This document shows positions 1 to 64,000 of a DNA stretch of 64,000 nt, piece after piece (positions within the stretch are counted from its first letter, which is position 1; every line of letters begins with the position of its first letter). The position numbers were made by a program, and so were the translations under genes. Location: contig JANXXU010000030.1 of assembly GCA_025350465.1 (NCBI GenBank), positions 62,001 to 126,000 on the forward strand. The letters run 5' to 3'. Below the pieces are notes generated by a model. That model did no database searches. It was not told the origin of the DNA and saw only the letters and a list, made by a program, of their open reading frames with translations. The stretch comes from Alphaproteobacteria bacterium. Lineage in GTDB: Bacteria; Pseudomonadota; Alphaproteobacteria; Micropepsales; Micropepsaceae.

Positions 1-45
1 TATTTCCCCGGACAAGGGCCCGCCGCCGCAAGCGCGTTGCAGTAA
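1..45 (+). CDS. possible 3' end of an upstream gene
   Basis: Frame 1 is open from the first base to a TAA at 43-45 (14 codons ending Ser-Ala-Leu-Gln). It could be the tail of a gene that starts before the window. The stretch is too short to identify or confirm, and 46-151 shows no convincing gene. Confidence 0.25.
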   Translation, partial: YFPGQGPAAASALQ

Positions 46-151
46 GGCATGACTGCAACCGGCGGTTTATGACACTGGGAACGGGATCAAATTCTCGTTT
101 CAGGTGCGATGCGCCGGCGGCCGCCCGGAATCGTGCGGTAAACTCGCGCTG

Positions 152-1300
152 ATGTTGCAGGCCGTGACATGGGACTCGATCGTTGCAGGCGGAGGGCTGG
201 CCGGCGCGGCTTTCGCCCTCGAGCTCGCCCGCAACGGGCGACGCGTTGCCCTTATCGAGCGCACGCAATCCGCTCACCATAAGGTTTGTGGCGAGTTCTT
301 GAGTCTCGAGGCGCAAGACCTCCTGACGTATTTCGACTTGGACATCTCGGCGCTCGGCGCAACAGCGATCAACGAATTTCGCCTAGCGACTGGCGAGCGG
401 CACGCGACAATATCCCTACCGTTTCGCGCGGCCGGTCTTTCTCGCTGGAGTCTGGACGAGGCGTTGTTGACGGCTGCGGAACGCGCGGGCGTGCATGTGG
501 TGCGCGGTGCTCGAGTGACGAGCGTTGAGCCCTTAGGTGCGGCGACCGTCGTGAAGACTGAAACGATGGCTTGGCGTGGTAAGGCGGTTGCGCTTGCCAC
601 CGGCAAACACTCTTTGCGCGGACTAACGCGCCCTCTCGGCTCAATGGTCGGTTTCAAACTTCACCTATCATCCGACAGTGCGGCGCGGACTCTTCCCGGC
701 ATCGTTCAACTCGTCTTCTTTCGTGGCGGGTATTTCGGTGCGTGCCTCGTGGAGGAAAATATTCTGAGCATCGGCTGGGTGATGGAGGCGGAGCTTGTCC
801 GAAGAATCGGCGCCGATTGGCCGGCGCAAAAATCGTATCTTGCAGGACAATCGAGCTTTGCGAGCTACCTCCTGGAAGGTTCCCAACCGCTCTTCGCGAA
901 ACCCGTTTCGACAGCAGCCATACCTTACGGTTTCCTGCGCACGGCGCCGATCGGTCCAGCAATCTATCCGCTCGGCGACCAGCTTGCCGTTGTGCCGTCG
1001 TTTACGGGCGACGGCATGGCGATCGCGCTGTGCTCCGGTATTGTCGCGGCGCGCGCGGTGCTTGAAGGGAAATCGGCGCCAGTTTTCCAGCGCGAATTCA
1101 TCCGCCGCCTGAGGCAGCAATTTCGCATTGCCGGTGCGCTAGGGCGAATTCTGCAGACGCCCGCATCCTGTGCCGTCAGCGTTGCCGCGGCTAACTTCCT
1201 GCCGCGTATTGCAACCAAGATGGTCTCAGCGACCCGGCTGCGGGGGGTCGAGAGTTTGACCCGGCGCGGTAAGTTGCAGGCGCAGGCAATTGCTGGATGA
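152..1300 (+). CDS. FAD-dependent oxidoreductase, geranylgeranyl reductase/UbiH-like
   Basis: A 382-residue flavoprotein. The N-terminal dinucleotide-binding motif (GGGLAG, residues 13-18) follows a hydrophobic beta strand, and the usual acidic residue ends the second strand (ALIE). A Val-Cys-Gly-Glu-Phe stretch near residue 47 and a C-terminal FAD-contact segment (GDQLAVVPSFTGDGMAIAL, about residues 275-293) match the geranylgeranyl reductase-like family of NAD(P)/FAD oxidoreductases. Members often sit beside type III polyketide synthase and methyltransferase genes; any such neighbour lies outside the window. The substrate is unknown. ATG 152 was preferred over an in-frame GTG at 104 because the Rossmann strand then begins within ten residues. 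The gene converges on the lactonase gene 24 bases downstream. Confidence 0.8.
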   Translation: MLQAVTWDSIVAGGGLAGAAFALELARNGRRVALIERTQSAHHKVCGEFLSLEAQDLLTYFDLDISALGATAINEFRLATGERHATISLPFRAAGLSRWSLDEALLTAAERAGVHVVRGARVTSVEPLGAATVVKTETMAWRGKAVALATGKHSLRGLTRPLGSMVGFKLHLSSDSAARTLPGIVQLVFFRGGYFGACLVEENILSIGWVMEAELVRRIGADWPAQKSYLAGQSSFASYLLEGSQPLFAKPVSTAAIPYGFLRTAPIGPAIYPLGDQLAVVPSFTGDGMAIALCSGIVAARAVLEGKSAPVFQREFIRRLRQQFRIAGALGRILQTPASCAVSVAAANFLPRIATKMVSATRLRGVESLTRRGKLQAQAIAG

Positions 1301-1324
1301 TGCTCGTACCGTTCGCTTGTTTTT

Positions 1325-2425
1325 CTATTTCACTGGCGCTGGCACAGGCGCGCTTTGTGGCGCCGCTTCCGGCCCGCCCTGCCATTGGCAATCGAGGAAT
1401 TTCGGTTCGAAGATTGCGCCGATGAGCAAGCGCTTGTTTAAGGCGGCGCCTACGCTTGCGGCGGAAATTTCCTGACCAAGGTTCACGTAAACGCTTGCGA
1501 CAGAATAGCTGCCGCGCCCGTCGGGCGTAAGCCGGAGGATGTGGCTCGGCGAGGGATGAGTTGGATCGCTAAGGTTTTGGAGGAGATCCAGAATCTTCGA
1601 GTGCACGCCAACAAGCAGACCGCCATCGGGTAGTAGCTCGATGTTGTCTGCGTAACCGGGTACATCGACGGCAGCCCGCTGGCTTATCTGACCGGTCGTC
1701 AAGTTGCGATCGTAGACGTAAACCTTCTGCTCGGATCCCGCCGAGAGGTAGAGCGTCGAGCCGTCGGCGGTCGCATTGATGCCGTTGGAGCCGCCAATGT
1801 TGGTGAGCGCCGGATAGAATTTGGCACCGTCATAGTAGGAAACCGTCGTAAGTTTCAGCCGTAGATAATCCTCGAGCTGGCGCTGAATACCTTCGCGGTT
1901 CGCATGATCGTTGGTGACGAAGAATTGGTCGGGGCCGACGCCGACGAGATCGTTGGGCGAGATCAACTCGGGTCCGGTCACGGTGCGTCGATGTGTGAGC
2001 TTGCCGGCATCGACGTCGAAGATTTCGACCGACTGCTTATTGTTGCCGTGGTTGATCGCGAAGAGCGTCTTCTTGCCGTCTGGTGCGCGATAGAGGCTGA
2101 TGCCGTGCGGCAAGAAGCTCGTGTCGGCTTCCGGCGTGAGGTTGACGAGCTGCGCGTTTGCATTGGCGAGATCATAGGACCAGATGCCGCCCGGTGCCGG
2201 GTGGCCGGCGATCGCCGCGCGGCGGTCGTAGCCCGAGAGATAGGCCGTGTTGGTCTGCGCATCGATTGTGATGTCTTCGGGGCCAACGAAGCCAGCGGCC
2301 GTGACGGGCTTGCACGTGCCGTCAAACTTGGCTTCAAGGACGCGGAAATAGCCCGCAGCTTGGAGGAAGAAATAGACCCAAACGCCTACCGCAATCAGCA
2401 GAACGAAAAAGATGAATCTGACCAT
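1325..2425 (-). CDS. paraoxonase/arylesterase-like beta-propeller lactonase
   Basis: A 366-residue protein with an N-terminal membrane anchor or signal (residues 3-22) followed by a six-bladed propeller of the PON/SMP-30 superfamily. The calcium-site segments of animal paraoxonases are recognisable in order: Glu-Asp in GPEDITI (residues 50-51), Asn in SPNDL, Asn in SNGIN, and Asp-Asn in YADNIELL. The C-terminal KRLLIGAIFEPKFLDC also resembles the paraoxonase end. It probably hydrolyses lactones or aryl esters in the periplasm or at the inner membrane. The physiological substrate, possibly an acyl-homoserine lactone or a metabolic lactone, cannot be read from sequence. It looks monocistronic. 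Confidence 0.82.
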   Translation of the reverse strand: MVRFIFFVLLIAVGVWVYFFLQAAGYFRVLEAKFDGTCKPVTAAGFVGPEDITIDAQTNTAYLSGYDRRAAIAGHPAPGGIWSYDLANANAQLVNLTPEADTSFLPHGISLYRAPDGKKTLFAINHGNNKQSVEIFDVDAGKLTHRRTVTGPELISPNDLVGVGPDQFFVTNDHANREGIQRQLEDYLRLKLTTVSYYDGAKFYPALTNIGGSNGINATADGSTLYLSAGSEQKVYVYDRNLTTGQISQRAAVDVPGYADNIELLPDGGLLVGVHSKILDLLQNLSDPTHPSPSHILRLTPDGRGSYSVASVYVNLGQEISAASVGAALNKRLLIGAIFEPKFLDCQWQGGPEAAPQSAPVPAPVK

Positions 2426-2540
2426 AGCGCGTCGCCCCGGGTTTCTTGGTGGCGAGAATAGCGCCGTCTTTGACCGGCGTCACAGGGCTGCGACTAGGTG
2501 CATGGCTGCGGAGCAATCGCCTGGGAGGCGAATTTGGCGC

Positions 2541-2579
2541 AAAAATAATGGCGCACAACCGATTTGGTCGTGCGCCATT
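2541..2579. terminator. bidirectional rho-independent terminator
   Basis: Ten-base arms AATGGCGCAC (2547-2556) and GTGCGCCATT (2570-2579) pair perfectly, with a further ACC/GGT pairing in the loop. On the minus strand the stem is followed by an ATTTTT tract (complement of 2541-2546). On the plus strand it is followed by TTGTCTGTCT. It lies 20 bases past the end of the small secreted-protein gene at 2599-2928 and supports that gene being transcribed. Confidence 0.8.
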
Positions 2580-2598
2580 TTGTCTGTCTGACGGATCC

Positions 2599-2928
2599 TT
2601 AGCGCTTCGGGGCGCCCTTCGTTTGATCGGGTTCGGTTAGATTTGACGATCGATCGATGCTGACCGAGTGCTGGTCGATCTGATCCTCGAAGGTGAAGCC
2701 GGAATAGGAGTAGCCGTCGAATTCCTTTTCGTGATCGCCCCTCATCACGATGTGCGCTTCGCCGAAATCATCGGTGTTCAGCGTTGGGCCGATGTCCGAA
2801 TCCGGGTCGGTCTGGGTGAAGGCGGGGCCAGCAAAGCCGTTGTTTGAATCGACAATCTCAAAAGCGCCGGCGACCGAAACTCCAAAGCTGAACGCAAGTG
2901 TGGCAATGCTAAATTTCAGCCACGTCAT
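2599..2928 (-). CDS. small secreted protein, unknown function
   Basis: A 109-residue protein with a clear signal peptide (TWLKFSIATLAFSFGVSVAGA, cleavage near residue 22). The mature part is acidic and polar, rich in Asp, Ser, Gly and Phe, with no Cys and no recognisable domain. It is separated from the znuB gene by about 125 bases and is on the same strand, so it could be the last gene of the zinc locus or have its own promoter. A strong terminator follows it at 2541-2579. No family was recognised. Confidence 0.6.
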   Translation of the reverse strand: MTWLKFSIATLAFSFGVSVAGAFEIVDSNNGFAGPAFTQTDPDSDIGPTLNTDDFGEAHIVMRGDHEKEFDGYSYSGFTFEDQIDQHSVSIDRSSNLTEPDQTKGAPKR

Positions 2929-3055
2929 GTCCGGGTAACTCCTGTCGAGAAAGCCGACGCGTCAATTTCGGCTGAAAACCTAGCAGACCTTCGCAGCCGC
3001 GTCTCGTTGCAAGTCGGCAATGTTGTATCAAACTGTGGCTCTGCAACCTCAGAGT

Positions 3056-3826
3056 TCATGCCTTGGCTGCGATTTTGGGCGGGGCCAGAACGGTGGTCAA
3101 GGCAAATACGCCCACCAGAGCGACCACGATCATCGCGCCTGTCGGCAGGTCGAACGCCGAGGAGGCTAGAAGACCTGCAACGTATCCGATCACGCCCACC
3201 ATGTAGGCGACCGGCAATTGCCAGCGTTCGCTGAAGCGTCGTGCGGCCAGCGCCGGTACGATGAGGCTCGCGAAGACGAGGTAGATGCCGACCAGCTGCA
3301 CCGATTGGGTCACGAGGAGCGCGAAGAGGACGTAGAAACCGACGGTGCCGATCCAGCGCCGGGCCCCGAACCAGACGATCAGCGCTGCCGCATATAGCAA
3401 TGCGATCGGGATAAGCGACGCCGGCGAGACCCAAAGAATTTGCCCGACGAGGAGATCTTTCAAATGCTCGCCGCCGTGCGGATTGTTGGCAAGCACCAAA
3501 AGTTCGACGCACGCCGCGAAGACAAAGAGAACGCCGATCAGCGCTTCTTGCACCTCCGGCCATTTGCGCTCGCTCCACGTCAGAACCAACGCGCCGACAA
3601 GCGCCGCTGCGACGGCCGCAGCCTGAACGCGCCAACCCTCGGGTTCGAAACCCAGCGCATCGGCTGCCGTGACGCCGAGACCGGCTACTTGCGCGATTGC
3701 CAGATCAATGAAGACGATGCCGCGGGCGAGGACTTGCCGCCCCAAAGGCACGTGGGTGGAGAGCACCAAGAGGCCCGCAAGAAACGCGGGCCACAGGATG
3801 CTGATTTCGATGTTGCCGACGGTCAT
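3056..3826 (-). CDS. znuB: zinc/manganese-type ABC transporter permease, ZnuB family
   Basis: A 256-residue inner-membrane permease of the ABC-3 family with seven to eight hydrophobic segments. The segment containing VFIDLAIAQVAGLG (about 37-50) matches the conserved cytoplasmic loop region of ZnuB/MntB permeases. It is expected to pass Zn(II) delivered by ZnuA. Its ATG overlaps the TGA of the binding-protein gene (ATGA, 3823-3826), so the two are translationally coupled. The partner ATPase ZnuC, normally encoded alongside, is not found here. The metal is inferred from the neighbouring binding protein and could be Mn or Fe. Confidence 0.88.
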   Translation of the reverse strand: MTVGNIEISILWPAFLAGLLVLSTHVPLGRQVLARGIVFIDLAIAQVAGLGVTAADALGFEPEGWRVQAAAVAAALVGALVLTWSERKWPEVQEALIGVLFVFAACVELLVLANNPHGGEHLKDLLVGQILWVSPASLIPIALLYAAALIVWFGARRWIGTVGFYVLFALLVTQSVQLVGIYLVFASLIVPALAARRFSERWQLPVAYMVGVIGYVAGLLASSAFDLPTGAMIVVALVGVFALTTVLAPPKIAAKA

Positions 3827-4728
3827 GGCTTGGCTGCGGCGAGAAGGCGCTTCACGGTATCGTCGTAGAGCGAGAAGAGATCCTTGGCTTCGTCAGTCCC
3901 GCCGACGGTGAACGGCAGGGTGACCGCGGGAATCTTGGCACGCTCGGAGACGAACGCAGACGGGCGGTCGTCTTCGTATGCGGCACGGATCACCATCTTC
4001 ACCGGCTGGTGCTGGATCGTTTCCAACACTTCGGCGAGATAGCCGCTTGACGGTGGAACGCCGGGCTTAGGTTCGAGTGCCACCACCTGCTTCAGGCCCA
4101 ACCAATTGATCATGTAAATCCAGCTGGTGTGCTGTACGGCGATGGTCACGCCCTTCAGCGGCGCAACTGCCACATTCCATTTGGTCATTGCAGCGGTCCA
4201 GCGCTGCGCGAAGTCCGCGTAACGCTGGGCGTAGAGCGCGGCATTCGCGGTATCCAGTTCGGCGAAACGCTCAGACAGAGGCTTGGCGACAAGCAGAATC
4301 ATCCGCGGGTCGGTTTGAATGTGCGGATTGCCGGCGGCGTGAATATCGCCCTCGGCACGATCGAGACGCGTGGGAATTTCTTGGAGTTGAACAAAGCTTG
4401 TGGCCTCGAACGACCCTGGTGTGCCGGGCTGAATCTTTGCGTTTGCGGCTTGACGCGCGATCATGGGCAGCCAGCCGATTTCAAGCTCTGCGCCGGTGCA
4501 GACCGTAACGTCGGCGCCGCGCGCTTTGGCGATCAGACTTGGCCGCGCCTGGACTTGATGCGGATCCTGAGAGCCGGTCGTCGCGATGTAGATTGAGATC
4601 TTGTCGCCGCCGATCTCTTTCGACAGCGCTCCCCATTCGGGCTCGCACGCAAAGACGCTGAGATCGGCTCGAGCCGGTTGAGTGGAGGCGGCGGCGACTA
4701 AAACGATTCCGAATAAAATCCTATGCAT
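3823..4728 (-). CDS. znuA: zinc ABC transporter substrate-binding protein, ZnuA family
   Basis: A 301-residue periplasmic cluster A-I (TroA-like) metal-binding protein. The signal peptide is about 21 residues (MHRILFGIVL to ARA). Three candidate metal-ligand histidines are spaced as in the family: H57 in QDPHQVQ, H136 in NPHIQ and H200 in VQHTSW; an acidic ligand probably lies in YEDDRPS near residue 268. The His/Asp-rich flexible loop of typical ZnuA proteins is absent. It captures metal in the periplasm and hands it to the permease whose gene overlaps its stop codon. The start was set at the ATG that gives a proper signal peptide, 13 bases after the porin stop. The upstream open extension is not coding. 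Confidence 0.87.
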   Translation of the reverse strand: MHRILFGIVLVAAASTQPARADLSVFACEPEWGALSKEIGGDKISIYIATTGSQDPHQVQARPSLIAKARGADVTVCTGAELEIGWLPMIARQAANAKIQPGTPGSFEATSFVQLQEIPTRLDRAEGDIHAAGNPHIQTDPRMILLVAKPLSERFAELDTANAALYAQRYADFAQRWTAAMTKWNVAVAPLKGVTIAVQHTSWIYMINWLGLKQVVALEPKPGVPPSSGYLAEVLETIQHQPVKMVIRAAYEDDRPSAFVSERAKIPAVTLPFTVGGTDEAKDLFSLYDDTVKRLLAAAKP

Positions 4729-4741
4729 CTGGTTCGTTCCT

Positions 4742-6133
4742 TCAAAAGTTGTGGGCGCCATGTGGTCCGATGGAAACCGTGTATTGCGCGACGAACTCGT
4801 TGTTCGGACGCAGGTCGGCTTCGTCATAGGTGTATTGCAGGCGGAAGCGGCCGAACTCGCTCGTGTCGTATTCGAGCATCGCGGTCGTCGCCTGGGGACT
4901 GTGGCCGAAGTCATCGAGCGTACTTCCGACGAGCGCAATCGGTACGTTGGCGGTCTGAAGCTCTGCGTAACGCACGCCGATGCGCCATTGCGGCATGAAT
5001 TGATAAGCGCCCTGCACGTAGAAGCCCGTCCTGTTGTAGTCGACAGGAACGCCGTTGAAGTCGCCCTGCTCGTGGCCGAAGAAATATTCGGCGTTGGCAA
5101 TCAGGTTCGTGACAGTCGGATTGCCGCCCGGCGCCCATTTGAAAACAAGGCTGGCGATGCCGAGATCGTCTGTTCCGGTGAACATATCGCCGCCCGTGTC
5201 GCGCTTGTCGGCCTTCGATCTCAGATACGAGAGGCCGGCGAGGAAGCTGCTCGAATCGTCGATGTCGCCGCCGCTGTGTACGTAGCCGGTCATCGTACCG
5301 ACGCCTTCGTTTGCGGCGCCACCAGCCGGAAACGCATCGCCGCGAAACGCCTCGGCGCCGAATTCGAGGAAGAAATCAGTTGGTGCAAGCCAACGCACCT
5401 GCACGCCGTCATCGCCGTATTGGTTGGCGAGCAGCACGCGATAGGGCAACGGCGCATCCTCGAAATCCCAAGCATGGGCGTGTTTTTCGTTGAGATAGCC
5501 GATGCCGGAGAAGAACCGGCCGGCGCGGGCCGTAAAACCGCCGGGCAGAGCCGTCGTTTGGATGTAGCCCTCTTCAACGGCAATCTGATCGTGATTGATC
5601 GTGACAATAAGGTTCGCCAGAAACTCGTGGTCGACGTTGGCGGTGATCGCAATCTCGGATTCGCCGAGCGAGAATCCACGGTCTGCCAATCCGGCGTCGC
5701 CCAGCGCAAACCCCGGAACGCGCGCCACGCTCGGATCATGTTCGAACGAGGAAAGCGAGCCGTTCAAGATGACGGAGATCGCGGGGTTGAATGCACCGGG
5801 CCCGGCCGGCGCACGCGGTGCAGCCGCTTGCGGCGGCGGAGGTGCCGCCGCCAACACGACTGGGGCCGGCTCGACTGTTGTAGCGGCCGTCGTGGTTGCG
5901 GCAGTGGCGGGTGTACGTTTGGCGGCCGCAGCCTTCGCGGCTTTGGCTTCAGCCTCGGCGACCCGCAAGCGCTTTTCGAGGCTGTCGATCTTGTGCACGT
6001 AGTCGGCGCGCATTTCTTTGATTTCGGCGCGGATGGTGCTCAGGTCTTCGTCGGATGCTGCAAGCGCGGGTGCGGCGGTGCCGAGCAGCAAGCCCGCGGC
6101 GACGGCGCCGACCGTGATTGACGAATGTCTCAT
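4742..6133 (-). CDS. outer-membrane beta-barrel porin of the zinc-uptake locus
   Basis: A 463-residue protein with a signal peptide (about residues 1-25, ending ALAA), a predicted coiled coil (residues 30-65, heptad-like Glu/Lys/Ala pattern), an Ala/Thr/Pro linker (66-115), then a long barrel of alternating amphipathic strands ending in Phe. The C-terminal Phe is typical of outer-membrane proteins. The barrel resembles porin-like proteins often encoded next to zinc ABC transporters in proteobacteria, and it lies 13 bases upstream of znuA on the same strand. It probably lets zinc or a zinc chelate cross the outer membrane. There is no TonB box or plug, so it is not a TonB-dependent receptor. 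The ATG at 6133 starts the signal peptide. Confidence 0.78.
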   Translation of the reverse strand: MRHSSITVGAVAAGLLLGTAAPALAASDEDLSTIRAEIKEMRADYVHKIDSLEKRLRVAEAEAKAAKAAAAKRTPATAATTTAATTVEPAPVVLAAAPPPPQAAAPRAPAGPGAFNPAISVILNGSLSSFEHDPSVARVPGFALGDAGLADRGFSLGESEIAITANVDHEFLANLIVTINHDQIAVEEGYIQTTALPGGFTARAGRFFSGIGYLNEKHAHAWDFEDAPLPYRVLLANQYGDDGVQVRWLAPTDFFLEFGAEAFRGDAFPAGGAANEGVGTMTGYVHSGGDIDDSSSFLAGLSYLRSKADKRDTGGDMFTGTDDLGIASLVFKWAPGGNPTVTNLIANAEYFFGHEQGDFNGVPVDYNRTGFYVQGAYQFMPQWRIGVRYAELQTANVPIALVGSTLDDFGHSPQATTAMLEYDTSEFGRFRLQYTYDEADLRPNNEFVAQYTVSIGPHGAHNF

Positions 6134-6268
6134 GATACCTCTCCAATTGTCTGTGTACGGATGACCTTCGCGAGTCGTTCGACGCGGTTCCGGCATCCGG
6201 TGCGGCGAACGCGCACGTAAGCTTCCAACCGGAAGCGTCGCGGCGTTACGCATCAGAATCGTGTGAAG

Positions 6269-6601
6269 TCAGAGAGGAGGGGCGCGGCTTTGCCAACCGA
6301 GCGCTATGAGCGGAACGTGTGCGTGCTCGGCATGCACGACGAATGCTTGAGCGTCGACAAATTCGGGTAAGAAGATTCCGGTCGAGGCTTGCAGCAGGAA
6401 GCTATGCGCGCTCGCTAGTTGCTGGCAGATCGGGCAGTCGTCTTCTCCAGGCAGTTTCTTCTGATTCTTGGCGGGAGCGCTCTTGGCGCCGTCGGCCAAA
6501 GCTGTCGCGGCGCCAGAACCGGCGAGATGGAAATGGCTAGCGGCAAGTTGCGCTTGCAGGATGAAGGCGAGGAGCAGTGCAACGACGAACGCGCGGCGCA
6601 T
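6269..6601 (-). CDS. small His/Cys secreted or membrane protein, DUF2946-like
   Basis: A 110-residue protein with an N-terminal signal or anchor (residues 4-20), a His-containing stretch right after it (SHFHLAG), a CPICQ motif near residue 56, and further histidines toward the C-terminus (VVHAEHAHVP). This layout recalls the DUF2946 family, often found near metal-uptake genes. It may bind zinc or another metal in the periplasm. It lies 135 bases upstream of the porin on the same strand and may be the first gene of the zinc operon. An in-frame GTG at 6652, after a weak AAAAGG, would add 17 residues; the start is uncertain. Confidence 0.6.
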   Translation of the reverse strand: MRRAFVVALLLAFILQAQLAASHFHLAGSGAATALADGAKSAPAKNQKKLPGEDDCPICQQLASAHSFLLQASTGIFLPEFVDAQAFVVHAEHAHVPLIALGWQSRAPPL

Positions 6602-6945
6602 CCCGCCGCTGCTTGTTTTCGCCGTCAACGCCGATTTGAACTGCCGGAACACGCCTTTTGAGCCCGTTGCGCCTAACCGCAAGCAAAACCATTGGCACAT
6701 AGGCTTGGTATACGCAACGTTAATGCCGTGAAGGGGCAAGTCCCGTCGCACTGCGTAGCAAGGGCCACGCTGGCGTAAGCCGGACCACAAGATATTTGGG
6801 CACGCAATTGTGATTTGCGCGAGCTAGCCTCGTAGCGAGATCGGCAAGTTCCAGGCATGCCAATCTTTCAACCGTGCAAGCGATGTGGGCAGGTTACATC
6901 AAGCTGCGCGTGTACATCGGCGGGGTTGAAGCGTTTTATAGGCGT

Positions 6946-6964
6946 CGAACACGAATCGTGTTCG
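6946..6964. promoter_or_regulatory. 19-bp inverted repeat, operator candidate
   Basis: Nine-base arms CGAACACGA (6946-6954) and TCGTGTTCG (6956-6964) are perfect inverted repeats around one base. The element begins six bases after a possible -10 box (TTTATA, 6935-6940) and lies about 60 bases before the His-rich peptide start. Position and symmetry suit a dimeric repressor site. The regulator is unknown; a zinc-responsive one is only a guess from context. Confidence 0.5.
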
Positions 6965-7026
6965 GCGGCCCCGGGGTCAGCCTCGGCCGTCCCGTACCCT
7001 TCTTTCGCTGTTCGGGAGGATCCAGA

Positions 7027-7179
7027 ATGACACGCGTTACGTCTCTCGCCTTGGTACTCGCTGTAGCAATTGCCGGCGCCTTTGCGTCGGTTGCGCCAGC
7101 CTCCGCTCACCACTGGCGCCATCACCACCATCATCACTGCTATTGGCACCACCATCACCGCCATTGTCACTGGGACTAG
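7027..7179 (+). CDS. histidine-rich secreted peptide, probable metal binder
   Basis: A 50-residue peptide: a signal peptide of about 27 residues (TRVTSLALVLAVAIAGAFAS, processed near PASA) followed by a mature tail of about 23 residues containing 14 His, 2 Cys and 3 Trp. Histidines come in runs of two, six and four. A strong ribosome-binding site (GGGAGGA, 7015-7021) precedes the ATG, which fixes this start. A 12-bp terminator hairpin follows at 7211. Such a tail would bind Zn(II), Ni(II) or Cu(II) in the periplasm. Facing the zinc-uptake operon, it may buffer or store zinc; this role is inferred. Confidence 0.72.
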   Translation: MTRVTSLALVLAVAIAGAFASVAPASAHHWRHHHHHHCYWHHHHRHCHWD

Positions 7180-7210
7180 CGGGCCCAGCACGTCGAATTG
7201 AAGTTGGCGT

Positions 7211-7243
7211 CGTGCCCCGGCGTTCGGCGCCGGGGCACGCTTT
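7211..7243 (+). terminator. stem-loop terminator after the His-rich peptide
   Basis: Perfect 12-base arms CGTGCCCCGGCG (7211-7222) and CGCCGGGGCACG (7228-7239) enclose a TTCGG loop and are followed by a short CTTT. The stem is very stable but the T tract is weak. It separates the His-rich peptide from the dnaJ-like gene. Confidence 0.65.
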
Positions 7244-7321
7244 GCCTCCGGTGCGCGCCTCATCGAGCGGTTCCGACGCAGCGCCTCTGGCCCCCACAGA
7301 TGCTCGTGCTATCGTTGTGCT

Positions 7322-8233
7322 ATGGACGATCCCTATCAAACACTAGGCGTCGCGCGAACCGCTACGGAAGACGAGATTCGCGCCGCCTATCGTAAGCTGG
7401 CGAAGAAGCATCACCCCGACCTCAATCCGGGAAAGCACGAGGCCGAAGAAAAGTTCAAAGCAGTCTCAAGCGCCTATGCGCTCTTGTCGGACGCCGATAA
7501 GCGTGCGCGGTTCGACAGCGGCGAGATTGACGCTTCGGGTGCCGAGAAACCGCAGGAGCGGCGATTCTATCGCGATTTCGGCGAGGATGCGGGGCGTGCA
7601 AAGTATCGCCCTGGCACGGGCGGTGCATTCGATGCTGACGATTTGTCCGGCTTTTTCGAAGAGATGTTTCGCCAACAGGGCGCGGGCGGTGGAGCGCGTG
7701 AGTTCGCGATACGCGGGGCGGATGCGCGTTACCAACTCAGCGTCGATTTTCTTGATGCGGCAATCGGTGCTGTCAGGCGCCTGACGTTGCCGGACGGCTC
7801 GACGCTTGATGTCACGATCCCCACAGGCTTGCGCGATGGGCAGGTGCTGCGGCTCAAGGGCAAAGGCGCTCCGGGTATCGGTAACGCGCCGGCGGGCGAC
7901 GCACTGATCGAAGTCTCGGTGCGCCCGCACAACCTATTCCGCCGCGACGGAAATGACGTGGTGATCGAACTGCCGGTGACGCTGAAGGAAGCAGTACTCG
8001 GCGCCAAGGTCGAGGTGCCGACGCTCAGCGGTACGGTGACGCTCACGATCCCGCCGCATTCATCAACCGGGACGCGACTGCGCCTCAAGGGTCGCGGTAT
8101 CGCCGGCGGCCATCAGGTTGTCGAGCTCAAGGTCGTGTTGCCAAAAGAGGATGAGCGGGAACTTGAAGCGTTCTTGAAAGATTGGACACCGCATCACGAT
8201 TTCGATCCGCGCAAAGACATGGTGCCCTCATGA
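7322..8233 (+). CDS. cbpA: DnaJ-class co-chaperone, CbpA type
   Basis: A 303-residue Hsp40. The J domain spans residues 1-65 with HPD at 31-33, needed to stimulate DnaK ATPase. A Gly/Phe-type linker (about 70-130) follows, then two C-terminal substrate-binding beta domains (about 135-290). The cysteine-rich zinc finger of DnaJ is absent, so this is the CbpA subclass. The stop codon overlaps the start of a CbpM-like gene (ATGA at 8230-8233), the known cbpA-cbpM arrangement. It acts in the cytoplasm in protein folding or stress. The rnr and dprA genes nearby are not functionally linked. Confidence 0.92.
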   Translation: MDDPYQTLGVARTATEDEIRAAYRKLAKKHHPDLNPGKHEAEEKFKAVSSAYALLSDADKRARFDSGEIDASGAEKPQERRFYRDFGEDAGRAKYRPGTGGAFDADDLSGFFEEMFRQQGAGGGAREFAIRGADARYQLSVDFLDAAIGAVRRLTLPDGSTLDVTIPTGLRDGQVLRLKGKGAPGIGNAPAGDALIEVSVRPHNLFRRDGNDVVIELPVTLKEAVLGAKVEVPTLSGTVTLTIPPHSSTGTRLRLKGRGIAGGHQVVELKVVLPKEDERELEAFLKDWTPHHDFDPRKDMVPS

Positions 8234-8562
8234 TGCGCTTGCACGCGGTCCTGGCGCTCTTTCCCGACCTGGACGAGGCCGAACTTTCAACTTGGATCGA
8301 GCAGCATTGGGTGGAGCCCGAACAAGAGCTTGACGATGGTCCGGTGTTTCGGGAGATCGACGTGGCGCGGGTGCATATGATTTACGATTTGCGTCACCGT
8401 TTGGACGTGCACGAGGAGACTCTGCCGTTGGTGCTTTCCCTCGTCGATCAAGTGTATGAGTTGCGGCGCAATCTGAAGGCGATGACACGAGCGCTCGACG
8501 AGCAGCCGCCCGAAATTCGCGGCGCCATCCTGCGCGCGCTGGCTGGCGGCGGCCGGAACTAA
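8230..8562 (+). CDS. cbpM: chaperone modulator CbpM-like protein
   Basis: A 110-residue protein with a MerR-like winged-helix region at the N-terminus (WIEQHWVEPE, then a REIDVARVHMIYDLR helix) and a helical C-terminal half. This matches CbpM, which binds the J domain of CbpA and blocks its co-chaperone activity. Its ATG overlaps the TGA of the cbpA-like gene, so translation is coupled and the ratio of chaperone to inhibitor is fixed. A second ATG lies directly after the first. The family assignment rests on size, the helical pattern and the pairing with cbpA. Confidence 0.85.
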   Translation: MMRLHAVLALFPDLDEAELSTWIEQHWVEPEQELDDGPVFREIDVARVHMIYDLRHRLDVHEETLPLVLSLVDQVYELRRNLKAMTRALDEQPPEIRGAILRALAGGGRN

Positions 8563-8619
8563 CAACCGTATCCGGAGCAAAGTTGCGGCGGGTTCGCGCT
8601 GCAAATCGCTTTCCCGACA

Positions 8620-9801
8620 ATGAGGGGCCCAATGAATCCTTTCGGCGATCCCGCGCATATCGATGCTTCGCTCGATTGCCGGTCGATCAGTTTCGAGAAT
8701 CCGACAGGCGCGCGCGGGGCGGGCGGCACGGCTGCGGCTGGCCGCAAGGGCGCGCCGAACCGGCGGATAGAAGTGGGGGAGCGGGTTGTGCTCGCCGATG
8801 TCGAGGGGCCAGGACGCGTTCGGCACATTTGGATGACGTTTCGCCGGGCGCCGCCGGAGCAGATGCGGGCGGTGATACTTGAGGTCTTCTACGATGGTCG
8901 GGCGGAACCAAGCATCTCGGTACCGTGCGTCGATTTTTTCGGCCTGGCGCACGGGCGTACGGTGAACTGCGTCACTGCGCTGACCGCGGTGCAGGAGGGT
9001 CGCGGCCTCAATGCCTATTTCCCGATGCCGTTCGCGAAGCACATTCGGATCGAACTGACAAACGCCGGCACGCATCCGATCCTGTTCTACTATCAGATCG
9101 ACTACACACTGGAGGCAGCGGCACCGGGCGCCGGGTATCTTCACGTTGCATTTACGCGCGAAAATCCGACGTCACTCAAGCGCGACTTTACGATTGCAAA
9201 GGGATTTGAGGGGCCGGGCCGATTTCTCGGTTGTGTCGTCGGCATACGGGTGCTGCCGGACGACATGATTTGGTACGGCGAGGGCGAATTCAAATTCTAC
9301 CGCGACGGCGACGGCGCCAATCCCACCATCTGCGGTACCGGTCTTGAGGACTACGTCGGAACGGCTTGGGGGATGGGCATGCACACGGCGCTCTATCAAG
9401 GGGCGCCGCTCGTCGTAGTGCCGTCGTCGAACAATTCATCGCCGCTGAGCAAACCTGATTTCGTCAGCTTCTATCGCTGGCATTTGCCCGATCCTTTGAT
9501 CTTCCAGCGCGAGATGAAGGCGACGATCCAACAGATCGGAGCCTTGATGGTGCCGAAGGGCGCTGAGCATTTGGTCGAGGAATTGGGCGCGCGTCATTTG
9601 CTTGCAGGAAACGGATGGATCACAGGCGGTGATTTGGCCGCGAGCCGGTTGCACGCCTTTGCGCTTGCCGAGCGCTGCGATGACTACTGCGCAGCAGCGT
9701 TCGTCTATGCGTTGAAAGCGCAGAGCGTGCCACGTGTCAACGTCCCGGCCGCCATCGCCGATATCGGTTGGCGCGATTATGAGCGCAAGGGTTCGGCATA
9801 G
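8620..9801 (+). CDS. DUF2961 protein, glycoside hydrolase family 172-like
   Basis: A 393-residue protein with the DUF2961/GH172 jelly-roll architecture. Two conserved acidic segments are present: WYGEGEFKFY (Glu 221 and 223) and GTGLEDYVGTAWG (Glu 243), which in characterised GH172 enzymes supply the catalytic glutamates. Known members act on alpha-fructofuranosides or on D-arabinofuranose linkages, working as trimers or higher oligomers. There is no signal peptide, so the protein appears cytoplasmic. It stands alone between cbpM and the convergent rnr gene, with no other sugar gene near, so the substrate is open. An ATG at 8632 is an alternative start. Confidence 0.82.
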   Translation: MRGPMNPFGDPAHIDASLDCRSISFENPTGARGAGGTAAAGRKGAPNRRIEVGERVVLADVEGPGRVRHIWMTFRRAPPEQMRAVILEVFYDGRAEPSISVPCVDFFGLAHGRTVNCVTALTAVQEGRGLNAYFPMPFAKHIRIELTNAGTHPILFYYQIDYTLEAAAPGAGYLHVAFTRENPTSLKRDFTIAKGFEGPGRFLGCVVGIRVLPDDMIWYGEGEFKFYRDGDGANPTICGTGLEDYVGTAWGMGMHTALYQGAPLVVVPSSNNSSPLSKPDFVSFYRWHLPDPLIFQREMKATIQQIGALMVPKGAEHLVEELGARHLLAGNGWITGGDLAASRLHAFALAERCDDYCAAAFVYALKAQSVPRVNVPAAIADIGWRDYERKGSA

Positions 9802-9846
9802 AGCAGAGCCTCGTCCGGTCTGGGACTATGCGCGGCGGATGCTGAA

Positions 9847-12096
9847 TTAGCGTCGCCTTCTCGCCTGCGGTCGTTTAGGTGGGCGCGCTTGGGGGCGCGG
9901 CGTTCCCGGTTCGCCGCCTTCGATCAGGTCGAAACGAAGGCCGCCGGTGAGGGGCGCCGCTTCGGCCAGTCGCACGGTGACACCTGTTCCCAAGCGAAAC
10001 GTGAGGCCGGAACGTTCGCCGACGAGGGCATGGGCACGCTCGTCGTGCTGAAAGAATTCGCGGCCAAGTGAGCGGATGGGAATGAGTCCATCAGCTCCGG
10101 TTTCCGACAAGCGAACGAAGAGGCCAAAGCGGGTGACGCCGGATATGCGACCGGCAAATTCCGCGCCGATACGGTCGGACATAAAGGCGGCGATGTAACG
10201 ATCGTTGCTGTCGCGTTCGGCCGCCATGGCACGGCGCTCGAAGGCGGAGCTTTCTTCTGCCGTTTGTTCTAGCCGTTCGATCTCGCCCTCGGTCAGACCG
10301 CCATCGCCCAGGCTTAGCGCGCGGATCAACGCGCGATGCACGACCAGATCAGCGTAACGACGGATCGGAGAGGTGAAATGGGCATAGCGCCTGAGCGCCA
10401 GACCGAAATGTCCGATATTGTCCGGGTTGTACTCGGCCTGCGATTGCGTGCGCAGCATGATCTCGTTGACCATGCTCGCATAGGGGCCGCCGCGCACAGT
10501 TTCCAAGATTCGATTGAGCATCGACGGCTTGACGATCTGCCCCTTGGGGAAGCTGATCTTCAGCGTGCTCAAAAAATCGCTAAGCGCGTTGAGCTTTTCG
10601 GGCGCAGGTGGCGCATGAATGCGGAAGATCAACGGTGTGCGTTTGGCTTCGAGCGTTTCGGCGGCCGCGACATTCGCCTGGATCATGAATTCTTCGATCA
10701 AGCGGTGCGTTTCGAGGCGTTGACGCAGAGCGATTTCGGCAACACGGCCGTCGGGCGCCATTTGGATCTTGTGTTCGGGGAGGTCGAGATCGAGCGGCCC
10801 GCGTTGGTCGCGTGCCTTCGCCATCGCGCGATAGCAGGCGGCGAGAGGTTTTAACACCGCATCTAGGATCGGCTGCGTCTTGCCATTCGGCCGGCCATCG
10901 AGGGCGTCCTGGACCTCGGTATAGGTGAGCTTTGCCGCCGAGCGCATCAATCCGCGTTCGATGCGATGCTGTTTTAGTCGCCCCCCGGCGTCGAATTTTA
11001 GGTGCGCGGCGAGGACGGGGCGGTCCATTTTTTCTTTGAGCGAGCACAAATCCGCGGAGAGTTCTTCGGGCAGCATCGGCACGACGCGATCGGGGAAGTA
11101 GACCGAGTTGCCACGCTTCGACGCCTCGCGGTCGAGCGCCGAGCCCGGCACCACGTAATGCGCGACGTCGGCGATAGCGACGATGGCACGAAAGCCACCT
11201 TTGTTCGTGGGGTCGTCGTCGTGTGCAGCCCATACCGCGTCATCGTGATCGCGCGCGTCGGGCGGATCGATCGTGACGAGCGGCACGGTGCGTAGGTCGG
11301 CGCGCCCGGCCAATGGTGCGGGTCGCGCGCTCTTTGCCTGGTCAACCACTTCGTCGGGAAACGTGTCGGGAATGTTGTGCGCGTGGATTGCGATCAAGCT
11401 GATGGCACAGGGCGAATCCACGCGACCCAAGCGTTCGCGGATGCGAGCGCGAGGTAACCCCGCCAAGCGACCGGCGAGCGGCTCGGCGACCACAAGTTCG
11501 CCTTCGAGCGCGCCCCCCGTGTCACCCTCAGCGACAACAAACTCTTGGCGTGCCTTGCGGTCGACGGGTTCGATGCGGCCTTGCTTGCCGAGTTTCCTAA
11601 AGACCCCCAGTGCCTTGTGAACACTTGCGCCAAGGCGCTTGATCACATGCGCTTCGTAGCCGTCGCCGCTGCGCGTGAGACGGGCAAGAAAACGTTCTCC
11701 GATTCCAAGCGCTCGCTGGCTGCCTTCGCCTTGCGTGCCGGGCGCGAGCAGAATCTTCGGCGGATCGTCGCCGCCGTCCCACTGTGCTGGCTTGCAGATC
11801 AACTCGCCATCCGGGTCGCGGTCGACGACCTCGACGGCAATGACCTCCGGAAGGTCGCCCTTTTTGGTGAAGGTCTTGCCGCGGCCACGCTTGACCGCAC
11901 CATCATCCTGCAATTCGCGCAGCAGCCGCTTAAGCTCGATCTTGTCGTTGCCCTTTAGGCCGAAATGGCGTGCGAGGTCGCGCTTCGAGGCGGCTCCTGG
12001 ATGGCTTGCGACAAATGCGACGAGTTCGTCACGCGTGGGAAACGTGCTGCGCGTTTCAGTCTTGCGCGGCGGGCGAGGCGGCTTGGGTTTGTTCAT
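9847..12096 (-). CDS. rnr: ribonuclease R, 3'-5' exoribonuclease
   Basis: A 749-residue RNase II/R family enzyme. An N-terminal helix-turn-helix-like segment (residues 20-80) precedes cold-shock RNA-binding domains, then the RNB catalytic domain with DPPDARDHDDAVWA holding the magnesium-binding aspartates (near residue 275), an S1 domain (about 640-720) and a basic Arg/Pro/Lys tail. It degrades structured RNA, including rRNA fragments and, in trans-translation, defective mRNAs tagged with the help of SmpB (encoded at 39726). In many alphaproteobacteria rnr follows topA; here both are on the same strand but separated by an accessory block. Confidence 0.95.
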   Translation of the reverse strand: MNKPKPPRPPRKTETRSTFPTRDELVAFVASHPGAASKRDLARHFGLKGNDKIELKRLLRELQDDGAVKRGRGKTFTKKGDLPEVIAVEVVDRDPDGELICKPAQWDGGDDPPKILLAPGTQGEGSQRALGIGERFLARLTRSGDGYEAHVIKRLGASVHKALGVFRKLGKQGRIEPVDRKARQEFVVAEGDTGGALEGELVVAEPLAGRLAGLPRARIRERLGRVDSPCAISLIAIHAHNIPDTFPDEVVDQAKSARPAPLAGRADLRTVPLVTIDPPDARDHDDAVWAAHDDDPTNKGGFRAIVAIADVAHYVVPGSALDREASKRGNSVYFPDRVVPMLPEELSADLCSLKEKMDRPVLAAHLKFDAGGRLKQHRIERGLMRSAAKLTYTEVQDALDGRPNGKTQPILDAVLKPLAACYRAMAKARDQRGPLDLDLPEHKIQMAPDGRVAEIALRQRLETHRLIEEFMIQANVAAAETLEAKRTPLIFRIHAPPAPEKLNALSDFLSTLKISFPKGQIVKPSMLNRILETVRGGPYASMVNEIMLRTQSQAEYNPDNIGHFGLALRRYAHFTSPIRRYADLVVHRALIRALSLGDGGLTEGEIERLEQTAEESSAFERRAMAAERDSNDRYIAAFMSDRIGAEFAGRISGVTRFGLFVRLSETGADGLIPIRSLGREFFQHDERAHALVGERSGLTFRLGTGVTVRLAEAAPLTGGLRFDLIEGGEPGTPRPQARPPKRPQARRRR

Positions 12097-12140
12097 CTCG
12101 AGGCGAAGCAGCGATTGGATCGATCACAGCTTCATAGCAT

Positions 12141-13439
12141 TCATTCCGCTGGCTGAGGTGCAAGTTCTCCACTTTTTATCGGCGCAGATTCGTGTGTCGC
12201 AATCATAGCCGCGAGGCCAATCAGACCTGCGACCAGCCAATAGAAGGCCGGCGCGAGCGGATTGCCCGTTACTTGGATGAGCTTGGCAATTGTAAACTGG
12301 GTTGTGCCGCCGAAGGTCGCGATCGCCGTCGCGTAGACGATCGCGACGCCACCAGAGCGAATGGTGGAGGGCAGGGACTCGGTCAGCCAAATGATGATCG
12401 GCGTGCCGCTGAGCGCCGCGAGCGTTCCCAACACGGCCGTCGCGCCTAGAAGCGCTGCTGCCGTCCGGTAGTGCTCGATGACATAGAAGCTTGGCAGAAC
12501 GAGAAGGAGCAGAAGCACTGCCGGAATAATCATCACGGGCTTGCGCCCGAAGCGGTCCGATAGAGAACCGCTCACGAGATCGAAGCATACGCCAGTAATG
12601 CCGAGGACGATGGTTGCCGCGAACGATATCGTCGTCGGCATGTGCAACGTGGCGATGGCGTAGGTGGTCATGTAGTCGAGCACGTAGGCTGCGATGGTGG
12701 CACTTGCGAGCAAGAGCAGGCCAAGGACGATTACCCGAAAATAGGGACGCAGCGCAGGGCGTGCCGCGCCTGTGCTGCGTATTGAAAATGTCTCAGGCAG
12801 GTTGCGCCGCAGGGCCAAACCGAACGGTACGATCGCGGCGCCGAGAAGAAATGCAACGCGCCATCCCCAATCTTGCAGCTGCTGCTCGCTGAGAGCATTG
12901 GCGAGTGCGAAACCGACGAGGCCGGCGACGAGGATGGCGAGATCTTGAGTCCAGGCCTGCATCGCCGCGTAGAAGCCGCGATGCTGAGGCGGCGCCGCCT
13001 CGATCATGAACGCGGTCGTGGGACCGACTTCACCGCCTAGGGCAAACCCTTGCAACAGGCGGAAGCCGAACACCAAGACAGGGGCGGCACCGCCGATCGT
13101 GGCGTAGGACGGCGTCAAAGCAAGGCCGGTGATCGCGACGCCCATCAGCGTGAAGGAAAAAATCATTGCCGGCTTGCGGCCGATGCGGTCGCCCATAATC
13201 CCGATGACGACGCCGCCGATCGGGCGCGGCACAAAGCCTGCGCCGAATGCGAGGAGCGACGTCAACAGGCTTGAGGTTGGATCGTCGGACGGGAAAAACG
13301 TTCGACCGATATAGACCGCAAAGAACGAATAGGTGAGGAAATCGTAAAACTCGAGCGCGTTGCCGAGGACGACGGCGGCGACGTAACGGGCGGGCACCGA
13401 TCGTGCGGTCGGCGGCGCGCCGGTCGAAGGGTCACTCAC
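12141..13439 (-). CDS. MFS transporter, metabolite:H+ symporter type
   Basis: A 432-residue, 12-helix inner-membrane transporter. The MFS loop signature appears twice, as GDRIGRKPAMI between helices 2 and 3 and as SDRFGRKPVM between helices 8 and 9. FLTYSFFAVYIGRTFFP after helix 1 and the ALGGEVGP segment match the MHS family, which includes the dicarboxylate, shikimate and proline/betaine symporters. It may import an organic acid or heterocyclic substrate for the adjacent oxidoreductase; this is inference. It starts with GTG, 10 bases after the cytochrome gene, and may form an operon with it running on into rnr. Confidence 0.85.
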   Translation of the reverse strand: MSDPSTGAPPTARSVPARYVAAVVLGNALEFYDFLTYSFFAVYIGRTFFPSDDPTSSLLTSLLAFGAGFVPRPIGGVVIGIMGDRIGRKPAMIFSFTLMGVAITGLALTPSYATIGGAAPVLVFGFRLLQGFALGGEVGPTTAFMIEAAPPQHRGFYAAMQAWTQDLAILVAGLVGFALANALSEQQLQDWGWRVAFLLGAAIVPFGLALRRNLPETFSIRSTGAARPALRPYFRVIVLGLLLLASATIAAYVLDYMTTYAIATLHMPTTISFAATIVLGITGVCFDLVSGSLSDRFGRKPVMIIPAVLLLLLVLPSFYVIEHYRTAAALLGATAVLGTLAALSGTPIIIWLTESLPSTIRSGGVAIVYATAIATFGGTTQFTIAKLIQVTGNPLAPAFYWLVAGLIGLAAMIATHESAPIKSGELAPQPAE

Positions 13440-13449
13440 GTTTCACCCC

Positions 13450-14028
13450 TCATTTCGGGCACGCCATGCCGCCGGTCACCCATTGATGCATGAGCGTCAT
13501 GAAATCGCCGTGCGCCAGCGGCACCGGCTTTCGGCCCGTGCCAGGCGCCCAGCCCCAGAGGACCAGCGGTTCAACCTTCATATGCTCGACCAACGCATCA
13601 CCGCCCCGTCCGCCATTGCGTTTGGGATCCTTCAACAAGGCACAAAGCTCGGCCGACGAAAGTCCCTGCCAAACCATGGAAACGGGTGCAAGACGCCAAT
13701 GTGGTGCTCCCGGCGTACCGGACATCGGATCATTTCCGAAATCTTTGTGGCAGACACCGCAGCGCATAGCACCAGTGCCGGTACCGTCGGCACCGCGCAC
13801 GGCGAAGGGCACATGCGGACGGGGCACGTCGCCTTGCAGGGGCGAAGTTTGTTGGTGGCAGTTCAAGCAACGCGGATGCTGAAGAACACCTGCGATCTTG
13901 CCCCAGGCGGCAAGGCCCTGCGTTTCATCGGGCGCAGCTGTCGCCAACAACGGCCCCATGAGCCCGCCCGCCAGCAGAAGAATCGCGAATGACGCAAGTA
14001 CCTCGCCGAGCCGATTTCGTCCACCCAT
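13450..14028 (-). CDS. dihaem c-type cytochrome associated with isoquinoline 1-oxidoreductase
   Basis: A 192-residue exported protein with an N-terminal signal (residues 8-32) and two haem-binding motifs, CLNCH (about 54-58) and CGVCH (about 90-94). The surrounding segments (HPRCLNCHQQ, GAPHWRLAPVSMVWQGLSSAELC, PLVLWGWAPG) fit a conserved family annotated as an accessory subunit near isoquinoline 1-oxidoreductase genes. It probably accepts electrons from the molybdenum hydroxylase encoded on the opposite strand and passes them to the respiratory chain. The MarR gene lies divergently 169 bases away. Confidence 0.8.
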   Translation of the reverse strand: MGGRNRLGEVLASFAILLLAGGLMGPLLATAAPDETQGLAAWGKIAGVLQHPRCLNCHQQTSPLQGDVPRPHVPFAVRGADGTGTGAMRCGVCHKDFGNDPMSGTPGAPHWRLAPVSMVWQGLSSAELCALLKDPKRNGGRGGDALVEHMKVEPLVLWGWAPGTGRKPVPLAHGDFMTLMHQWVTGGMACPK

Positions 14029-14143
14029 GTCGAGATTTCTTGAGCGCGTTGTTTCCCTGCGGCGAACCTAGCACGAGTGCGCGCGCCGTGCTCGCACTTA
14101 ACCAAGGGCGAAAACGGGTCGTGCCCGCGAATCCAACTCTTGC

Positions 14144-14157
14144 TGATATTCGTATCA
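14144..14157. promoter_or_regulatory. palindrome in the marR/cytochrome divergent region
   Basis: TGATA (14144-14148) and TATCA (14153-14157) are inverted around TTCG. The element lies 40 bases before the MarR start and on the promoter side of the cytochrome gene. Its core GATATTCG recurs before iorA at 14675-14682, which suggests one regulator for both sites. Confidence 0.4.
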
Positions 14158-14197
14158 ACGCTATGGTTTGACGGCATCGGGCGTTGGAAGGATTGAA

Positions 14198-14656
14198 ATG
14201 GCCCAAGACGGCGACTTGGCGGAATCGCTTCGAGTGAGCTTTGCCCGTCTCAATCGCGCGCTCAAGATCGAGGGAGTGCGCGATCGCAATCATCCCTATG
14301 CGCGATTGAACTTGTCCGATCTCCTCGCGCTCGACCTCATTGGCCGCCAGGACGTCTGCATCATGCGCGACGTGGCGCGGGAACTCGGCTCGCCTATGAG
14401 CACGGTGACCAGTGTGGTCGATCGCCTGGTCAATAACGGGTTGGTTTCACGCGAGCGGGCGGCGAACGACAAGCGCTCGATTCGGCTGGTTCCGACAAAA
14501 CAGGGTCGCAAGTTCTTGGCGATGCTCAGTGATGAGCAGCGGCACAGCTGTGAAATCGTGCTGGCAGCGCTGCGGCCCAGGGAACGCGACATTTTTGTAT
14601 CGCTCATCGCCAAGGTTGCGAACGCTATCGAGGCCGACGCCTTCAAGGCGAAATAG
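14198..14656 (+). CDS. MarR family transcriptional regulator
   Basis: A 152-residue winged-helix protein. The recognition-helix region (VARELGSPMSTVTSVVDRLVNNGLVSRER, about residues 55-83) and the wing (DKRSIRLVPTKQGRKFL) follow MarR architecture, and helices at both ends would form the dimer interface. It is placed between the divergent cytochrome/MFS genes and iorA, so it probably controls both in response to the aromatic or heterocyclic substrate. The ATG at 14198 has GGAAGG upstream and was chosen over a TTG 30 bases earlier. Two palindromic elements flank the gene. Confidence 0.88.
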   Translation: MAQDGDLAESLRVSFARLNRALKIEGVRDRNHPYARLNLSDLLALDLIGRQDVCIMRDVARELGSPMSTVTSVVDRLVNNGLVSRERAANDKRSIRLVPTKQGRKFLAMLSDEQRHSCEIVLAALRPRERDIFVSLIAKVANAIEADAFKAK

Positions 14657-14675
14657 TACAGCTTCAGATAGTACG

Positions 14676-14690
14676 ATATTCGGACAATAT
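14676..14690. promoter_or_regulatory. palindrome upstream of iorA
   Basis: ATATT (14676-14680) and AATAT (14686-14690) are inverted around CGGAC. The site lies 20 bases after the marR stop and about 100 bases before iorA; a TTGACA hexamer follows at 14721-14726. The shared GATATTCG core with the site at 14144 makes it a candidate MarR operator. Confidence 0.4.
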
Positions 14691-14786
14691 ATTTGACCCG
14701 CCGACACAGGCGTGCTCTCATTGACATAAGGCTGTTCGCAGCCATGCGGTGGGGGCCGCGAACAAGTTTCGCAACAGGAAACGCCG

Positions 14787-15287
14787 ATGACCAAATTCGT
14801 CGTCAACGGGCACGAATTCGAATCCAACGATCCGCCGGACATGCCTCTGCTTTGGGCGCTGCGCGACCGGCTGAAAATGACGGGCACCAAGTTCGGCTGC
14901 GGCATTGGATTGTGCGGTGCTTGCACCGTGATCATCGACGGCCAAGCGAAGCGCAGCTGTCAGGTGCCGATTTCGAATGTGGCGGGCAAAGCTATCACGA
15001 CGATCGAGGGTCTTGCGCCGATCGAGACGCCGACGGCAATTCAAGCGGCGTGGATCGCCGAACAAGTTCCGCAATGCGGCTATTGCCAATCGGGTATGAT
15101 TATGGCCGCGACCGCGCTGCTTGCGCGCAAGCCTAATCCGAGCGACGCCGACATCGACGAAGCGATGACGAACATTTGCCGTTGCGGAACGTATCCGCGG
15201 GTGCGCCGCGCGATTCATCGCGCCGCCGGTGCGACGGCATCTGCCCAACCCGCGATCGCTCCAGCGACAGGAGCGGCCCATGAGTAA
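14787..15287 (+). CDS. iorA: isoquinoline 1-oxidoreductase-type [2Fe-2S] subunit
   Basis: A 166-residue small subunit of a xanthine-oxidase-family molybdenum hydroxylase. The plant-type [2Fe-2S] cluster cysteines are C38, C43, C46 and C58. The second cluster, in the helical domain, uses C97, C100, C131 and C133 (CGYCQSGM and CRCGTYPR). It relays electrons from the molybdenum site to an external acceptor. The Ala/Thr-rich C-terminal tail is longer than usual. Its last bases overlap the start of the large subunit by eight nucleotides. The true substrate, an aldehyde or N-heterocycle, is not determined by sequence. Confidence 0.9.
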
Positions 15288-17529
15288 GCTCACACGCCGC
15301 GTCTTTCTCGCGACCGGCGTTACGGTCGGTGCAGGGCTGGCGCTCGGCGCCGGGTATCTCGCAACAATCGATACCGACGGTCTCGCTGGCGGCGACGGAC
15401 ACAATGGCGCCGCCAAGCTCAATGCTTGGGTCGAGATCCGCCCCGACGGCACGATCCGCATCGCCGTACCGCGCGCCGAGATGGGGCAAGGCATTTACAC
15501 CGGGATCGCGATGCTGATCGCTGAAGAGCTCGAGATTACGCTCGATCCGAAGACCGTCATCATCGAACATCCCGACGAACTCTTGCCTGTCTACACAAAT
15601 TTCGTCGGTGCCTTGAGTAAGCGCCCTGAGGACATGGGCGGACCGATCGATTGGACAATGAAGAAAGTCTACGCCTCGGTGCCGTTCATTTTGACGGGCG
15701 GCAGCTCGAGCATCGTGGACGGGTATCACTCGATGCGGCTTGCCGGCGCCACGGCGCGCACGATGCTCGTCGAGGCGGCTGCAGTAAGATGGGGAGTCGC
15801 AGCGGACTCCTGTCACGCGGCGAACGGCCGCGTGCTGCATCAGGCGAGTGGGCGCTCGGTGGCGTACGCCGAAGTTGCGCGCGATGCCGCTAGGCGAACG
15901 CCGCCGTCGAATCCGAAATTGAAAACTCAGGACGAATTCAAACTGATCGGCACGCCGCAGCAGCGGCTCGACATTCCCGACAAGACGCGCGGTACGGCGA
16001 CCTTTGGCATCGATACAGTGTTGCCCGACATGCTTTTCGCGACGGTCGTGCAATCGCCGGTGTTCGGAGGGCGAGTCAAGTCGGTCGACTCGACCGCTGC
16101 GATGGCGTTGCCGGGCGTGAAGAAAGTGGTCGACCTGGGCGATGCGGTCGGTGTCATCGGCGAAACCTACTATCACGCGCACAAGGCTGCCGCCGCTCTC
16201 GCGATCGTTTGGGACGATCAAGGGCACGGCGGGCTGAGCACCGCGTCCGTCTCGGCCGATTATCTCAAGGCACTCGAGACGGGCAAACCTTACGTCAAGC
16301 GCAACGATGGCGACGTCGATGCAGCTCTCAAGAACGGCCAAGTGATCGAGGCGACATACGAGACGCCGCTGCTTGCCCATGCGCCGATGGAGCCGATGAA
16401 TACGACGGCGTTGTTCAAGGACGGCAAGTTCGAGATCTGGTCGCCGAACCAATCGCCGACTGTCGTCAGGTGGGCAGCGCTCAAAGCAAACGATAAGGCC
16501 AAGGATGTCGTCATCCATACGACGATCATGGGCGGCGCTTTCGGACGACGAGCCGACGGCGACATGGTCAACCAAGCCGCGGCGTTGGCGGTGGCGATGC
16601 CGGGGGTGCCGGTAAAGCTTGTCTGGTCGCGCGAAGAAGACATTCTGCACGACACCTATCGCCCTTCGGCGATCGCGCGGATGCGAGGGGTCATCGGCGC
16701 GGATGGGAAGCCCACCGCGGTCGATTTCAAGAACGCGACGCAATCGGCGTTTCTTTCGTTCAGCCGGCGCAATATGCCGTTCGAAATGGGCGGCGATAGC
16801 GATCCGGCGAACATCGAGGGCGCGGTGGAGATGCCGTACGCCATTCCAAACGTGCGCGTTGCGACGACAACGATCGAGACACCGATACCGCTCGGGTTCT
16901 GGCGTAGTGTCGGCAACTCGAATACGGCGTTTTACGTCGAGAGTTTCATCGACGAGCTGGCGGCTGCGGCGAAAGCCGATCCAATGGATTTTCGGCGCGA
17001 TTTGCTCAAGCATGACCCGCGGCGTTTGGCGGTTGCCGATGCGCTCAAGGAAAAATCGGGCTGGGCGACGAAGCTCGAGGGCACCGGACGCGGGCGCGGC
17101 GTTGCCCTGCATACCTCGTTCCGCACCCATGTGGGCGAAGTCGCCGAAGTGACGGTCGCCGCTGATGGATCCCTGAAGGTCGATCGTGTCGTCTGCGTCG
17201 TCGACTGCGGACAAGTCGTGAATCCCAATACGGTCGAGGCGCAGGTCGAGGGGGCGGTCATCTTCGCGCTTTCGGCCCTCGTCTACGGCGAGATCACGAT
17301 CGAGAAGGGGCGGGTCGTCCAGGGCAATTTCGACCGCTACGACATGGTGCGCTTGGCGCAGAGTCCGAAGATCGAAGTTCACATCATGCCGAGCCGCGAA
17401 TTGCCGGGCGGCATTGGCGAACCGGGAACGCCGCCGCTCTTCGCGGCGGTGACGAATGCGATCTTCGCCGCGACCGGCAAGCGCATCCGCAAACTGCCGA
17501 TCGCCGGTCAGGGCTTCGTGTTGGGTTGA
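15280..17529 (+). CDS. iorB: isoquinoline 1-oxidoreductase-type molybdopterin subunit
   Basis: A 749-residue molybdopterin-binding subunit. It carries a twin-arginine signal ([10 protein letters not shown], residues 5-14), so the folded enzyme is exported to the periplasm with its small partner. Molybdopterin-contact segments include [23 protein letters not shown] and [23 protein letters not shown]. The catalytic Glu that attacks the substrate lies in [10 protein letters not shown] near the C-terminus. IorB-type enzymes hydroxylate N-heterocycles or oxidise aldehydes and donate electrons to cytochrome c rather than to an FAD subunit; none is encoded here, which fits. The start ATG overlaps the iorA end. 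Confidence 0.9.
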
Positions 17530-17540
17530 GAAGGGTCGCT

Positions 17541-17855
17541 ATGCGTGTGATCGGGATGATTGTGTCGCTGTTCGTCGTGGGATTGGTTGCGCAGGCTCAC
17601 GCCGACGACGCCACTGGGCTCTTCAAGAAGTATAAATGCACGAAGTGCCACGCGACCGACAGCAGACTAGAAACGGCGCCGTCTTACGACGAGATCGCCA
17701 GGAAGTATAAAACGACCGCGGATGCGCAAACGCAGCTTGCGAAAGTGGTCAAAGACGGCGGCAGCGATGTTTGGGGCGAGGCGCGCATGCCGGCCAATCC
17801 CTACATCCCGGACGCCGACGTGGCTGCGATGGTGAAGTGGATCCTCAAGCACTGA
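17541..17855 (+). CDS. class I cytochrome c, electron acceptor of the oxidoreductase
   Basis: A 104-residue exported monohaem cytochrome. The signal peptide ends near residue 22 (AQAHA). The haem motif is CTKCH (about 34-38), and Met in ARMPANPYIPD near residue 82 is the probable axial ligand. It starts 11 bases after iorB and is cotranscribed, so it is the likely periplasmic acceptor for the molybdenum hydroxylase. An in-frame TTG at 17526 would overlap the iorB stop; the ATG at 17541 has a GAGAAGGG sequence upstream and begins a proper signal peptide. It converges on topA with six bases between. Confidence 0.88.
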   Translation: MRVIGMIVSLFVVGLVAQAHADDATGLFKKYKCTKCHATDSRLETAPSYDEIARKYKTTADAQTQLAKVVKDGGSDVWGEARMPANPYIPDADVAAMVKWILKH

Positions 17856-17861
17856 GGCGCT

Positions 17862-20618
17862 TCAGGTTTCGGCCAAGACTTTGCGTTTCGCCGGGGGCTT
17901 CTTCGCCGCCTTGTCACCCGCGGCGCCCTTCGGCGCGGCTTTTGCCGGTTTGAGCGGCCTTGCGTCCTCTTTTTTCATTTCTTTAGGCGCAGCAGTTTTC
18001 GCGGCGGCCTTGGGCGCTGCTTTGCGCTTGGGCTTCTTGCCACCGCCGCCCGCTTCGATGCGCGCCGCGATCAGATCGAGCGCTTGTTGCAGCGTCACGT
18101 TCTGCGGGTCGTTGCCGCGCGGCAGCGTCGCATTGATAATGCCGTCGGTGACATAGGGGCCATATCTGCCGCCCATCACCTTGACAATCGCGCCGCTTGG
18201 ATCGGGCCCCAGTTCTTTGAGCGGCGCCGCCTGCCGGCGGAAGCTGCCGCCGCCTTTCGCCTTCTTCTCGGCGAGCAAGGTAACGGCGTGATTCAAGCCG
18301 ATCGTGAAGACGTCTTCGACGGTTTCAAGACTGGCGGACGCGCCGTCGTTGCTGATGTATGGGCCGAATTTGCCGATCTTCGCGACAATCGGTGTGCCGG
18401 TCTCAGGATGCAAACCGACCTCGCGCGGCAGCGACAAGAATTGCAGCGCGCGCTCCAGAGAGATGGTCGCCGGGTCATCGCCGCTCGGAATGCTGGCGCG
18501 CGCCGGCGGTGGTATATCGCTCGCCACTTTCTTTGGTTTCGGCTCGCCCTTCTTGGGCTTGGGCTTGGGCGGCGGATCTTCGCCAAGCTGCAAATAGGGA
18601 CCGAAGCGGCCGATCTTGAGATAGACGCTGCTGCCGGACGCCGGGTCGACGCCGATCGTGCGGGCCTCGACGCCGTTGCCTTCGCCTTCGCCTGGCGTGG
18701 CGAAGGGCCGGGTGAAGCTGCAGTCGGGATAGTTCGAACAACCGATGAAGGCGCCGAACTTGCCGAGGCGCAGGCCGAGCTTGCCGTCGGCGCATGACGG
18801 GCATTTGCGCGGATCGCCGCCGTCCGCCTGCTGCGGAAAGATGTGCGGCGCCAGGGCTTCGTTCAGGGCATCGAGCACGTGGGTGATGCGCAGCTCGCCG
18901 ATGTCTTTGATGGCGGCGTGAAAGTCCTTCCAGAAATTCCGGAGCAGATCCTTCCATTTCAATTCGCCGGCCGAGACCTGGTCGAGCTGCTCTTCCAAAT
19001 TCGCGGTGAACTCGTACTCGATGTAGTGCTCGAAGAAGTTTTCCAAGAACGCGGTGACGAGGCGGCCCTTGTCCTCGGGAATGAAGCGCTTCTGATCCAT
19101 GCGCACATAAGCGCGGTCGCGCAGCACCTGCAGGGTCGAGGCGTAAGTCGAGGGGCGGCCGATGCCGAGTTCCTCGAGCTTCTTGACGAGCGAGGCTTCG
19201 GAATAGCGCGGCGGCGGTTCGGTGAAATGCTGCTCGGGCTTGATCTCGACGACCGAGGTCGCGTCGCCACGCGCGACTTTGGGAAGGCGCGTGCCGTCCT
19301 CGTCGTCGCCGCTGTCGTCTTTGCCTTCTTGATAGAGCGCCAAGAAGCCGTCGAAGATCAGGATCGAACCGTTGGCGCGCAAGCCCGTGCGCTTGTCGCC
19401 GGTTTCGATATCGATGGTCGTGCGCTCGAACTCGGCGCTCTCCATCTGGCTCGCCATCATGCGTTTCCAGACCAATTCATAGAGCCTGGCCATGTCGGGC
19501 TCGACGGTGCGCGCGACCGACTCCGGCGTACGCTCCATGTCGGTCGGGCGAATGGCTTCGTGCGCTTCCTGGGCGTTGCGGGCTTTGACCTTGTAGATGC
19601 GCGGCGATTGCGGGACATGGCGGGCGCTGAAGCGTTTGCCGATCTGCTGGCGCGTTTGCGTGATGGCTTCCGGCGCCACGTCGACCCCGTCGGTACGCAT
19701 GTAGGTGATCAAGCCGACGGTTTCGCCGCCCAGCTCGACGCCCTCATAGAGGCGTTGGGCGATGCGCATGGTGTGCGACGCCGAGAAGCCGAGCTTGCGC
19801 GAAGCTTCCTGCTGTAGGGTCGAGGTCGTAAAGGGTGGCGGCGGATTGCGGCGCGCGGGCTTGGATTCGATCGAGGTGACGGCGAACTTGCCGGCTTCGA
19901 CGGCGCGGCGCGCCGTTTCGGCCTTCTCGGCGTTGGGCAGAGCGAATTTGTCGAGCTTCTCGCCATTGAACTTGATCAGGCGCGCAGTGAAGGTGTCCCC
20001 GGCCGGCGTCTTCAAGACGGCGTCGACGGTCCAATATTCCTGGGTCTTGAACGCCTCGATCTCGATTTCGCGGTCGACGATGATGCGCAGCGCCACCGAT
20101 TGAACGCGGCCGGCCGATTTGGCGCCGGGCAGTTTGCGCCACAAGACCGGCGACAGGCTGAAGCCAAAGAGGTAGTCGAGGGCGCGGCGCGCCAGATAGG
20201 CGTCGACCAGCTCGCCGTCGATGGCGCGGGGCTTGGCCATCGCCTCGAGAACGGCGGATTTCGTGATGGCATTGAAGACGACGCGCTCGACGGCGACGTC
20301 TTTGAGCACCTTCTTCTGCTTCAACACTTCCAGCAAATGCCAGGAGATGGCCTCGCCCTCGCGATCGGGGTCGGTGGCGAGGATCAGCTTCTTCGCGCCT
20401 TTGACGGCGCCGGTAATTTCGTTGAGTTGCTTGACGGACTTGGCGCTGATCTCCCAGGTCATCTCGAAGTCTTGGTCGGGCTTTACCGAGCCGTCCCTCT
20501 GCTGCAGATCGCGCACGTGACCGTAGGACGCCAGCACGTGGTAGCCGGGCCCGAGGTATTTGTTGATGGTCTTGGCCTTCGCCGGGGACTCAACGATGAC
20601 AATATTACTTGCGGCCAA
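17862..20618 (-). CDS. topA: DNA topoisomerase I, type IA
   Basis: A 918-residue enzyme. The Toprim domain begins at residue 5 with metal-binding Asp residues in ATDPDREGE (about 81-89). The active-site tyrosine is Y306 in GLITYMRTDG. The C-terminal half contains one four-cysteine zinc finger (CPSC to SNYPDC, about 610-636), three topo C-repeats marked by RFGPY, KFGPY and RYGPY, and a long Lys/Ala/Pro-rich tail typical of alphaproteobacteria. It relaxes negative supercoils behind RNA polymerase. It starts with TTG after CGGAG. It follows dprA by about 130 bases on the same strand. Confidence 0.95.
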   Translation of the reverse strand: MAASNIVIVESPAKAKTINKYLGPGYHVLASYGHVRDLQQRDGSVKPDQDFEMTWEISAKSVKQLNEITGAVKGAKKLILATDPDREGEAISWHLLEVLKQKKVLKDVAVERVVFNAITKSAVLEAMAKPRAIDGELVDAYLARRALDYLFGFSLSPVLWRKLPGAKSAGRVQSVALRIIVDREIEIEAFKTQEYWTVDAVLKTPAGDTFTARLIKFNGEKLDKFALPNAEKAETARRAVEAGKFAVTSIESKPARRNPPPPFTTSTLQQEASRKLGFSASHTMRIAQRLYEGVELGGETVGLITYMRTDGVDVAPEAITQTRQQIGKRFSARHVPQSPRIYKVKARNAQEAHEAIRPTDMERTPESVARTVEPDMARLYELVWKRMMASQMESAEFERTTIDIETGDKRTGLRANGSILIFDGFLALYQEGKDDSGDDEDGTRLPKVARGDATSVVEIKPEQHFTEPPPRYSEASLVKKLEELGIGRPSTYASTLQVLRDRAYVRMDQKRFIPEDKGRLVTAFLENFFEHYIEYEFTANLEEQLDQVSAGELKWKDLLRNFWKDFHAAIKDIGELRITHVLDALNEALAPHIFPQQADGGDPRKCPSCADGKLGLRLGKFGAFIGCSNYPDCSFTRPFATPGEGEGNGVEARTIGVDPASGSSVYLKIGRFGPYLQLGEDPPPKPKPKKGEPKPKKVASDIPPPARASIPSGDDPATISLERALQFLSLPREVGLHPETGTPIVAKIGKFGPYISNDGASASLETVEDVFTIGLNHAVTLLAEKKAKGGGSFRRQAAPLKELGPDPSGAIVKVMGGRYGPYVTDGIINATLPRGNDPQNVTLQQALDLIAARIEAGGGGKKPKRKAAPKAAAKTAAPKEMKKEDARPLKPAKAAPKGAAGDKAAKKPPAKRKVLAET

Positions 20619-20748
20619 TGCAACACTCCGGAGGGGCGAGCGGGCGGTTTTGACGGGGCGGACAGTCGTCCGAAACCGGTTAAGGTGTCAACCAACAGCG
20701 GTTGTGATGGTTCCCGTCGACTGCATTTTTCTCTTCTGAATCAGTAGG

Positions 20749-21765
20749 TTAGTTTCCACTCAAGGCGACTTTCTGCCCTGGATGACGGGTGAGTCTGCCT
20801 TCGAATTCGAGGTCCAGGAGGGCTGCTGCAACCGTTGCGGGTGAGGCTCCGATTTGGATCGCTTTGACGGGGGCGCCGGGGGATCGTTCGAGCATCGGCC
20901 GAAGCGCCGTGAGAACGTCCTCGGCGCATTCGGTGAGCACGGCGCCTTGGCGCAGCAATCCGTTGGTGCCTTTCGCGCGCGGATCGAGGGGCGATCCGGG
21001 AACGGCGAAGACATCGCGGCCTTGTTCGCCGGCCAAGCGCGCCGTGATGAGGGAGCCCGAATTCTCCGCCGCCTCAACCACGACGACGCCGCGCGCCAGC
21101 CCTGAGATGATGCGATTGCGGCGCGGAAAATGTTGCGCGATGGGCTGAAGGCCGAACGGCATTTCCGAAACGACGACACCGGTCGCGACGATCTCCTCGT
21201 AGAGCGCCTTGTTCTCCGGCGGATAGACGATGTCGACGCCGCCGGCCATCACGGCGCAAGTGCCGGTCGCGAGGCTGCCTCTGTGCGCGGCCGTGTCGAT
21301 GCCGCGGGCGAGGCCGGAGGCAATCGTGAAACCTGCAGCGCCGAGTTCGGCTGCCATTTCGCGCGCGAAGCGTGCGCCGAGGGCGGAGGCATTGCGCGCG
21401 CCGACGATCGCGATCATCTCGCGGCGAAGCACGTCGAGCGAGCCGCGCACGCTGAGCACAGGCGGCGGTGCGTCGACTGCGGCGAGGGTGGATGGGTAGG
21501 CAGGTTCGCCGCAGACAATGACTTCGCCGCCGGCCGCCCGCAGCGCATCGATTTCGCGCTTGGCCTCATCGAGCGAAATTAAGGCGCGGGGTTTGCCGCT
21601 GCTGCGCGCCAGAGCCGGCAGCGCGGCAATCGCTTCACGCGCGCTGCCGTAACGGTTGAGCAGATCCCAATAGGTCTTCGTGCCGATCGATTCCGAACGG
21701 ATGAGGCGCAGGTGCGCCAGGCGCTCGTCGTCGGTCATCTTCGACGGTGGTACTGCTTTGCTCAT
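20749..21765 (-). CDS. dprA: DNA-processing protein DprA
   Basis: A 338-residue protein with an N-terminal helical region, the Rossmann-like DprA core (GARNASALGARFAREMAAELG, GLARGIDTAAHRG, TCAVMAGGVDIVYPPENK and FPRRNRIISGLA segments), and a C-terminal winged helix (about 275-338). DprA loads RecA on incoming single-stranded DNA in natural transformation. It precedes topA, as in many alphaproteobacteria, but its usual neighbour plsY is 3.2 kb upstream, beyond an accessory region. Start and length are standard. Confidence 0.94.
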   Translation of the reverse strand: MSKAVPPSKMTDDERLAHLRLIRSESIGTKTYWDLLNRYGSAREAIAALPALARSSGKPRALISLDEAKREIDALRAAGGEVIVCGEPAYPSTLAAVDAPPPVLSVRGSLDVLRREMIAIVGARNASALGARFAREMAAELGAAGFTIASGLARGIDTAAHRGSLATGTCAVMAGGVDIVYPPENKALYEEIVATGVVVSEMPFGLQPIAQHFPRRNRIISGLARGVVVVEAAENSGSLITARLAGEQGRDVFAVPGSPLDPRAKGTNGLLRQGAVLTECAEDVLTALRPMLERSPGAPVKAIQIGASPATVAAALLDLEFEGRLTRHPGQKVALSGN

Positions 21766-21813
21766 ATTGTCCTGATCAAAGCCCGTCCGCCGACGATGGG
21801 CCAGGCGCCGTTG

Positions 21814-21879
21814 CCTGGGAGCGCGGGCATCTTGCCCGCTTTCGGGAAAAAGAGCGGGCGGGACGCCCGCGCTCCCAGG
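21814..21879. repeat. 66-bp nested palindrome, REP-like element
   Basis: Outer arms CCTGGGAGCGCGGG (21814-21827) and CCCGCGCTCCCAGG (21866-21879) pair over 14 bases without mismatch. Inside are two smaller hairpins, GCGGGCA-TCT-TGCCCGC and GCGGGCG-GGA-CGCCCGC, around TTTCGGGAAAAAGA. The design resembles REP/BIME-type dispersed palindromes of other bacteria. It could fold as a four-way structure in RNA or DNA. Only one copy was seen in the window. Confidence 0.75.
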
Positions 21880-21918
21880 CTCCAGTTGCGAATGAGAATG
21901 GGACCCCCTTCTTTACCC

Positions 21919-21986
21919 GTTGCAGTGTTGCAAATGGCAGAACTGCGCCCTTCTTGACGTTGCAAACCCGTTGCACTGCCGTTGCA
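21919..21986. repeat. cluster of five GTTGCA hexamers
   Basis: GTTGCA begins at 21919, 21927, 21959, 21970 and 21981. The last three are spaced 11 bases apart, about one helical turn, and the first two are eight apart. This could be a cooperative protein-binding array or chance. Confidence 0.4.
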
Positions 21987-22332
21987 TTGTAACGCGTTCC
22001 TGCTCCGCGCCCGTTTCACCCGCGCCGACGCGTGCGCAGTTCGGGGCACACATCGCGTTTTCGGCCGCGACCGCCTTTAGGCATGGATGGACGATGTCAA
22101 AGAGTTGGCGACGCGGAAATCGACGCGATCGCGCACTAGAACAAATATAGAACAAAACTCCGGACCGCGCAAGCGAATTGCGCTTTCACATTGTCGGCGC
22201 TCGCCTGGATCGTTTGCGCGAAGCCGGCGTCGCATCGAAGGCTCGGTTTGCCGCGCCGCCGCCCGTCTTGTGCACCATGAACGTTTGCCAACGCCGGTGC
22301 CGTGCGCGGCCGCCGAAATAAGTATAGTGTCC

Positions 22333-22362
22333 CCGAAATACTCCGAAATACTCCGAAATACT
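22333..22362. repeat. three tandem copies of CCGAAATACT
   Basis: An exact 10-bp unit is repeated three times without interruption, ending nine bases before the cytochrome lipoprotein stop. The unit length is close to one turn of DNA. It may be a simple repeat prone to slippage. Confidence 0.8.
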
Positions 22363-22370
22363 CAACGAGC

Positions 22371-22925
22371 CTAGGACGGTGGCTTTTCTGATGGATCAAC
22401 CAACATCATTGATTGGTATGGTTCCGACGGCTTTTGGCCAGGCGGCAAGCTGACGTGAGCGGGCGCGCCCTTGGCCCCAAGCGAACGGATGTATCGGTAG
22501 ATGGCGCGCGAGTCGCGTTCATCGAACCGATTGACATTCATCCACGGCATTGGTGGCGAGTCTTTGCGCTCGCGCAGCATGATCACCCAGTCGTCCTCCG
22601 AGATAGCGTTCGTGACAAGTCGCAAGTTCGCGGAAAATGTCGTGCCCCAGTGGCCAACGTACCCTGCGCTGCGCCCCGTCAGCCAGTCGGCTTCCGGTGT
22701 CGCTCCTCTGCTTTCGCGATACCCCTCGGTGTGACAGTCGTTGCAGCCGCCGACCACCACTAGGTAGCGACCCGCATCGAGATCCGAGGCGGCAGCGACA
22801 TGCGGCGCTTCGGAAGTCTTCGGCCCCGCGGGAGAACACCCCGAGACAGCGGCGCAAGCGACCAGCAAGAAGAAAGTTGCGGCCGATCTGTTTGTTTTCC
22901 TCATGAGCGCAATAGATCGTGTCAT
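22371..22925 (-). CDS. monohaem cytochrome c lipoprotein
   Basis: A 184-residue protein with a lipoprotein signal (hydrophobic segment about 17-28, lipobox VSGC with Cys near residue 30), one haem motif CNDCH (about 61-65) and a helical C-terminal half containing MPWMNVNRFDERDSRAIYRYIRSLG, with Met as possible axial ligand. It resembles the single-haem cytochromes that partner alcohol or aldehyde dehydrogenases in the periplasm. No dehydrogenase gene is adjacent. An ATG at 22904 would give a shorter n-region; neither start has a strong ribosome-binding site. It lies in the accessory region between plsY and dprA. Confidence 0.8.
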   Translation of the reverse strand: MTRSIALMRKTNRSAATFFLLVACAAVSGCSPAGPKTSEAPHVAAASDLDAGRYLVVVGGCNDCHTEGYRESRGATPEADWLTGRSAGYVGHWGTTFSANLRLVTNAISEDDWVIMLRERKDSPPMPWMNVNRFDERDSRAIYRYIRSLGAKGAPAHVSLPPGQKPSEPYQSMMLVDPSEKPPS

Positions 22926-23172
22926 CTTGAGATTGTCACGTTGCTTGACGCCTACGATTTGTTCTACCGGTCGCAGAAGCGATATATGTGACTGAAGCTT
23001 GGTCTCGGTTCCGGATCGGCGCTCTATGCAGAGGTTTTTCCCAGCTGCTGCCTGGTGGCAAAGTCCGGCAACGGGAGTCAGGGCGGCCCGGTTTCTCGCC
23101 GACTAACTGTCTTCAATTCGCGCAACTATTAGTCCGACCTTTGCGCACGTACGACGATTTGGAGGAAGGGTC

Positions 23173-23637
23173 ATGTTCCGAACTATCGTGGTGTGCTGTG
23201 CGTCCGTTCTCGCCCTCGCCCTCGCTCCGATCGAAGCGGGCGCCGTCCCGGCATTGGCGCAGGTGAGCCAAGACTGGGCGCGCGAATGGCAGTCAAAGAA
23301 CCTCGACGCGGTGCTCGCGCTCTACACGCCCGACGCCGTGTTCATGGACAGCAACGGTTCGCGCGTCACAGGGCGACCGGCTTTGAAGCGGTTTTTCGCA
23401 ACGGTCCTCGAACAATATAGCGCGCAACCACAACTTCGCAGTATCGGCAACTTCGCCTCCGGCGACCTCGCTTACGATTGGGGCGACTACAGCGAAATCG
23501 TGACCCCGATTGCGAACCCCGCCGGCGCTCTGGAAACGCACGGCACCTATCTCGTCATCCTTCGGCGAATTGGAGGCCGGTGGAAGATCTCCGAACAAAT
23601 GTGGACGGGAGACAAGCCCGTTCCGGTCAAGAGATAG
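23173..23637 (+). CDS. secreted SnoaL-like/DUF4440 protein
   Basis: A 154-residue protein with a signal peptide (residues 1-27, ending GAVPALA or nearby) and an NTF2-like alpha+beta cone fold. The helix WAREWQSKNLDAVLALYTPDAVFMDSNG and the later WGDYSEIV, GTYLVILRRIGGRWKI and EQMW strands are typical of the SnoaL/DUF4440 group. These proteins include steroid isomerases, polyketide cyclases and many of unknown role; catalysis cannot be predicted. A strong GAGGAAGG sits before the ATG. It is flanked by the divergent cytochrome lipoprotein and the repeat-protein gene. Confidence 0.8.
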   Translation: MFRTIVVCCASVLALALAPIEAGAVPALAQVSQDWAREWQSKNLDAVLALYTPDAVFMDSNGSRVTGRPALKRFFATVLEQYSAQPQLRSIGNFASGDLAYDWGDYSEIVTPIANPAGALETHGTYLVILRRIGGRWKISEQMWTGDKPVPVKR

Positions 23638-23890
23638 GGTGGAGGGCGCGCTCGCAGATGGCGACCGCACAAGCCGAATAGCGCAGTGTCCAACAGGCTA
23701 TGTCGTTGTTTGACCGACACCATTTCCGACGCGACGACCGCGACAGATAGGATGAATCTTCCGCCCGCATCTTCGCCCCACTAAGCTCGACGGACCAATG
23801 CAAGCGTCCACAACCCGTCGAAGATCATTGCATCGCGCTCGTTGGGTATTAGTATCCGGCCGCGTCGTGAGGGGTTCTCGAACAACGAAT

Positions 23891-23913
23891 GCGCGGACTG
23901 ACTTGGTCCGCGC
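23891..23913 (+). promoter_or_regulatory. 5' leader hairpin of the repeat-protein gene
   Basis: Perfect eight-base arms GCGCGGAC (23891-23898) and GTCCGCGC (23906-23913) enclose TGACTTG. The hairpin ends six bases before the GGAGGAGG ribosome-binding site of the gene at 23935. It may control translation, stabilise the mRNA or end upstream transcription. Confidence 0.5.
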
Positions 23914-23934
23914 CGGTAATGGAGGAGGCCTACG

Positions 23935-24549
23935 ATGAAATATCTTTCCATTGGCGCTGCAGTTGCGATTTTCGCAGCGTTGCTGCTCGCATCGCCCGGT
24001 GCCTGGGCTAAGGATTGCAGAGAAAACACGGGCGGCGCCTGTGTCGGTCATTGGAGGTGCGATAGCAGCGATGCCCAAAAGGTTTGCACGGACGTCATCA
24101 AGAGGTCCGGCATGGAATGCGTCTGCCAAAGGGCGACGAGCCGAACCATCGATGGCGATGACGGTCGCGATCGTTGGAGTGTCTATCAATGGCGCGAGTA
24201 CTGCCGGCATCATCGCGACGAGCGCCGGTGCGAGCGTTATTTAGACGATGGCGACCACGACCGCGATCAATGGGGCGAGGACAGGTGGCGCGAATGGTGC
24301 CGTCATCACCGCGACGAAGATCGCCGCTGCGAACGCTATCGCGACGATGGCGACCACGACCGGGATCAATGGGGCGAGGACCGGTGGCGCGAATGGTGCC
24401 GTCATCATCGCGACGAAGATCGCCGCTGTGAACGTCATCGCGACGACGGCGACGAAGATCGCAGCGGCTGGAGCGACCATCAATGGCGCGAATGGTGCCG
24501 TGATCACCGCAGTGAACATGGTCTGTGCGCTCGCTGGAACAGGGACTAG
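23935..24549 (+). CDS. secreted protein of 33-residue Cys/Trp/His/Asp/Arg repeats
   Basis: A 204-residue protein with a signal peptide (residues 1-25, ending GAWA). Residues 27-65 form a small cysteine-rich region with six Cys (CRENTGGAC, WRC, KVC, MECVC). Residues 81-204 are four tandem repeats of about 33 residues: unit 1 at 81-112, unit 2 at 113-145, unit 3 at 146-178 and a partial unit 4 at 179-204. Each begins with Trp, has two Cys ten residues apart (as in WREWCRHHRDEDRRCER) and, in the complete units, ends in an Asp-rich stretch (DDGDHDRDQ). The pattern suggests disulfide- or metal-stabilised extracellular modules, perhaps calcium- or zinc-binding. GGAGGAGG precedes the ATG. No family was recognised. 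Confidence 0.75.
   Translation: MKYLSIGAAVAIFAALLLASPGAWAKDCRENTGGACVGHWRCDSSDAQKVCTDVIKRSGMECVCQRATSRTIDGDDGRDRWSVYQWREYCRHHRDERRCERYLDDGDHDRDQWGEDRWREWCRHHRDEDRRCERYRDDGDHDRDQWGEDRWREWCRHHRDEDRRCERHRDDGDEDRSGWSDHQWREWCRDHRSEHGLCARWNRD
24175..24546 (+). repeat. 99-bp in-frame tandem repeat
   Basis: The repeat units lie at 24175-24270 (96 bp), 24271-24369, 24370-24468 and 24469-24546 (partial). The second and third units are nearly identical at the base level, while the first and last diverge more. This indicates recent duplication of a coding module, with copy number likely to vary between strains. Confidence 0.85.
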
Positions 24550-24556
24550 ACCGGCA

Positions 24557-24578
24557 GCACGGCGCTAGATCGCCGTGC
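24557..24578 (+). terminator. hairpin after the repeat-protein stop
   Basis: Arms GCACGGCG (24557-24564) and CGCCGTGC (24571-24578) pair perfectly around CTAGAT, eight bases past the stop codon. There is no T tract, so it may act as an mRNA 3' stabiliser or an inefficient terminator together with the next hairpin. Confidence 0.5.
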
Positions 24579-24597
24579 AATCGCCGGCGGCCTGACG

Positions 24598-24630
24598 GAG
24601 GCGAGGTCCGACACAAACGGGCCTCGCCTC
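24598..24630 (+). terminator. second GC-rich hairpin, possible terminator
   Basis: Arms GAGGCGAGG (24598-24606) and CCTCGCCTC (24622-24630) are a perfect nine-base inverted repeat, with a further CC/GG pairing inside. It follows the first hairpin by 19 bases and also lacks a T run. Confidence 0.5.
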
Positions 24631-24851
24631 TCAGTGTCGCAGCCCCGACGCGAGGGGACGCTTGTACGAGACCAATTTCACGAGTCGCGGCGTTGGCGGC
24701 CAACCAGGATCGCAAAGGGTCTCAAGGCAAAGATCCTTTGGGTGTCACGCCGATGAGCCTGAGGGCCATCGTGTATTGGCGGCATGATCCATATCAAAGC
24801 GCGTTCGTTTCCAATGGGTTAACCTTCCACCAGTTTGAGGAAGGAACAGCC

Positions 24852-24953
24852 ATGGACTTGGGAAGCCAAATCTTTTTGGGTGCTGTCATCGCCGCGATGG
24901 TCGTTTTTGCGGCGACGCTCTTTGCGGTCAGCCTGATCGCGCCTGGTCGCTGA
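24852..24953 (+). CDS. 33-residue single-pass membrane peptide
   Basis: A small protein consisting of a short polar start (MDLGSQ), one transmembrane helix (about residues 7-29) and a Pro-Gly-Arg end. A strong GAGGAAGGA lies eight bases before the ATG, which is unlikely by chance. It converges on plsY with six bases between. The function is unknown; small peptides of this kind often associate with larger membrane complexes. It is below the usual length cut-off and easily missed. Confidence 0.55.
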   Translation: MDLGSQIFLGAVIAAMVVFAATLFAVSLIAPGR

Positions 24954-24959
24954 AGCCGC

Positions 24960-25556
24960 TTAGGGCCGTTTCGCGCCAATTCGCGGCTCCTCGTTCTTGA
25001 GGAGCCGGCGGATGTTCTCGCGATGCGTAATAAAGATCAGTACCGCGAGAACAGCGGCCCCGCCGGCATAGGTCGGTGAGGCGAGAAACCACATATAGAG
25101 CGGCGACAGCGCGGCGGCGACCAAGGCCGAGGCCGACGAGATGCGGCTGACTGCGGCGACTACGAGCCAGGTCGCGCAGATGAGTAACGCCACGGGCCAG
25201 GCGAGCGCGGCGACAATGCCGATATAGGTTGCGAGGCCTTTGCCGCCTTTGAAGTTGAGCCAAACAGGAAAGATGTGACCGGCGAACGCGCCAAGCGCGG
25301 CGATGAGCGCGGGCACATCTCCGAACCGGCGGGCGATGAGTACCGCCACGACGCCCTTGCCGACGTCGCCCAGAAGCGTCAGTGCCGCCGCATATCTATT
25401 GCCGGTGCGCAATACGTTGGTCGCGCCGACATTGCCTGAGCCGACTTCGCGGATATCGCCCAAGCCGAAGAGTTTTGTGACGATAAAAGCAAAGGGGATC
25501 GAGCCGAGCAGGTAACCGCCGACGAACGAAATCAGATCGATGAAGAATTCGGGCAT
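24960..25556 (-). CDS. plsY: glycerol-3-phosphate acyltransferase PlsY
   Basis: A 198-residue multispanning membrane enzyme that transfers the acyl group from acyl-phosphate to glycerol-3-phosphate, the first step of phospholipid synthesis. The three family motifs are visible: GSIPFAF near residue 17, GSGNVGATNVLR near residue 37, and FAGHIFPVWLNFKGGKGLAT near residue 97. It starts seven bases after the dihydroorotase-like gene and so belongs to the pyrB-pyrC-plsY operon. The next canonical gene, dprA, is displaced by the accessory region. Confidence 0.95.
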   Translation of the reverse strand: MPEFFIDLISFVGGYLLGSIPFAFIVTKLFGLGDIREVGSGNVGATNVLRTGNRYAAALTLLGDVGKGVVAVLIARRFGDVPALIAALGAFAGHIFPVWLNFKGGKGLATYIGIVAALAWPVALLICATWLVVAAVSRISSASALVAAALSPLYMWFLASPTYAGGAAVLAVLIFITHRENIRRLLKNEEPRIGAKRP

Positions 25557-25563
25557 TTGGGCC

Positions 25564-26853
25564 TTAGCTCGCGTACACGGTTTTCCCGCCGACCAGTGTG
25601 CGCAAAACGCGGCCCTGCATCAACCGGCCGACGAAGGGCGAGTTTTTGGTATGCGAATGAAAATCGGCGGGATCGATCTTGCGCGGCGCGCCGAGGTCGA
25701 AGAGCACGACATCGGCGGGCGCCCCCTTGGCCAAGCGCCCGCAGGGCAGGCGCAGAATATTCGCCGGGCCAATGGTCAGGCAGCGCAGCACATCGATCAG
25801 CGGCATCCGCGCTTCGTGATGAAGCGTCAATGCCGCCGGCAGCAGCGTCTCCAGACCGATGGCGCCGTAGGCCGCCTGGGCGAAGGGCAGGCGCTTGGTC
25901 TCGGGCGCTTGGGGATCGTGGCTCGAGACAATTGCATCGATCGTGCCTTGGCGCACGCCTTCGACCATTGCAACACGATCGCTCTCGCCACGTAGCGGCG
26001 GCGAGACCTTGGCGAAGGTTTTGTATTCGCCGACGTCTTGTTCGTTCAGTGTCAGATGATGGGCAGAGACCGCGCAGGTGAGCTTCAGGCCGCGCTGGCG
26101 CGCGCGCGCGACGGCATCGAGCGACGCGGCGCAGGAGATTTGCGCGAGGTGATAACGCGCGTTCGTCAGTGCAAGCAGATGAAGATCGCGCTCGACCGCG
26201 ATCGCCTCGGCGGTCGGCGGGATGCCGCCGAGACCCATGCGCGCGGCGAACGCGCCTTCATTCATGTGGCCAGCCGCGGCGAGTGCGGGGTCTTCGACAT
26301 GGGCCAGGATCAGCGCATCGAAATTCGCGGCGTAGGCGAGGCAGCGCCGCATGATGAGGCTCGACGCGATCGTGCGATCGCCGTCGGTGAAGGCGATGGC
26401 GCCCGCTTCCTTGAGCAAGCCGATCTCGCTCATCTGCTCGCCCTTGAGGCCGCGCGTCAGAGCGGCCGCCGGATGGACGTGAACCTTGGCCGTCGTGTCG
26501 GCGCGGCGCTTGATGAACTCGACGAGGGCCGCGTCATCGATCACAGGGTCGGTGTTCGGCATGACGACGATCGAGGTCACGCCGCCGGCTGCGGCGGCGT
26601 CGCCGGCCGACTTCAGCGTCTCGCGATGCTCGGCGCCGGGCTCGCCCGTAAAGACGCGCATGTCGACGAGAGCCGGCGCGACGACGTGGCCTTGCGCGTC
26701 GATGATCTCGGCGCCTGCGGGTTTGGCGTCGTTGAACAGGCGCGGGCCGATGTCGGCGATCGCGCCGCCTTCGATGAGGATGGCGCCGTGTCCGTCGAAG
26801 CCGGACGCGGGATCGACGATGCGCGCGTTGACGATGGCGGTGCGCGCGCTCAC
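25564..26853 (-). CDS. pyrC: dihydroorotase homologue, probably non-catalytic PyrC-like partner of PyrB
   Basis: A 429-residue amidohydrolase-fold protein. At the position of the catalytic zinc motif HxH (normally DxHxH after beta strand 1) it reads [11 protein letters not shown], so both histidines are missing. Other conserved places are also altered: SAHHLTL is retained but the final Asp strand reads IVSSHDPQ. This pattern is known for the PyrC-like subunits that stabilise aspartate carbamoyltransferase in some proteobacteria. The GTG start overlaps the pyrB stop (GTGA), consistent with stoichiometric complex formation. A separate active dihydroorotase should exist elsewhere in the genome. 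It could still bind substrate. Confidence 0.88.
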
Positions 26854-27803
26854 GAGCGGCGCTCCGGATCGTTGGGCAGTTGGCGCGACAGCGCGTCGAG
26901 CACCGCCATGCGGCTCGCGACACCCATCTCGACTTGCTCGTGGATGAGGCTGCGCTCGGCGTCGTCGGCGATGGCGCTGTCGATCTCGACGCCGCGATTC
27001 ATCGGCCCCGGATGCATGACCAAGGCGCCCGGTTTGGCGAGCGCCAGCTTCGTCTTATCCAAGCCGTAGAAATGGAAATATTCGCGCGTCGACGGCAGAA
27101 ACGAGCCCGCCATGCGCTCCATCTGCAGGCGGAGCATCATGACGATGTCGGAACCCTTCAGCCCCTCGCGCATGTCGGTGAAGACTTCGGCGCCCCAAGT
27201 CTCAGCACCCGCAGGCAGCAGCGTGCGCGGCGCGATCAGCCTTACGCGGGCGCCGAGCTTGTTGAGCAAATGCACATTCGAGCGCGCAACGCGGCTGTGG
27301 AGGACGTCGCCGCAGATCGCGACCGTCAAGCCTTCGATGCGTTTCATGCGGCGGCGAATGGTGAGGGCGTCGAGCAGCGCTTGGGTCGGATGTTCGTGGG
27401 CGCCGTCGCCGGCATTGACGACCGAGCACGAGACCTTGTCGGCGAGAAGCGCAACGGCGCCGGAGTCCTGATGACGGATGACGATTATGTCGGGCCGCAT
27501 GGCGTTGAGCGTCGTCGCCGTGTCGATCAAGGTCTCGCCCTTGCGCACGGACGATTGCGTCACCGACATATTCATGACGTCGGCGCCGAGGCGCTTGCCG
27601 GCGAGTTCGAACGAACTCTGCGTGCGGGTCGAGGGCTCGAAGAAGAGGTTGATCAGGGTGCGGCCGCGCAGCGTGTCGCGCTTTTTCTGCACCTGCGTGT
27701 TCAGCGCGACATAGGTGTCGGCCAAATCCAGCAGCGATTCGATCTCTTGGCGCGACAGGGGCGCGATGGCGAGTAGGTGCTGGCGGGCGAACAGGCCGGT
27801 CAT
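26850..27803 (-). CDS. pyrB: aspartate carbamoyltransferase catalytic chain
   Basis: A 317-residue enzyme that joins carbamoyl phosphate and aspartate, the first committed step of pyrimidine synthesis. The carbamoyl-phosphate loop STRTQSSFE is at about residues 55-63. [13 protein letters not shown] (about 135-147) and the C-terminal [14 protein letters not shown] also match. The ATG at 27803 was chosen because the sequence upstream of it (an Arg-rich stretch) is not conserved in the family. No regulatory chain pyrI is present; the overlapping dihydroorotase-like gene presumably provides the partner subunit. Confidence 0.94.
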
Positions 27804-27849
27804 CGCGGCGCGAGCTATACGGGCTCGCCGCCGTCGCCGCAAGGCGCTC

Positions 27850-28764
27850 TCAGGCAAAAACCCACAGGATCAACGGCATGGTTACCATCGCAACCAGCGT
27901 TTGCGCGGTCGTGATGTTCGCCATCAACGGCGCGTCGCCGCCGAGCTGGCGGGCCAGAATATAGGAGGACGAGGCGCCGGGGACGGCGGCGCAGATCAGG
28001 GCCGCGAACTTTGCAATTCCGGTGATGCCGAGCATCTGCGTTCCAGCCACGACGAACGCGGGCATGACAAAGAGGCGCAAGAACGTCGCAACGGCGATAG
28101 GTGCGGGCATGGCTCGCGCGTGGGCGAGATTCAAACTGGCGCCGACAGCCAGCAATCCGAGGGGCAGGGCGGCCTTGCCGGCCATGTCGATCGTCGTCGC
28201 GGCGATCTTTGGAACGGGGAGACCCAAGAGTTGAACCGCAATACCGGCCAGGCACGACATGATCAGCGGGTTCTGCACGAATTGCTTTGCGAACGTCGAA
28301 AAACGTGTCTCTCCTTCGCCAGCGTGATGCATCAGGACCGTGACGCAGAGCGTGTTGGCGAGCGGCACCATGATCGCCACCGCGATCGCCGCGAGCGCGA
28401 CGCCTGGGTTGCCCAAGACCGATGAAATGGCGCCAATCGCGACGTATGAATTGAAGCGAACGGCGCCCTGAAACACGCTCGAGAAGGCGGGGCCGTCGAG
28501 CTTCAGCACGAATTGCAGCGCGTAGACGAGGGCTGCCATCGCAATGATTGCGCCGGCAAGGAGCGCCGCCAGCTGGCCGACCGGCTGTCCTTTGAAATCG
28601 GCGATGGCGATGGCGTTGAAGAGGAAGCAGGGGAAGAGCACGAAATACGTCACGCGCTCGACCGCGCGCCAACTCGCATCGTCGATGAAGCGCGCCCAGT
28701 GGAGTGCGGCACCAGCCGCGATCAAAGCAAACACCGGAACGAGAGCTGAAAGAATCTGGCTCAC
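27850..28764 (-). CDS. AEC family transporter
   Basis: A 304-residue, about ten-helix membrane protein of the auxin efflux carrier family, which includes malonate and other organic acid transporters. The paired inverted-repeat architecture shows as two blocks of five hydrophobic segments, with a charged central loop ([14 protein letters not shown]). It starts with GTG, whose bases overlap the TGA of the MFS gene (GTGA, 28761-28764). The substrate is not predictable. It ends 46 bases before pyrB on the same strand, so it may be read through with it. Confidence 0.85.
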
Positions 28765-30029
28765 GGCGTGTGTTCCGGCGCGATCACTTCCAGCGCTTTG
28801 GCCGCGGGCTCGGGCAGAAACCAGATCGGCACGAGGGCCACCGGCGCCGCGAGCAGCATCCAGGTAATCGCCTCGGCATGGTTGCCGAAGCGCTCGTAGA
28901 GACCGCCCTCGACGATTAAGCCGAGCGCGCCGGCGAGGATGGCACACAAGTAGCGAACGCCCGCGGCCAGCGAGCGGTGAGAGGTCGGGAAGAGTTCGGC
29001 GCTCAAGCCGCCGATCAGGACGCCTGCGGTCAGATCGCCATAGATCACCAAGACCCAAAATAAGATCAGCCAAGCCCCGCTCGCCCAGGTGTAGAGGCAG
29101 GCAAGGCTCGCCAGCGAGACGGTGATTGCAAACGACAGCACCAGCCTTCGGCCCAAGCGATCGCTGATCGCGCCGGTCAGGATCGTGCCGAGGAGGGCGA
29201 CAGGTCCGGCGAACAAGACCGACGTCGTGACCTGCCAAGGCGCCCAGCCGTGTCTGGTTTGCAAATATTTTGAGATGAGGATCACGGCCGGCGCCGCCAC
29301 GAAGGCGAGCGGTGCCGTCACGCCGATCATAAAGATGAGCCGGATCGGATAGGCTTTCAGCAAGTTCGACAGCGGGGCAAGATAGGTCGCGGCAGTCTTG
29401 CGTTCGGCGAAGCGCCGCGTCTCGGCAAGACGTCGACGCGCCCACATCAGCCAGAGAAGCGGAATGGCTCCGAGGAAAAACAGCGCCCGCCAGCCAAAGG
29501 GCAAGAGCGTGACAAACCCGTACATCAACGCCGCGAGCCCCGCGCCGCCGGCGCCGAGCGCTCCGATCACGCCGATGGCCCAGCCGCGCGTTCGCTCGTC
29601 GAATTCCTCGGCGATGATGACAAAGCACAACATCGACTCGGCATAGCTGCAAATTCGCGCCAGAGTCTGGGCGACAAGAAACTGCGTCAGGTCTTGAGCG
29701 AAGCCGGTCGATATCGTGGCGATGGTCGCGCCGGCGACGGTTGCCATCAGCATCCTGCGCCGGCCAAAGACATCGGCGAGGTAGGCAAGGCCCAGTGCGG
29801 GGATGACGCCAAGGCGGAAAATCGCAATGACCCGCCCGACGTCGGCCTCGGCGATGCTGAGACTGCGCTGAATTTGCGGGATGGCGAGACCATAGATACT
29901 GACGTCGTAGGCTTCGATGAGAAGCGCGACGCCGACGAGCCAGAGCAGGCGGCCCTGTTCCTTGCTGACCGGACCGGGGCGCAGACGGCTCTGCAAAACG
30001 TAGAAGGGGTTGAATCGGGCGAGGCTCAC
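28761..30029 (-). CDS. MFS transporter
   Basis: A 422-residue 12-helix transporter. Signature loops are LADVFGRRRMLM between helices 2 and 3 and ISDRLGRRLVL between helices 8 and 9. WxLVGVALLIEAYDVSIYGLA at the first helix resembles sugar/aromatic acid symporters. The GTG start overlaps the ruvX stop (GTGA, 30026-30029) and the gene overlaps the AEC transporter gene downstream, so all are translated as a coupled series. An N-terminal extension up to 30182 would lie wholly within ruvX in another frame and was rejected. Confidence 0.87.
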   Translation of the reverse strand: MSLARFNPFYVLQSRLRPGPVSKEQGRLLWLVGVALLIEAYDVSIYGLAIPQIQRSLSIAEADVGRVIAIFRLGVIPALGLAYLADVFGRRRMLMATVAGATIATISTGFAQDLTQFLVAQTLARICSYAESMLCFVIIAEEFDERTRGWAIGVIGALGAGGAGLAALMYGFVTLLPFGWRALFFLGAIPLLWLMWARRRLAETRRFAERKTAATYLAPLSNLLKAYPIRLIFMIGVTAPLAFVAAPAVILISKYLQTRHGWAPWQVTTSVLFAGPVALLGTILTGAISDRLGRRLVLSFAITVSLASLACLYTWASGAWLILFWVLVIYGDLTAGVLIGGLSAELFPTSHRSLAAGVRYLCAILAGALGLIVEGGLYERFGNHAEAITWMLLAAPVALVPIWFLPEPAAKALEVIAPEHTP

Positions 30030-30502
30030 GCGCGATCTCGCCCGCGAGCGATGAAATCGAGCGCGCCCTGCAGGATGTATGCGGCCGCCATTTTGTCGAC
30101 GACTTGGGCACGGCGTTCGCGCGAGACGTCGGCTTCGAGCAAGGTGCGGGTCACCGCCGCCGTGGACAAGCGCTCGTCCCACATGAGAACGGGCATGTCG
30201 TGTTTGGCCAGGAAGTTGCGGACGAAGGCGCGCGCCGATTGCGCGGCAGGGCCTTCGGTCGCGTTCATATTGAGCGGCAGGCCGACGACAAGACCGCCGA
30301 CGATGTGTTTCTTGATGAGCCCGATCAGCACATCGGAGTCGATGGCGAATTTTCGCCTGGCGATCGTCTCAAGCGGCGTCGCGACGGTGAGCATCACATC
30401 CGACAGCGCGAGGCCGATGGTCTTCTCGCCGAGGTCGAGGCCGAAGAGGCGCTCGCCTTTATTGACTGCGAGCGCAAGTTCGGCGGGGTCGCTGAGGATC
30501 AC
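30026..30502 (-). CDS. ruvX: putative pre-16S rRNA nuclease / Holliday junction resolvase RuvX
   Basis: A 158-residue YqgF-family RNase H-like protein. The first acidic catalytic residue is in GLDLGEKTIGLALSD (about 21-35). VVGLPLNMNATEGPAAQ and MPVLMWDERLSTAAV bring in the second and third conserved acidic positions. The protein is linked to 16S rRNA 5'-end maturation. GTG start overlaps the stop of the VOC gene (GTGA at 30499-30502). Typical length for the family. Confidence 0.92.
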   Translation of the reverse strand: MILSDPAELALAVNKGERLFGLDLGEKTIGLALSDVMLTVATPLETIARRKFAIDSDVLIGLIKKHIVGGLVVGLPLNMNATEGPAAQSARAFVRNFLAKHDMPVLMWDERLSTAAVTRTLLEADVSRERRAQVVDKMAAAYILQGALDFIARGRDRA

Positions 30503-30864
30503 CGGTAACCGATCTCGATGCGGTTGCCGGCTGGGTCGCGGACAAAGAAGCGGGTGAGACCTTCGGCGGTGCCGCCTTCTTCGATCGACGTCTTGTGGCG
30601 CAGCATCGTTTGGCGGGCCTCGTCGAGATCGTCGACGAGGAGGCACACATGCCGGCGGCTCGCCGGGCCCTCGACATCCTCAAGGCTGACGTGGAGTTGG
30701 GCGTTGCCGGCCTCAAACCAGGCGCCGCCGCGTGCGCGCAATTCCGGCGGCTTGGGGATTTCAAGGAGACCAAGCACCTCGCGGTAGAAGCGCAGCACCT
30801 CAGCCTCTTTGGCGCGGGGAACTGCAATGTTGACGTGATCGAGGGCGGTGATGCGAAAGGTCAC
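30499..30864 (-). CDS. VOC/glyoxalase superfamily protein
   Basis: A 121-residue single vicinal-oxygen-chelate module of beta-alpha-beta-beta-beta units. H9 or nearby (LDHVNIAVP) and the C-terminal Glu in RDPAGNRIEIGY are usual metal-ligand positions, and HVCLLVDDLDEA supplies another His. Substrate unknown: such proteins include glyoxalase I, ring dioxygenases and antibiotic resistance proteins. It begins with GTG and is the first gene of the coupled run VOC-ruvX-MFS-AEC. It diverges from gatC with 79 bases between. Confidence 0.85.
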   Translation of the reverse strand: MTFRITALDHVNIAVPRAKEAEVLRFYREVLGLLEIPKPPELRARGGAWFEAGNAQLHVSLEDVEGPASRRHVCLLVDDLDEARQTMLRHKTSIEEGGTAEGLTRFFVRDPAGNRIEIGYR

Positions 30865-30943
30865 GACGGTTAGCGTCCTTGCAAGGGCAATCCCGGGTTG
30901 CTAGCAAAGCCGCCAACTTCCAACAAGCGACCGTGCGCGCCCC

Positions 30944-31231
30944 ATGTCCGTCGACAAGAATACCGTGAAACGCGTGGCAAAGCTTGCACGCCTGGCCTTT
31001 CCCGAGGAGCGGCTGGAGGCGATGGCGGGCGAGCTTAACCGGATTCTGGCCTGGGTCGAGCAATTGAACGAGGTCGACACCAGCGCCGTCGAACCGATGA
31101 CCAGCGTCGTCAAGATGTCGCTGAAAATGCGTGAGGATAAAGTGACCGACGGGGGCCAACCGGTCGCGGTGACGCAAAACGCACCGCAGGGCGAGGACCA
31201 TTTCTTCGCCGTGCCCAAGGTGGTCGAATGA
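30944..31231 (+). CDS. gatC: Asp-tRNA(Asn)/Glu-tRNA(Gln) amidotransferase subunit C
   Basis: A 95-residue subunit that holds GatA and GatB together. It has the typical start ([21 protein letters not shown]) and the R/D/KVTDGG-type C-terminal end. It lets the cell make Gln-tRNA(Gln) or Asn-tRNA(Asn) by amidating mischarged tRNA. The stop overlaps the gatA start by four bases. Confidence 0.94.
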
Positions 31232-32706
31232 GCGATCTCACCGGTCTGACCATCGTGGAGGCTCGCGACGGCTTGCGCAAGAAGTCGTTCAGCGCGCGCG
31301 AGCTCGCCGATGCGCATATCAAGGCGATCGAGAAGGGACGGGCACTCAACGCCTTTGTCACCGAAACACCGGACCTTGCGCGCAAGATGGCGCTTGAAAG
31401 CGACCGGCGCATCGCATCGGGCGAGGCACGGCCGCTCGAGGGGCTGCCGCTCGGCATCAAGGATTTGTTCTGCACCAAGGGCGTGCTGACGACGGCGGGC
31501 AGTCACATTCTCGACGGCTTCAAGCCACCTTATGAATCGACCGTCACGCGCAATCTGTGGGACGCAGGCGCGGTGATGCTGGGCAAGCTCAACATGGACG
31601 AGTTCGCCATGGGCTCGTCGAACGAGACGAGCTACTACGGACCGGTCACCAATCCGTGGCGACGCAAGGGTGCCAACACGAAGCTTGTGCCCGGCGGCTC
31701 GTCCGGCGGCTCGGCGGCGTCGGTCGCCGCGCGCATGGTGCTTGGAGCAACGGGCACGGACACCGGCGGTTCGATCCGCCAGCCCGCCGCCGTGACCGGC
31801 ATCGCCGGCATCAAGCCGACCTATGGCCGCTGTTCGCGCTGGGGCATCGTCGCCTTTGCCTCGTCGCTCGATCAGGCGGGACCGATGGCGCGCACCGTGC
31901 GCGATTGCGCCATCATGCTCAAGACGATGGCGAGCCATGATCCTTTGGACTCGACCAGCGTCGACATGCGCGTGCCCGACTATGAATTGGCGATGACGGG
32001 CGAAGTGCGCGGGCTGAGGGTCGGAATTCCGAAAGAATATCGCCTCGACGGTATGCCCGGCGAAATCGAAACGCTCTGGCAAAAAGGCATCGCATGGCTG
32101 CGCGACGCCGGCGCCGAGATCGTCGACGTCAGCCTGCCGCACACGAAATATGCGCTGCCGGCTTATTATATCGTGGCGCCTGCGGAAGCCTCTTCCAACC
32201 TGGCGCGCTATGACGGCGTGCGCTTCGGGTTGCGGGTACCCGGCAAGGACATCACCTCCATGTATGAAAACACCCGCGCCGCCGGTTTCGGGCGCGAGGT
32301 GCAGCGGCGCATCCTGATCGGCACCTATGTGCTTTCGGCCGGATATTACGACGCCTATTATATCAAGGCTCAGAAGTTGCGGTCGCTGATCGCACGCGAT
32401 TTCGACGAGGCGTTCGAGAAGGTCGATGTATTGCTGACGCCGACGGCGCCCGGGCCCGCTTTCGGCATCGGCGAGAAAACCGACGATCCGATCTCGATGT
32501 ATTTGAACGACGTCTTCACGGTGACGGTCAATCTCGCCGGTTTGCCTGGACTGTCGGTGCCGGCGGGTTTGAACGACGAAGGTCTGCCGCTCGGACTTCA
32601 GCTCATCGGCAAGGCGTTCGACGAAGGGACTCTGTTTCGCGTCGGAGAAGTAATCGAGAAGGCCGCCGGCCCAACATCGCGGCCGCAGGCGTGGTGGGAG
32701 GTCTGA
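31228..32706 (+). CDS. gatA: Asp/Glu-tRNA amidotransferase subunit A
   Basis: A 492-residue amidase-signature enzyme that releases ammonia from glutamine. The Ser-cisSer-Lys triad is visible: Lys in [10 protein letters not shown] (about residue 78), Ser in [13 protein letters not shown] (near 155), and Ser in [12 protein letters not shown] (near 178). It works with GatB and GatC and lies between their genes. Four bases separate its stop from the gatB start. Length is standard. Confidence 0.96.
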
Positions 32707-32710
32707 GCAA

Positions 32711-34201
32711 ATGACAACCGCCGTGATTACGACACGCACTGACCAGGGGCCCCTGATCGACGGCGCCACCGGCAAGTGGGAGGTCATCATCGGCCTGGAG
32801 GTGCACGCGCAGGTGCTCTCCAAGGCGAAACTTTTCTCCGGAGCGTCGGCTGAGTTCGGTGCTGAGCCCAACGCGCATGTGTCTTTCGTCGATGCGGCGA
32901 TGCCCGGCATGCTGCCGGTGATCAACAGGTATTGCGTCGAGCAGGCGGTGCGCACAGGGCTTGGGCTCAAGGCGAAGATCAATCATTCGTCGATCTTCGA
33001 TCGTAAGAATTATTTCTATCCGGACCTTCCGGCCGGCTATCAGATCTCGCAGTACAAGAGCCCGATCGTCGGTGAGGGTGAGGTGATCGTCGATTTGCCT
33101 GGCGGGCGTGCGATCACCGTCGGCATAGAACGTCTCCATCTCGAGCAGGACGCGGGCAAAAGTCTGCACGACCAGCACCCGGAGCTTTCCTACGTCGATC
33201 TCAACCGGGCGGGCGTCGCGCTGATGGAGATCGTATCGCGGCCCGACCTGCGCTCGTCCGAAGAGGCGGCGGCCTATCTGAAGAAGCTGCGCGCGATCGT
33301 GCGCTATCTCGGCACCTGCGACGGCAACATGGAGGAAGGCTCCATGCGCGCCGACGTGAATGTTTCGGTGCGCAAGCCCGGCGCGCCGCTTGGCACGCGC
33401 TGCGAGATCAAGAACGTCAACTCCATGCGCTTTGTCGCACATGCCGTCGACTATGAGGCGCGGCGCCAGATCGACGTCATAGAGGGCGGCGGGAAGATCG
33501 CTCAGGAAACGCGCCTTTACGACTCCAAGAAGGGCGAGACGCGATCGATGCGCTCGAAGGAAGAGGCGCACGATTACCGCTATTTCCCCGATCCCGATCT
33601 CTTGCCGTTGGAACTGGACGTGGACTGGATCGCGAGTATCCAGAAGACGCTGCCCGAACTGCCCGACGACAAGAAGGCGCGCTTCATGCGCGAGTATGGC
33701 CTGAATGCCTATGATGCCGGCGTGTTGGTCGCCGAGCGCGAGAGCGCGGCCTTCTTCGAGGAGGTTGCGAAGGGACGCGACGGCAAGCTTGCCGCGAACT
33801 GGGTCGTCAATGAACTTTTCGGCCGCCTGAACAAGGAAGGCCTGTCGATATCGGAAAGTCCGGTTTCGGCGACGGCGAACGGCGCGATCGTCTCGATGAT
33901 CGGCGACGGAACAATCTCGGGCAAGATCGCAAAGGACGTCTTCGAGATTGCTTGGACCGAAGGCGGCGATCCGAAGGAGATCGTCGAGAAGCGGGGATTA
34001 CGGCAGGTCACCGACACTGGCACCATCGAGAAGGCCGTCGATGCCGTGATCGCGGCGAACCCGGGGAAGGCCGAGCAGGCGAAGGCGAAGCCCGCGCTCG
34101 TCGGTTGGTTCGTCGGTCAGGTGATGCAAGCAACCGGCGGCAAAGCTAATCCGCAAGCAGTCAATGAGATGCTCAAAGCGAAGCTTGGAATCGTCGGGTG
34201 A
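32711..34201 (+). CDS. gatB: Asp/Glu-tRNA amidotransferase subunit B
   Basis: A 496-residue subunit that phosphorylates the mischarged tRNA and receives ammonia from GatA. Conserved segments include [21 protein letters not shown] near residue 25, [14 protein letters not shown] near residue 100, and [12 protein letters not shown] near residue 213, with a C-terminal YqeY-like tRNA-binding domain. The gene ends the gatCAB operon. The ATG at 32711 has GAGGTCTGAG upstream. Confidence 0.96.
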
Positions 34202-34404
34202 TTCCACCGATTCGGTCGATTCGTGCAGATTTGCCTCGCGCGTGCGCGCGACGCGCCCTTTGAAGTCCATATATTCTGTGTACGGATGATCGCCGGATTC
34301 GCACGGTATCATTGCGTTTCCAAGCTGCGTGTCTTTCCGGTACCACTATAGTTAGTTGCGGCGAGTTGCGACTCATCTATGAGTTGCTCATGATGTGTGC
34401 GTTC

Positions 34405-34425
34405 GGAAACGCGGGGTGCGTTTCC
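34405..34425 (+). promoter_or_regulatory. leader hairpin before the basic peptide gene
   Basis: Eight-base arms GGAAACGC (34405-34412) and GCGTTTCC (34418-34425) enclose GGGGT. It lies 28 bases before the ATG of the small basic peptide and 200 bases after gatB. It may be a translation-control element. Confidence 0.45.
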
Positions 34426-34452
34426 CGCATGTCACTGAGGAGTTTTTCTCTC

Positions 34453-34551
34453 ATGCCGATGACAGCTCGTAAGAAGAAGACTGCGAAGAAGGCCACACGT
34501 TCGAAGGCTGCGGCGAAGCCGAAGGCGGCTCGCAAGACGAAGAAGAGGTAG
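34453..34551 (+). CDS. small Lys/Ala-rich basic peptide
   Basis: A 32-residue peptide in which 13 residues are Lys, with Arg and Ala filling most of the rest (TARKKKTAKKATRS and similar). It looks like the C-terminal tail of histone H1-like or HU-like proteins and should bind nucleic acid electrostatically. CTGAGGAG lies about 11 bases upstream of the ATG. A longer reading from 34312 would give an unlikely hydrophobic start. Short basic proteins of this type occur in related alphaproteobacteria. Role unknown. Confidence 0.5.
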   Translation: MPMTARKKKTAKKATRSKAAAKPKAARKTKKR

Positions 34552-34923
34552 TTCGAGACCTTTCGGTCAAGGCGAAGCTGCGGCGTAGCCCTCACCCTTA
34601 TCGGGGTGTGGGCGAGGCCGCAGTTCCGCTGACAAATCTTCGCGAAGATAGAAATGGGCCGCGACGGCAAAAAATTTGTTCCGATTCAGCATAGGCCCAT
34701 GCCGTCGTTAATGTGACGGACGTTGCAGCGTTAACCCGTCACGGCCCCGTTTTCCGACATTTTCTCTACTGTATTCATCTGCCGTTTAACTGATAAAGCG
34801 CGGGTTTTGTTAAACAAAGCCCGTCACCTCCATTAACCCGCCATTCAGCGAGACTCTTTCAAATTCACCTCCGTTCGATGCGCGCAACAACGCAACGCGC
34901 AGCACAATATGGAGGATGAGGCC
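34552..34923. other. 372-bp intergenic region
   Basis: Contains a complex hairpin at 34578-34623 and, between 34707 and 34836, five TTAA tetramers (34708, 34731, 34786, 34810, 34833), two of them in TTAACCCG context. CCCGTCAC appears twice (34735 and 34820). This AT-richer stretch is the likely promoter of the Sel1 gene. No coding potential was seen. Confidence 0.6.
34578..34623 (+). terminator. complex stem-loop after the basic peptide gene
   Basis: Outer arms CTGCGGC (34578-34584) and GCCGCAG (34617-34623) enclose a second imperfect stem (CCTCACCC with GGGTGTGGG). It starts 27 bases after the stop codon and is a probable transcription end, although no T run follows. Confidence 0.5.
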
Positions 34924-35199
34924 ATGGCGGTAATCGATGTGGATTCCCTGGCGGATTTCGAAAGCGACGCGCGCGCGGGAAAGCCGAATGCGCTCTATCA
35001 ATTGGGCTTGTGCTATTCGACCGGACAGGGCGTCGAACTCGATCTGGTAAAGGCTCATAAATATTTCAATTTGGCGGCGATGAAGGGTGTCGTTGAAGCG
35101 CGCCTGTGGCGTGCCGAGCTCGCCCAGCAGATGGGCGCCAACGAGATCGCGGAAGCGCAGCGCCTGGCGCGCCTATGGCTCCAAGAGACGGCGCACTAA
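34924..35199 (+). CDS. Sel1-like repeat protein
   Basis: A 91-residue protein with one clear Sel1/TPR-like repeat (ALYQLGLCYSTGQGVELDLVKAHKYFNLAAMKG, residues about 22-54) and a degenerate second one. Such helical repeats mediate protein-protein contacts. No signal peptide is seen. A strong GGAGG sits eight bases before ATG 34924; the upstream ATG at 34909 overlaps this site and was not used. Small Sel1 proteins like this are common in Hyphomicrobiales, with no defined role. Confidence 0.75.
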   Translation: MAVIDVDSLADFESDARAGKPNALYQLGLCYSTGQGVELDLVKAHKYFNLAAMKGVVEARLWRAELAQQMGANEIAEAQRLARLWLQETAH

Positions 35200-35323
35200 C
35201 CGATCCTCTCTCGTTAAATCCCGGATTTCGCGCCGCAGCGTCAACCTTGCCGCTCCGGCGTTCTTGCGCCTAGATTCCCGCGGCGGCCGCAGCTATGCGG
35301 ATTGCGGCGGAGTACAATGGCGC

Positions 35324-36127
35324 ATGAGCAAACAAGGCAGTAAGGGCGCGCAAAGTTGTTTGCTTACCGAGCGCGATGGCGGGTTGTTGACGCTCGCCAT
35401 CAACCGTCCCGACGCGAACAACGCCATCAACGGCGAGACGCGCGATGCCCTAATCGAAGCGTTCGAGGCGGCGGCGAAGGACTCCACGCTACGCGTCATC
35501 GTGCTCACTAGCGTCGGTGAGGATGCTTTTTCGGTGGGTACCGATATCGCCGAAATCGCCACCTACACGCCGGCCGAGGCCGAAGCGCTGGGAGAAAAGG
35601 TGCGCAGGGTCTACCAGGCGCTGAATGCGATCGACGTGCCGGTTGTCGCTGCGATCAAAGGCGCATGCCTTGGTGCGGGCTTCGAGCTGGCGCTACACGC
35701 CGATTTGCGTCTTGCACGCGGCGATGCCCGTTTCGGATTGCCCGGTATCAATGTCGGCATGGTTTCGAGCGGCGCGGCTCTGGCCCGGCTGCAGCGCCTG
35801 TGCGGGGTCGGCTCAGCGGCAGCGTTGGCGCTGACGGGCGGCATGGTCACCGCCGAGCGTGCATTCATGCTTGGCCTGGTATCGAACGTGACCTCGCCAA
35901 AGGACTTCATCTCGGCGCTTGAGCAATTGGCGTTGCATTTTTCGGCGCTGTCGCCGATCGCAGTCATCGAGACAAAGCGAATGCTACGCGCCGCGGCTGA
36001 CGGTGGCTTGGAAGCGGCGAGCGCGCTTGGACCGAAGGCACTGGCACGCTGTTTTGGAGAGGGCGACGCGCTGGCGCGGTTGCAAATGATGCTAGGTGGC
36101 CGCGATCCGCAGGCGACGCTGCATTAG
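35324..36127 (+). CDS. enoyl-CoA hydratase/isomerase family protein
   Basis: A 267-residue crotonase-fold protein. The oxyanion-hole segments are GEDAFSVGTDIAEIA (about 64-78) and KGACLGAGFELALHADLRLA (about 110-129). The second catalytic Glu position of classic hydratases reads Gly-Ile-Asn in RFGLPGINVGM, so hydratase activity is uncertain; isomerase or another CoA reaction is possible. The long open reading upstream of 35324 overlaps the Sel1 gene in another frame and is not coding. Its 3' end meets the RIME-like repeat. Confidence 0.85.
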   Translation: MSKQGSKGAQSCLLTERDGGLLTLAINRPDANNAINGETRDALIEAFEAAAKDSTLRVIVLTSVGEDAFSVGTDIAEIATYTPAEAEALGEKVRRVYQALNAIDVPVVAAIKGACLGAGFELALHADLRLARGDARFGLPGINVGMVSSGAALARLQRLCGVGSAAALALTGGMVTAERAFMLGLVSNVTSPKDFISALEQLALHFSALSPIAVIETKRMLRAAADGGLEAASALGPKALARCFGEGDALARLQMMLGGRDPQATLH

Positions 36128-36130
36128 AGT

Positions 36131-36223
36131 GAAATCGGATCAACACGAGTCCGATTTCGCCCTAGGTCTTTGTTTGAGCGTGATCTTCTCCGAAAACCGG
36201 TATCCACTTTTCGGGATCACGCT
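36131..36223. repeat. two-hairpin intergenic repeat, RIME-like
   Basis: The first hairpin has arms GAAATCGGA (36131-36139) and TCCGATTTC (36150-36158). The second has outer arms AGCGTGATC (36177-36185) and GATCACGCT (36215-36223) and an inner CCGAAAA/TTTTCGG stem around CCGGTATCCAC. Elements with this double-hairpin form, including a CCGAAAACCGG-type core, are widely dispersed in Rhizobium and relatives. It lies between convergent genes and can serve as a bidirectional terminator. Confidence 0.8.
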
Positions 36224-36248
36224 TCAGACGCCAGGCTCGATCAAGTCT

Positions 36249-38669
36249 CTAGGAGTGGCGACGGCAAGAACGCGAGCCCGGGTTCTTGCACCTGCGCGAT
36301 CCGTTCGAGGCGATAACGGTGTGATGGTGTCCTCTGGCCCGCGCGCCATGCCTCGATTTGTGGCCCTTGCCGTGCTTATGGCTCTTGCCCGGCTTTTCAG
36401 ATTGATCGGGCGGATCGTCGGCGACCGGTGTGCTCGATACTACGGAGGCAAATTGCGGTTGGGCGTCGGCGGCGTTTGTCGGCATCGGCGGCGCGATCGA
36501 CGCGGCGGCTACGGGCTCAGCGGCTGCGGCAGGCGCGATGGGCGTCGCGGCGGCGGCTTCCGGCGAAGACGAGAATTGGGCGGACGCCGAGGCGACAGCT
36601 GTGTAGGCGCCGCGCCTTAGATCGGCCGCAAGCGCGATCTGTACGTCGCGACCGGCGAGGATGTTGCGATAGACCTGAGTGTTCTCAAGCACGCGCTGCA
36701 CGTAGTTGCGCGTCTCGTTGAACGGAATGCGCTCGATCCAATCGACCATGTCGTCGGCCGAGGCGCGCGGATCGCCATATTGCGTCATCCACTGATTGAT
36801 ACGGCCGGCGCCGGCATTGTAGGACGCAATCGCAAGCACGTAGGAGCCGGCGAAACTCTGCAAGAGATCGGAAAAGTGCGCCATTCCGAGCTGCATGTTG
36901 GTCGTCGGCGAAAAGAGGTCGTTCTTGTTGGAGTAACTGAGGCCATGCTGATGGGCCACGAGCTTGGCTGTCGCCGGCATAAGCTGCATCAAGCCGCGCG
37001 CGCCTGCGCCCGAAGCGGCCTGTGGATCAAACTCGCTCTCCTGGCGCGTCAGTCCGAGCACGAGCGCGCTTTCCGGCGCCGTGCCGTCGCCGCGATAGGA
37101 CGGCAAACTCATGGTCGGGTAGGCAATGTCGTAGACGGCCAGGTTCTTCTGCAGGCCGCGCTTGGCGACGCGCAGGGAAAGTGCCGGCTCGTTGAATTGG
37201 TGGAGGAATCCCGAGAGCAAAGTGTATTGGTCGCGATCGTCGAAGCGATCAGCGAGGGCAATTGCAAACGTTCGCAACAAACCTTGGGCGCCAATGTCGG
37301 CAAGCGCTTCCATCGCTTGGATGACACTTTGATTCATGAAGGCCTGTTTCGTCGCCGGGACAGCCGCGTGCGCGACGGGCAGGTCCAGCTTTGCCTTCGG
37401 GTTTGCCGCAACGGCGGCAAGTTGCCCGTAGTAGGTCATCGGATATGCTGCAGCCAAACCATATTGGCGCGTCGCTTCGGCGGTACGGCCCGACTTTTCG
37501 GCAGCGCGCGCTGCCCAGTAGTGTGCACGCGCCACGCTGATCGGCGCGGTCACGCCTTCGCGCAGCTTCGTAAAATGGTCAAAGGCGGCATCGGGCTTGT
37601 TCACATAGCGAAGGGCTATCCAGCCAGCGAGGAATTCGGCCTCGGCATAGGGGACGCCCGCGTCCTTCGTAAGATTGTGTCCGGCGGCGAGGAGATAAGC
37701 TTGCTGTGTGTCGCCGGCATCAAGCGCCGCGCGAGCTTCGTAGTTGCGCTCGGTCCACCAATCCTCAACATCGGGCGGCGATCCGCCGAGCGTTGCCGAC
37801 GCGCGAACGAGCAAGGGCCGCGCCTCTACCTCGCGGTCGCGCTTGCGCAACCAGCGCGCACGATCGAAGAGCAAACCGGCGTCGTTCGCCAAAGCGCCGG
37901 TGATGCGTTGATAGGCAGCGTCGCCGTCGCGCGCATTCTGGCGCAGTTTGATGCGCGCGTTCATCAGCGCCACCCACGAGGCGTCGACGTGATTTGTCAT
38001 CGCCTGAGCTTGGCTGAATTCATCCTGCCAAATCAGCCGCGAAAGGCGCGCCTGATGATCGGCGGTCGTCAGTGATGAGCCGTAGCGCGAGACGACATAG
38101 GATGCGCGATCGAGAGAAAAATTGCCCTGCACCCAGGCGCGAACGACCCACGACTTTGCACTCGCGTCCTGGTTCTTGCGCGAATAAGCCTCGCCGAGCT
38201 TCAGCATGCCTTCGCCTGAGGCCGGATCGCGCCCTTGAAACCAGGCGATCACGTCGTCGGCCGGCATGTCCTGCGGCATCGCCTCTTCGGCGCGCGCCTG
38301 CAGAGCCTTTTGATTTGGCCAATCGCGATGGCCGGCGATGAAATGGTCTATCTCGCTGAACGCTGCGCCGTTGTCCTTGGCGACGAAGGCGCGCCAGTCG
38401 ACGAGATCGCGTGCTGCCTGATTGGAGATGCGCGAAGCGATGTCGCGGGCGCGCGTCCAATCCTTACGGTCTGCGGCGTCGAAGGCCTGCGTCAGAAGCG
38501 CCAGATCGCCCGACGAAAGATATTGCGTGTGCGATCGGGTTTCGCGCGTGCCTTCATCGTCATAGACGGGCGCCATTTCAGTGGCCGCAAGTGCGGGCGC
38601 GACCACGATGCCGAATAGCACGACAACGGCGCCGAGGCGGCGCAAACTGCTACCAAATGTCGATTTCAC
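36249..38669 (-). CDS. slt: soluble lytic murein transglycosylase, Slt family
   Basis: An 806-residue periplasmic enzyme. A signal peptide (about residues 8-30, ending PALAA) is followed by a long superhelical ring of helical repeats (40-550) and an SLT catalytic domain. The catalytic Glu is in LTRQESEFDPQAASGAGARG (about 600); the GLMQLMPATA and YNAGAGRIN segments follow. It cleaves peptidoglycan glycans to 1,6-anhydromuropeptides. After the catalytic domain is a long Ala/Pro-rich linker, then a His/Lys/Arg-rich tail (KSHKHGKGHKSRHGARARG), unusual for the family. GTG start has GGGGGACG upstream. It diverges from dapA. Confidence 0.9.
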   Translation of the reverse strand: MKSTFGSSLRRLGAVVVLFGIVVAPALAATEMAPVYDDEGTRETRSHTQYLSSGDLALLTQAFDAADRKDWTRARDIASRISNQAARDLVDWRAFVAKDNGAAFSEIDHFIAGHRDWPNQKALQARAEEAMPQDMPADDVIAWFQGRDPASGEGMLKLGEAYSRKNQDASAKSWVVRAWVQGNFSLDRASYVVSRYGSSLTTADHQARLSRLIWQDEFSQAQAMTNHVDASWVALMNARIKLRQNARDGDAAYQRITGALANDAGLLFDRARWLRKRDREVEARPLLVRASATLGGSPPDVEDWWTERNYEARAALDAGDTQQAYLLAAGHNLTKDAGVPYAEAEFLAGWIALRYVNKPDAAFDHFTKLREGVTAPISVARAHYWAARAAEKSGRTAEATRQYGLAAAYPMTYYGQLAAVAANPKAKLDLPVAHAAVPATKQAFMNQSVIQAMEALADIGAQGLLRTFAIALADRFDDRDQYTLLSGFLHQFNEPALSLRVAKRGLQKNLAVYDIAYPTMSLPSYRGDGTAPESALVLGLTRQESEFDPQAASGAGARGLMQLMPATAKLVAHQHGLSYSNKNDLFSPTTNMQLGMAHFSDLLQSFAGSYVLAIASYNAGAGRINQWMTQYGDPRASADDMVDWIERIPFNETRNYVQRVLENTQVYRNILAGRDVQIALAADLRRGAYTAVASASAQFSSSPEAAAATPIAPAAAAEPVAAASIAPPMPTNAADAQPQFASVVSSTPVADDPPDQSEKPGKSHKHGKGHKSRHGARARGHHHTVIASNGSRRCKNPGSRSCRRHS

Positions 38670-38827
38670 GCGCGTCCCCCGGGTACCGAACTCAACAGGG
38701 TATGTGTGGCACCATAGCTTTTTGGTTGGATCGCGCCAACCGAAAGTCTTGTGTAAAATCAGCGCCTTGTCCCCCTGTGGAGCAAGGTCTAACTTTTGGC
38801 CTAATAGGCCTTTAACACGATTCGCCA

Positions 38828-39721
38828 ATGACCCAGAATCTCGAACGAATTCGCGGTTCAATTACCGCTTTGATAACGCCGTTTCGCGACGGAAAGGTCG
38901 ACCTCAAGGCCTTCGGCGAGATCGTCGAACGCCAGATCGCGGAGGGCACGCAAGGGTTGGTCCCCTGTGGAACGACGGGTGAAACGCCCACCCTCTCGCA
39001 TGACGAATTCTTGGCCGTCGTCGGGACAGCGGTCAAAATCGCCAAGGGGCGGGTTCCGGTCATCGCCGGGACCGGCACCAACTCGACTATGCATACGATC
39101 GAGCTAACGCAGGCCGTCGAAGAACTCGGCGCGGACGCGGCGCTTGTCGTCACGCCCTATTACAACAAGCCGACGCAAGAGGGCCTTTATCTTCATTATC
39201 GCGCCGTCGCATCGGTCACGCGGTTACCCATTCTTATCTATAATATCCCGGGGCGAGCCGCCGTCGATATGTCGGTCGAGACCATGGCGCGGCTCGCAAA
39301 GTTGCCCAACATCGTCGGCGTCAAGGATGCGACCGCAAATTTGGCGCGCGTAACCCAGCAGCGCCTCGCGTGCGGCGTCAACTTCATTCAGATCTCGGGC
39401 GAGGATCCGACGGCGCTGGGCTTCAATGCGCATGGCGGCGTCGGCTGTATTTCAGTGACATCAAACGTGGCGCCACGCTTGTGCGCCGACATGCAGAACG
39501 CGACGCTGAAGGGAGACTATTCTGCTGCGCGCAAAATTCAGGACCGCCTCATGTCGCTCCATGAAAATCTGTTCTGCGAAACGAGTCCGGCCCCGGTGAA
39601 GTATGCCGCTAGTCTACTCGGCTTGTGCGAGGCCGACTGCCGCTTACCGCTAGCGCCGCTGAGCGAAACGTCGAAAGCCAAGGTCCGCGCCGCCATGACT
39701 CAGGTGGGCCTGATCAACTAA
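38828..39721 (+). CDS. dapA: 4-hydroxy-tetrahydrodipicolinate synthase
   Basis: A 297-residue TIM-barrel lyase that condenses pyruvate with aspartate semialdehyde for lysine and diaminopimelate synthesis. The Schiff-base Lys is in VGVKDATAN near residue 163; the catalytic Tyr lies in LIYNIPGRA near 136; GTTGE (about 44-48) contacts the substrate. It sits four bases upstream of smpB, a common pairing in alphaproteobacteria. The upstream region is shared with the divergent slt gene. Confidence 0.96.
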
Positions 39722-39725
39722 CGCC

Positions 39726-40202
39726 ATGGCCAAAAAGGACAAAGACCCCGCGGTGAAAATCGCGGCGGAGAACCGCAAAGCGCGGCACAACTACTTCATC
39801 GAGTCGACGCTGGAGGTGGGGGTCCAGCTCGTGGGCACCGAGGTCAAGGCGCTTCGCGAGGGGCACGCGACGATCGCCGAGTCTTACGCGCATACGAAGG
39901 ACGGCGAAGTGTTCTTGGTGAACGCCTACATCCCGGAATACAAAGCAGGAAACCGCTTCAATCACGAGGTTCGCCGGCCGCGCAAACTGCTGCTGCACAA
40001 GCGCGAGGTTGCGAAGCTTTCGCAGGCCGTCGAGCGCGAAGGTATGACGCTGATACCGCTCAAGCTCTACTTCAATCCGAAGGGCCGGGCGAAGATCGAG
40101 CTCGGTCTGGCCAAAGGCAAGAAACTCCATGACAAGCGCGATAGCGAAAAGGCGCGCGATTGGAATCGCGAAAAAGGCCGGCTGTTGCGCGCGAAGGGAT
40201 AG
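39726..40202 (+). CDS. smpB: SsrA-binding protein SmpB
   Basis: A 158-residue protein of the trans-translation system; it binds tmRNA and rescues stalled ribosomes. The oligonucleotide-binding core ([31 protein letters not shown]) and the Lys/Arg-rich C-terminal tail ([26 protein letters not shown]) are intact. The tmRNA gene itself is not in the window. It follows dapA by four bases and precedes the molybdoenzyme gene by three. Confidence 0.96.
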
Positions 40203-40205
40203 CCG

Positions 40206-40868
40206 ATGAGCGAGGAGAATGAAGGCGGCGAGCTCAAGCACAAGCTCATCGAGACGAAGCAGAAATGGGCGCGCGATGGGCGACTTCTAACCGGCGCGCC
40301 CGATGTCGCTCATGCGCAGCGTTTGCCGCCGGGTCAGAAGGAAGTGAAGAATTGGCCGGTTCTGGATCTTGGATTGCAGCCCGACATCGACACGGCGTCT
40401 TGGCGACTTACGATCGACGGCCTCGTCGAGGCTCCCGTCGTTCTGACATACGCGCAGTTTCTGGCACTGCCGCAAACGGAAAACATCTCCGACATTCACT
40501 GCGTTACGCAATGGAGCCGATACGACAACCATTGGAAGGGCGTGACGAGCCGAGAGCTCATTGCGCTCGTCCGGCCAAAGGCCGAAGCCCGGCATGTCAT
40601 CTTTCACTCGCATGACGGCTACACAACCAACGTCATGCTCGACGTATTTGGCGGCGACGACGTGATCGTCGCCTATCAATGGGAGGGGCAACCGCTGACA
40701 CGCGAACACGGCGGGCCAGTGCGGATCGTCATTCCGCGCAGCTATTTCTGGAAGAGCGCCAAATGGGTCAAGCGCATCGAATTCGCGCGCGACGACAAGC
40801 CGGGCTTCTGGGAAGTGCGTGGCTATCACAACGAAGGCGATCCGTGGCGCGAGGAGCGCTATGGATGA
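40206..40868 (+). CDS. sulfite oxidase-like molybdopterin oxidoreductase
   Basis: A 220-residue protein of the sulfite oxidase/YedY superfamily. The molybdenum-ligating Cys is C99 in DIHCVTQWSRYDNHW; molybdopterin-contact segments include GYTTNVMLDVF and GPVRIVIPRSYFWKSAKWVK. There is no signal peptide and no haem domain, so it is a cytoplasmic short form, like the YuiH group. The substrate is unknown. It overlaps the MliC-like gene at its 3' end by ten bases on the other strand. Confidence 0.88.
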   Translation: MSEENEGGELKHKLIETKQKWARDGRLLTGAPDVAHAQRLPPGQKEVKNWPVLDLGLQPDIDTASWRLTIDGLVEAPVVLTYAQFLALPQTENISDIHCVTQWSRYDNHWKGVTSRELIALVRPKAEARHVIFHSHDGYTTNVMLDVFGGDDVIVAYQWEGQPLTREHGGPVRIVIPRSYFWKSAKWVKRIEFARDDKPGFWEVRGYHNEGDPWREERYG

Positions 40869-41206
40869 AGTCGCGGTGCCTCGGTGCAACTCGAGGTCTT
40901 GCCCGCCATTCTCAGCATCGCCTCGCTGCCCTTGCTCCACAGTTCATTGTCGGCAGAATCGGCATAGTGCGCGCCCGAGGCTGACGGCACGAGGACCAAT
41001 GTCAGTGCCTTTCCGTCGGGCAGGCCCACCTTGACGCTCTTGTTGTCCTCGGCGGAGAAGACGGCGGTGACGCGGCCGATGTTGCTGCAATCATAAGTCG
41101 TGATTTGTGCAAGGCTCGGCGGCGGAGCGACGGGCGTTTTGGGCTCATCGCTTCCGCAGGCGGCGAGCGCGACAACGAATGCAAGCACTGCGGTTCGGTT
41201 GATCAT
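40859..41206 (-). CDS. MliC-like lysozyme-inhibitor lipoprotein
   Basis: A 115-residue lipoprotein. The lipobox LAAC lies near residue 17. The mature domain has the MliC pattern: a Tyr-x-Cys near its start (TTYDCSN), SGAHYADSADNELWSKGSEAML in the middle and a final Cys (SSCTEAP), likely disulfide-linked. MliC proteins inhibit C-type lysozyme and protect peptidoglycan. AAGGAG seven bases before the ATG at 41206 fixes the start. Confidence 0.83.
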   Translation of the reverse strand: MINRTAVLAFVVALAACGSDEPKTPVAPPPSLAQITTYDCSNIGRVTAVFSAEDNKSVKVGLPDGKALTLVLVPSASGAHYADSADNELWSKGSEAMLRMAGKTSSCTEAPRLHP

Positions 41207-41246
41207 TTGAACTCCTTGGTGTTGCGCCGGCACAAATATCTATCCA

Positions 41247-42125
41247 TCAAGGTGGCGATGCTCTGGGGCGCTGCATCAGAACGACCGTGATGCCGCCGAG
41301 AGTCGTCATGGCAGCGAAGAGGAGGCGTAGCGTCATTTCTTCGGAGAGGATCAGCACGCCGCCCAGGGCGGCAATAACGGGAACGGATAATTGGACGGTT
41401 GCGGCGCGCGCTGCGCCAAGGTCCGGCAACGCCGCATACCATGCGACGTAGCCGCAGCCCGAGGCGATTGCGCCCGAAGCGACGGCCAGCATCAGGCCGC
41501 TCGATGTCGCGTGGAGACCGCTTGCGAAGCCAGAGACCAGGCCGACGACGAGCATCGCCGGCACGGAATAGATGAACGCCCCGGCGGTCGCAGCAAGTGC
41601 ATCGCGGGCGGCTCTGCCCAAAAGGGAGTAGACGCCCCATGCCACTCCAGCAATGGACATGAGTGCGGCACCCCACGGGTCGGGCGCCGTGACGCCGGGT
41701 GAAACAAGATAAACCAAGCCCGCGACCGCGAGCGCGAGCCCCGCCCACGACAGTCGCGAGAAGCGGTCGCCACTGCGCAGTGCGACGGTGAACATCGTGA
41801 GTTGAACCGCACCAAAAAGGATCAGCGCGCCGGTTCCCGCCGTCAGCGAAAGATAAGCAAACGAGAAAAACACCATGTACGTAACAAGCATGGCCGCGGC
41901 GCGCCAATCGACCGTCATAGCCGCGCGCGCGTTTCCACGCAGTAGCGTCAGCGCGCTCAACGTCGCCGCGCCCGAAATCACGCGGACCGAAGCGAACGCC
42001 GCCGCGTCGATCGCATGGTGTCCGAGCGCCAGACGGCACAAAAGGGAATTTGCCGCGAACGCGACCATGGCGACCGAGGTCAGCAGCGCCGTACGGGTCG
42101 CAGGTTGAATCGGACTCTCCGGCAT
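41247..42125 (-). CDS. DMT superfamily EamA-type exporter
   Basis: A 292-residue, ten-helix inner-membrane protein made of two EamA repeats (residues about 15-140 and 155-280). It is likely an amino-acid or metabolite exporter; substrate unknown. The second repeat ends in GGITVVLMQRPR. The start at 42125 follows the glycosylase stop by ten bases, so it is in the same transcript. Upstream bases in the same frame overlap that gene and were not included. Confidence 0.86.
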   Translation of the reverse strand: MPESPIQPATRTALLTSVAMVAFAANSLLCRLALGHHAIDAAAFASVRVISGAATLSALTLLRGNARAAMTVDWRAAAMLVTYMVFFSFAYLSLTAGTGALILFGAVQLTMFTVALRSGDRFSRLSWAGLALAVAGLVYLVSPGVTAPDPWGAALMSIAGVAWGVYSLLGRAARDALAATAGAFIYSVPAMLVVGLVSGFASGLHATSSGLMLAVASGAIASGCGYVAWYAALPDLGAARAATVQLSVPVIAALGGVLILSEEMTLRLLFAAMTTLGGITVVLMQRPRASPP

Positions 42126-42135
42126 CGAGCGCGCG

Positions 42136-42801
42136 CTAACCCAGTATCGTTCTGACGTCCGCGAAGACGGCTTCAAACATCGCGGTCGTGAGTTTGCCCG
42201 TGTTCGTGTTGTAGCGCGAGCAATGATAGCTATCGAAAAGCGTCAAGCCATCGCGAACTTTGTGACGGACGCAATGACCGAACCTGAATTGCGCGGGTTT
42301 CAGGGCGAGGGCTCGCAACGTCGCGTCGTGGGCGATCTTGCCCAACGCCACGATCACGCGCAGCTGACGCATTGATTCAATCTGCGCGCGCAGGAAAACG
42401 TTGCACGTTCTGGCTTCTTCGGGGGTCGGCCTGTTTTCCGGCGGCACGCAACGCACCGCATTGGTTATCCGGCAATCGGCGAGCGTCAACCCGTCGTCAG
42501 GCCTTGCGGCGAACGTCCCGTGCGAGAAGCCGAATTTGGCAAGCGTGCCATAGAGCAACTGGCCGGCGAAATCTCCCGTGAATGGGCGCCCGGTGCGGTT
42601 GGCGCCGGAAACGCCGGGCGCCAACCCGACGATCAAAAGGCGAGCGTCGCGCAGACCGAACGAGGGAACCGGTGCGTTGAACCATTCCGGTTCAGCCGCT
42701 CGATTCTTCAGACGATAAGCGACAAGGCGCGGACACAGCGGGCAATCGTGCGACGGCTCCTCGGCCGCCGACAACGCGGCATCGAGCGCGGTGTGCGTCA
42801 C
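42136..42801 (-). CDS. family 5 uracil-DNA glycosylase (UDGb)
   Basis: A 221-residue DNA repair enzyme. Motif A reads GLAPGVSGANRTGRPFTGD (residues 59-77), diagnostic for family 5, which lacks the Asp/Asn water-activating residue of other families. C20, C23, C118 and C133 would ligate a [4Fe-4S] cluster. The second motif lies in LFDSYHCSRYNTNTG. It removes uracil, hypoxanthine or other deaminated bases. The ATG overlaps the stop of the NYN gene by four bases. Confidence 0.9.
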   Translation of the reverse strand: MTHTALDAALSAAEEPSHDCPLCPRLVAYRLKNRAAEPEWFNAPVPSFGLRDARLLIVGLAPGVSGANRTGRPFTGDFAGQLLYGTLAKFGFSHGTFAARPDDGLTLADCRITNAVRCVPPENRPTPEEARTCNVFLRAQIESMRQLRVIVALGKIAHDATLRALALKPAQFRFGHCVRHKVRDGLTLFDSYHCSRYNTNTGKLTTAMFEAVFADVRTILG

Positions 42802-43409
42802 TCGCTATCGAGGCTGACGGGTTGCGGCAATGGCGGCGTGAACGCTTGCTGCGCTTGCTGCTGATATTGCTGACGCGGCCCGCCCTCGCGCGCGATCATC
42901 GGCTGAATTTCCACAAGCTCGATGAAGTGATCGGCTTGGCGGCGCAAATCATCGGCGACCATGGCGGGTTGGGTGCGCAATGTCGAAACGACGCTGACGC
43001 GGCGGCCGCGGCGCTGCACAGCTTCGACCAAGCGGCGAAAGTCACCATCGCCGGAAAACAGCACGATGTGATCGACATGCTCGGCCATGTCCATCATGTC
43101 GACGCAGATCTCGATGTCCATGTTGCCCTTGATCTTGCGGCGACCCATGGCGTCGGTGAATTCTTTGGCGTTCTTGGTGACGAGCGTGTAGCCGTTGTAG
43201 TCGAGCCAATCGACGAGCGGACGCAACGGCGAGTATTCGCGGTCCTCGATGAGCGCGGTGTAGTAATAGGCGCGCACCAGCACACCCTTCTTCGAAAACT
43301 CGGTCAGCAATTTCTTGTAGTCGATGTCGAAATTTAAGGCGCGGGCGGTCGAGTAGAGATTTGCTCCGTCGATGAAGAGCGCGAGTTTTTCCTGCGGATA
43401 GAAAAGCAT
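42798..43409 (-). CDS. NYN domain protein, LabA/DUF88 family
   Basis: A 203-residue protein with a PIN-like NYN nuclease fold. Metal-binding acidic residues are seen in ALFIDGANLY (residues about 10-19), in GNMDIEICVDMM (near 100) and in LFSGDGDFRRLV (near 121). LabA-type proteins are linked to RNA processing and, in cyanobacteria, to circadian output; the role here is unknown. A Gln/Pro-rich tail follows. The ATG at 43409, with GGGAG seven bases upstream, was chosen over 43436. Coupled with the glycosylase gene by a four-base overlap. Confidence 0.88.
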   Translation of the reverse strand: MLFYPQEKLALFIDGANLYSTARALNFDIDYKKLLTEFSKKGVLVRAYYYTALIEDREYSPLRPLVDWLDYNGYTLVTKNAKEFTDAMGRRKIKGNMDIEICVDMMDMAEHVDHIVLFSGDGDFRRLVEAVQRRGRRVSVVSTLRTQPAMVADDLRRQADHFIELVEIQPMIAREGGPRQQYQQQAQQAFTPPLPQPVSLDSE

Positions 43410-43607
43410 CAGAAACTCCCAAAATGACTGCTGCAATATGGACAGCTAGAATCCGGCCATCAGCCGTTCACAAGCTGTAGCGCAACCGTCGGGCGAAAAA
43501 AAAGGGGGCAGGGGGCGTATTTGCCCGTGTTTTTCCCCAGAAATGCCCGGGAGCAAGCGCCAGTTGCAATTGCGGCCATCGCGGTCGGCGAAATTGTACC
43601 CCGCCGC

Positions 43608-44465
43608 CTAAACGCGCTTCGACCAATCGGTTCGGCGCGCGGCGAAACCGGTGAGCGTTCGCGTCAACCAGCGCGGCGTCACTTGCGCCCAAGCCGCGCT
43701 GACGCGGTTCGGCAAGCCTGGAACATGGATAACGCGTCCGGCCATCAACGCGCGATAGGCTTGGCGCGCGACGTCTTTCGGGTCGGAAATAAGGATGGAG
43801 GGCATCGATGCGGCGGTGGTCGAGCGCGCTTTGACGCCCGCCACCATATCGGTATCGGTGAGGCCCGGGCAGAGTGCGGTGACGGTCACACCCGTGCCGC
43901 GCAATTCCTCCGAGAGCGCTTCGGACAGCGCGAGCACGTAGGCTTTGCTGGCGGCGTAAGCAGCCATCGTCGGCAACGGCTGGAAGGCGGCGAGCGAGGC
44001 AACGTTCAGTACACGGCCGAATCTGCGCTCGACCATGCGCGGCAACAGCAAGCTCGTCAGGCGCGTTAGCGCAGCGACATTGAGGTTGACAAGGTTCATC
44101 AGATCTTCGGTCGGCGTGTCGCAGAACGGACCGACTTCGAGCACGCCGGCGTTATTGACCAGGATGTCGATCTCGGCCTTGCGCTTGTCGAGCGCGGCGA
44201 CGACCGCCGTCACGCCTTTTGCCGTCGATAGGTCGGCTGGGACTAGAATCGTGTCCGTGCCGAATTCCGACTTGAGCTCTCCGGCGAGCACCTTGAGCTT
44301 GTCTTCGCTACGCGCGACGAGGGCGAGTTTGTGACCATGCTTGGCGAAGACGCGGGCCAACTCCGCGCCGATGCCCGCCGATGCGCCGGTAATCAGTACA
44401 CGTCCCATCTCGCGCCCGCCGACAAGGGGACCTTTCGGTGTCTTCGCATTCTTGGCGCGCGCCAT
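43608..44465 (-). CDS. short-chain dehydrogenase/reductase
   Basis: A 285-residue SDR. The nucleotide-binding motif TGASAGIG is near residue 26-33, NNAG near 104-107, the catalytic Tyr-x-x-x-Lys is YAASK near 175-179, and Ser in NVASLAAF is the third active residue. The basic N-terminal stretch (ARAKNAKTPKGP) is unusual. It closes the wax ester/phasin operon, 70 bases after the phasin gene. By context it may reduce a fatty aldehyde or acyl-CoA; this is inference. Confidence 0.87.
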   Translation of the reverse strand: MARAKNAKTPKGPLVGGREMGRVLITGASAGIGAELARVFAKHGHKLALVARSEDKLKVLAGELKSEFGTDTILVPADLSTAKGVTAVVAALDKRKAEIDILVNNAGVLEVGPFCDTPTEDLMNLVNLNVAALTRLTSLLLPRMVERRFGRVLNVASLAAFQPLPTMAAYAASKAYVLALSEALSEELRGTGVTVTALCPGLTDTDMVAGVKARSTTAASMPSILISDPKDVARQAYRALMAGRVIHVPGLPNRVSAAWAQVTPRWLTRTLTGFAARRTDWSKRV

Positions 44466-44535
44466 GACGTTCCCCAAAGTGTTCGCCCCGCCGCGGCGTC
44501 ACCGCAGGCGGGGCGCTATTGCGACTGCGATCGGC

Positions 44536-44967
44536 TCAAGCCGCTTTGCGGTCGGCCTTCGGCGTCTCGCGCAGGTTCGCGACGAATTTGCCGAACGGCT
44601 TCAGCGCGGTCTGACCGCCCTCCGTCAGCATCTCCGTAACTTCGCGAATTTGCTTCAGGTTGCGCTCGAACGTCTCGCGCAGCGCTTCTTGCTGGATCTT
44701 CAGCGCTTCGCTGAAATTGTCCGCCTCAAGCACCGCACGCAGCGTCTCGAAACCCTGCGTCATGTTCTCTTCGGCGTTGGCGATCACTTTGAGCGCGATC
44801 TTGCGGCTCCGGTTGCCGGCCAGTCCGCCGGCCTGGCGCAACGCGTCGCCCGCGTCGCGGAAGCTGTGCTGAACGCGCGAAAAGAGCTTTGTGTTCTCAA
44901 TCGTCGTGGTCTTCGCGGTGCCGTTGATCTTCGCCTTCGTCCGCCGCGCCTTTTTTGCAGTCGTCAT
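44536..44967 (-). CDS. phasin family protein
   Basis: A 143-residue, nearly all-helical protein. A basic Ala/Lys/Thr N-terminus (TTAKKARRTKAKING) is followed by long amphipathic helices with the phasin-like ENMTQGFETLRAVLEADNFSEALKIQQEALRETFERNLKQI segment. Phasins coat storage granules of polyhydroxyalkanoate or neutral lipid. Lying between an alpha/beta hydrolase, a wax ester synthase and an SDR, it is a probable granule-surface protein. The ATG at 44967 has GGAG six bases upstream. Confidence 0.85.
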   Translation of the reverse strand: MTTAKKARRTKAKINGTAKTTTIENTKLFSRVQHSFRDAGDALRQAGGLAGNRSRKIALKVIANAEENMTQGFETLRAVLEADNFSEALKIQQEALRETFERNLKQIREVTEMLTEGGQTALKPFGKFVANLRETPKADRKAA

Positions 44968-44991
44968 GTCAGTCTCCATCTGTGCTCAAGT

Positions 44992-45909
44992 TTATGCCGC
45001 AACAGATCTCGCGGCGGTTGCCTGCGCGGATCGGGCGTGACCAATGATCAGCTCATTGATCCGCGGCAGGAATTTCGCTGGCAGGTCGTGACCCATGCCG
45101 TCGATAATCTCAAGGCGCGCGCCGGGAATGTTGCGCGCGGAATCGATGCCGGCTTCGACCAGGGCCAAGGGATCCTTCGATCCGTGAATGACAAGCGTCG
45201 GCGCCGTGATCTTGCGGATGTAGGGGCGCAGATCGCCGGTGGCAATGATCGCGGCGAGTTGCCGCCTTACACCAGCCGGATAGTACGAGCGATCGACAGT
45301 GGCCTCGAGCGTCTTGCGGAACTCGGCTTTGTCGGCACCGGACTCCGGCGTGCCGATGACGTTCCAGATCGCGACCATGCGATCGACGATCTCGGTCTTC
45401 GAACCGCCGCGCGGTCCGCCGGCCATAAGCGGCGCAATCGTCTCGCGACGCGGGCGCGGCAGGCGCGGATTGTTGGTGCCCGACATGATCGAGGTGAGCG
45501 AGAGGATGCGCTTGGGATGGGTTGCCGCCGTCAACTGCGCGATCATTCCGCCCATCGACGCGCCGACAATATGGGCGTGTTCGATCTTCAAGGCGTCGAG
45601 TACGCCGATGGCGTCGGCGACCATCGTGTGCAGCGTATAGGGCGCCAAGTTGCCGACGCCCAGCGCCTTTGCCGCGATCTGAACGAGCGGGTTGACGACG
45701 CGCCGGCCGTGCAGTTTTTCAGTGAGGCCGATATCCCGGTTGTCGAAGCGGATCACGCGAAAGCCGGCGTCGGCGAAGGCCCTGAGCATCGCCGGCGGCC
45801 ACAGCGTCATCTGTGCCGCGAGGCCCATGATGAGCAGGATGGCGGGACCGTCCTTCGGTCCCGTCTCCTCATACTCGATCTTGATGCCGTTCGCGGCGAT
45901 GGCAGGCAT
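44992..45909 (-). CDS. alpha/beta hydrolase
   Basis: A 305-residue hydrolase. The nucleophile elbow is GASMGG (about residues 119-124). The acid is probably Asp in HGSKDPLALVEAG (about 247) and the base His in GMGHDLP (about 275). The N-terminal LLIMGLAAQMTLWPPAML provides the oxyanion region. Ten bases separate it from the wax ester synthase stop, so it shares the operon; it may be a lipase, esterase or thioesterase acting on stored lipid. Confidence 0.86.
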   Translation of the reverse strand: MPAIAANGIKIEYEETGPKDGPAILLIMGLAAQMTLWPPAMLRAFADAGFRVIRFDNRDIGLTEKLHGRRVVNPLVQIAAKALGVGNLAPYTLHTMVADAIGVLDALKIEHAHIVGASMGGMIAQLTAATHPKRILSLTSIMSGTNNPRLPRPRRETIAPLMAGGPRGGSKTEIVDRMVAIWNVIGTPESGADKAEFRKTLEATVDRSYYPAGVRRQLAAIIATGDLRPYIRKITAPTLVIHGSKDPLALVEAGIDSARNIPGARLEIIDGMGHDLPAKFLPRINELIIGHARSAQATAARSVAA

Positions 45910-45918
45910 TGCTTTCTC

Positions 45919-47436
45919 CTATTCGGCCGCGTCGCCGACTTTGGCGCCGTCGACGGTGGCAAGGGATACTTTCTTGCGCGAACGCTTCTTCTTCGCCTCG
46001 GGCGCTGCACGCTCGCCCGGTTTGAGCAACGTCGCCGCGCGCATCTCGTCGAACGATTCCTGGATGCAATCGGCGTAGTGCTCGGGATCCGGCATGATGT
46101 CGCGATCGGAGGTGAACGAGATGGTGATGCGACCGCAGTTGCTGAATACCGGGTGGATGATACCCATGCCTTCGAATACCGGGCCGAGACCGTATTGCGT
46201 CACGAGCCTGGCGCCGTTCATGTAGAGCGGAACCGGCGGGCCCGGAATATTGGTGATCACCGTGTTGAACATCGGTGCGATGCGATTGGCGAGGCCGAGC
46301 CCGACATAGAGACGTGCGGCGAGGCCGGTCAGCATCGACGGCGTGAATTTCGAATAGTCCGAAAGCTCGCGTGCACCGACGGCTTTGGTGAGAGCCTTGG
46401 AGTTTTCGGCTTCGTCGTGCACGAACGTCAGGCGCGCGATCGGATCGGCGATGTGCGTGCCGATCGGGATCGTCATGGCCGAGACTTGGTTGCCAAGTGA
46501 ATTGCGCTCGCCGGCGCTACGCACCGAAATCGGAGCCATGGCCACCATCGATTCCGACGGCAGCTCGCTCTTACCCTTCAGGTAGCGGCGCATTGCGCCA
46601 CCGACTATGGCGACGACGACATCGTTCACCGTCGCGCCGGGAATGCGCAGACGCATTTCCTTCATCGTATTGAGATCGAAATCGCGTCCTCCGACGACAC
46701 GATGCTGTCCGACCGAGCCGTTAAAGCGCGTGCGCGGCACGCCGCCGAAGCCGGCGCGAACGGTGCCACGCGTAATGCCTTGAACGAGGCGGCCAAGGCC
46801 GGGCAACGTCCGTGCGATTTGGCGGCCCAGGCGGAACGGCATCGCGACCGTGTTGAGCTGGGCGCGGGCGATGAGTTCGACCGATGTGGGCGTGCGCTCC
46901 GGCACCCAGGGCTTCTCAGGGGGTTGGATGGCACCGTCGGGCGAAGGGCTGTGCAGTGCGGTCGCGATGTCGACGCCAGAGACGCCATCGATCGCGGCGT
47001 GGTGGATCTTCGAGATGATGGCGTAGGAGCCTTTCGGCACGCCGGGAATTTTGTTCAGGCCTTCAACGACGGTGAATTCCCAAAGCGGCTTCTTCAAATC
47101 GAGCATGCGCGAGTGCAGGCGCGCGGCTTGGATGCAGAGCTGGCGCCAGTCGCCGGGTTGCGGCAGCGCGATGTGGCGCACGTGATATTCGAGATCGAAG
47201 TCCGCGTCGTCGACCCAATACGGATAGTCGAGATTGAGCGGAACGTTGGCGAGCTTGCGGCGAAAACTCTTGGCGAGATGCAGACGCTCTTCGATGAAGG
47301 TCAGAATTTCCTTGAAGCGGACGAAGCCGTTCGGCGCGGTCGAAGGGTCATAAATTGCGATCCCTCCGATGTGCATCGGCGTGCGCGCGGTCTCCAAATA
47401 AAGGAAGGCTGAGTCCATTCCCGACAGCTGTTCCAT
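45919..47436 (-). CDS. wax ester synthase/acyl-CoA:diacylglycerol acyltransferase
   Basis: A 505-residue WS/DGAT. The catalytic motif HHAAIDG is at residues 145-151. The conserved N-terminal MDSAFLYLETARTPMHIGG and the C-terminal domain with NxxxSN-like NVVVAIVGGAMRRYL, PGPPVPLYMNGARL and SYNGxxxF-like TISFTSDRDIMPD are typical. It forms wax esters or triacylglycerol as storage lipid at the membrane or granule surface. It heads the operon with hydrolase, phasin and SDR. A candidate promoter with palindrome lies 70-95 bases upstream. Confidence 0.92.
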   Translation of the reverse strand: MEQLSGMDSAFLYLETARTPMHIGGIAIYDPSTAPNGFVRFKEILTFIEERLHLAKSFRRKLANVPLNLDYPYWVDDADFDLEYHVRHIALPQPGDWRQLCIQAARLHSRMLDLKKPLWEFTVVEGLNKIPGVPKGSYAIISKIHHAAIDGVSGVDIATALHSPSPDGAIQPPEKPWVPERTPTSVELIARAQLNTVAMPFRLGRQIARTLPGLGRLVQGITRGTVRAGFGGVPRTRFNGSVGQHRVVGGRDFDLNTMKEMRLRIPGATVNDVVVAIVGGAMRRYLKGKSELPSESMVAMAPISVRSAGERNSLGNQVSAMTIPIGTHIADPIARLTFVHDEAENSKALTKAVGARELSDYSKFTPSMLTGLAARLYVGLGLANRIAPMFNTVITNIPGPPVPLYMNGARLVTQYGLGPVFEGMGIIHPVFSNCGRITISFTSDRDIMPDPEHYADCIQESFDEMRAATLLKPGERAAPEAKKKRSRKKVSLATVDGAKVGDAAE

Positions 47437-47503
47437 TGTTTTCGTCCCTGATTTGTTTTTTTGGATGGGTCAAGACGTCCGCCGACCACTCACTTCGCAG
47501 GTG

Positions 47504-47530
47504 CATATAAGAAAATGGAGTTGACGTCAA
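47504..47530 (-). promoter_or_regulatory. candidate sigma-70 promoter with 10-bp palindromic operator
   Basis: Read on the minus strand: TTGACG at 47530-47525 (-35) and TATATG at 47509-47504 (-10) with a 15-base spacer, or TATGCA with 17. The -35 lies inside a perfect 10-bp palindrome TTGACGTCAA (47521-47530). It is about 70-95 bases before the wax ester synthase ATG and 100 bases after the TetR-family stop. A repressor bound there would block the promoter. Confidence 0.55.
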
Positions 47531-47635
47531 TAATGGACCCATTGGCGAAGTTGCCGCAGGCGTGCGGTTGGCTCAAATCTGCTGTTTTCAGGAGTTTGCA
47601 AAGGCCGATGCAGAAATGGACTGGATTACAGGCTT

Positions 47636-48271
47636 CTAGGCCGCTGCCTTTGATCGCAGGACGCCACGCAGCACAAGATCGAGCGCCTGGCGGTTGGCTT
47701 CGGTTGCTTGCTCGGTATCGCCGGTCTTGGCCCAACCGATCGCAATGGCGTTCCACGCCGAAACCAACGAAAGCCCGACGATGAACGGGTCCAGGCGGCC
47801 ATCAAATTCGCGCGACTTTTGTCCGGCGCGAATGACGTCGGCCACGAGATCGACGAGGCGCTGATTCACTTCGGGAAATGCGGCCATTGAGGCAGGCTGG
47901 GCAACGAATTCTGTCACAAGCTGGCGCATCAAATTACGGTGCTTACGCCATTCGTCGAGGAGCATCGTGCGAAGCCGCTCGAGCTTTTCGACGGCGTCAC
48001 CTTTGAAGGTTGCAAGCGCATCGGCGATCTTGGCCGCCACCTCTTCGTTGAACGCGGTGATGAGCGACGCCTTGGTCGGGAAGTGCAGGAAGAAAGTGGC
48101 GTTAGCGACATCCGCCGCTGCGCTGATCTCCTCGATCTTTACCTCGGCGTATGGGCGCTTTGCCATCAACGCAAGGGCCGCCTCAAGAATGCGCCGGCGC
48201 GTCTCGCGCTTCTTACGTTCGCGACGCGAGATCGTCGGATAGGAAGGCGGATTTTCTTTCGATTCTGCCAT
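47636..48271 (-). CDS. TetR/AcrR family regulator
   Basis: A 211-residue regulator. The helix-turn-helix is at about residues 20-62 (RRRILEAALALMAKRPYAEVKIEEISAAADVANATFFLHFPTKASL). The C-terminal helices form a ligand-binding dimer domain. It is encoded just upstream of the wax ester operon on the same strand, so it is its likely regulator, perhaps sensing acyl-CoA as other lipid-related TetR proteins do. This link is inferred from position. Confidence 0.9.
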   Translation of the reverse strand: MAESKENPPSYPTISRRERKKRETRRRILEAALALMAKRPYAEVKIEEISAAADVANATFFLHFPTKASLITAFNEEVAAKIADALATFKGDAVEKLERLRTMLLDEWRKHRNLMRQLVTEFVAQPASMAAFPEVNQRLVDLVADVIRAGQKSREFDGRLDPFIVGLSLVSAWNAIAIGWAKTGDTEQATEANRQALDLVLRGVLRSKAAA

Positions 48272-48517
48272 GAGTTAGCGATCTTGCGGGCGCGAAGTGC
48301 ACCAGTGCCTATATTTATAGACTGAACTCTAATGACTTGTATGCAGCGAGGGCAAGCTCCCAAGCGTCACCGTGGTAAATTTGCATCGTGGTGCACCGCA
48401 ACATAGTGTCGATCGCGGGACTCATAGCTTTGCGAATCTTGCGAGACCCCGGCTTCGTCCATAGCTTGCCTGTGGAGAACCCAGCGAATCGCTGGGCCCA
48501 AGAGCGGGGGCTCATCA

Positions 48518-49321
48518 ATGGCGGTCGTTGAATCGTTCGAGTCTGTTGCAATTCGTCCACCGTCGATCGCCTTGGCGCTGGTGGAGGGACAGAGGGCGCT
48601 CGCCGAATTGGCGAGCCTGCCGATTGCGGCGCCGTTGTTGCGCTTGGCGCCGCGCGGTGACGGACATCCTGTGATGGTCCTTCCCGGCTTTATGGCGGCC
48701 GGCGGAACGACGAGTCCACTGCGCAGGTTCCTGAGGTCGAAGGGCTACACGCCGCTCTGTTGGGAACTGGGCCGTAATCTTGGGCCTAAAGCGATCGGGC
48801 CGCAGGGCGAGTTGCTCGCACATCGTCTGCAAACCGTGCATCGCCAGATGGGGCGCAAGATAAGTCTCGTCGGCTGGAGCCTTGGCGGGGTGATGGCGCG
48901 CGAGATTGCCAAACAATTTCCGGACATGGTGCGGCAAGTGATTACGCTAGGCAGTCCGTTCGGCGGCAACCCGCGCGCCAGCTACGCATTCAACCTTTAT
49001 CGCAGCATCACCGGACACGATGTCGACCCCGACACGATGAGCGAGGAGTTCGAAGCTCTGCGCCAGCCACCGCCCGGCATTCCGACAACGGCGATTTATT
49101 CCAAGACCGACGGGGTCGTGGCGTGGCGCAACTGTGTCGAGCAACGCACGGCGCTCACCGACAACATCGAAGTCTATGCGAGCCATTGCGGGCTTGGAGT
49201 CAATCCGGCCGTCTATTTTGCGCTGGCCGATCGGCTGGCGCTGTCGCAGACCGACTGGCAGCCGTTCGATCGTTCAAGCTCGTGGCGGCGTTTCGTGTAT
49301 CCGTCTGCAGGGCACGACTAA
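48518..49321 (+). CDS. alpha/beta hydrolase, esterase/lipase-like
   Basis: A 267-residue protein. The nucleophile Ser is in LVGWSLGGVMARE (about residues 126-138). VMVLPGFMAAGGTT supplies the oxyanion hole and HCGLGVNPAVYFALADRL probably carries the catalytic His. It resembles the RefSeq alpha/beta hydrolases near wax ester synthases and long-chain lipases. It is divergent from the TetR gene, separated by 246 bases, and may share its control. Cytoplasmic by lack of a signal. Confidence 0.85.
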   Translation: MAVVESFESVAIRPPSIALALVEGQRALAELASLPIAAPLLRLAPRGDGHPVMVLPGFMAAGGTTSPLRRFLRSKGYTPLCWELGRNLGPKAIGPQGELLAHRLQTVHRQMGRKISLVGWSLGGVMAREIAKQFPDMVRQVITLGSPFGGNPRASYAFNLYRSITGHDVDPDTMSEEFEALRQPPPGIPTTAIYSKTDGVVAWRNCVEQRTALTDNIEVYASHCGLGVNPAVYFALADRLALSQTDWQPFDRSSSWRRFVYPSAGHD

Positions 49322-49597
49322 ATCCTCCTTCGGTAGCCGGCGTCGGCAATTTCGTTTTGAAGGGTCATGAGCGCTGATTAGAATTGCGGCTCGGTCGGCT
49401 CGCCTTGCGACGGCGCGCGTGAAACCAGAGACCGTATTCGTGACCAATGGTGAGACAACCAGGCGCAGTTTCGAAGATCGAATGGTTCGTGTTTTTCGAA
49501 AAATCGCGAAGAAGGAAGAGTACGAGAGGTCTTTCGACCTCGTTGCTGCGAAAAGCGACCGGTTGTAAACGGCCACGCGTGAAGGCAAACAGGCGCC

Positions 49598-50092
49598 ATG
49601 ATCTACATCGCCCTCGGCGCCAATTTGCCTTCGGCGGCTGGCCCGCCGGAGACCACACTGCGGCGTGTGCTGGACACGCTGCCGCGGCGCGGTGTCGCTG
49701 TCGAGGCGCTCTCTGCGTTCTATCGCTCGCCGGCGTGGCCGAAGGCGTCGGACCCTGCGTTCATCAACGCGGTCGCGCGGGTGAGCACCAAACTCACGCC
49801 CGGCGAACTGATGCGTGCGCTGTTGCAGATCGAGACGGAGTTTGGGCGCAAGCGCGGGATCAAATGGGCACCCCGAACGCTCGATCTCGACATCGTCGAC
49901 TATGGGGGGCTCGTGACCGACGCCGCGCATCTCATGTTGCCGCACCCTCAAATGCACGAGCGTAACTTCGTGTTGCGTCCTCTGGCCGACGTTGCGCCGG
50001 ATTGGCGTCACCCCATCACCGGGGAGCCGGTCCAAGATTTGTTGAAAATTGTCGGGGAAGAGGGGCTGGAGAGGCTTGAAATTGGGCCCTAA
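49598..50092 (+). CDS. folK: 6-hydroxymethyl-7,8-dihydropterin pyrophosphokinase
   Basis: A 164-residue HPPK that transfers pyrophosphate from ATP to 6-hydroxymethyl-dihydropterin in folate synthesis. The conserved start (YIALGANLPS), FGRKRGIKWAPRTLDLDI with the magnesium-binding Asp pair, and PHPQMHERNFVLRPLADVAP are all present. It lies 77 bases before rpoZ, as in many alphaproteobacteria. The 276 bases before it show no gene. Confidence 0.95.
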   Translation: MIYIALGANLPSAAGPPETTLRRVLDTLPRRGVAVEALSAFYRSPAWPKASDPAFINAVARVSTKLTPGELMRALLQIETEFGRKRGIKWAPRTLDLDIVDYGGLVTDAAHLMLPHPQMHERNFVLRPLADVAPDWRHPITGEPVQDLLKIVGEEGLERLEIGP

Positions 50093-50169
50093 GTCGTGAC
50101 TGGGCCTTGCCTTCGCATATGCAGCAAGCTATTTTCCCAGATTGCCCCTGATATGAGGTCATTTCGCCG

Positions 50170-50553
50170 ATGGCGCGCGTCACCGTTGAAGATTGCGTGG
50201 ACAAAATTCCGAACCGTTTCGAGCTTGTGCTGCTCGCGGCGCATCGCGCGCGCGCCATCACGTCGGGCTCAAGCCTGATCGTCGATCGCGACAACGACAA
50301 GAATCCGGTCGTGTCGCTGCGTGAGATCGCCTCGGGCAAACTCAAGCCGGACGCGCTGCGCGAAGAATTCGTGCACAGCCTGCAGCGTCACATCGAGCAG
50401 GACGAGCCGGATGTCGCGCAAGCCGCGCTCAACGAAGTCGCCGACGTGCCGGAATTCGCGCACATCTCGGAAGCGGAATATGCCCGCGGCATGCGCGCCG
50501 ATACCGACAAGCGTCCTGAAGTGGTGGAAGAGGTTGACGAAGGCGAGGAATAG
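50170..50553 (+). CDS. rpoZ: RNA polymerase omega subunit
   Basis: A 127-residue omega subunit. [30 protein letters not shown] and the [14 protein letters not shown] segment are standard for the family. It assists assembly of beta-prime and is involved in ppGpp response, which fits the adjacent rsh gene. The acidic C-terminal tail ([11 protein letters not shown]) is typical for alphaproteobacteria. Confidence 0.96.
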
Positions 50554-50634
50554 GACCGCGCTCCTCTCGTCTAACGCGCCGCATCGGCGGCAGCCATTTC
50601 CTTTGGCACACTGGCATCATGGGAGCGCACGCCC

Positions 50635-52803
50635 ATGATGCGGCAATTCGAACTCGTCGAACGAGTTAAGGCCTATGCCCCGGAAGCCGATGAGGACCTC
50701 CTCAATCGGGCCTACGTGTTCGGCGTCAAGGCGCACGGCAATCAAAAGCGCGAGTCCGGCGACGCCTATTTCTCGCATCCGCTCGAAGTCGCCGGCATTC
50801 TCACCGAACTGAAGCTCGACGAAGCGACGATCGTGACGGCGATGCTGCACGACACGATCGAAGACACCCAAGCGACGCACGAAGACCTCGAGAAGATGTT
50901 CGGACGCGAGATCGCCGATCTCGTCGACGGCGTCACCAAGCTCTCGAAACTCGAGCTGCAATCCGAGCAGACGAAGCAGGCCGAGAATTTTCGCAAATTC
51001 ATGCTGGCGATGAGCAGCGACATTCGCGTGCTGTTGGTCAAGCTCGCGGACCGTCTGCACAACATGCGCACGCTCGCCCACGTCAAGAGCGCGGAGCGGC
51101 GCAAGCGCATCGCCACCGAAACCATGGACATCTTTGCGCCGCTTGCCGGGCGCATGGGCATGCAACGCTTCCGCGACGAGCTTGAGGACCTGGCGTTCGC
51201 CGAACTCAATCCGGAAATGCGCGCGTCGATCGTCAAACGGCTCGAAACGCTGAAGAGCGAAAGCGGCGCGTTGACCGAGCGCATCGCGGATGCGGTCAAA
51301 CGCAAGCTCGCCGAACACGGGCTCGAGGCTTGGGTGACGGGACGCGAAAAGCGGCCGTATTCGATCTGGCGCAAGATGGAAGAAAAGCGCGTGACGTTCG
51401 AGCAGCTCTCCGACGTCTTTGCGTTTCGGGTCGTCGTCAAAGGGTTGGAGGATTGTTACACGGCGCTCGGCATCCTGCACGGCTCGTGGCGCCACGTGCC
51501 GGGGCGATTCAAGGATTACATCTCTCTCCCCAAGACAAACAGCTATCGCTCTCTGCACACGACGATCATCGGGCCTGAGAACCAGCGCGTCGAGCTGCAA
51601 ATTCGCACGAGCGAAATGCATGAGATCGCCGAACGCGGCGTCGCGGCGCATTGGAGCTACAAGGACAAGGTCAACGGCGGCAAGCCGCTGGCGAGCGTCG
51701 ATGCCTATGAATCGCTGCGGTCGCTCATCGAGTCGTTACGGTTCGGCGATACGCCGGAGGAATTCCTGGAGCACACGAAGCTCGAATTGTTCCAGGATCA
51801 AGTGTTCTGCTTCACGCCGAAGGGTCAGCTGATCTCGCTGCCGCGAGGCGCAACGCCGATCGACTTTGCCTATGCCGTCCACACCGAGGTCGGCGACACC
51901 TGCGTCGGCGCCAAGGTCAACGGGCGGCATGTGCCTTTGGCGACGCCGCTCAAGAACGGCGACTCGATCGAGATCATTCGGTCACCGAAACAAGGACCGT
52001 CGGCCATCTGGGAGCAGATGGTGGTGACCGGCAAGGCGCGCTCCGCGATCCGGCGCTATCTGCGCAACGCCGAGCGCACCGAGCAGCAGCGTATGGGTCG
52101 GGCCATCATGGAGAAGGCGTTTCGCGATGCGGGGCGCGAGTTCTCGGAAAAAGCGCTCGAAGGCGTGCTGAAGAAGTTGAAGCTGGCGCGGCCCGATGAA
52201 GTTTATGCATTGCTCGCCCAAGGCGCGGTGATGGCGGGCGAGGTCCTTACGGCGATCTTTCCCGATCTCAAGGTCAGCGACACGATCGCCGCTTGGTCGG
52301 CGTGGGCGACAAAGAAGGCGAAGGGAACGGCGATTCCGATTCAAGGACTGGTGCCGGGGCTCGCCTATAATTTGGCGCCGTGCTGTCAGCCGCTGTTCGG
52401 CGACCGGATCATCGGCGTCGTGACGCCGGGCCAAGGCGTCATGGTTCATACCGCCGACTGCGAGCAGCTCGCCGAGGTCCAGGACCAGCCCGACCGTTGG
52501 CTCGACCTGCGATGGGCGAAAGACGCGGCGAACGAGCCGCAGGTCGGCCGGCTCAAGGTTGAGCTCAACAACGAGTCGGGTGCGCTGGCGCAAATGTGCA
52601 CTGTGATCGCCCGCCACGCCGGGAATATCAGCAATCTGAAAATCACCAATCGACAGCCGCTGGTTTTCGATCTCACCGTTGACGTCGAGGTGCGCGACGT
52701 GAAACACCTCGCCAACATTGTTGCCGCCTTGCATGCCTCGCCGAGCGTAAATTCCGTCGATCGCCCGCACGGCGAGAAAGGGTCCGAGAGCCATGACGCC
52801 TGA
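50635..52803 (+). CDS. rsh: bifunctional (p)ppGpp synthetase/hydrolase Rsh
   Basis: A 722-residue RelA/SpoT homologue. An HD hydrolase domain (FSHPLEVAGIL, MLHDTIEDT, VLLVKLADRLHNMRTL, residues about 42-145) is intact, so the alarmone can be degraded. The synthetase domain (REKRPYSIWRKMEEK, about 235-350) follows, then TGS (about 385-445) and a C-terminal ACT domain (about 645-722). It sets ppGpp levels during starvation. Two adjacent ATG codons (50635 and 50638) compete as starts; GGGAG lies nine bases before the first. Overlaps pyrE by 11 bases. Confidence 0.95.
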   Translation: MMRQFELVERVKAYAPEADEDLLNRAYVFGVKAHGNQKRESGDAYFSHPLEVAGILTELKLDEATIVTAMLHDTIEDTQATHEDLEKMFGREIADLVDGVTKLSKLELQSEQTKQAENFRKFMLAMSSDIRVLLVKLADRLHNMRTLAHVKSAERRKRIATETMDIFAPLAGRMGMQRFRDELEDLAFAELNPEMRASIVKRLETLKSESGALTERIADAVKRKLAEHGLEAWVTGREKRPYSIWRKMEEKRVTFEQLSDVFAFRVVVKGLEDCYTALGILHGSWRHVPGRFKDYISLPKTNSYRSLHTTIIGPENQRVELQIRTSEMHEIAERGVAAHWSYKDKVNGGKPLASVDAYESLRSLIESLRFGDTPEEFLEHTKLELFQDQVFCFTPKGQLISLPRGATPIDFAYAVHTEVGDTCVGAKVNGRHVPLATPLKNGDSIEIIRSPKQGPSAIWEQMVVTGKARSAIRRYLRNAERTEQQRMGRAIMEKAFRDAGREFSEKALEGVLKKLKLARPDEVYALLAQGAVMAGEVLTAIFPDLKVSDTIAAWSAWATKKAKGTAIPIQGLVPGLAYNLAPCCQPLFGDRIIGVVTPGQGVMVHTADCEQLAEVQDQPDRWLDLRWAKDAANEPQVGRLKVELNNESGALAQMCTVIARHAGNISNLKITNRQPLVFDLTVDVEVRDVKHLANIVAALHASPSVNSVDRPHGEKGSESHDA

Positions 52804-53377
52804 GCAAGTGCTGAGCGAATTTCGCAAGGCGGGCGCGCTGCTCAACGGGCATTTCGTTCTTTCCTCGGGCCTTCATTCCGACGTTTTTCTGCAGAAGGCG
52901 CTCGTTTTCCAGTACCCCAAACGCACCGCAAAATTGTGCAAGGCGTTGGCCGATCTGGTGCGCACGAAAGTCAAGAAGCGCATCGATGCGATCGTTTCGC
53001 CGGCCGTTGGCGGCATCGTGCCGGGCTACGAGACAGCGCGCCACATGGGCCTGCCGGCAATGTTCGTCGAGCGGCAAGACGGCGTGTTTCAATTGCGGCG
53101 CGGATTTCGTCTCGACGACAAAATGAACGTGTTGATGGTGGAAGATATCGTGACGACGGGCCTGTCGTCGCGCGAGTGTATCGAGGCCATCAAGAAGACT
53201 GGCGCGAATGTCGTGGCGGCAGCCTGCTTGATCGATCGCTCGGGCGGCAAGGCGAAGGTGGGTGTGCCGCTCATCGCGCTCGCGCGCTTCAAATTTCCGA
53301 CCTACGATCCGGCGAAGCTGCCGCCGCATTTGAAGGATACTCCGGCGGTCAAGCCGGGGAGCCGGGGCTTAGTATGA
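52793..53377 (+). CDS. pyrE: orotate phosphoribosyltransferase
   Basis: A 194-residue enzyme that attaches phosphoribose to orotate in pyrimidine synthesis. The PRPP-binding motif [14 protein letters not shown] is at about residues 110-123 and the [12 protein letters not shown] segment near 24-35. It complements the pyrB gene at 26850. Its start overlaps the end of rsh and its stop overlaps the pdxJ start (ATGA at 53374-53377). Confidence 0.94.
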
Positions 53378-54150
53378 ACGCGCATGCCGCGCCGCCGTAT
53401 TTGCGCCTTGGTGTGAATATCGATCACGTCGCCACGATCCGGAACGCGCGCGGCGGCAAGTTTCCCGATCCTATCCGTGCGGCGCAGATGGCGGTCGAAG
53501 CGGGCGCCGACGGCATCACTGCTCATTTGCGCGAAGACCGGCGACATATCAGCGATGAGGATATCGACCGCCTCGCCGCCGGCGTCGGCGGCAAACCGCT
53601 GAACCTCGAGATGGCGGCGACGGAGGAAATGCTCGCCATTGCCTTGCGGCACAAACCGCATGCGGTGTGTCTCGTGCCGGAGCGGCGCGAGGAGCGCACG
53701 ACAGAGGGCGGCCTCGACGCCGCCGGTGGACACAATCATTTGGCACCGTTCGTGCGGCAGCTTCAGGCGGCGAAAATTCGCGTCTCGCTGTTCATCGAGG
53801 CGCTGCCGGTCCAGTTCCAAGCGGCCAAATCGCTCGGCGCCAACGTCGTCGAGATTCATACGGGTGCCTATTGCGAAGCGCATGCGCACGAAGATTTCGC
53901 GGCGCGCGATCGCATTTTGGAGCGCATAAAAAAGGGTGCGACCGAGGCGGCACGCCTCGGGCTTGAGGTCCATGCCGGCCACGGATTGACGTTCGATACG
54001 GTCAAGCCGATTGCCGCGATCTCGCAGATCGTCGAACTCAATATCGGACATTTCTTGGTGGGCGAGGCGATCTTCATCGGGCTCGACGTGTCGATCCGGC
54101 GAATGCGTCAATTAATGGATCAAGGACGTAGCGAGGTGAGGCCAGCATGA
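53374..54150 (+). CDS. pdxJ: pyridoxine 5'-phosphate synthase
   Basis: A 258-residue TIM barrel that makes pyridoxine phosphate from 1-deoxyxylulose phosphate and aminoacetone phosphate. [42 protein letters not shown] and VHAGHGLTF carry the conserved catalytic His and Glu positions. ATGA coupling with pyrE and a four-base overlap with acpS. The extended reading upstream of 53374 lies in pyrE in another frame and is excluded. Confidence 0.95.
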
Positions 54151-54548
54151 TCATCGGTCTCGGCAGTGATTTGATCGACATAAGGCGCATCGAGAAGACG
54201 CTGGAGCGGTTCGGTCCTCGTTTTGTGGAACGGCTCTTCACCGACGTCGAGCAAAGCAAGTCGGAGGGACGCAAGAACCGCGCGGCGTCTTACGCCAAGC
54301 GCTTCGCGGCGAAGGAAGCGTGCGCCAAGGCGCTCGGCACGGGGCTGCGCAAGAACGTGTTCTGGCGCGATATGGGCGTCGTCAATCTGCGCTCCGGGAA
54401 ACCGACGATGGCTCTCACCGGCGGTGCGCTGGCGCGATTGAATGCGATCACCCCGGCCGGCATGAAGCCGCAGATCGATCTTACCATCACAGATGATTTC
54501 CCGCTGGCGCAGGCGATCGTGATTATTTCAGCCGTCAAGGACGAGTAG
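54147..54548 (+). CDS. acpS: holo-[acyl-carrier-protein] synthase
   Basis: A 133-residue phosphopantetheinyl transferase. Magnesium/CoA residues are seen in [15 protein letters not shown] and in [15 protein letters not shown]. It activates acyl carrier protein for fatty acid synthesis. It overlaps pdxJ by four bases. In related genomes lepB normally follows directly; here a minus-strand protease gene intervenes. Confidence 0.95.
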
Positions 54549-54554
54549 CGCGCT

Positions 54555-55475
54555 TCAAGCGCGGCCGTCTTGGCCCGGCAAATACTGGACGCTGGTGTCG
54601 CGCGGCAAGGGGCCGGGATAGAGCGCGACCAAGTCAACCACCTCTTGCGGCATGTGCGTCGAGACGTGCAGCCCAAGCTCGCGCGCTTCGGGAACCGTGA
54701 TGGGATAACTGTGCGTCCACTTGCCGCTCGCCAGCAGGTCTGAGATCGCGCACGAGCCATCGTGATTGTACGTTCCCTGCATGAGTTCGCAGGCCTGGCG
54801 GCGCATCTGATCCATGGCCTTCTGCGCGACGTCGGCCTGGATCAAGGTGAAATCGTTGATGGTCGCGATCGGCTTTTCGCGGGCCACGCGCACGATCGAT
54901 GCCGCCGGCAGGCCGCCGATCTGCGGGTCGATGGGGCCGAGCACCGCGTGATCGCTCATGACTATTTCGTCAGCTGCGAGCGCGATCAAGGTACCGCCCG
55001 ACATGGCGAAATAGGGGACGAACACCGTCTTTCGCGCCGGGTGCGCTTTGACCGCGCGGGCGATTTGCAGCGCGGCCAAAGCGTCGCCGCCCTCCGTGTG
55101 GAGGATGATGTCGAGCGGGCGGGTAGTGCTGGTCGCGCTGATGGCCGCGACTACGCCTTCGAAGTCGTTGAGATCGATATAGCTGCGCTCAGGGCCGCCG
55201 AATGCGATTCCGCCCGGGTGGCTCTCGCGGTGAATGATGGCGATGACCCTTGAGCCGCGCAGGCGTTGGATCCGGGCCAGTTGGTCGATTTGGCGATTGG
55301 GGGATCGGCCACGAACTGGGGCGCGGTGACGAATGAAAAAAGCGCCGGCAATGGCCGCGAAGAGGAGTGCAATGGCCGCCGTCGGGATCGGCCACGCGGC
55401 GGCAAGCGCCCAGAAGCTTCGCCAAAGCTCAAAGACGATTGCTTGTTTCGCCGCGATCCATTCAGACAAATCCAT
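54555..55475 (-). CDS. membrane-anchored SDH/ClpP-class serine protease
   Basis: A 306-residue protein with one transmembrane helix (residues about 30-48), then a crotonase-like protease domain. HTEGGDALAALQIARAV (about 126-142) and AMSGGTLIALAADEIVM with the likely nucleophile S159, then AVLGPIDPQIGG (about 176-188), match the SDH family of serine dehydrogenase-type proteinases, related to SppA and ClpP. It may degrade signal peptides or membrane proteins. Its placement antisense between acpS and lepB is unusual. ATG at 55475 has GGGGGGCAAGG upstream. Confidence 0.87.
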   Translation of the reverse strand: MDLSEWIAAKQAIVFELWRSFWALAAAWPIPTAAIALLFAAIAGAFFIRHRAPVRGRSPNRQIDQLARIQRLRGSRVIAIIHRESHPGGIAFGGPERSYIDLNDFEGVVAAISATSTTRPLDIILHTEGGDALAALQIARAVKAHPARKTVFVPYFAMSGGTLIALAADEIVMSDHAVLGPIDPQIGGLPAASIVRVAREKPIATINDFTLIQADVAQKAMDQMRRQACELMQGTYNHDGSCAISDLLASGKWTHSYPITVPEARELGLHVSTHMPQEVVDLVALYPGPLPRDTSVQYLPGQDGRA

Positions 55476-55853
55476 GCCTTGCCCCCCAGCACGGCACGCC
55501 CCAATCGAGCAGTGTAAGTCCAAATGGTGGCGGGGGAAAGGACACCTGTGTTGCCCTCGAGTTCGAGGGTGCTGCCGGCATGCCGGGTCAGAGTCCACCA
55601 AATGCTCATCGAAGCAGGCGCGATGTACTCGAACCGCGATTGTGAGATCGCTCGCGAAGAGACTCGGCTTCAAGTATTCCGCACGGTGTCTCCGAAAAGC
55701 TTCTACCGCCGCAATCGAGTTCCCCCCGAGATTGTGCTGAGGCGCAAATCGTCAGTCTCTGAGAACTCCAGGCTCGATTGCGGAAAAGTAACCGTTCCGT
55801 CGATTGACACCTGCGGCCGGGATTGACACTTAGAGCTTGGACGTCGCCAGGCC
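55476..55853. other. 378-bp intergenic region before lepB
   Basis: This divergent promoter region shows no supported gene. GATTGACAC is directly repeated at 55802-55810 and 55821-55829, 19 bases apart, each containing a TTGACA -35-like hexamer near the first lepB gene. It may hold promoters for both the protease and lepB. Confidence 0.55.
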
Positions 55854-56687
55854 ATGAACGTCGTCTTAGGGGATAGAGCCGTGAATTATCGGACGATTGC
55901 GACAATGCGCGGTGCGGAGCTTCTCAGGAGGCTGACGCGATCGAAGGCCCTGTGGGAAGTCGTCCAGACGGTCGTCGTGGTCGTGTCGATCGTCTTCGTG
56001 GTGCGGACCTTTATCTTTCAGCCGTTTCGAATCCCGTCGGGGTCGATGGAGGATACGCTCCTGGTCGGCGACTACATCATCGTCTCCAAGTATCCTTACG
56101 GTTACTCAAACTATTCGATTCCGTTTTCGCCGAATATTTTCTCCGGGCGCGTGCTGGGCTCGGACCCGGCGCGTGGCGACGTCGTGGTGTTCGCTTATCC
56201 GGCGGACCCCTCCGTCGACTACATCAAGCGAATTGTCGGTTTGCCCGGCGATCACATCCACATGGCCGGCGGCGTTCTCTACGTCAACGGCGCGCCGGCT
56301 CAGCAAAAACGCATCGAAGACTATGTCGAAACGCTGCCCGACGGCTCGGCGCATCCCGTTCCGCGTTATCGCGAGACGTTCGCCGACGGACGGGCGCATG
56401 AAATTCTCGATCGCATTCCAAACAATTTGTTCGACGACACGTCCGAAATTATCATTCCGCCCGGCCACTATTTCATGATGGGCGACAACCGGGACAATTC
56501 GAACGACAGCCGGGTGCCCAACAGCGGCGTGGGCTTCGTGCCCGCAAAGAACATCGTCGGGCGCGCCGAATTCGTCCTCTCCTCGTGGTCATGCTCCAAC
56601 GATTGGGAGTGCGCGGCGCGCTTGGGTGAAGTTTGGACCTGGCCGTGGACGCTGCGGGTCGATCGGATTTTTCGAGCAATTAAGTAA
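55854..56687 (+). CDS. lepB: signal peptidase I, first tandem copy
   Basis: A 277-residue type I signal peptidase. One transmembrane helix (about 35-54) anchors it. The catalytic Ser is S64 in FRIPSGSMEDTL; the general-base Lys is K125 in DYIKRIVGLPGD; GDNRDNSNDSR near 210 is the conserved late motif. It removes signal peptides from Sec and Tat exported proteins. GTG at 55881 after AGGGGAT is a good alternative start, removing nine residues. The paralogue 180 bases downstream is similar throughout. Confidence 0.92.
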   Translation: MNVVLGDRAVNYRTIATMRGAELLRRLTRSKALWEVVQTVVVVVSIVFVVRTFIFQPFRIPSGSMEDTLLVGDYIIVSKYPYGYSNYSIPFSPNIFSGRVLGSDPARGDVVVFAYPADPSVDYIKRIVGLPGDHIHMAGGVLYVNGAPAQQKRIEDYVETLPDGSAHPVPRYRETFADGRAHEILDRIPNNLFDDTSEIIIPPGHYFMMGDNRDNSNDSRVPNSGVGFVPAKNIVGRAEFVLSSWSCSNDWECAARLGEVWTWPWTLRVDRIFRAIK

Positions 56688-56777
56688 TGAGTATCGCGGA
56701 ACCTTTGGATGACGGATCGAGTCGGCCTGAGGCCGGTGCGCACCTCATCCGCTTAACTGCTTGTAATTCCGAGTTTC

Positions 56778-56810
56778 TTGACACTCGTACAACGCATCCT
56801 ATTGGATGCG
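56778..56810 (+). promoter_or_regulatory. candidate promoter of the second lepB with palindrome
   Basis: TTGACA (56778-56783) and TATTGG (56800-56805), 16 bases apart, fit a sigma-70 promoter. A seven-base inverted repeat CGCATCC (56793-56799) and GGATGCG (56804-56810) around TATT overlaps the -10. The start codon is 57 bases further on. This suggests separate, possibly repressed transcription of the second copy. Confidence 0.5.
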
Positions 56811-56867
56811 CCGGTTCGCCGATTCCGCTTGTTTTTCTTGCGGTTCAGCGGATGGAAGGGGGCGTGA

Positions 56868-57650
56868 ATGGAAACTGAAGCACTTTGGCGATTGTGGAAA
56901 TCGCCAGCCGTCATCGAGACGGTGAAGACGATCGTCTATGCGCTGCTGATCGTCAGTGTCATCTTGACGTTCATCTTTCGCCCCTACGTCATCCCATCGA
57001 GTTCGATGAAGGATACCTTGCTCGTCGGCGACTACGTGTTCGTAACGAAATTCTCCTACGGCTATTCGAAATACTCCTTTTTCTTCTCGCCGAATCTGTT
57101 CTCCGGTCGAATTTGGGGCGCTGAACCCGAGCGCGGGGACGTCGTTGTTTTCCGCAAGCCTTCGCAGCCCGATGTCGACTACATCAAGCGCGTGGTCGGC
57201 CTGCCGGGCGATCGCGTTCAGATGATCGGCGGCGTGCTGAACATCAACGGCGAACCGGTCAAAATGAAAAAGGCCGAGCCGTTCGAGGAGGAAGAGTCAG
57301 ATTGCAACATGCAGCAGCCAGTACCGCGCTTTCGCGAAACGCTGCCCGGCGGCGTTGTGCATGATATTCTCGATTGCGACCCGCAAGGGCGCCTCGACGA
57401 TACGCAGGAATTCAAGGTTCCGCCGGGTCACTATTTCATGATGGGTGACAATAGGGACAACTCGGCCGATAGTCGCGACCTTGAGACGGGTGTGGGCTTC
57501 GTGCCAGAGGAAAATCTGGTGGGGAAAGCGCAGTTCATCATCGTCTCCGCCGTTTGCTACGATGACCAAAGATGCAAGGCCCGAATCTGGGAATTTTGGA
57601 AATGGCCGTGGGCCATCCGCTACGATCGGTTCTTTAAGCCTGTCGAATAA
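56868..57650 (+). CDS. signal peptidase I, second tandem copy
   Basis: A 260-residue paralogue of the preceding gene. Transmembrane helix about 20-37; catalytic S46 in VIPSSSMKDTL; catalytic K107 in DYIKRVVGLPGD; GDNRDNSADSR near 200. Both copies keep all catalytic residues, so both should be active. The main differences are PSSS in place of PSGS and an acidic, Cys-containing insert (EEEESDCNMQQ) between the two strands after the Lys. It may serve a different set of precursors. Followed at once by rnc. Confidence 0.9.
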   Translation: METEALWRLWKSPAVIETVKTIVYALLIVSVILTFIFRPYVIPSSSMKDTLLVGDYVFVTKFSYGYSKYSFFFSPNLFSGRIWGAEPERGDVVVFRKPSQPDVDYIKRVVGLPGDRVQMIGGVLNINGEPVKMKKAEPFEEEESDCNMQQPVPRFRETLPGGVVHDILDCDPQGRLDDTQEFKVPPGHYFMMGDNRDNSADSRDLETGVGFVPEENLVGKAQFIIVSAVCYDDQRCKARIWEFWKWPWAIRYDRFFKPVE

Positions 57651-58308
57651 CCAAACGACCGACGATCTGAGCCAAGCACTCGGCCACGCGTTTCGCGACG
57701 CCGCGCTGCTAAAGCGCGCGCTCACCCATTCGAGCACCGGCAAGGACGACAACGAACAGCTCGAGTTCCTGGGTGATCGGGTGCTTGGCTTGCTGGTTGC
57801 CGAATTGCTCATGCAGCAATTCCCGCACGAACGGGAAGGTCCGCTTTCAGTGAGGTTGCATGCTCTCGTGCGGATGGAAACATGTGCGGAGGCCGCGAAA
57901 GCGGCCGGGCTCGATAAACAACTGATCCTTGCGCCGAGCGAAGATCGGTCCGGCGGACGGAAGAAGCCGGCCATTTTGGGCGACGTCTGCGAGGCAGTTA
58001 TCGCAGCGCTCTACATTGACGGCGGACTAAAGGCCGCTCGCGACTTTGTCGTCCGGTATTGGCAGCCGATGCTCAACGATGCCCAGGCTGATCGCGACGC
58101 GAAGAGTGTGCTGCAGGAGTGGGCCCAGGCGCGCGCTCTTGGCATTCCGGTGTATCGGATTGCAAAGCAGGAGGGGCCCGCTCACGCGCCGCGATTTACA
58201 GTCGAGGTGCGTGTCGAGGCGCACGAACCGGCTGTCGGCGAAGGGCCCAACCTGCGTGCGGCAGAGCAGTCCGCCGCGCGGGCCCTGATGCAACGGTTGA
58301 GCCTCTGA
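57562..58308 (+). CDS. rnc: ribonuclease III
   Basis: A 248-residue enzyme, as started here, that cuts double-stranded RNA in rRNA and mRNA processing. The signature NEQLEFLGDRVLGLLVAELL and the acidic DVCEAVIAALYIDGG segment are at about residues 68-87 and 142-156; the double-stranded RNA-binding domain (SVLQEWAQARALGIPVYRI) follows. The start is uncertain: the only ATG near overlaps lepB2 by 89 bases, and a non-ATG start about 25-30 codons later would give the usual length of about 225. Its TGA overlaps the era ATG. Confidence 0.9.
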   Translation: MTKDARPESGNFGNGRGPSATIGSLSLSNNQTTDDLSQALGHAFRDAALLKRALTHSSTGKDDNEQLEFLGDRVLGLLVAELLMQQFPHEREGPLSVRLHALVRMETCAEAAKAAGLDKQLILAPSEDRSGGRKKPAILGDVCEAVIAALYIDGGLKAARDFVVRYWQPMLNDAQADRDAKSVLQEWAQARALGIPVYRIAKQEGPAHAPRFTVEVRVEAHEPAVGEGPNLRAAEQSAARALMQRLSL

Positions 58309-59270
58309 TGGCCGGCAACACGAACACCCGGTTCGGCTTTGTCGCGATCCTCGGTGCGCCGAACGCCGGCAAGTCGACACTGGTCAACACGCTGGTCGGC
58401 TCCAAGGTGTCGATCGTGAGCCGCAAGGTACAAACCACGCGTATGCGTGTGCGCGGCGTCGCGATCGAGGGCTCAAGCCAGATCGTCTTCGTCGATACGC
58501 CGGGCATTTTCGCGCCCAAGCGCAAGCTCGACAAGGCGATGGTCGAGGCCGCGTGGGCCGGGGCTGCGGACGCCGATCTGGTTGTTCTTCTTGTCGATGC
58601 ACCGGAACTGATCGCCGAGCCCAACGGCTTGGCGGCGAAAGACACCGTCCGGATCATCGAGGGACTCAAGGCAGCCAAGCGAACCGCAGTATTGGCGCTG
58701 AACAAGATCGACGGTATGCGGCGCGATCAGCTTCTGCCGCTCGCGGAACGCCTGAGCAAAGAAGGCGAGTTCAGCGACGTGTTCATGATTTCGGCGAGCA
58801 AGGGCGACGGAACGCGCGCGTTGCTCGCGCACATGGCAGCGGCAATTCCGACAGGCCCATGGGCCTATCCGGAAGATCAAGCGGCCGACATTCCGTTGCG
58901 CCTGCTTGCGTCGGAGATCACGCGCGAGCGTATCTACGACCGCCTGCATCAGGAATTGCCGTATGCTTCCACCGTCGTGACCGATCAGTGGGTGCAAAAG
59001 AAGGACGGCAGCGTGCGCATCGACCAGACGATCTTTGTCGAACGCGACAGCCAAAAGGCCATTGTGCTCGGCAAGGGCGGGGCAACCATCAAATTGTTGG
59101 GCGAATCCTCGCGCCACGAGTTGGAGCGGTTGCTCGGCCATGGCGTTCACCTGTTCCTCCACGTCAAAGTCGGTAATTGGTCGGAGGATCCGCACCATCT
59201 ACGCGAAGTCGGTTTGACTCACTCGGCCTCCGACGAACCAGCCAAGCCGCCGAAGCAAACACGGCGATAG
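58308..59270 (+). CDS. era: GTPase Era
   Basis: A 320-residue GTPase needed for 16S rRNA maturation and 30S assembly. G1 is GAPNAGKST near residue 16-24, G3 is DTPG near 62-65, G4 is NKID near 127-130, and the KH RNA-binding domain lies at about 220-295. The stop of rnc overlaps its ATG (TGATG), and recO follows four bases after its stop. Start and length are standard. Confidence 0.96.
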   Translation: MAGNTNTRFGFVAILGAPNAGKSTLVNTLVGSKVSIVSRKVQTTRMRVRGVAIEGSSQIVFVDTPGIFAPKRKLDKAMVEAAWAGAADADLVVLLVDAPELIAEPNGLAAKDTVRIIEGLKAAKRTAVLALNKIDGMRRDQLLPLAERLSKEGEFSDVFMISASKGDGTRALLAHMAAAIPTGPWAYPEDQAADIPLRLLASEITRERIYDRLHQELPYASTVVTDQWVQKKDGSVRIDQTIFVERDSQKAIVLGKGGATIKLLGESSRHELERLLGHGVHLFLHVKVGNWSEDPHHLREVGLTHSASDEPAKPPKQTRR

Positions 59271-59274
59271 GTGC

Positions 59275-60015
59275 ATGGATTGGAGCGATGACGCGATCGT
59301 GCTGGGCTTGCGCCATCACGGCGAGCATGCGGCCATCCTCGACGCGCTGACGCGCGAGCATGGGCGCCACCTCGGGCTCATTCGCGGTGCGACGTCAAAG
59401 AGGCTCAAGGGCGCGCTGGAGCCGGGCAATTTATTGACGGCGCACTGGCGCGGCCGGCTCGACGAGCATTTGGGTACCTTCACGATCGAGTTGGCGCGGG
59501 CACGCGCGGCGCAGTTCTTCTCGGATGGATTGAAACTCAGCGTGCTCGCTGCGGCATGCGCGATCGCCGCCACCACATTACCGGAGCGCGAGAAACACAC
59601 GCGGGCGTTCGAGGCGCTGAGTCATCTTCTGGAAAGTCTCAGCGAGGAGCAGGCGATGCTGGGTGTTGCCGACTATGTGCGCTTTGAGGCTGTGCTGCTT
59701 GAAGATCTGGGCTTCGGGCTCGACCTTGAAAGCTGCGCGGCGACCGGCGTGCGCCACGACCTCACGCACGTTTCGCCAAAGAGCGGGCGCGCCGTCAGCG
59801 CCGGCTCGGCGGCGCCTTACCGGGATAAGCTTTTTGCGTTACCCACATTCCTTATGGACCACTCGGCCCAACCGTCGCCGAAAGATTTGGCCGACGGACT
59901 GGCGCTGACGGGGTTTTTCCTCAGCCGTAGCGTGCTCGAGGCGCACGGAGCAGCGTTGCCGCCCGCACGGGCAAGACTGGTCGAGCGACTTGCGGCGGGG
60001 CGGCCGGACCGCTAG
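59275..60015 (+). CDS. recO: DNA repair protein RecO
   Basis: A 246-residue recombination mediator that works with RecF/RecR to load RecA onto single-stranded DNA. The N-terminal OB fold (DDAIVLGLRHHGEHAAILDALTREHGRH) and a helical middle domain are recognisable; the C-terminal SxxPxRxYLLLL-type zinc region is degenerate in this clade. Located between era and parC, as in related genomes. Confidence 0.93.
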   Translation: MDWSDDAIVLGLRHHGEHAAILDALTREHGRHLGLIRGATSKRLKGALEPGNLLTAHWRGRLDEHLGTFTIELARARAAQFFSDGLKLSVLAAACAIAATTLPEREKHTRAFEALSHLLESLSEEQAMLGVADYVRFEAVLLEDLGFGLDLESCAATGVRHDLTHVSPKSGRAVSAGSAAPYRDKLFALPTFLMDHSAQPSPKDLADGLALTGFFLSRSVLEAHGAALPPARARLVERLAAGRPDR

Positions 60016-60048
60016 GCCCAAGTTCAATCGGTACAAGGGGATTCGGCT

Positions 60049-62265
60049 ATGCTCGACGATGTCGTACGCGACGTGGAGCTGAAGGACGCGTTGGGCGAGC
60101 GTTATCTCGCCTACGCACTCTCCACGATCATGCAGCGCGCATTACCCGATGTGCGCGACGGGTTGAAGCCGGTGCACCGCCGGCTGCTCTACGCGATGCA
60201 CCGCCTGCGGCTCGATCCGACGTCGAATTTTAAGAAATGCGCCCGCATCGTCGGCGACGTCATGGGCCAGTTCCATCCGCACGGCGATCAATCGATCTAT
60301 GACGCGCTGGTGCGGCTGGCGCAGAATTTCTCGCTGCGTTACCCGTTGATCGAGGGCCAGGGCAATTTCGGCAATATCGACGGCGATAATCCGGCCGCGA
60401 TGCGATACACCGAGAGCCGCTTGACGGCGGTTGCCGAAGCACTGCTCGAAGGCATCGATGACGGCGGCACGGATTATCGTCCGAACTACAATGACGAAGA
60501 CAAAGAGCCCGTCATTCTTTCGGGCTCGTTTCCGAATTTGCTGGCGAACGGTTCGGCCGGCATCGCCGTCGGCATGGCGACGAATATCCCGCCGCACAAT
60601 CTGGACGAAATCGCGCAGGCGCTGATCCATCTGGTCGGCTCGCCCAACGCGCGCGAAGACACGTTGCTGCAATACATCAAGGGGCCGGATTTCCCGACCG
60701 GCGGCTTGATCGTCGAGCCGCATGAGTCGATCGCGGAAGCTTATCGCACAGGCAAAGGGGGCTTCCGTTTGCGGGCGCGCTGGCACAAGGAAGAGGGCGC
60801 GCGCGGGACGTGGAATATCGTCGTTACGGAGATTCCCTATCAGGTCCAAAAGTCGAAGCTGATCGAGAAAATCGCCGAGCTCATTCAGGAAAAGAAGCTG
60901 ACGACGCTCGACGACGTGCGCGATCAGTCGGCCGAGGACGTGCGCATCGTTTTGGAACCCAAGAGCCGCAATGTCGATCCGGAAATATTGATGGAGCAGC
61001 TCTTCCGCTCGACCGACCTCGAGGTACGCATCTCGCTGAATATGACGGTGCTCGACGAGCGCGGGACGCCGCGGGTGATGAGCCTAAGGCAAACGCTCAT
61101 CGCGTTCCTCGATCATCAGCGCAACGTCTTGATCCGCCGCTCCAATTATCGGTTGGCGAAGATCGCCGATCGCCTGGAGATCTTGGAAGGTTTCCTCTCG
61201 GTTTACCTCAACATCGACAAGGTGATCAAAATCATCCGCGAGGCGGACGATGCCAAAGTCGATTTGATGAAGGCATTCAAGCTCACGGACAATCAGGCCG
61301 AAGCGATCCTCAACATGCGGCTGCGCTCATTGCGCAAACTCGAGGAAATCGAGATCAAGCAAGAGCACAAGAACCTGACGGGCGAGCAGAAAGGATTGAA
61401 GGCGCTGGTTAAATCGGAGGAGCTCCAGAACGATCGCCTGAAGACGAGCTTCCAAGAATTGCGCACGAAATTCGGCGCCAAGACCGTCCTCGGCAAGCGG
61501 CGCTCGACGTTCTCAGACGCGCCGGCCGTCGAGGACGTGCCGATCGAGAGCTTTGTCGAGAAGGAGCCGATCACCGTCATTTGTTCGGAAAAGGGCTGGA
61601 TCCGGGCGATGAAGGGCCACATCGAGACAAACGACGACGTCAAATACAAAGAGGGTGACAAGGGGCGCTTCTGGGTTCAGGCCCAGACAACCGAGAAGCT
61701 CGTCCTGTTCGCGACGAACGGGCGTTTCTTTACGCTCGATTGCTCACAGCTGCCGGGCGGGCGCGGGATGGGCGAGCCGGTGCGGCTGATGTGCGATCTC
61801 GAAAACGATCAGGACATCGTGGCGCTCTTCGTTCACGAGCCCGGTCGCCAATTGCTTGTCGCATCGACGGCGGGGCGCGGTTTCCGCGTCAGCGAGGACG
61901 AGGTCATTGCGCAGAAGAAGGGCGGCAAACAGATCATGACTGTCGACGCCGGCGAGGAGGCGAGGGTGTGCGCACCGGCCGTCGGCGATCACGTCGCCTT
62001 CATCGGCGAGAACCGCAAGATGGTGATTTTCCCGCTTGAGGAAGTGCCCGACCTTGCGAAGGGCAAGGGAGTGGCGCTGCAGAAATACAAGGACGGCAGT
62101 TTGACGGACGCGACCGCCTTCAAGCTGTCGGAGGGTCTCAAGGATTATAACGGCCGCACGTGGGAGAAGTCGGAGATCAAGGACTACCTCGGCGCGCGGG
62201 CGCAGGCCGGGCGCCTGGTGCCTAAGGGTTGGCCACGCAACGGCAAGTTCGCGCCGTGGGGATGA
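60049..62265 (+). CDS. parC: DNA topoisomerase IV subunit A
   Basis: A 738-residue type IIA topoisomerase subunit that decatenates replicated chromosomes. The catalytic Tyr is in AMRYTESRLTA (residue about 120), the QRALPDVRDGLKPVHRRLLY region is at about 26-45, and beta-propeller C-terminal blades follow (about 500-730). The quinolone-determining segment (HPHGDQSIYDALVRLAQ) is intact. The start ATG at 60049 lies 33 bases after recO. Confidence 0.96.
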   Translation: MLDDVVRDVELKDALGERYLAYALSTIMQRALPDVRDGLKPVHRRLLYAMHRLRLDPTSNFKKCARIVGDVMGQFHPHGDQSIYDALVRLAQNFSLRYPLIEGQGNFGNIDGDNPAAMRYTESRLTAVAEALLEGIDDGGTDYRPNYNDEDKEPVILSGSFPNLLANGSAGIAVGMATNIPPHNLDEIAQALIHLVGSPNAREDTLLQYIKGPDFPTGGLIVEPHESIAEAYRTGKGGFRLRARWHKEEGARGTWNIVVTEIPYQVQKSKLIEKIAELIQEKKLTTLDDVRDQSAEDVRIVLEPKSRNVDPEILMEQLFRSTDLEVRISLNMTVLDERGTPRVMSLRQTLIAFLDHQRNVLIRRSNYRLAKIADRLEILEGFLSVYLNIDKVIKIIREADDAKVDLMKAFKLTDNQAEAILNMRLRSLRKLEEIEIKQEHKNLTGEQKGLKALVKSEELQNDRLKTSFQELRTKFGAKTVLGKRRSTFSDAPAVEDVPIESFVEKEPITVICSEKGWIRAMKGHIETNDDVKYKEGDKGRFWVQAQTTEKLVLFATNGRFFTLDCSQLPGGRGMGEPVRLMCDLENDQDIVALFVHEPGRQLLVASTAGRGFRVSEDEVIAQKKGGKQIMTVDAGEEARVCAPAVGDHVAFIGENRKMVIFPLEEVPDLAKGKGVALQKYKDGSLTDATAFKLSEGLKDYNGRTWEKSEIKDYLGARAQAGRLVPKGWPRNGKFAPWG

Positions 62266-62327
62266 CGCGAGCGGCGGAGGCTCTGCTGACACGTTTGAGC
62301 TGATGGTTGTCTATAAGGTTCAAGGTC

Positions 62328-62963
62328 ATGATCCTCGTTGGCCAGTACGACTCGCCTTTTGTGCGGTGCGTGGCGATCACGCTGCACCTCTACGGGATGC
62401 CGTTCACACGCAACGCGATTTCGGTGTTCGGCGATGCGGCGGAGATGGCGAGCATCAACCCGCTGGTGCGGATTCCGTCGCTTGTGCTCGACGACGGCGA
62501 GGTGCTGGTCGAGAGCGGCGCCATCCTCGACTACCTAGACGAAGGCTTCGGACCGGCGCGCGCGCTGACGCCGCGTTCGGGTCCTGAACGGCGGCACATG
62601 CTGCAGGTGATGGCGGTGGCGACGGGATCGATCGATAAAGCCGGCGCAACCGTCTATGAGCGGCATTTTCATGCCGCCGCCGCCGTTAATCAGGAATGGG
62701 TGGCGCGCTTGAAGGGGCAGTTAGGCGGCGGGCTCGCCTGGCTCGAAGAGCGCCTCGACGGCGATTTGTTCTTTGACGGGAAGATCAGCCAGGCCGACAT
62801 CACGACGGCGGTGTTGCTCGGTTATCTGCGTGTGCGCTTGCCGGAGGTGCTGGCAGAGCGCAGCTATCCGCGTCTCGAGCGTCATTCACAGCGCTGCGAG
62901 GCGATGGAGGCGTTCATCGCCGCTAAACCCAGCCCGGACGAAATGATGCCGGGGTCGAGCTAG
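62328..62963 (+). CDS. glutathione S-transferase family protein
   Basis: A 211-residue GST. The thioredoxin-like N-terminal domain begins with ILVGQYDSPFVRCVAITLHLYG; a Ser/Asp near residue 7-10 and ESGAILDYLDE near 60-70 fit glutathione binding. The helical C-terminal domain includes SQADITTAVLLGYL. The substrate is unknown. ATG 62328 was chosen over an earlier ATG at 62307. Its 3' end overlaps the DUF1289 gene on the other strand by four bases. Confidence 0.86.
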   Translation: MILVGQYDSPFVRCVAITLHLYGMPFTRNAISVFGDAAEMASINPLVRIPSLVLDDGEVLVESGAILDYLDEGFGPARALTPRSGPERRHMLQVMAVATGSIDKAGATVYERHFHAAAAVNQEWVARLKGQLGGGLAWLEERLDGDLFFDGKISQADITTAVLLGYLRVRLPEVLAERSYPRLERHSQRCEAMEAFIAAKPSPDEMMPGSS

Positions 62964-63184
62964 TAAGGCGAGCGCCTCAGCTTCTTGGCCCGGTGTTCGC
63001 GGTTTGGGATCTGGGCCTTGCGGCCTTCGATCTCACCGAGAACCTTGGCGCGTGCCTCGTCGTCTATTGAGGCCCAGGTGGCGATTTCATGCATCGAGCG
63101 GCCGCAACCCAAGCACCAGCCGGTCGTGTCATCGATCGCACAGACGTCGGTGCAGGGCGAATTGAAGGGGCGGTGTCCTGTCAT
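62960..63184 (-). CDS. DUF1289 domain protein
   Basis: A 74-residue protein with four conserved cysteines in SPCTDVCAIDDTTGWCLGCGRSM (residues about 9-31) and the family WxxID/ASIDDEAR segment after them. The cysteines probably bind zinc or an iron-sulfur cluster; the role is unknown. Start at 63184 is the ATG giving the usual family N-terminus (TGHRPFNSPC). Confidence 0.85.
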   Translation of the reverse strand: MTGHRPFNSPCTDVCAIDDTTGWCLGCGRSMHEIATWASIDDEARAKVLGEIEGRKAQIPNREHRAKKLRRSPY

Positions 63185-63324
63185 CTCTCGAAACCGTAGC
63201 GTCATCTTGCGCCGCCGCCCAGGCGAGGAGCCGATTGCAAGCCGCCGCACTCTGGCTATCATCGGTTGAATTGAAAAATTGTCGGTGGCCGCGTGGCCAC
63301 GGCTCGCAGGAGGCTGACGATCCC

Positions 63325-64000
63325 ATGAATCTCGATTTTACATCGGCGGAAGAGGCATTTCGCGCCGAAGTGCACCAATTCATCAAGACCGGTTACCCCG
63401 AGCGCATCAGAGGCAAGTCGCGCGGTGAGTTCACCGGCAAGGAGGATTTTCTTGCCTGGCATCGGGCCCTCTACAAGCAAGGTTGGATCGCGCCCTCGTG
63501 GCCGAAGGAATATGGCGGTACGGGGTGGAGTTCGACCCAGAAATACATCTTCTCCGAAGAGTGTGCGCGCGCCGACACGCCGATGGTGCTGCCGTTCGGC
63601 GTCGCGATGGTGGGGCCGGTGATCTACACCTTCGCCAGCGACGAGCAAAAGAAAGAGCACCTACCGAAAATTCTATCCGGCGATGTTTGGTGGTGCCAAG
63701 GGTACTCCGAGCCTGGATCCGGCTCGGACCTTGCCAGCCTCAAGACGACCGCGGTGCGCGAGGGCGACCATTACATCGTCAACGGCCAGAAGACGTGGAC
63801 GACGCTGGCGCAATATGCGGATTGGATCTTCTGCTTGGTGCGGACGGATCCGAAGGCCAAGCAGCAGGAGGGTATCTCCTTCTTGCTCATCGACATGAAG
63901 ACGCCCGGCGTTTCGGTGCGGCCGATCATTACGATGGATGGCGCACACGAGGTGAACGAGGTGTTCCTCGACAACGTCAACGTGCCGGTCAAGAATCTCA
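63325..64000 (+). CDS. acyl-CoA dehydrogenase, N-terminal part (truncated by window end)
   Basis: The first 225 codons of an FAD-dependent acyl-CoA dehydrogenase are present. The gene begins with ATG 63325 after CAGGAGG. The FAD/substrate region QGYSEPGSGSDLASLKT and the VNGQKTWTT segment are typical for the middle domain, and the sequence ends within the beta domain (VNEVFLDNVNVPVKNL). It would oxidise an acyl-CoA, possibly a branched or aromatic acyl chain. The catalytic Glu lies beyond 64000, so the subclass cannot be fixed. Confidence 0.9.
   Translation, partial: MNLDFTSAEEAFRAEVHQFIKTGYPERIRGKSRGEFTGKEDFLAWHRALYKQGWIAPSWPKEYGGTGWSSTQKYIFSEECARADTPMVLPFGVAMVGPVIYTFASDEQKKEHLPKILSGDVWWCQGYSEPGSGSDLASLKTTAVREGDHYIVNGQKTWTTLAQYADWIFCLVRTDPKAKQQEGISFLLIDMKTPGVSVRPIITMDGAHEVNEVFLDNVNVPVKNL

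Follow-up and report, generated by a model that had tools for sequence, protein, structure and literature searches.

The array of Cys- and Trp-rich repeats at positions 23935 to 24549 of the window (the whole 64,000-nucleotide stretch of alphaproteobacterial DNA that was analysed) raises the question of whether it encodes a genuine exported protein, whether its module belongs to a described family, and what the product may do for the cell. The open reading frame listing gives 204 amino acids from an ATG start on the plus strand, with a GGAGG ribosome-binding site just upstream, which confirms the gene proposed by an earlier sequence-only reading. A promoter scan returned nothing on the plus strand upstream of the gene. 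Its third-position GC (0.64) lies below that of the neighbouring genes (0.69-0.85), as expected of biased composition or of recent arrival. The features of the gene are as follows.

23920 to 23927, plus strand: ribosome-binding site GGAGGAGG, read from the sequence
23935 to 24549, plus strand: gene of the predicted secreted Cys/Trp repeat protein, from the open reading frame listing and in-frame purifying selection
23935 to 24009, plus strand: predicted signal peptide, residues 1-25, cut presumed after AWA, read from the sequence
24010 to 24129, plus strand: six-Cys head, residues 26-65, from sequence and model
24172 to 24270, plus strand: module 1, RWSVYQWREYCRHHRDERRCERYLDDGDHDRDQ, Cys 90/99
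24249 to 24446, plus strand: best-matching pair of 99-bp units, 93/99 identical, by sequence comparison
24271 to 24369, plus strand: module 2, WGEDRWREWCRHHRDEDRRCERYRDDGDHDRDQ, Cys 122/132
24370 to 24468, plus strand: module 3, WGEDRWREWCRHHRDEDRRCERHRDDGDEDRSG, Cys 155/165
24469 to 24546, plus strand: module 4, WSDHQWREWCRDHRSEHGLCARWNRD, truncated and without the acidic tail, Cys 188/198

The predicted product opens with a Sec-type signal peptide, MKYLSIGAAVAIFAALLLASPGAWA, cut before KD at an AxA-type site; peptide and cleavage site are clear by eye both here and in a paralog of the same genome, so that the earlier description of the protein as secreted holds as a prediction. The signal peptide is followed by the head, whose six Cys (28, 36, 42, 51, 62, and 64) were correctly recognised from the sequence, then by a short linker and four tandem modules of about 33 amino acids with the core WRE[WY]C-x8-9-C[EA]R, an Asp-rich linker standing after modules 1-3. 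The head was modelled by AlphaFold as beta-alpha-beta at low confidence, and searches of the genus and class yielded no convincing relative of it; five candidate matches (L101-L105) were opened and rejected as chance. Within the 179-residue mature part there are 13 His, 32 Asp, and 14 Cys, and its composition (49% D/E/K/R, 8% I/L/V/M/A, pI 5.9) is strongly biased toward charge.

The four tandem units and the 99-bp period were both recovered, the latter by TRF (2.7-3.3 copies, score 395), and the array is far beyond chance. The modules had been described as nearly identical, which is true of units 2 and 3 in one register only: 24249-24347 and 24348-24446 agree at 93/99 positions, with four of the six differences at third codon positions, whereas the same two units agree at 83/99 in the WGEDRW protein register, and units 1 and 4 are just 49-67% identical to the other units. 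Identity at a 99-bp shift falls off on both sides of the best pair, the pattern expected if one unit was duplicated in tandem and the copies then diverged somewhat. The proposal that the module is being duplicated now is unsupported because this best pair has already diverged by 6%, and one strain was compared.

Further insight comes from contig C7 of the same genome, where a second module gene was found on the minus strand (L002 1297-1884, from the likely ATG). Its product carries the signal peptide MMKASTVAKLCGAVLGIGMLLSPAFG and five modules of the DRWREFCRHHHDDRYDRRCERYR type, with Cys spaced twelve residues apart, and it lacks the six-Cys head, so the module rather than the head defines the family. 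The two Cys had been placed ten residues apart, which fits units 2-4 of the window protein but not unit 1 (nine) or the paralog; the spacing is not fixed. In the alignment of all nine modules of the two genes, W, R, C, C, and R are invariant, and the conserved heart of the module, read from this alignment, is W-R-x-aromatic-C ... C-x-R. The acidic DDGDHDRDQ-like end is indeed present after modules 1-3 of the window protein, but it is variable between the paralog modules, being shortened or absent (shortened between modules 2-3 and 3-4), and therefore does not belong to this heart. A third, decayed copy lies on contig C43 (L071 about 4975-5060; C43:77978-78047) as a non-coding one-module relic directly after a uspA-like stress gene. 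It is 79% identical over 70 bp of DNA (E 6e-10) and closest to module 3, and TAG replaces its Trp codon. Two other DNA matches in the genome (L078 and L079) lie inside unrelated genes and were rejected.

Evidence of selection was obtained by comparing the modules codon by codon. Across 16 core codons of the nine modules, the annotated frame gave pS 0.67 and pN 0.19. The pattern by which the modules were picked demands W, R, an aromatic, two Cys, and another R, which depresses pN to some degree, even though it excluded no module. This pS/pN ratio was unmatched in any other frame, and overlapping reverse-strand and shifted reading frames were rejected as the selected frame. In three sets of four non-overlapping module pairs, the amino-acid differences numbered 17, 23, and 14; for each set, all of 5000 randomisations that redistributed its nucleotide changes gave more (means 31.5, 32.6, and 24.0). 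The changes between modules are thus mostly synonymous, which indicates purifying selection on the protein, and an array beyond chance together with in-frame conservation against the paralog identifies the window product, at the sequence level, as a real protein.

As the earlier reading had supposed, no recognised family accommodates it. The window protein matched no Pfam or NCBIfam family at E up to 1, CHCH profiles included, and no PHROGs or PADLOC family of phage or defence proteins at E up to 0.1; a PDB sequence search gave no credible match, a phmmer match to Gam (E 0.14) being ignored. The C7 paralog produced only sub-threshold noise against Pfam (E 0.19 or worse). A profile built from the module found this genome alone among 96 genomes of the order, 385 of the class, and 398 of the phylum, a result to be read with the limited sensitivity of profiles of short, composition-biased modules. 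Two weak matches in the order (L023 and L024) and one further match at E 7e-4 (L099) were opened and rejected as chance. The GTDB genome contigs gave no match with the protein or with the module profile, and no homolog was seen in plasmids, phages, or viral contigs. The full protein had no relative in any of 60 further genomes, of which ten belong to the genus; several of these genus assemblies are incomplete, and the negative result carries most weight for the five with a completeness of 90% or more. Genus matches of the head plus module 1 were a RecR-like zinc-finger region (L009) and a CVNH-like protein (L010), both due to chance, and the remainder were out-of-frame or unrelated reading frames and were rejected. 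A literature search found no description of the module. From these sequence comparisons, the module family appears to be undescribed in the libraries searched.

Known systems offer partial likenesses. Twin CX9C (CHCH) proteins are helical-hairpin proteins of mitochondria, and modules 2-4 of the window protein likewise carry Cys-x9-Cys on a predicted helix; the strict twin spacing is nevertheless not found, as no module carries more than one CX9C and about 22 residues separate each Cys pair from the next, and the series runs CX8C, CX9C, CX9C, CX9C here and CX11C in the paralog, leaving 8 or 11 residues between Cys in the other modules. The window protein is moreover bacterial and predicted to be secreted, with no Pfam match and no fold match. 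EF-hand and thrombospondin type 3 repeats are calcium-binding Asp-rich repeats, which the alternating Asp of DDGDHDRD resembles, but DGDHDRDQWGED has no Gly 6, hydrophobic 8, or Glu 12, the EF-hand loop DxDxDG-x-[ILV]-x3-E was not found in the acidic end by eye or by profile, and the acidic stretch is not common to all modules. The secreted cysteine-rich repeat proteins called SCREPs (PMC6262176) are also described as secreted chains of disulfide-rich modules; they are likened here by description rather than by sequence, and the present modules differ in having only two Cys and a very high charge.

In two single-sequence AlphaFold runs, the cores of modules 2 and 3 were predicted as helices of about 23 residues, with pLDDT of up to 87-88 in these blocks, but both models were weak overall (mean pLDDT 63 and 69). 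In Foldseek the full model had a meaningless best E of 0.66, and the repeat region had no match. On the modelled helix, Trp, the aromatic, Cys, His, Cys, and Tyr appear by eye to lie roughly on one face. Two Cys placed ten residues apart on one straight helix cannot be bridged by a disulfide, and in the modelled arrangement the bond would have to join neighbouring helices, whereas a kinked module could close a disulfide within itself. The Cys spacings of 9, 10, and 12, together with a Pro in the first paralog module, suggest such a kink or loop. The Cys count is even (14 in the window protein, two per module in both genes), which, as composition goes, suits disulfides. Since half of the mature protein is charged and aliphatic residues are few, an ordinary hydrophobic core is unlikely, and stability would have to come from disulfides and aromatic packing.

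The genomic setting was examined by tblastn synteny. Six genus relatives carry dprA with a gene for a conserved 33-amino-acid membrane peptide directly after it, then plsY, pyrC, and pyrB, whereas in this genome dprA and the peptide gene are separated by a block of about 3.1 kb.

21766 to 24851, no strand assigned: block in this genome only, against six genus relatives, by tblastn synteny
21813 to 21880, no strand assigned: 28-bp inverted repeat, 89% complementary, from a repeat search, near the dprA-side edge of the block

The block holds a cytochrome c-like gene (Pfam Cytochrom_C below the cut-off; genus relatives only 31-35% identical), a SnoaL/DUF4440 gene, and the repeat gene, and its contents name no pathway; none of the neighbouring genes points to a role. 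The inverted repeat is GC-rich with a 12-nt loop, resembles a dispersed REP-like element, and has just a weak second match within the window. An intergenic part of the block contains CCGAAATACT three times in tandem (22333-22363). Beyond it, at 24852-24953 on the plus strand, lies the single-span membrane peptide of 33 amino acids, MDLGSQIFLGAVIAAMVVFAATLFAVSLIAPGR, which is 42-70% identical in the six relatives, always between dprA and plsY, and is likely an unannotated small protein. Beside the C7 paralog, a convergent reading frame of 201 amino acids (L002 630-1235, plus strand) resembles a secreted protein or lipoprotein; it has no Pfam match, and of 11 genus genomes searched this one alone carries it. 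The block and this genome-only neighbour together place both module genes beside or within lineage-specific DNA.

Taken as an exported scaffold or protectant, the window protein receives what we infer to be its most economical reading, with metal buffering next. It would first be exported via Sec; each module would form a short amphipathic helix or helical hairpin with Trp, the aromatic, and Cys on one face; and disulfides, within a module or between neighbours, would fix the array, while flexible Asp-rich linkers would keep the helices apart. The product would be a polyampholyte, compact and very hydrophilic, located in the periplasm or at the cell surface. It would most probably serve as a scaffold or protectant of the envelope, and its His and Asp might buffer metals as a side activity. 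We hold this assignment, a lineage-restricted secreted structural protein of disulfide-fixed helical modules, only tentatively. Were metal binding the main function, the His, Asp, and perhaps Cys of the modules would bind Zn, Ni, Cu, or Ca, and capacity would grow with the number of modules. The many His, Asp, and Cys residues, the CRHH and DGDHDRD stretches, and an RND efflux-type gene near the paralog are consistent with such a use, yet the His positions vary (CRHH, CRDH, CERN, CSHD) while Trp, Arg, and Cys are constant, and both the shortened acidic stretches in the paralog and the lack of an EF-hand pattern speak against it; we judge it unlikely.

Two other explanations draw on the restricted distribution of the gene. 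A secreted antagonism or interaction protein, such as an antibacterial or an inhibitor built of disulfide-stabilised helical hairpins, would be small, Cys-rich, and patchy in occurrence, as this protein is within its genome-unique block, but there is no immunity-like neighbour, the phage and defence libraries are silent, and the repeats are conserved rather than diversified, which makes this explanation quite improbable. The array might instead be a young or dispensable gene that simply expands and decays with no selected role, a view that its occurrence in one sampled genome and the stop codon in the C43 relic would favour; the strong synonymous excess, between modules and between two unlinked genes, counts against it and renders it improbable.

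Lineage-restricted secreted repeat proteins are a familiar kind, and the module is new to the databases searched. It comes close to an even chance, though still short of one, that it represents a new one-lineage family of disulfide-stabilised helical repeats, whose exported proteins use a building block of about 25 residues, in variable number (four, five, and one relic), for a specific binding or structural role. If its role is generic envelope protection only, it is one orphan among many. If real, it is a small orphan module that a single genome shows at several stages, as a four-copy, a five-copy, and a decayed single form, with selection on the protein, and it would offer a compact natural disulfide-helix building block as well as a tractable example of the origin of lineage-restricted secreted repeat proteins.
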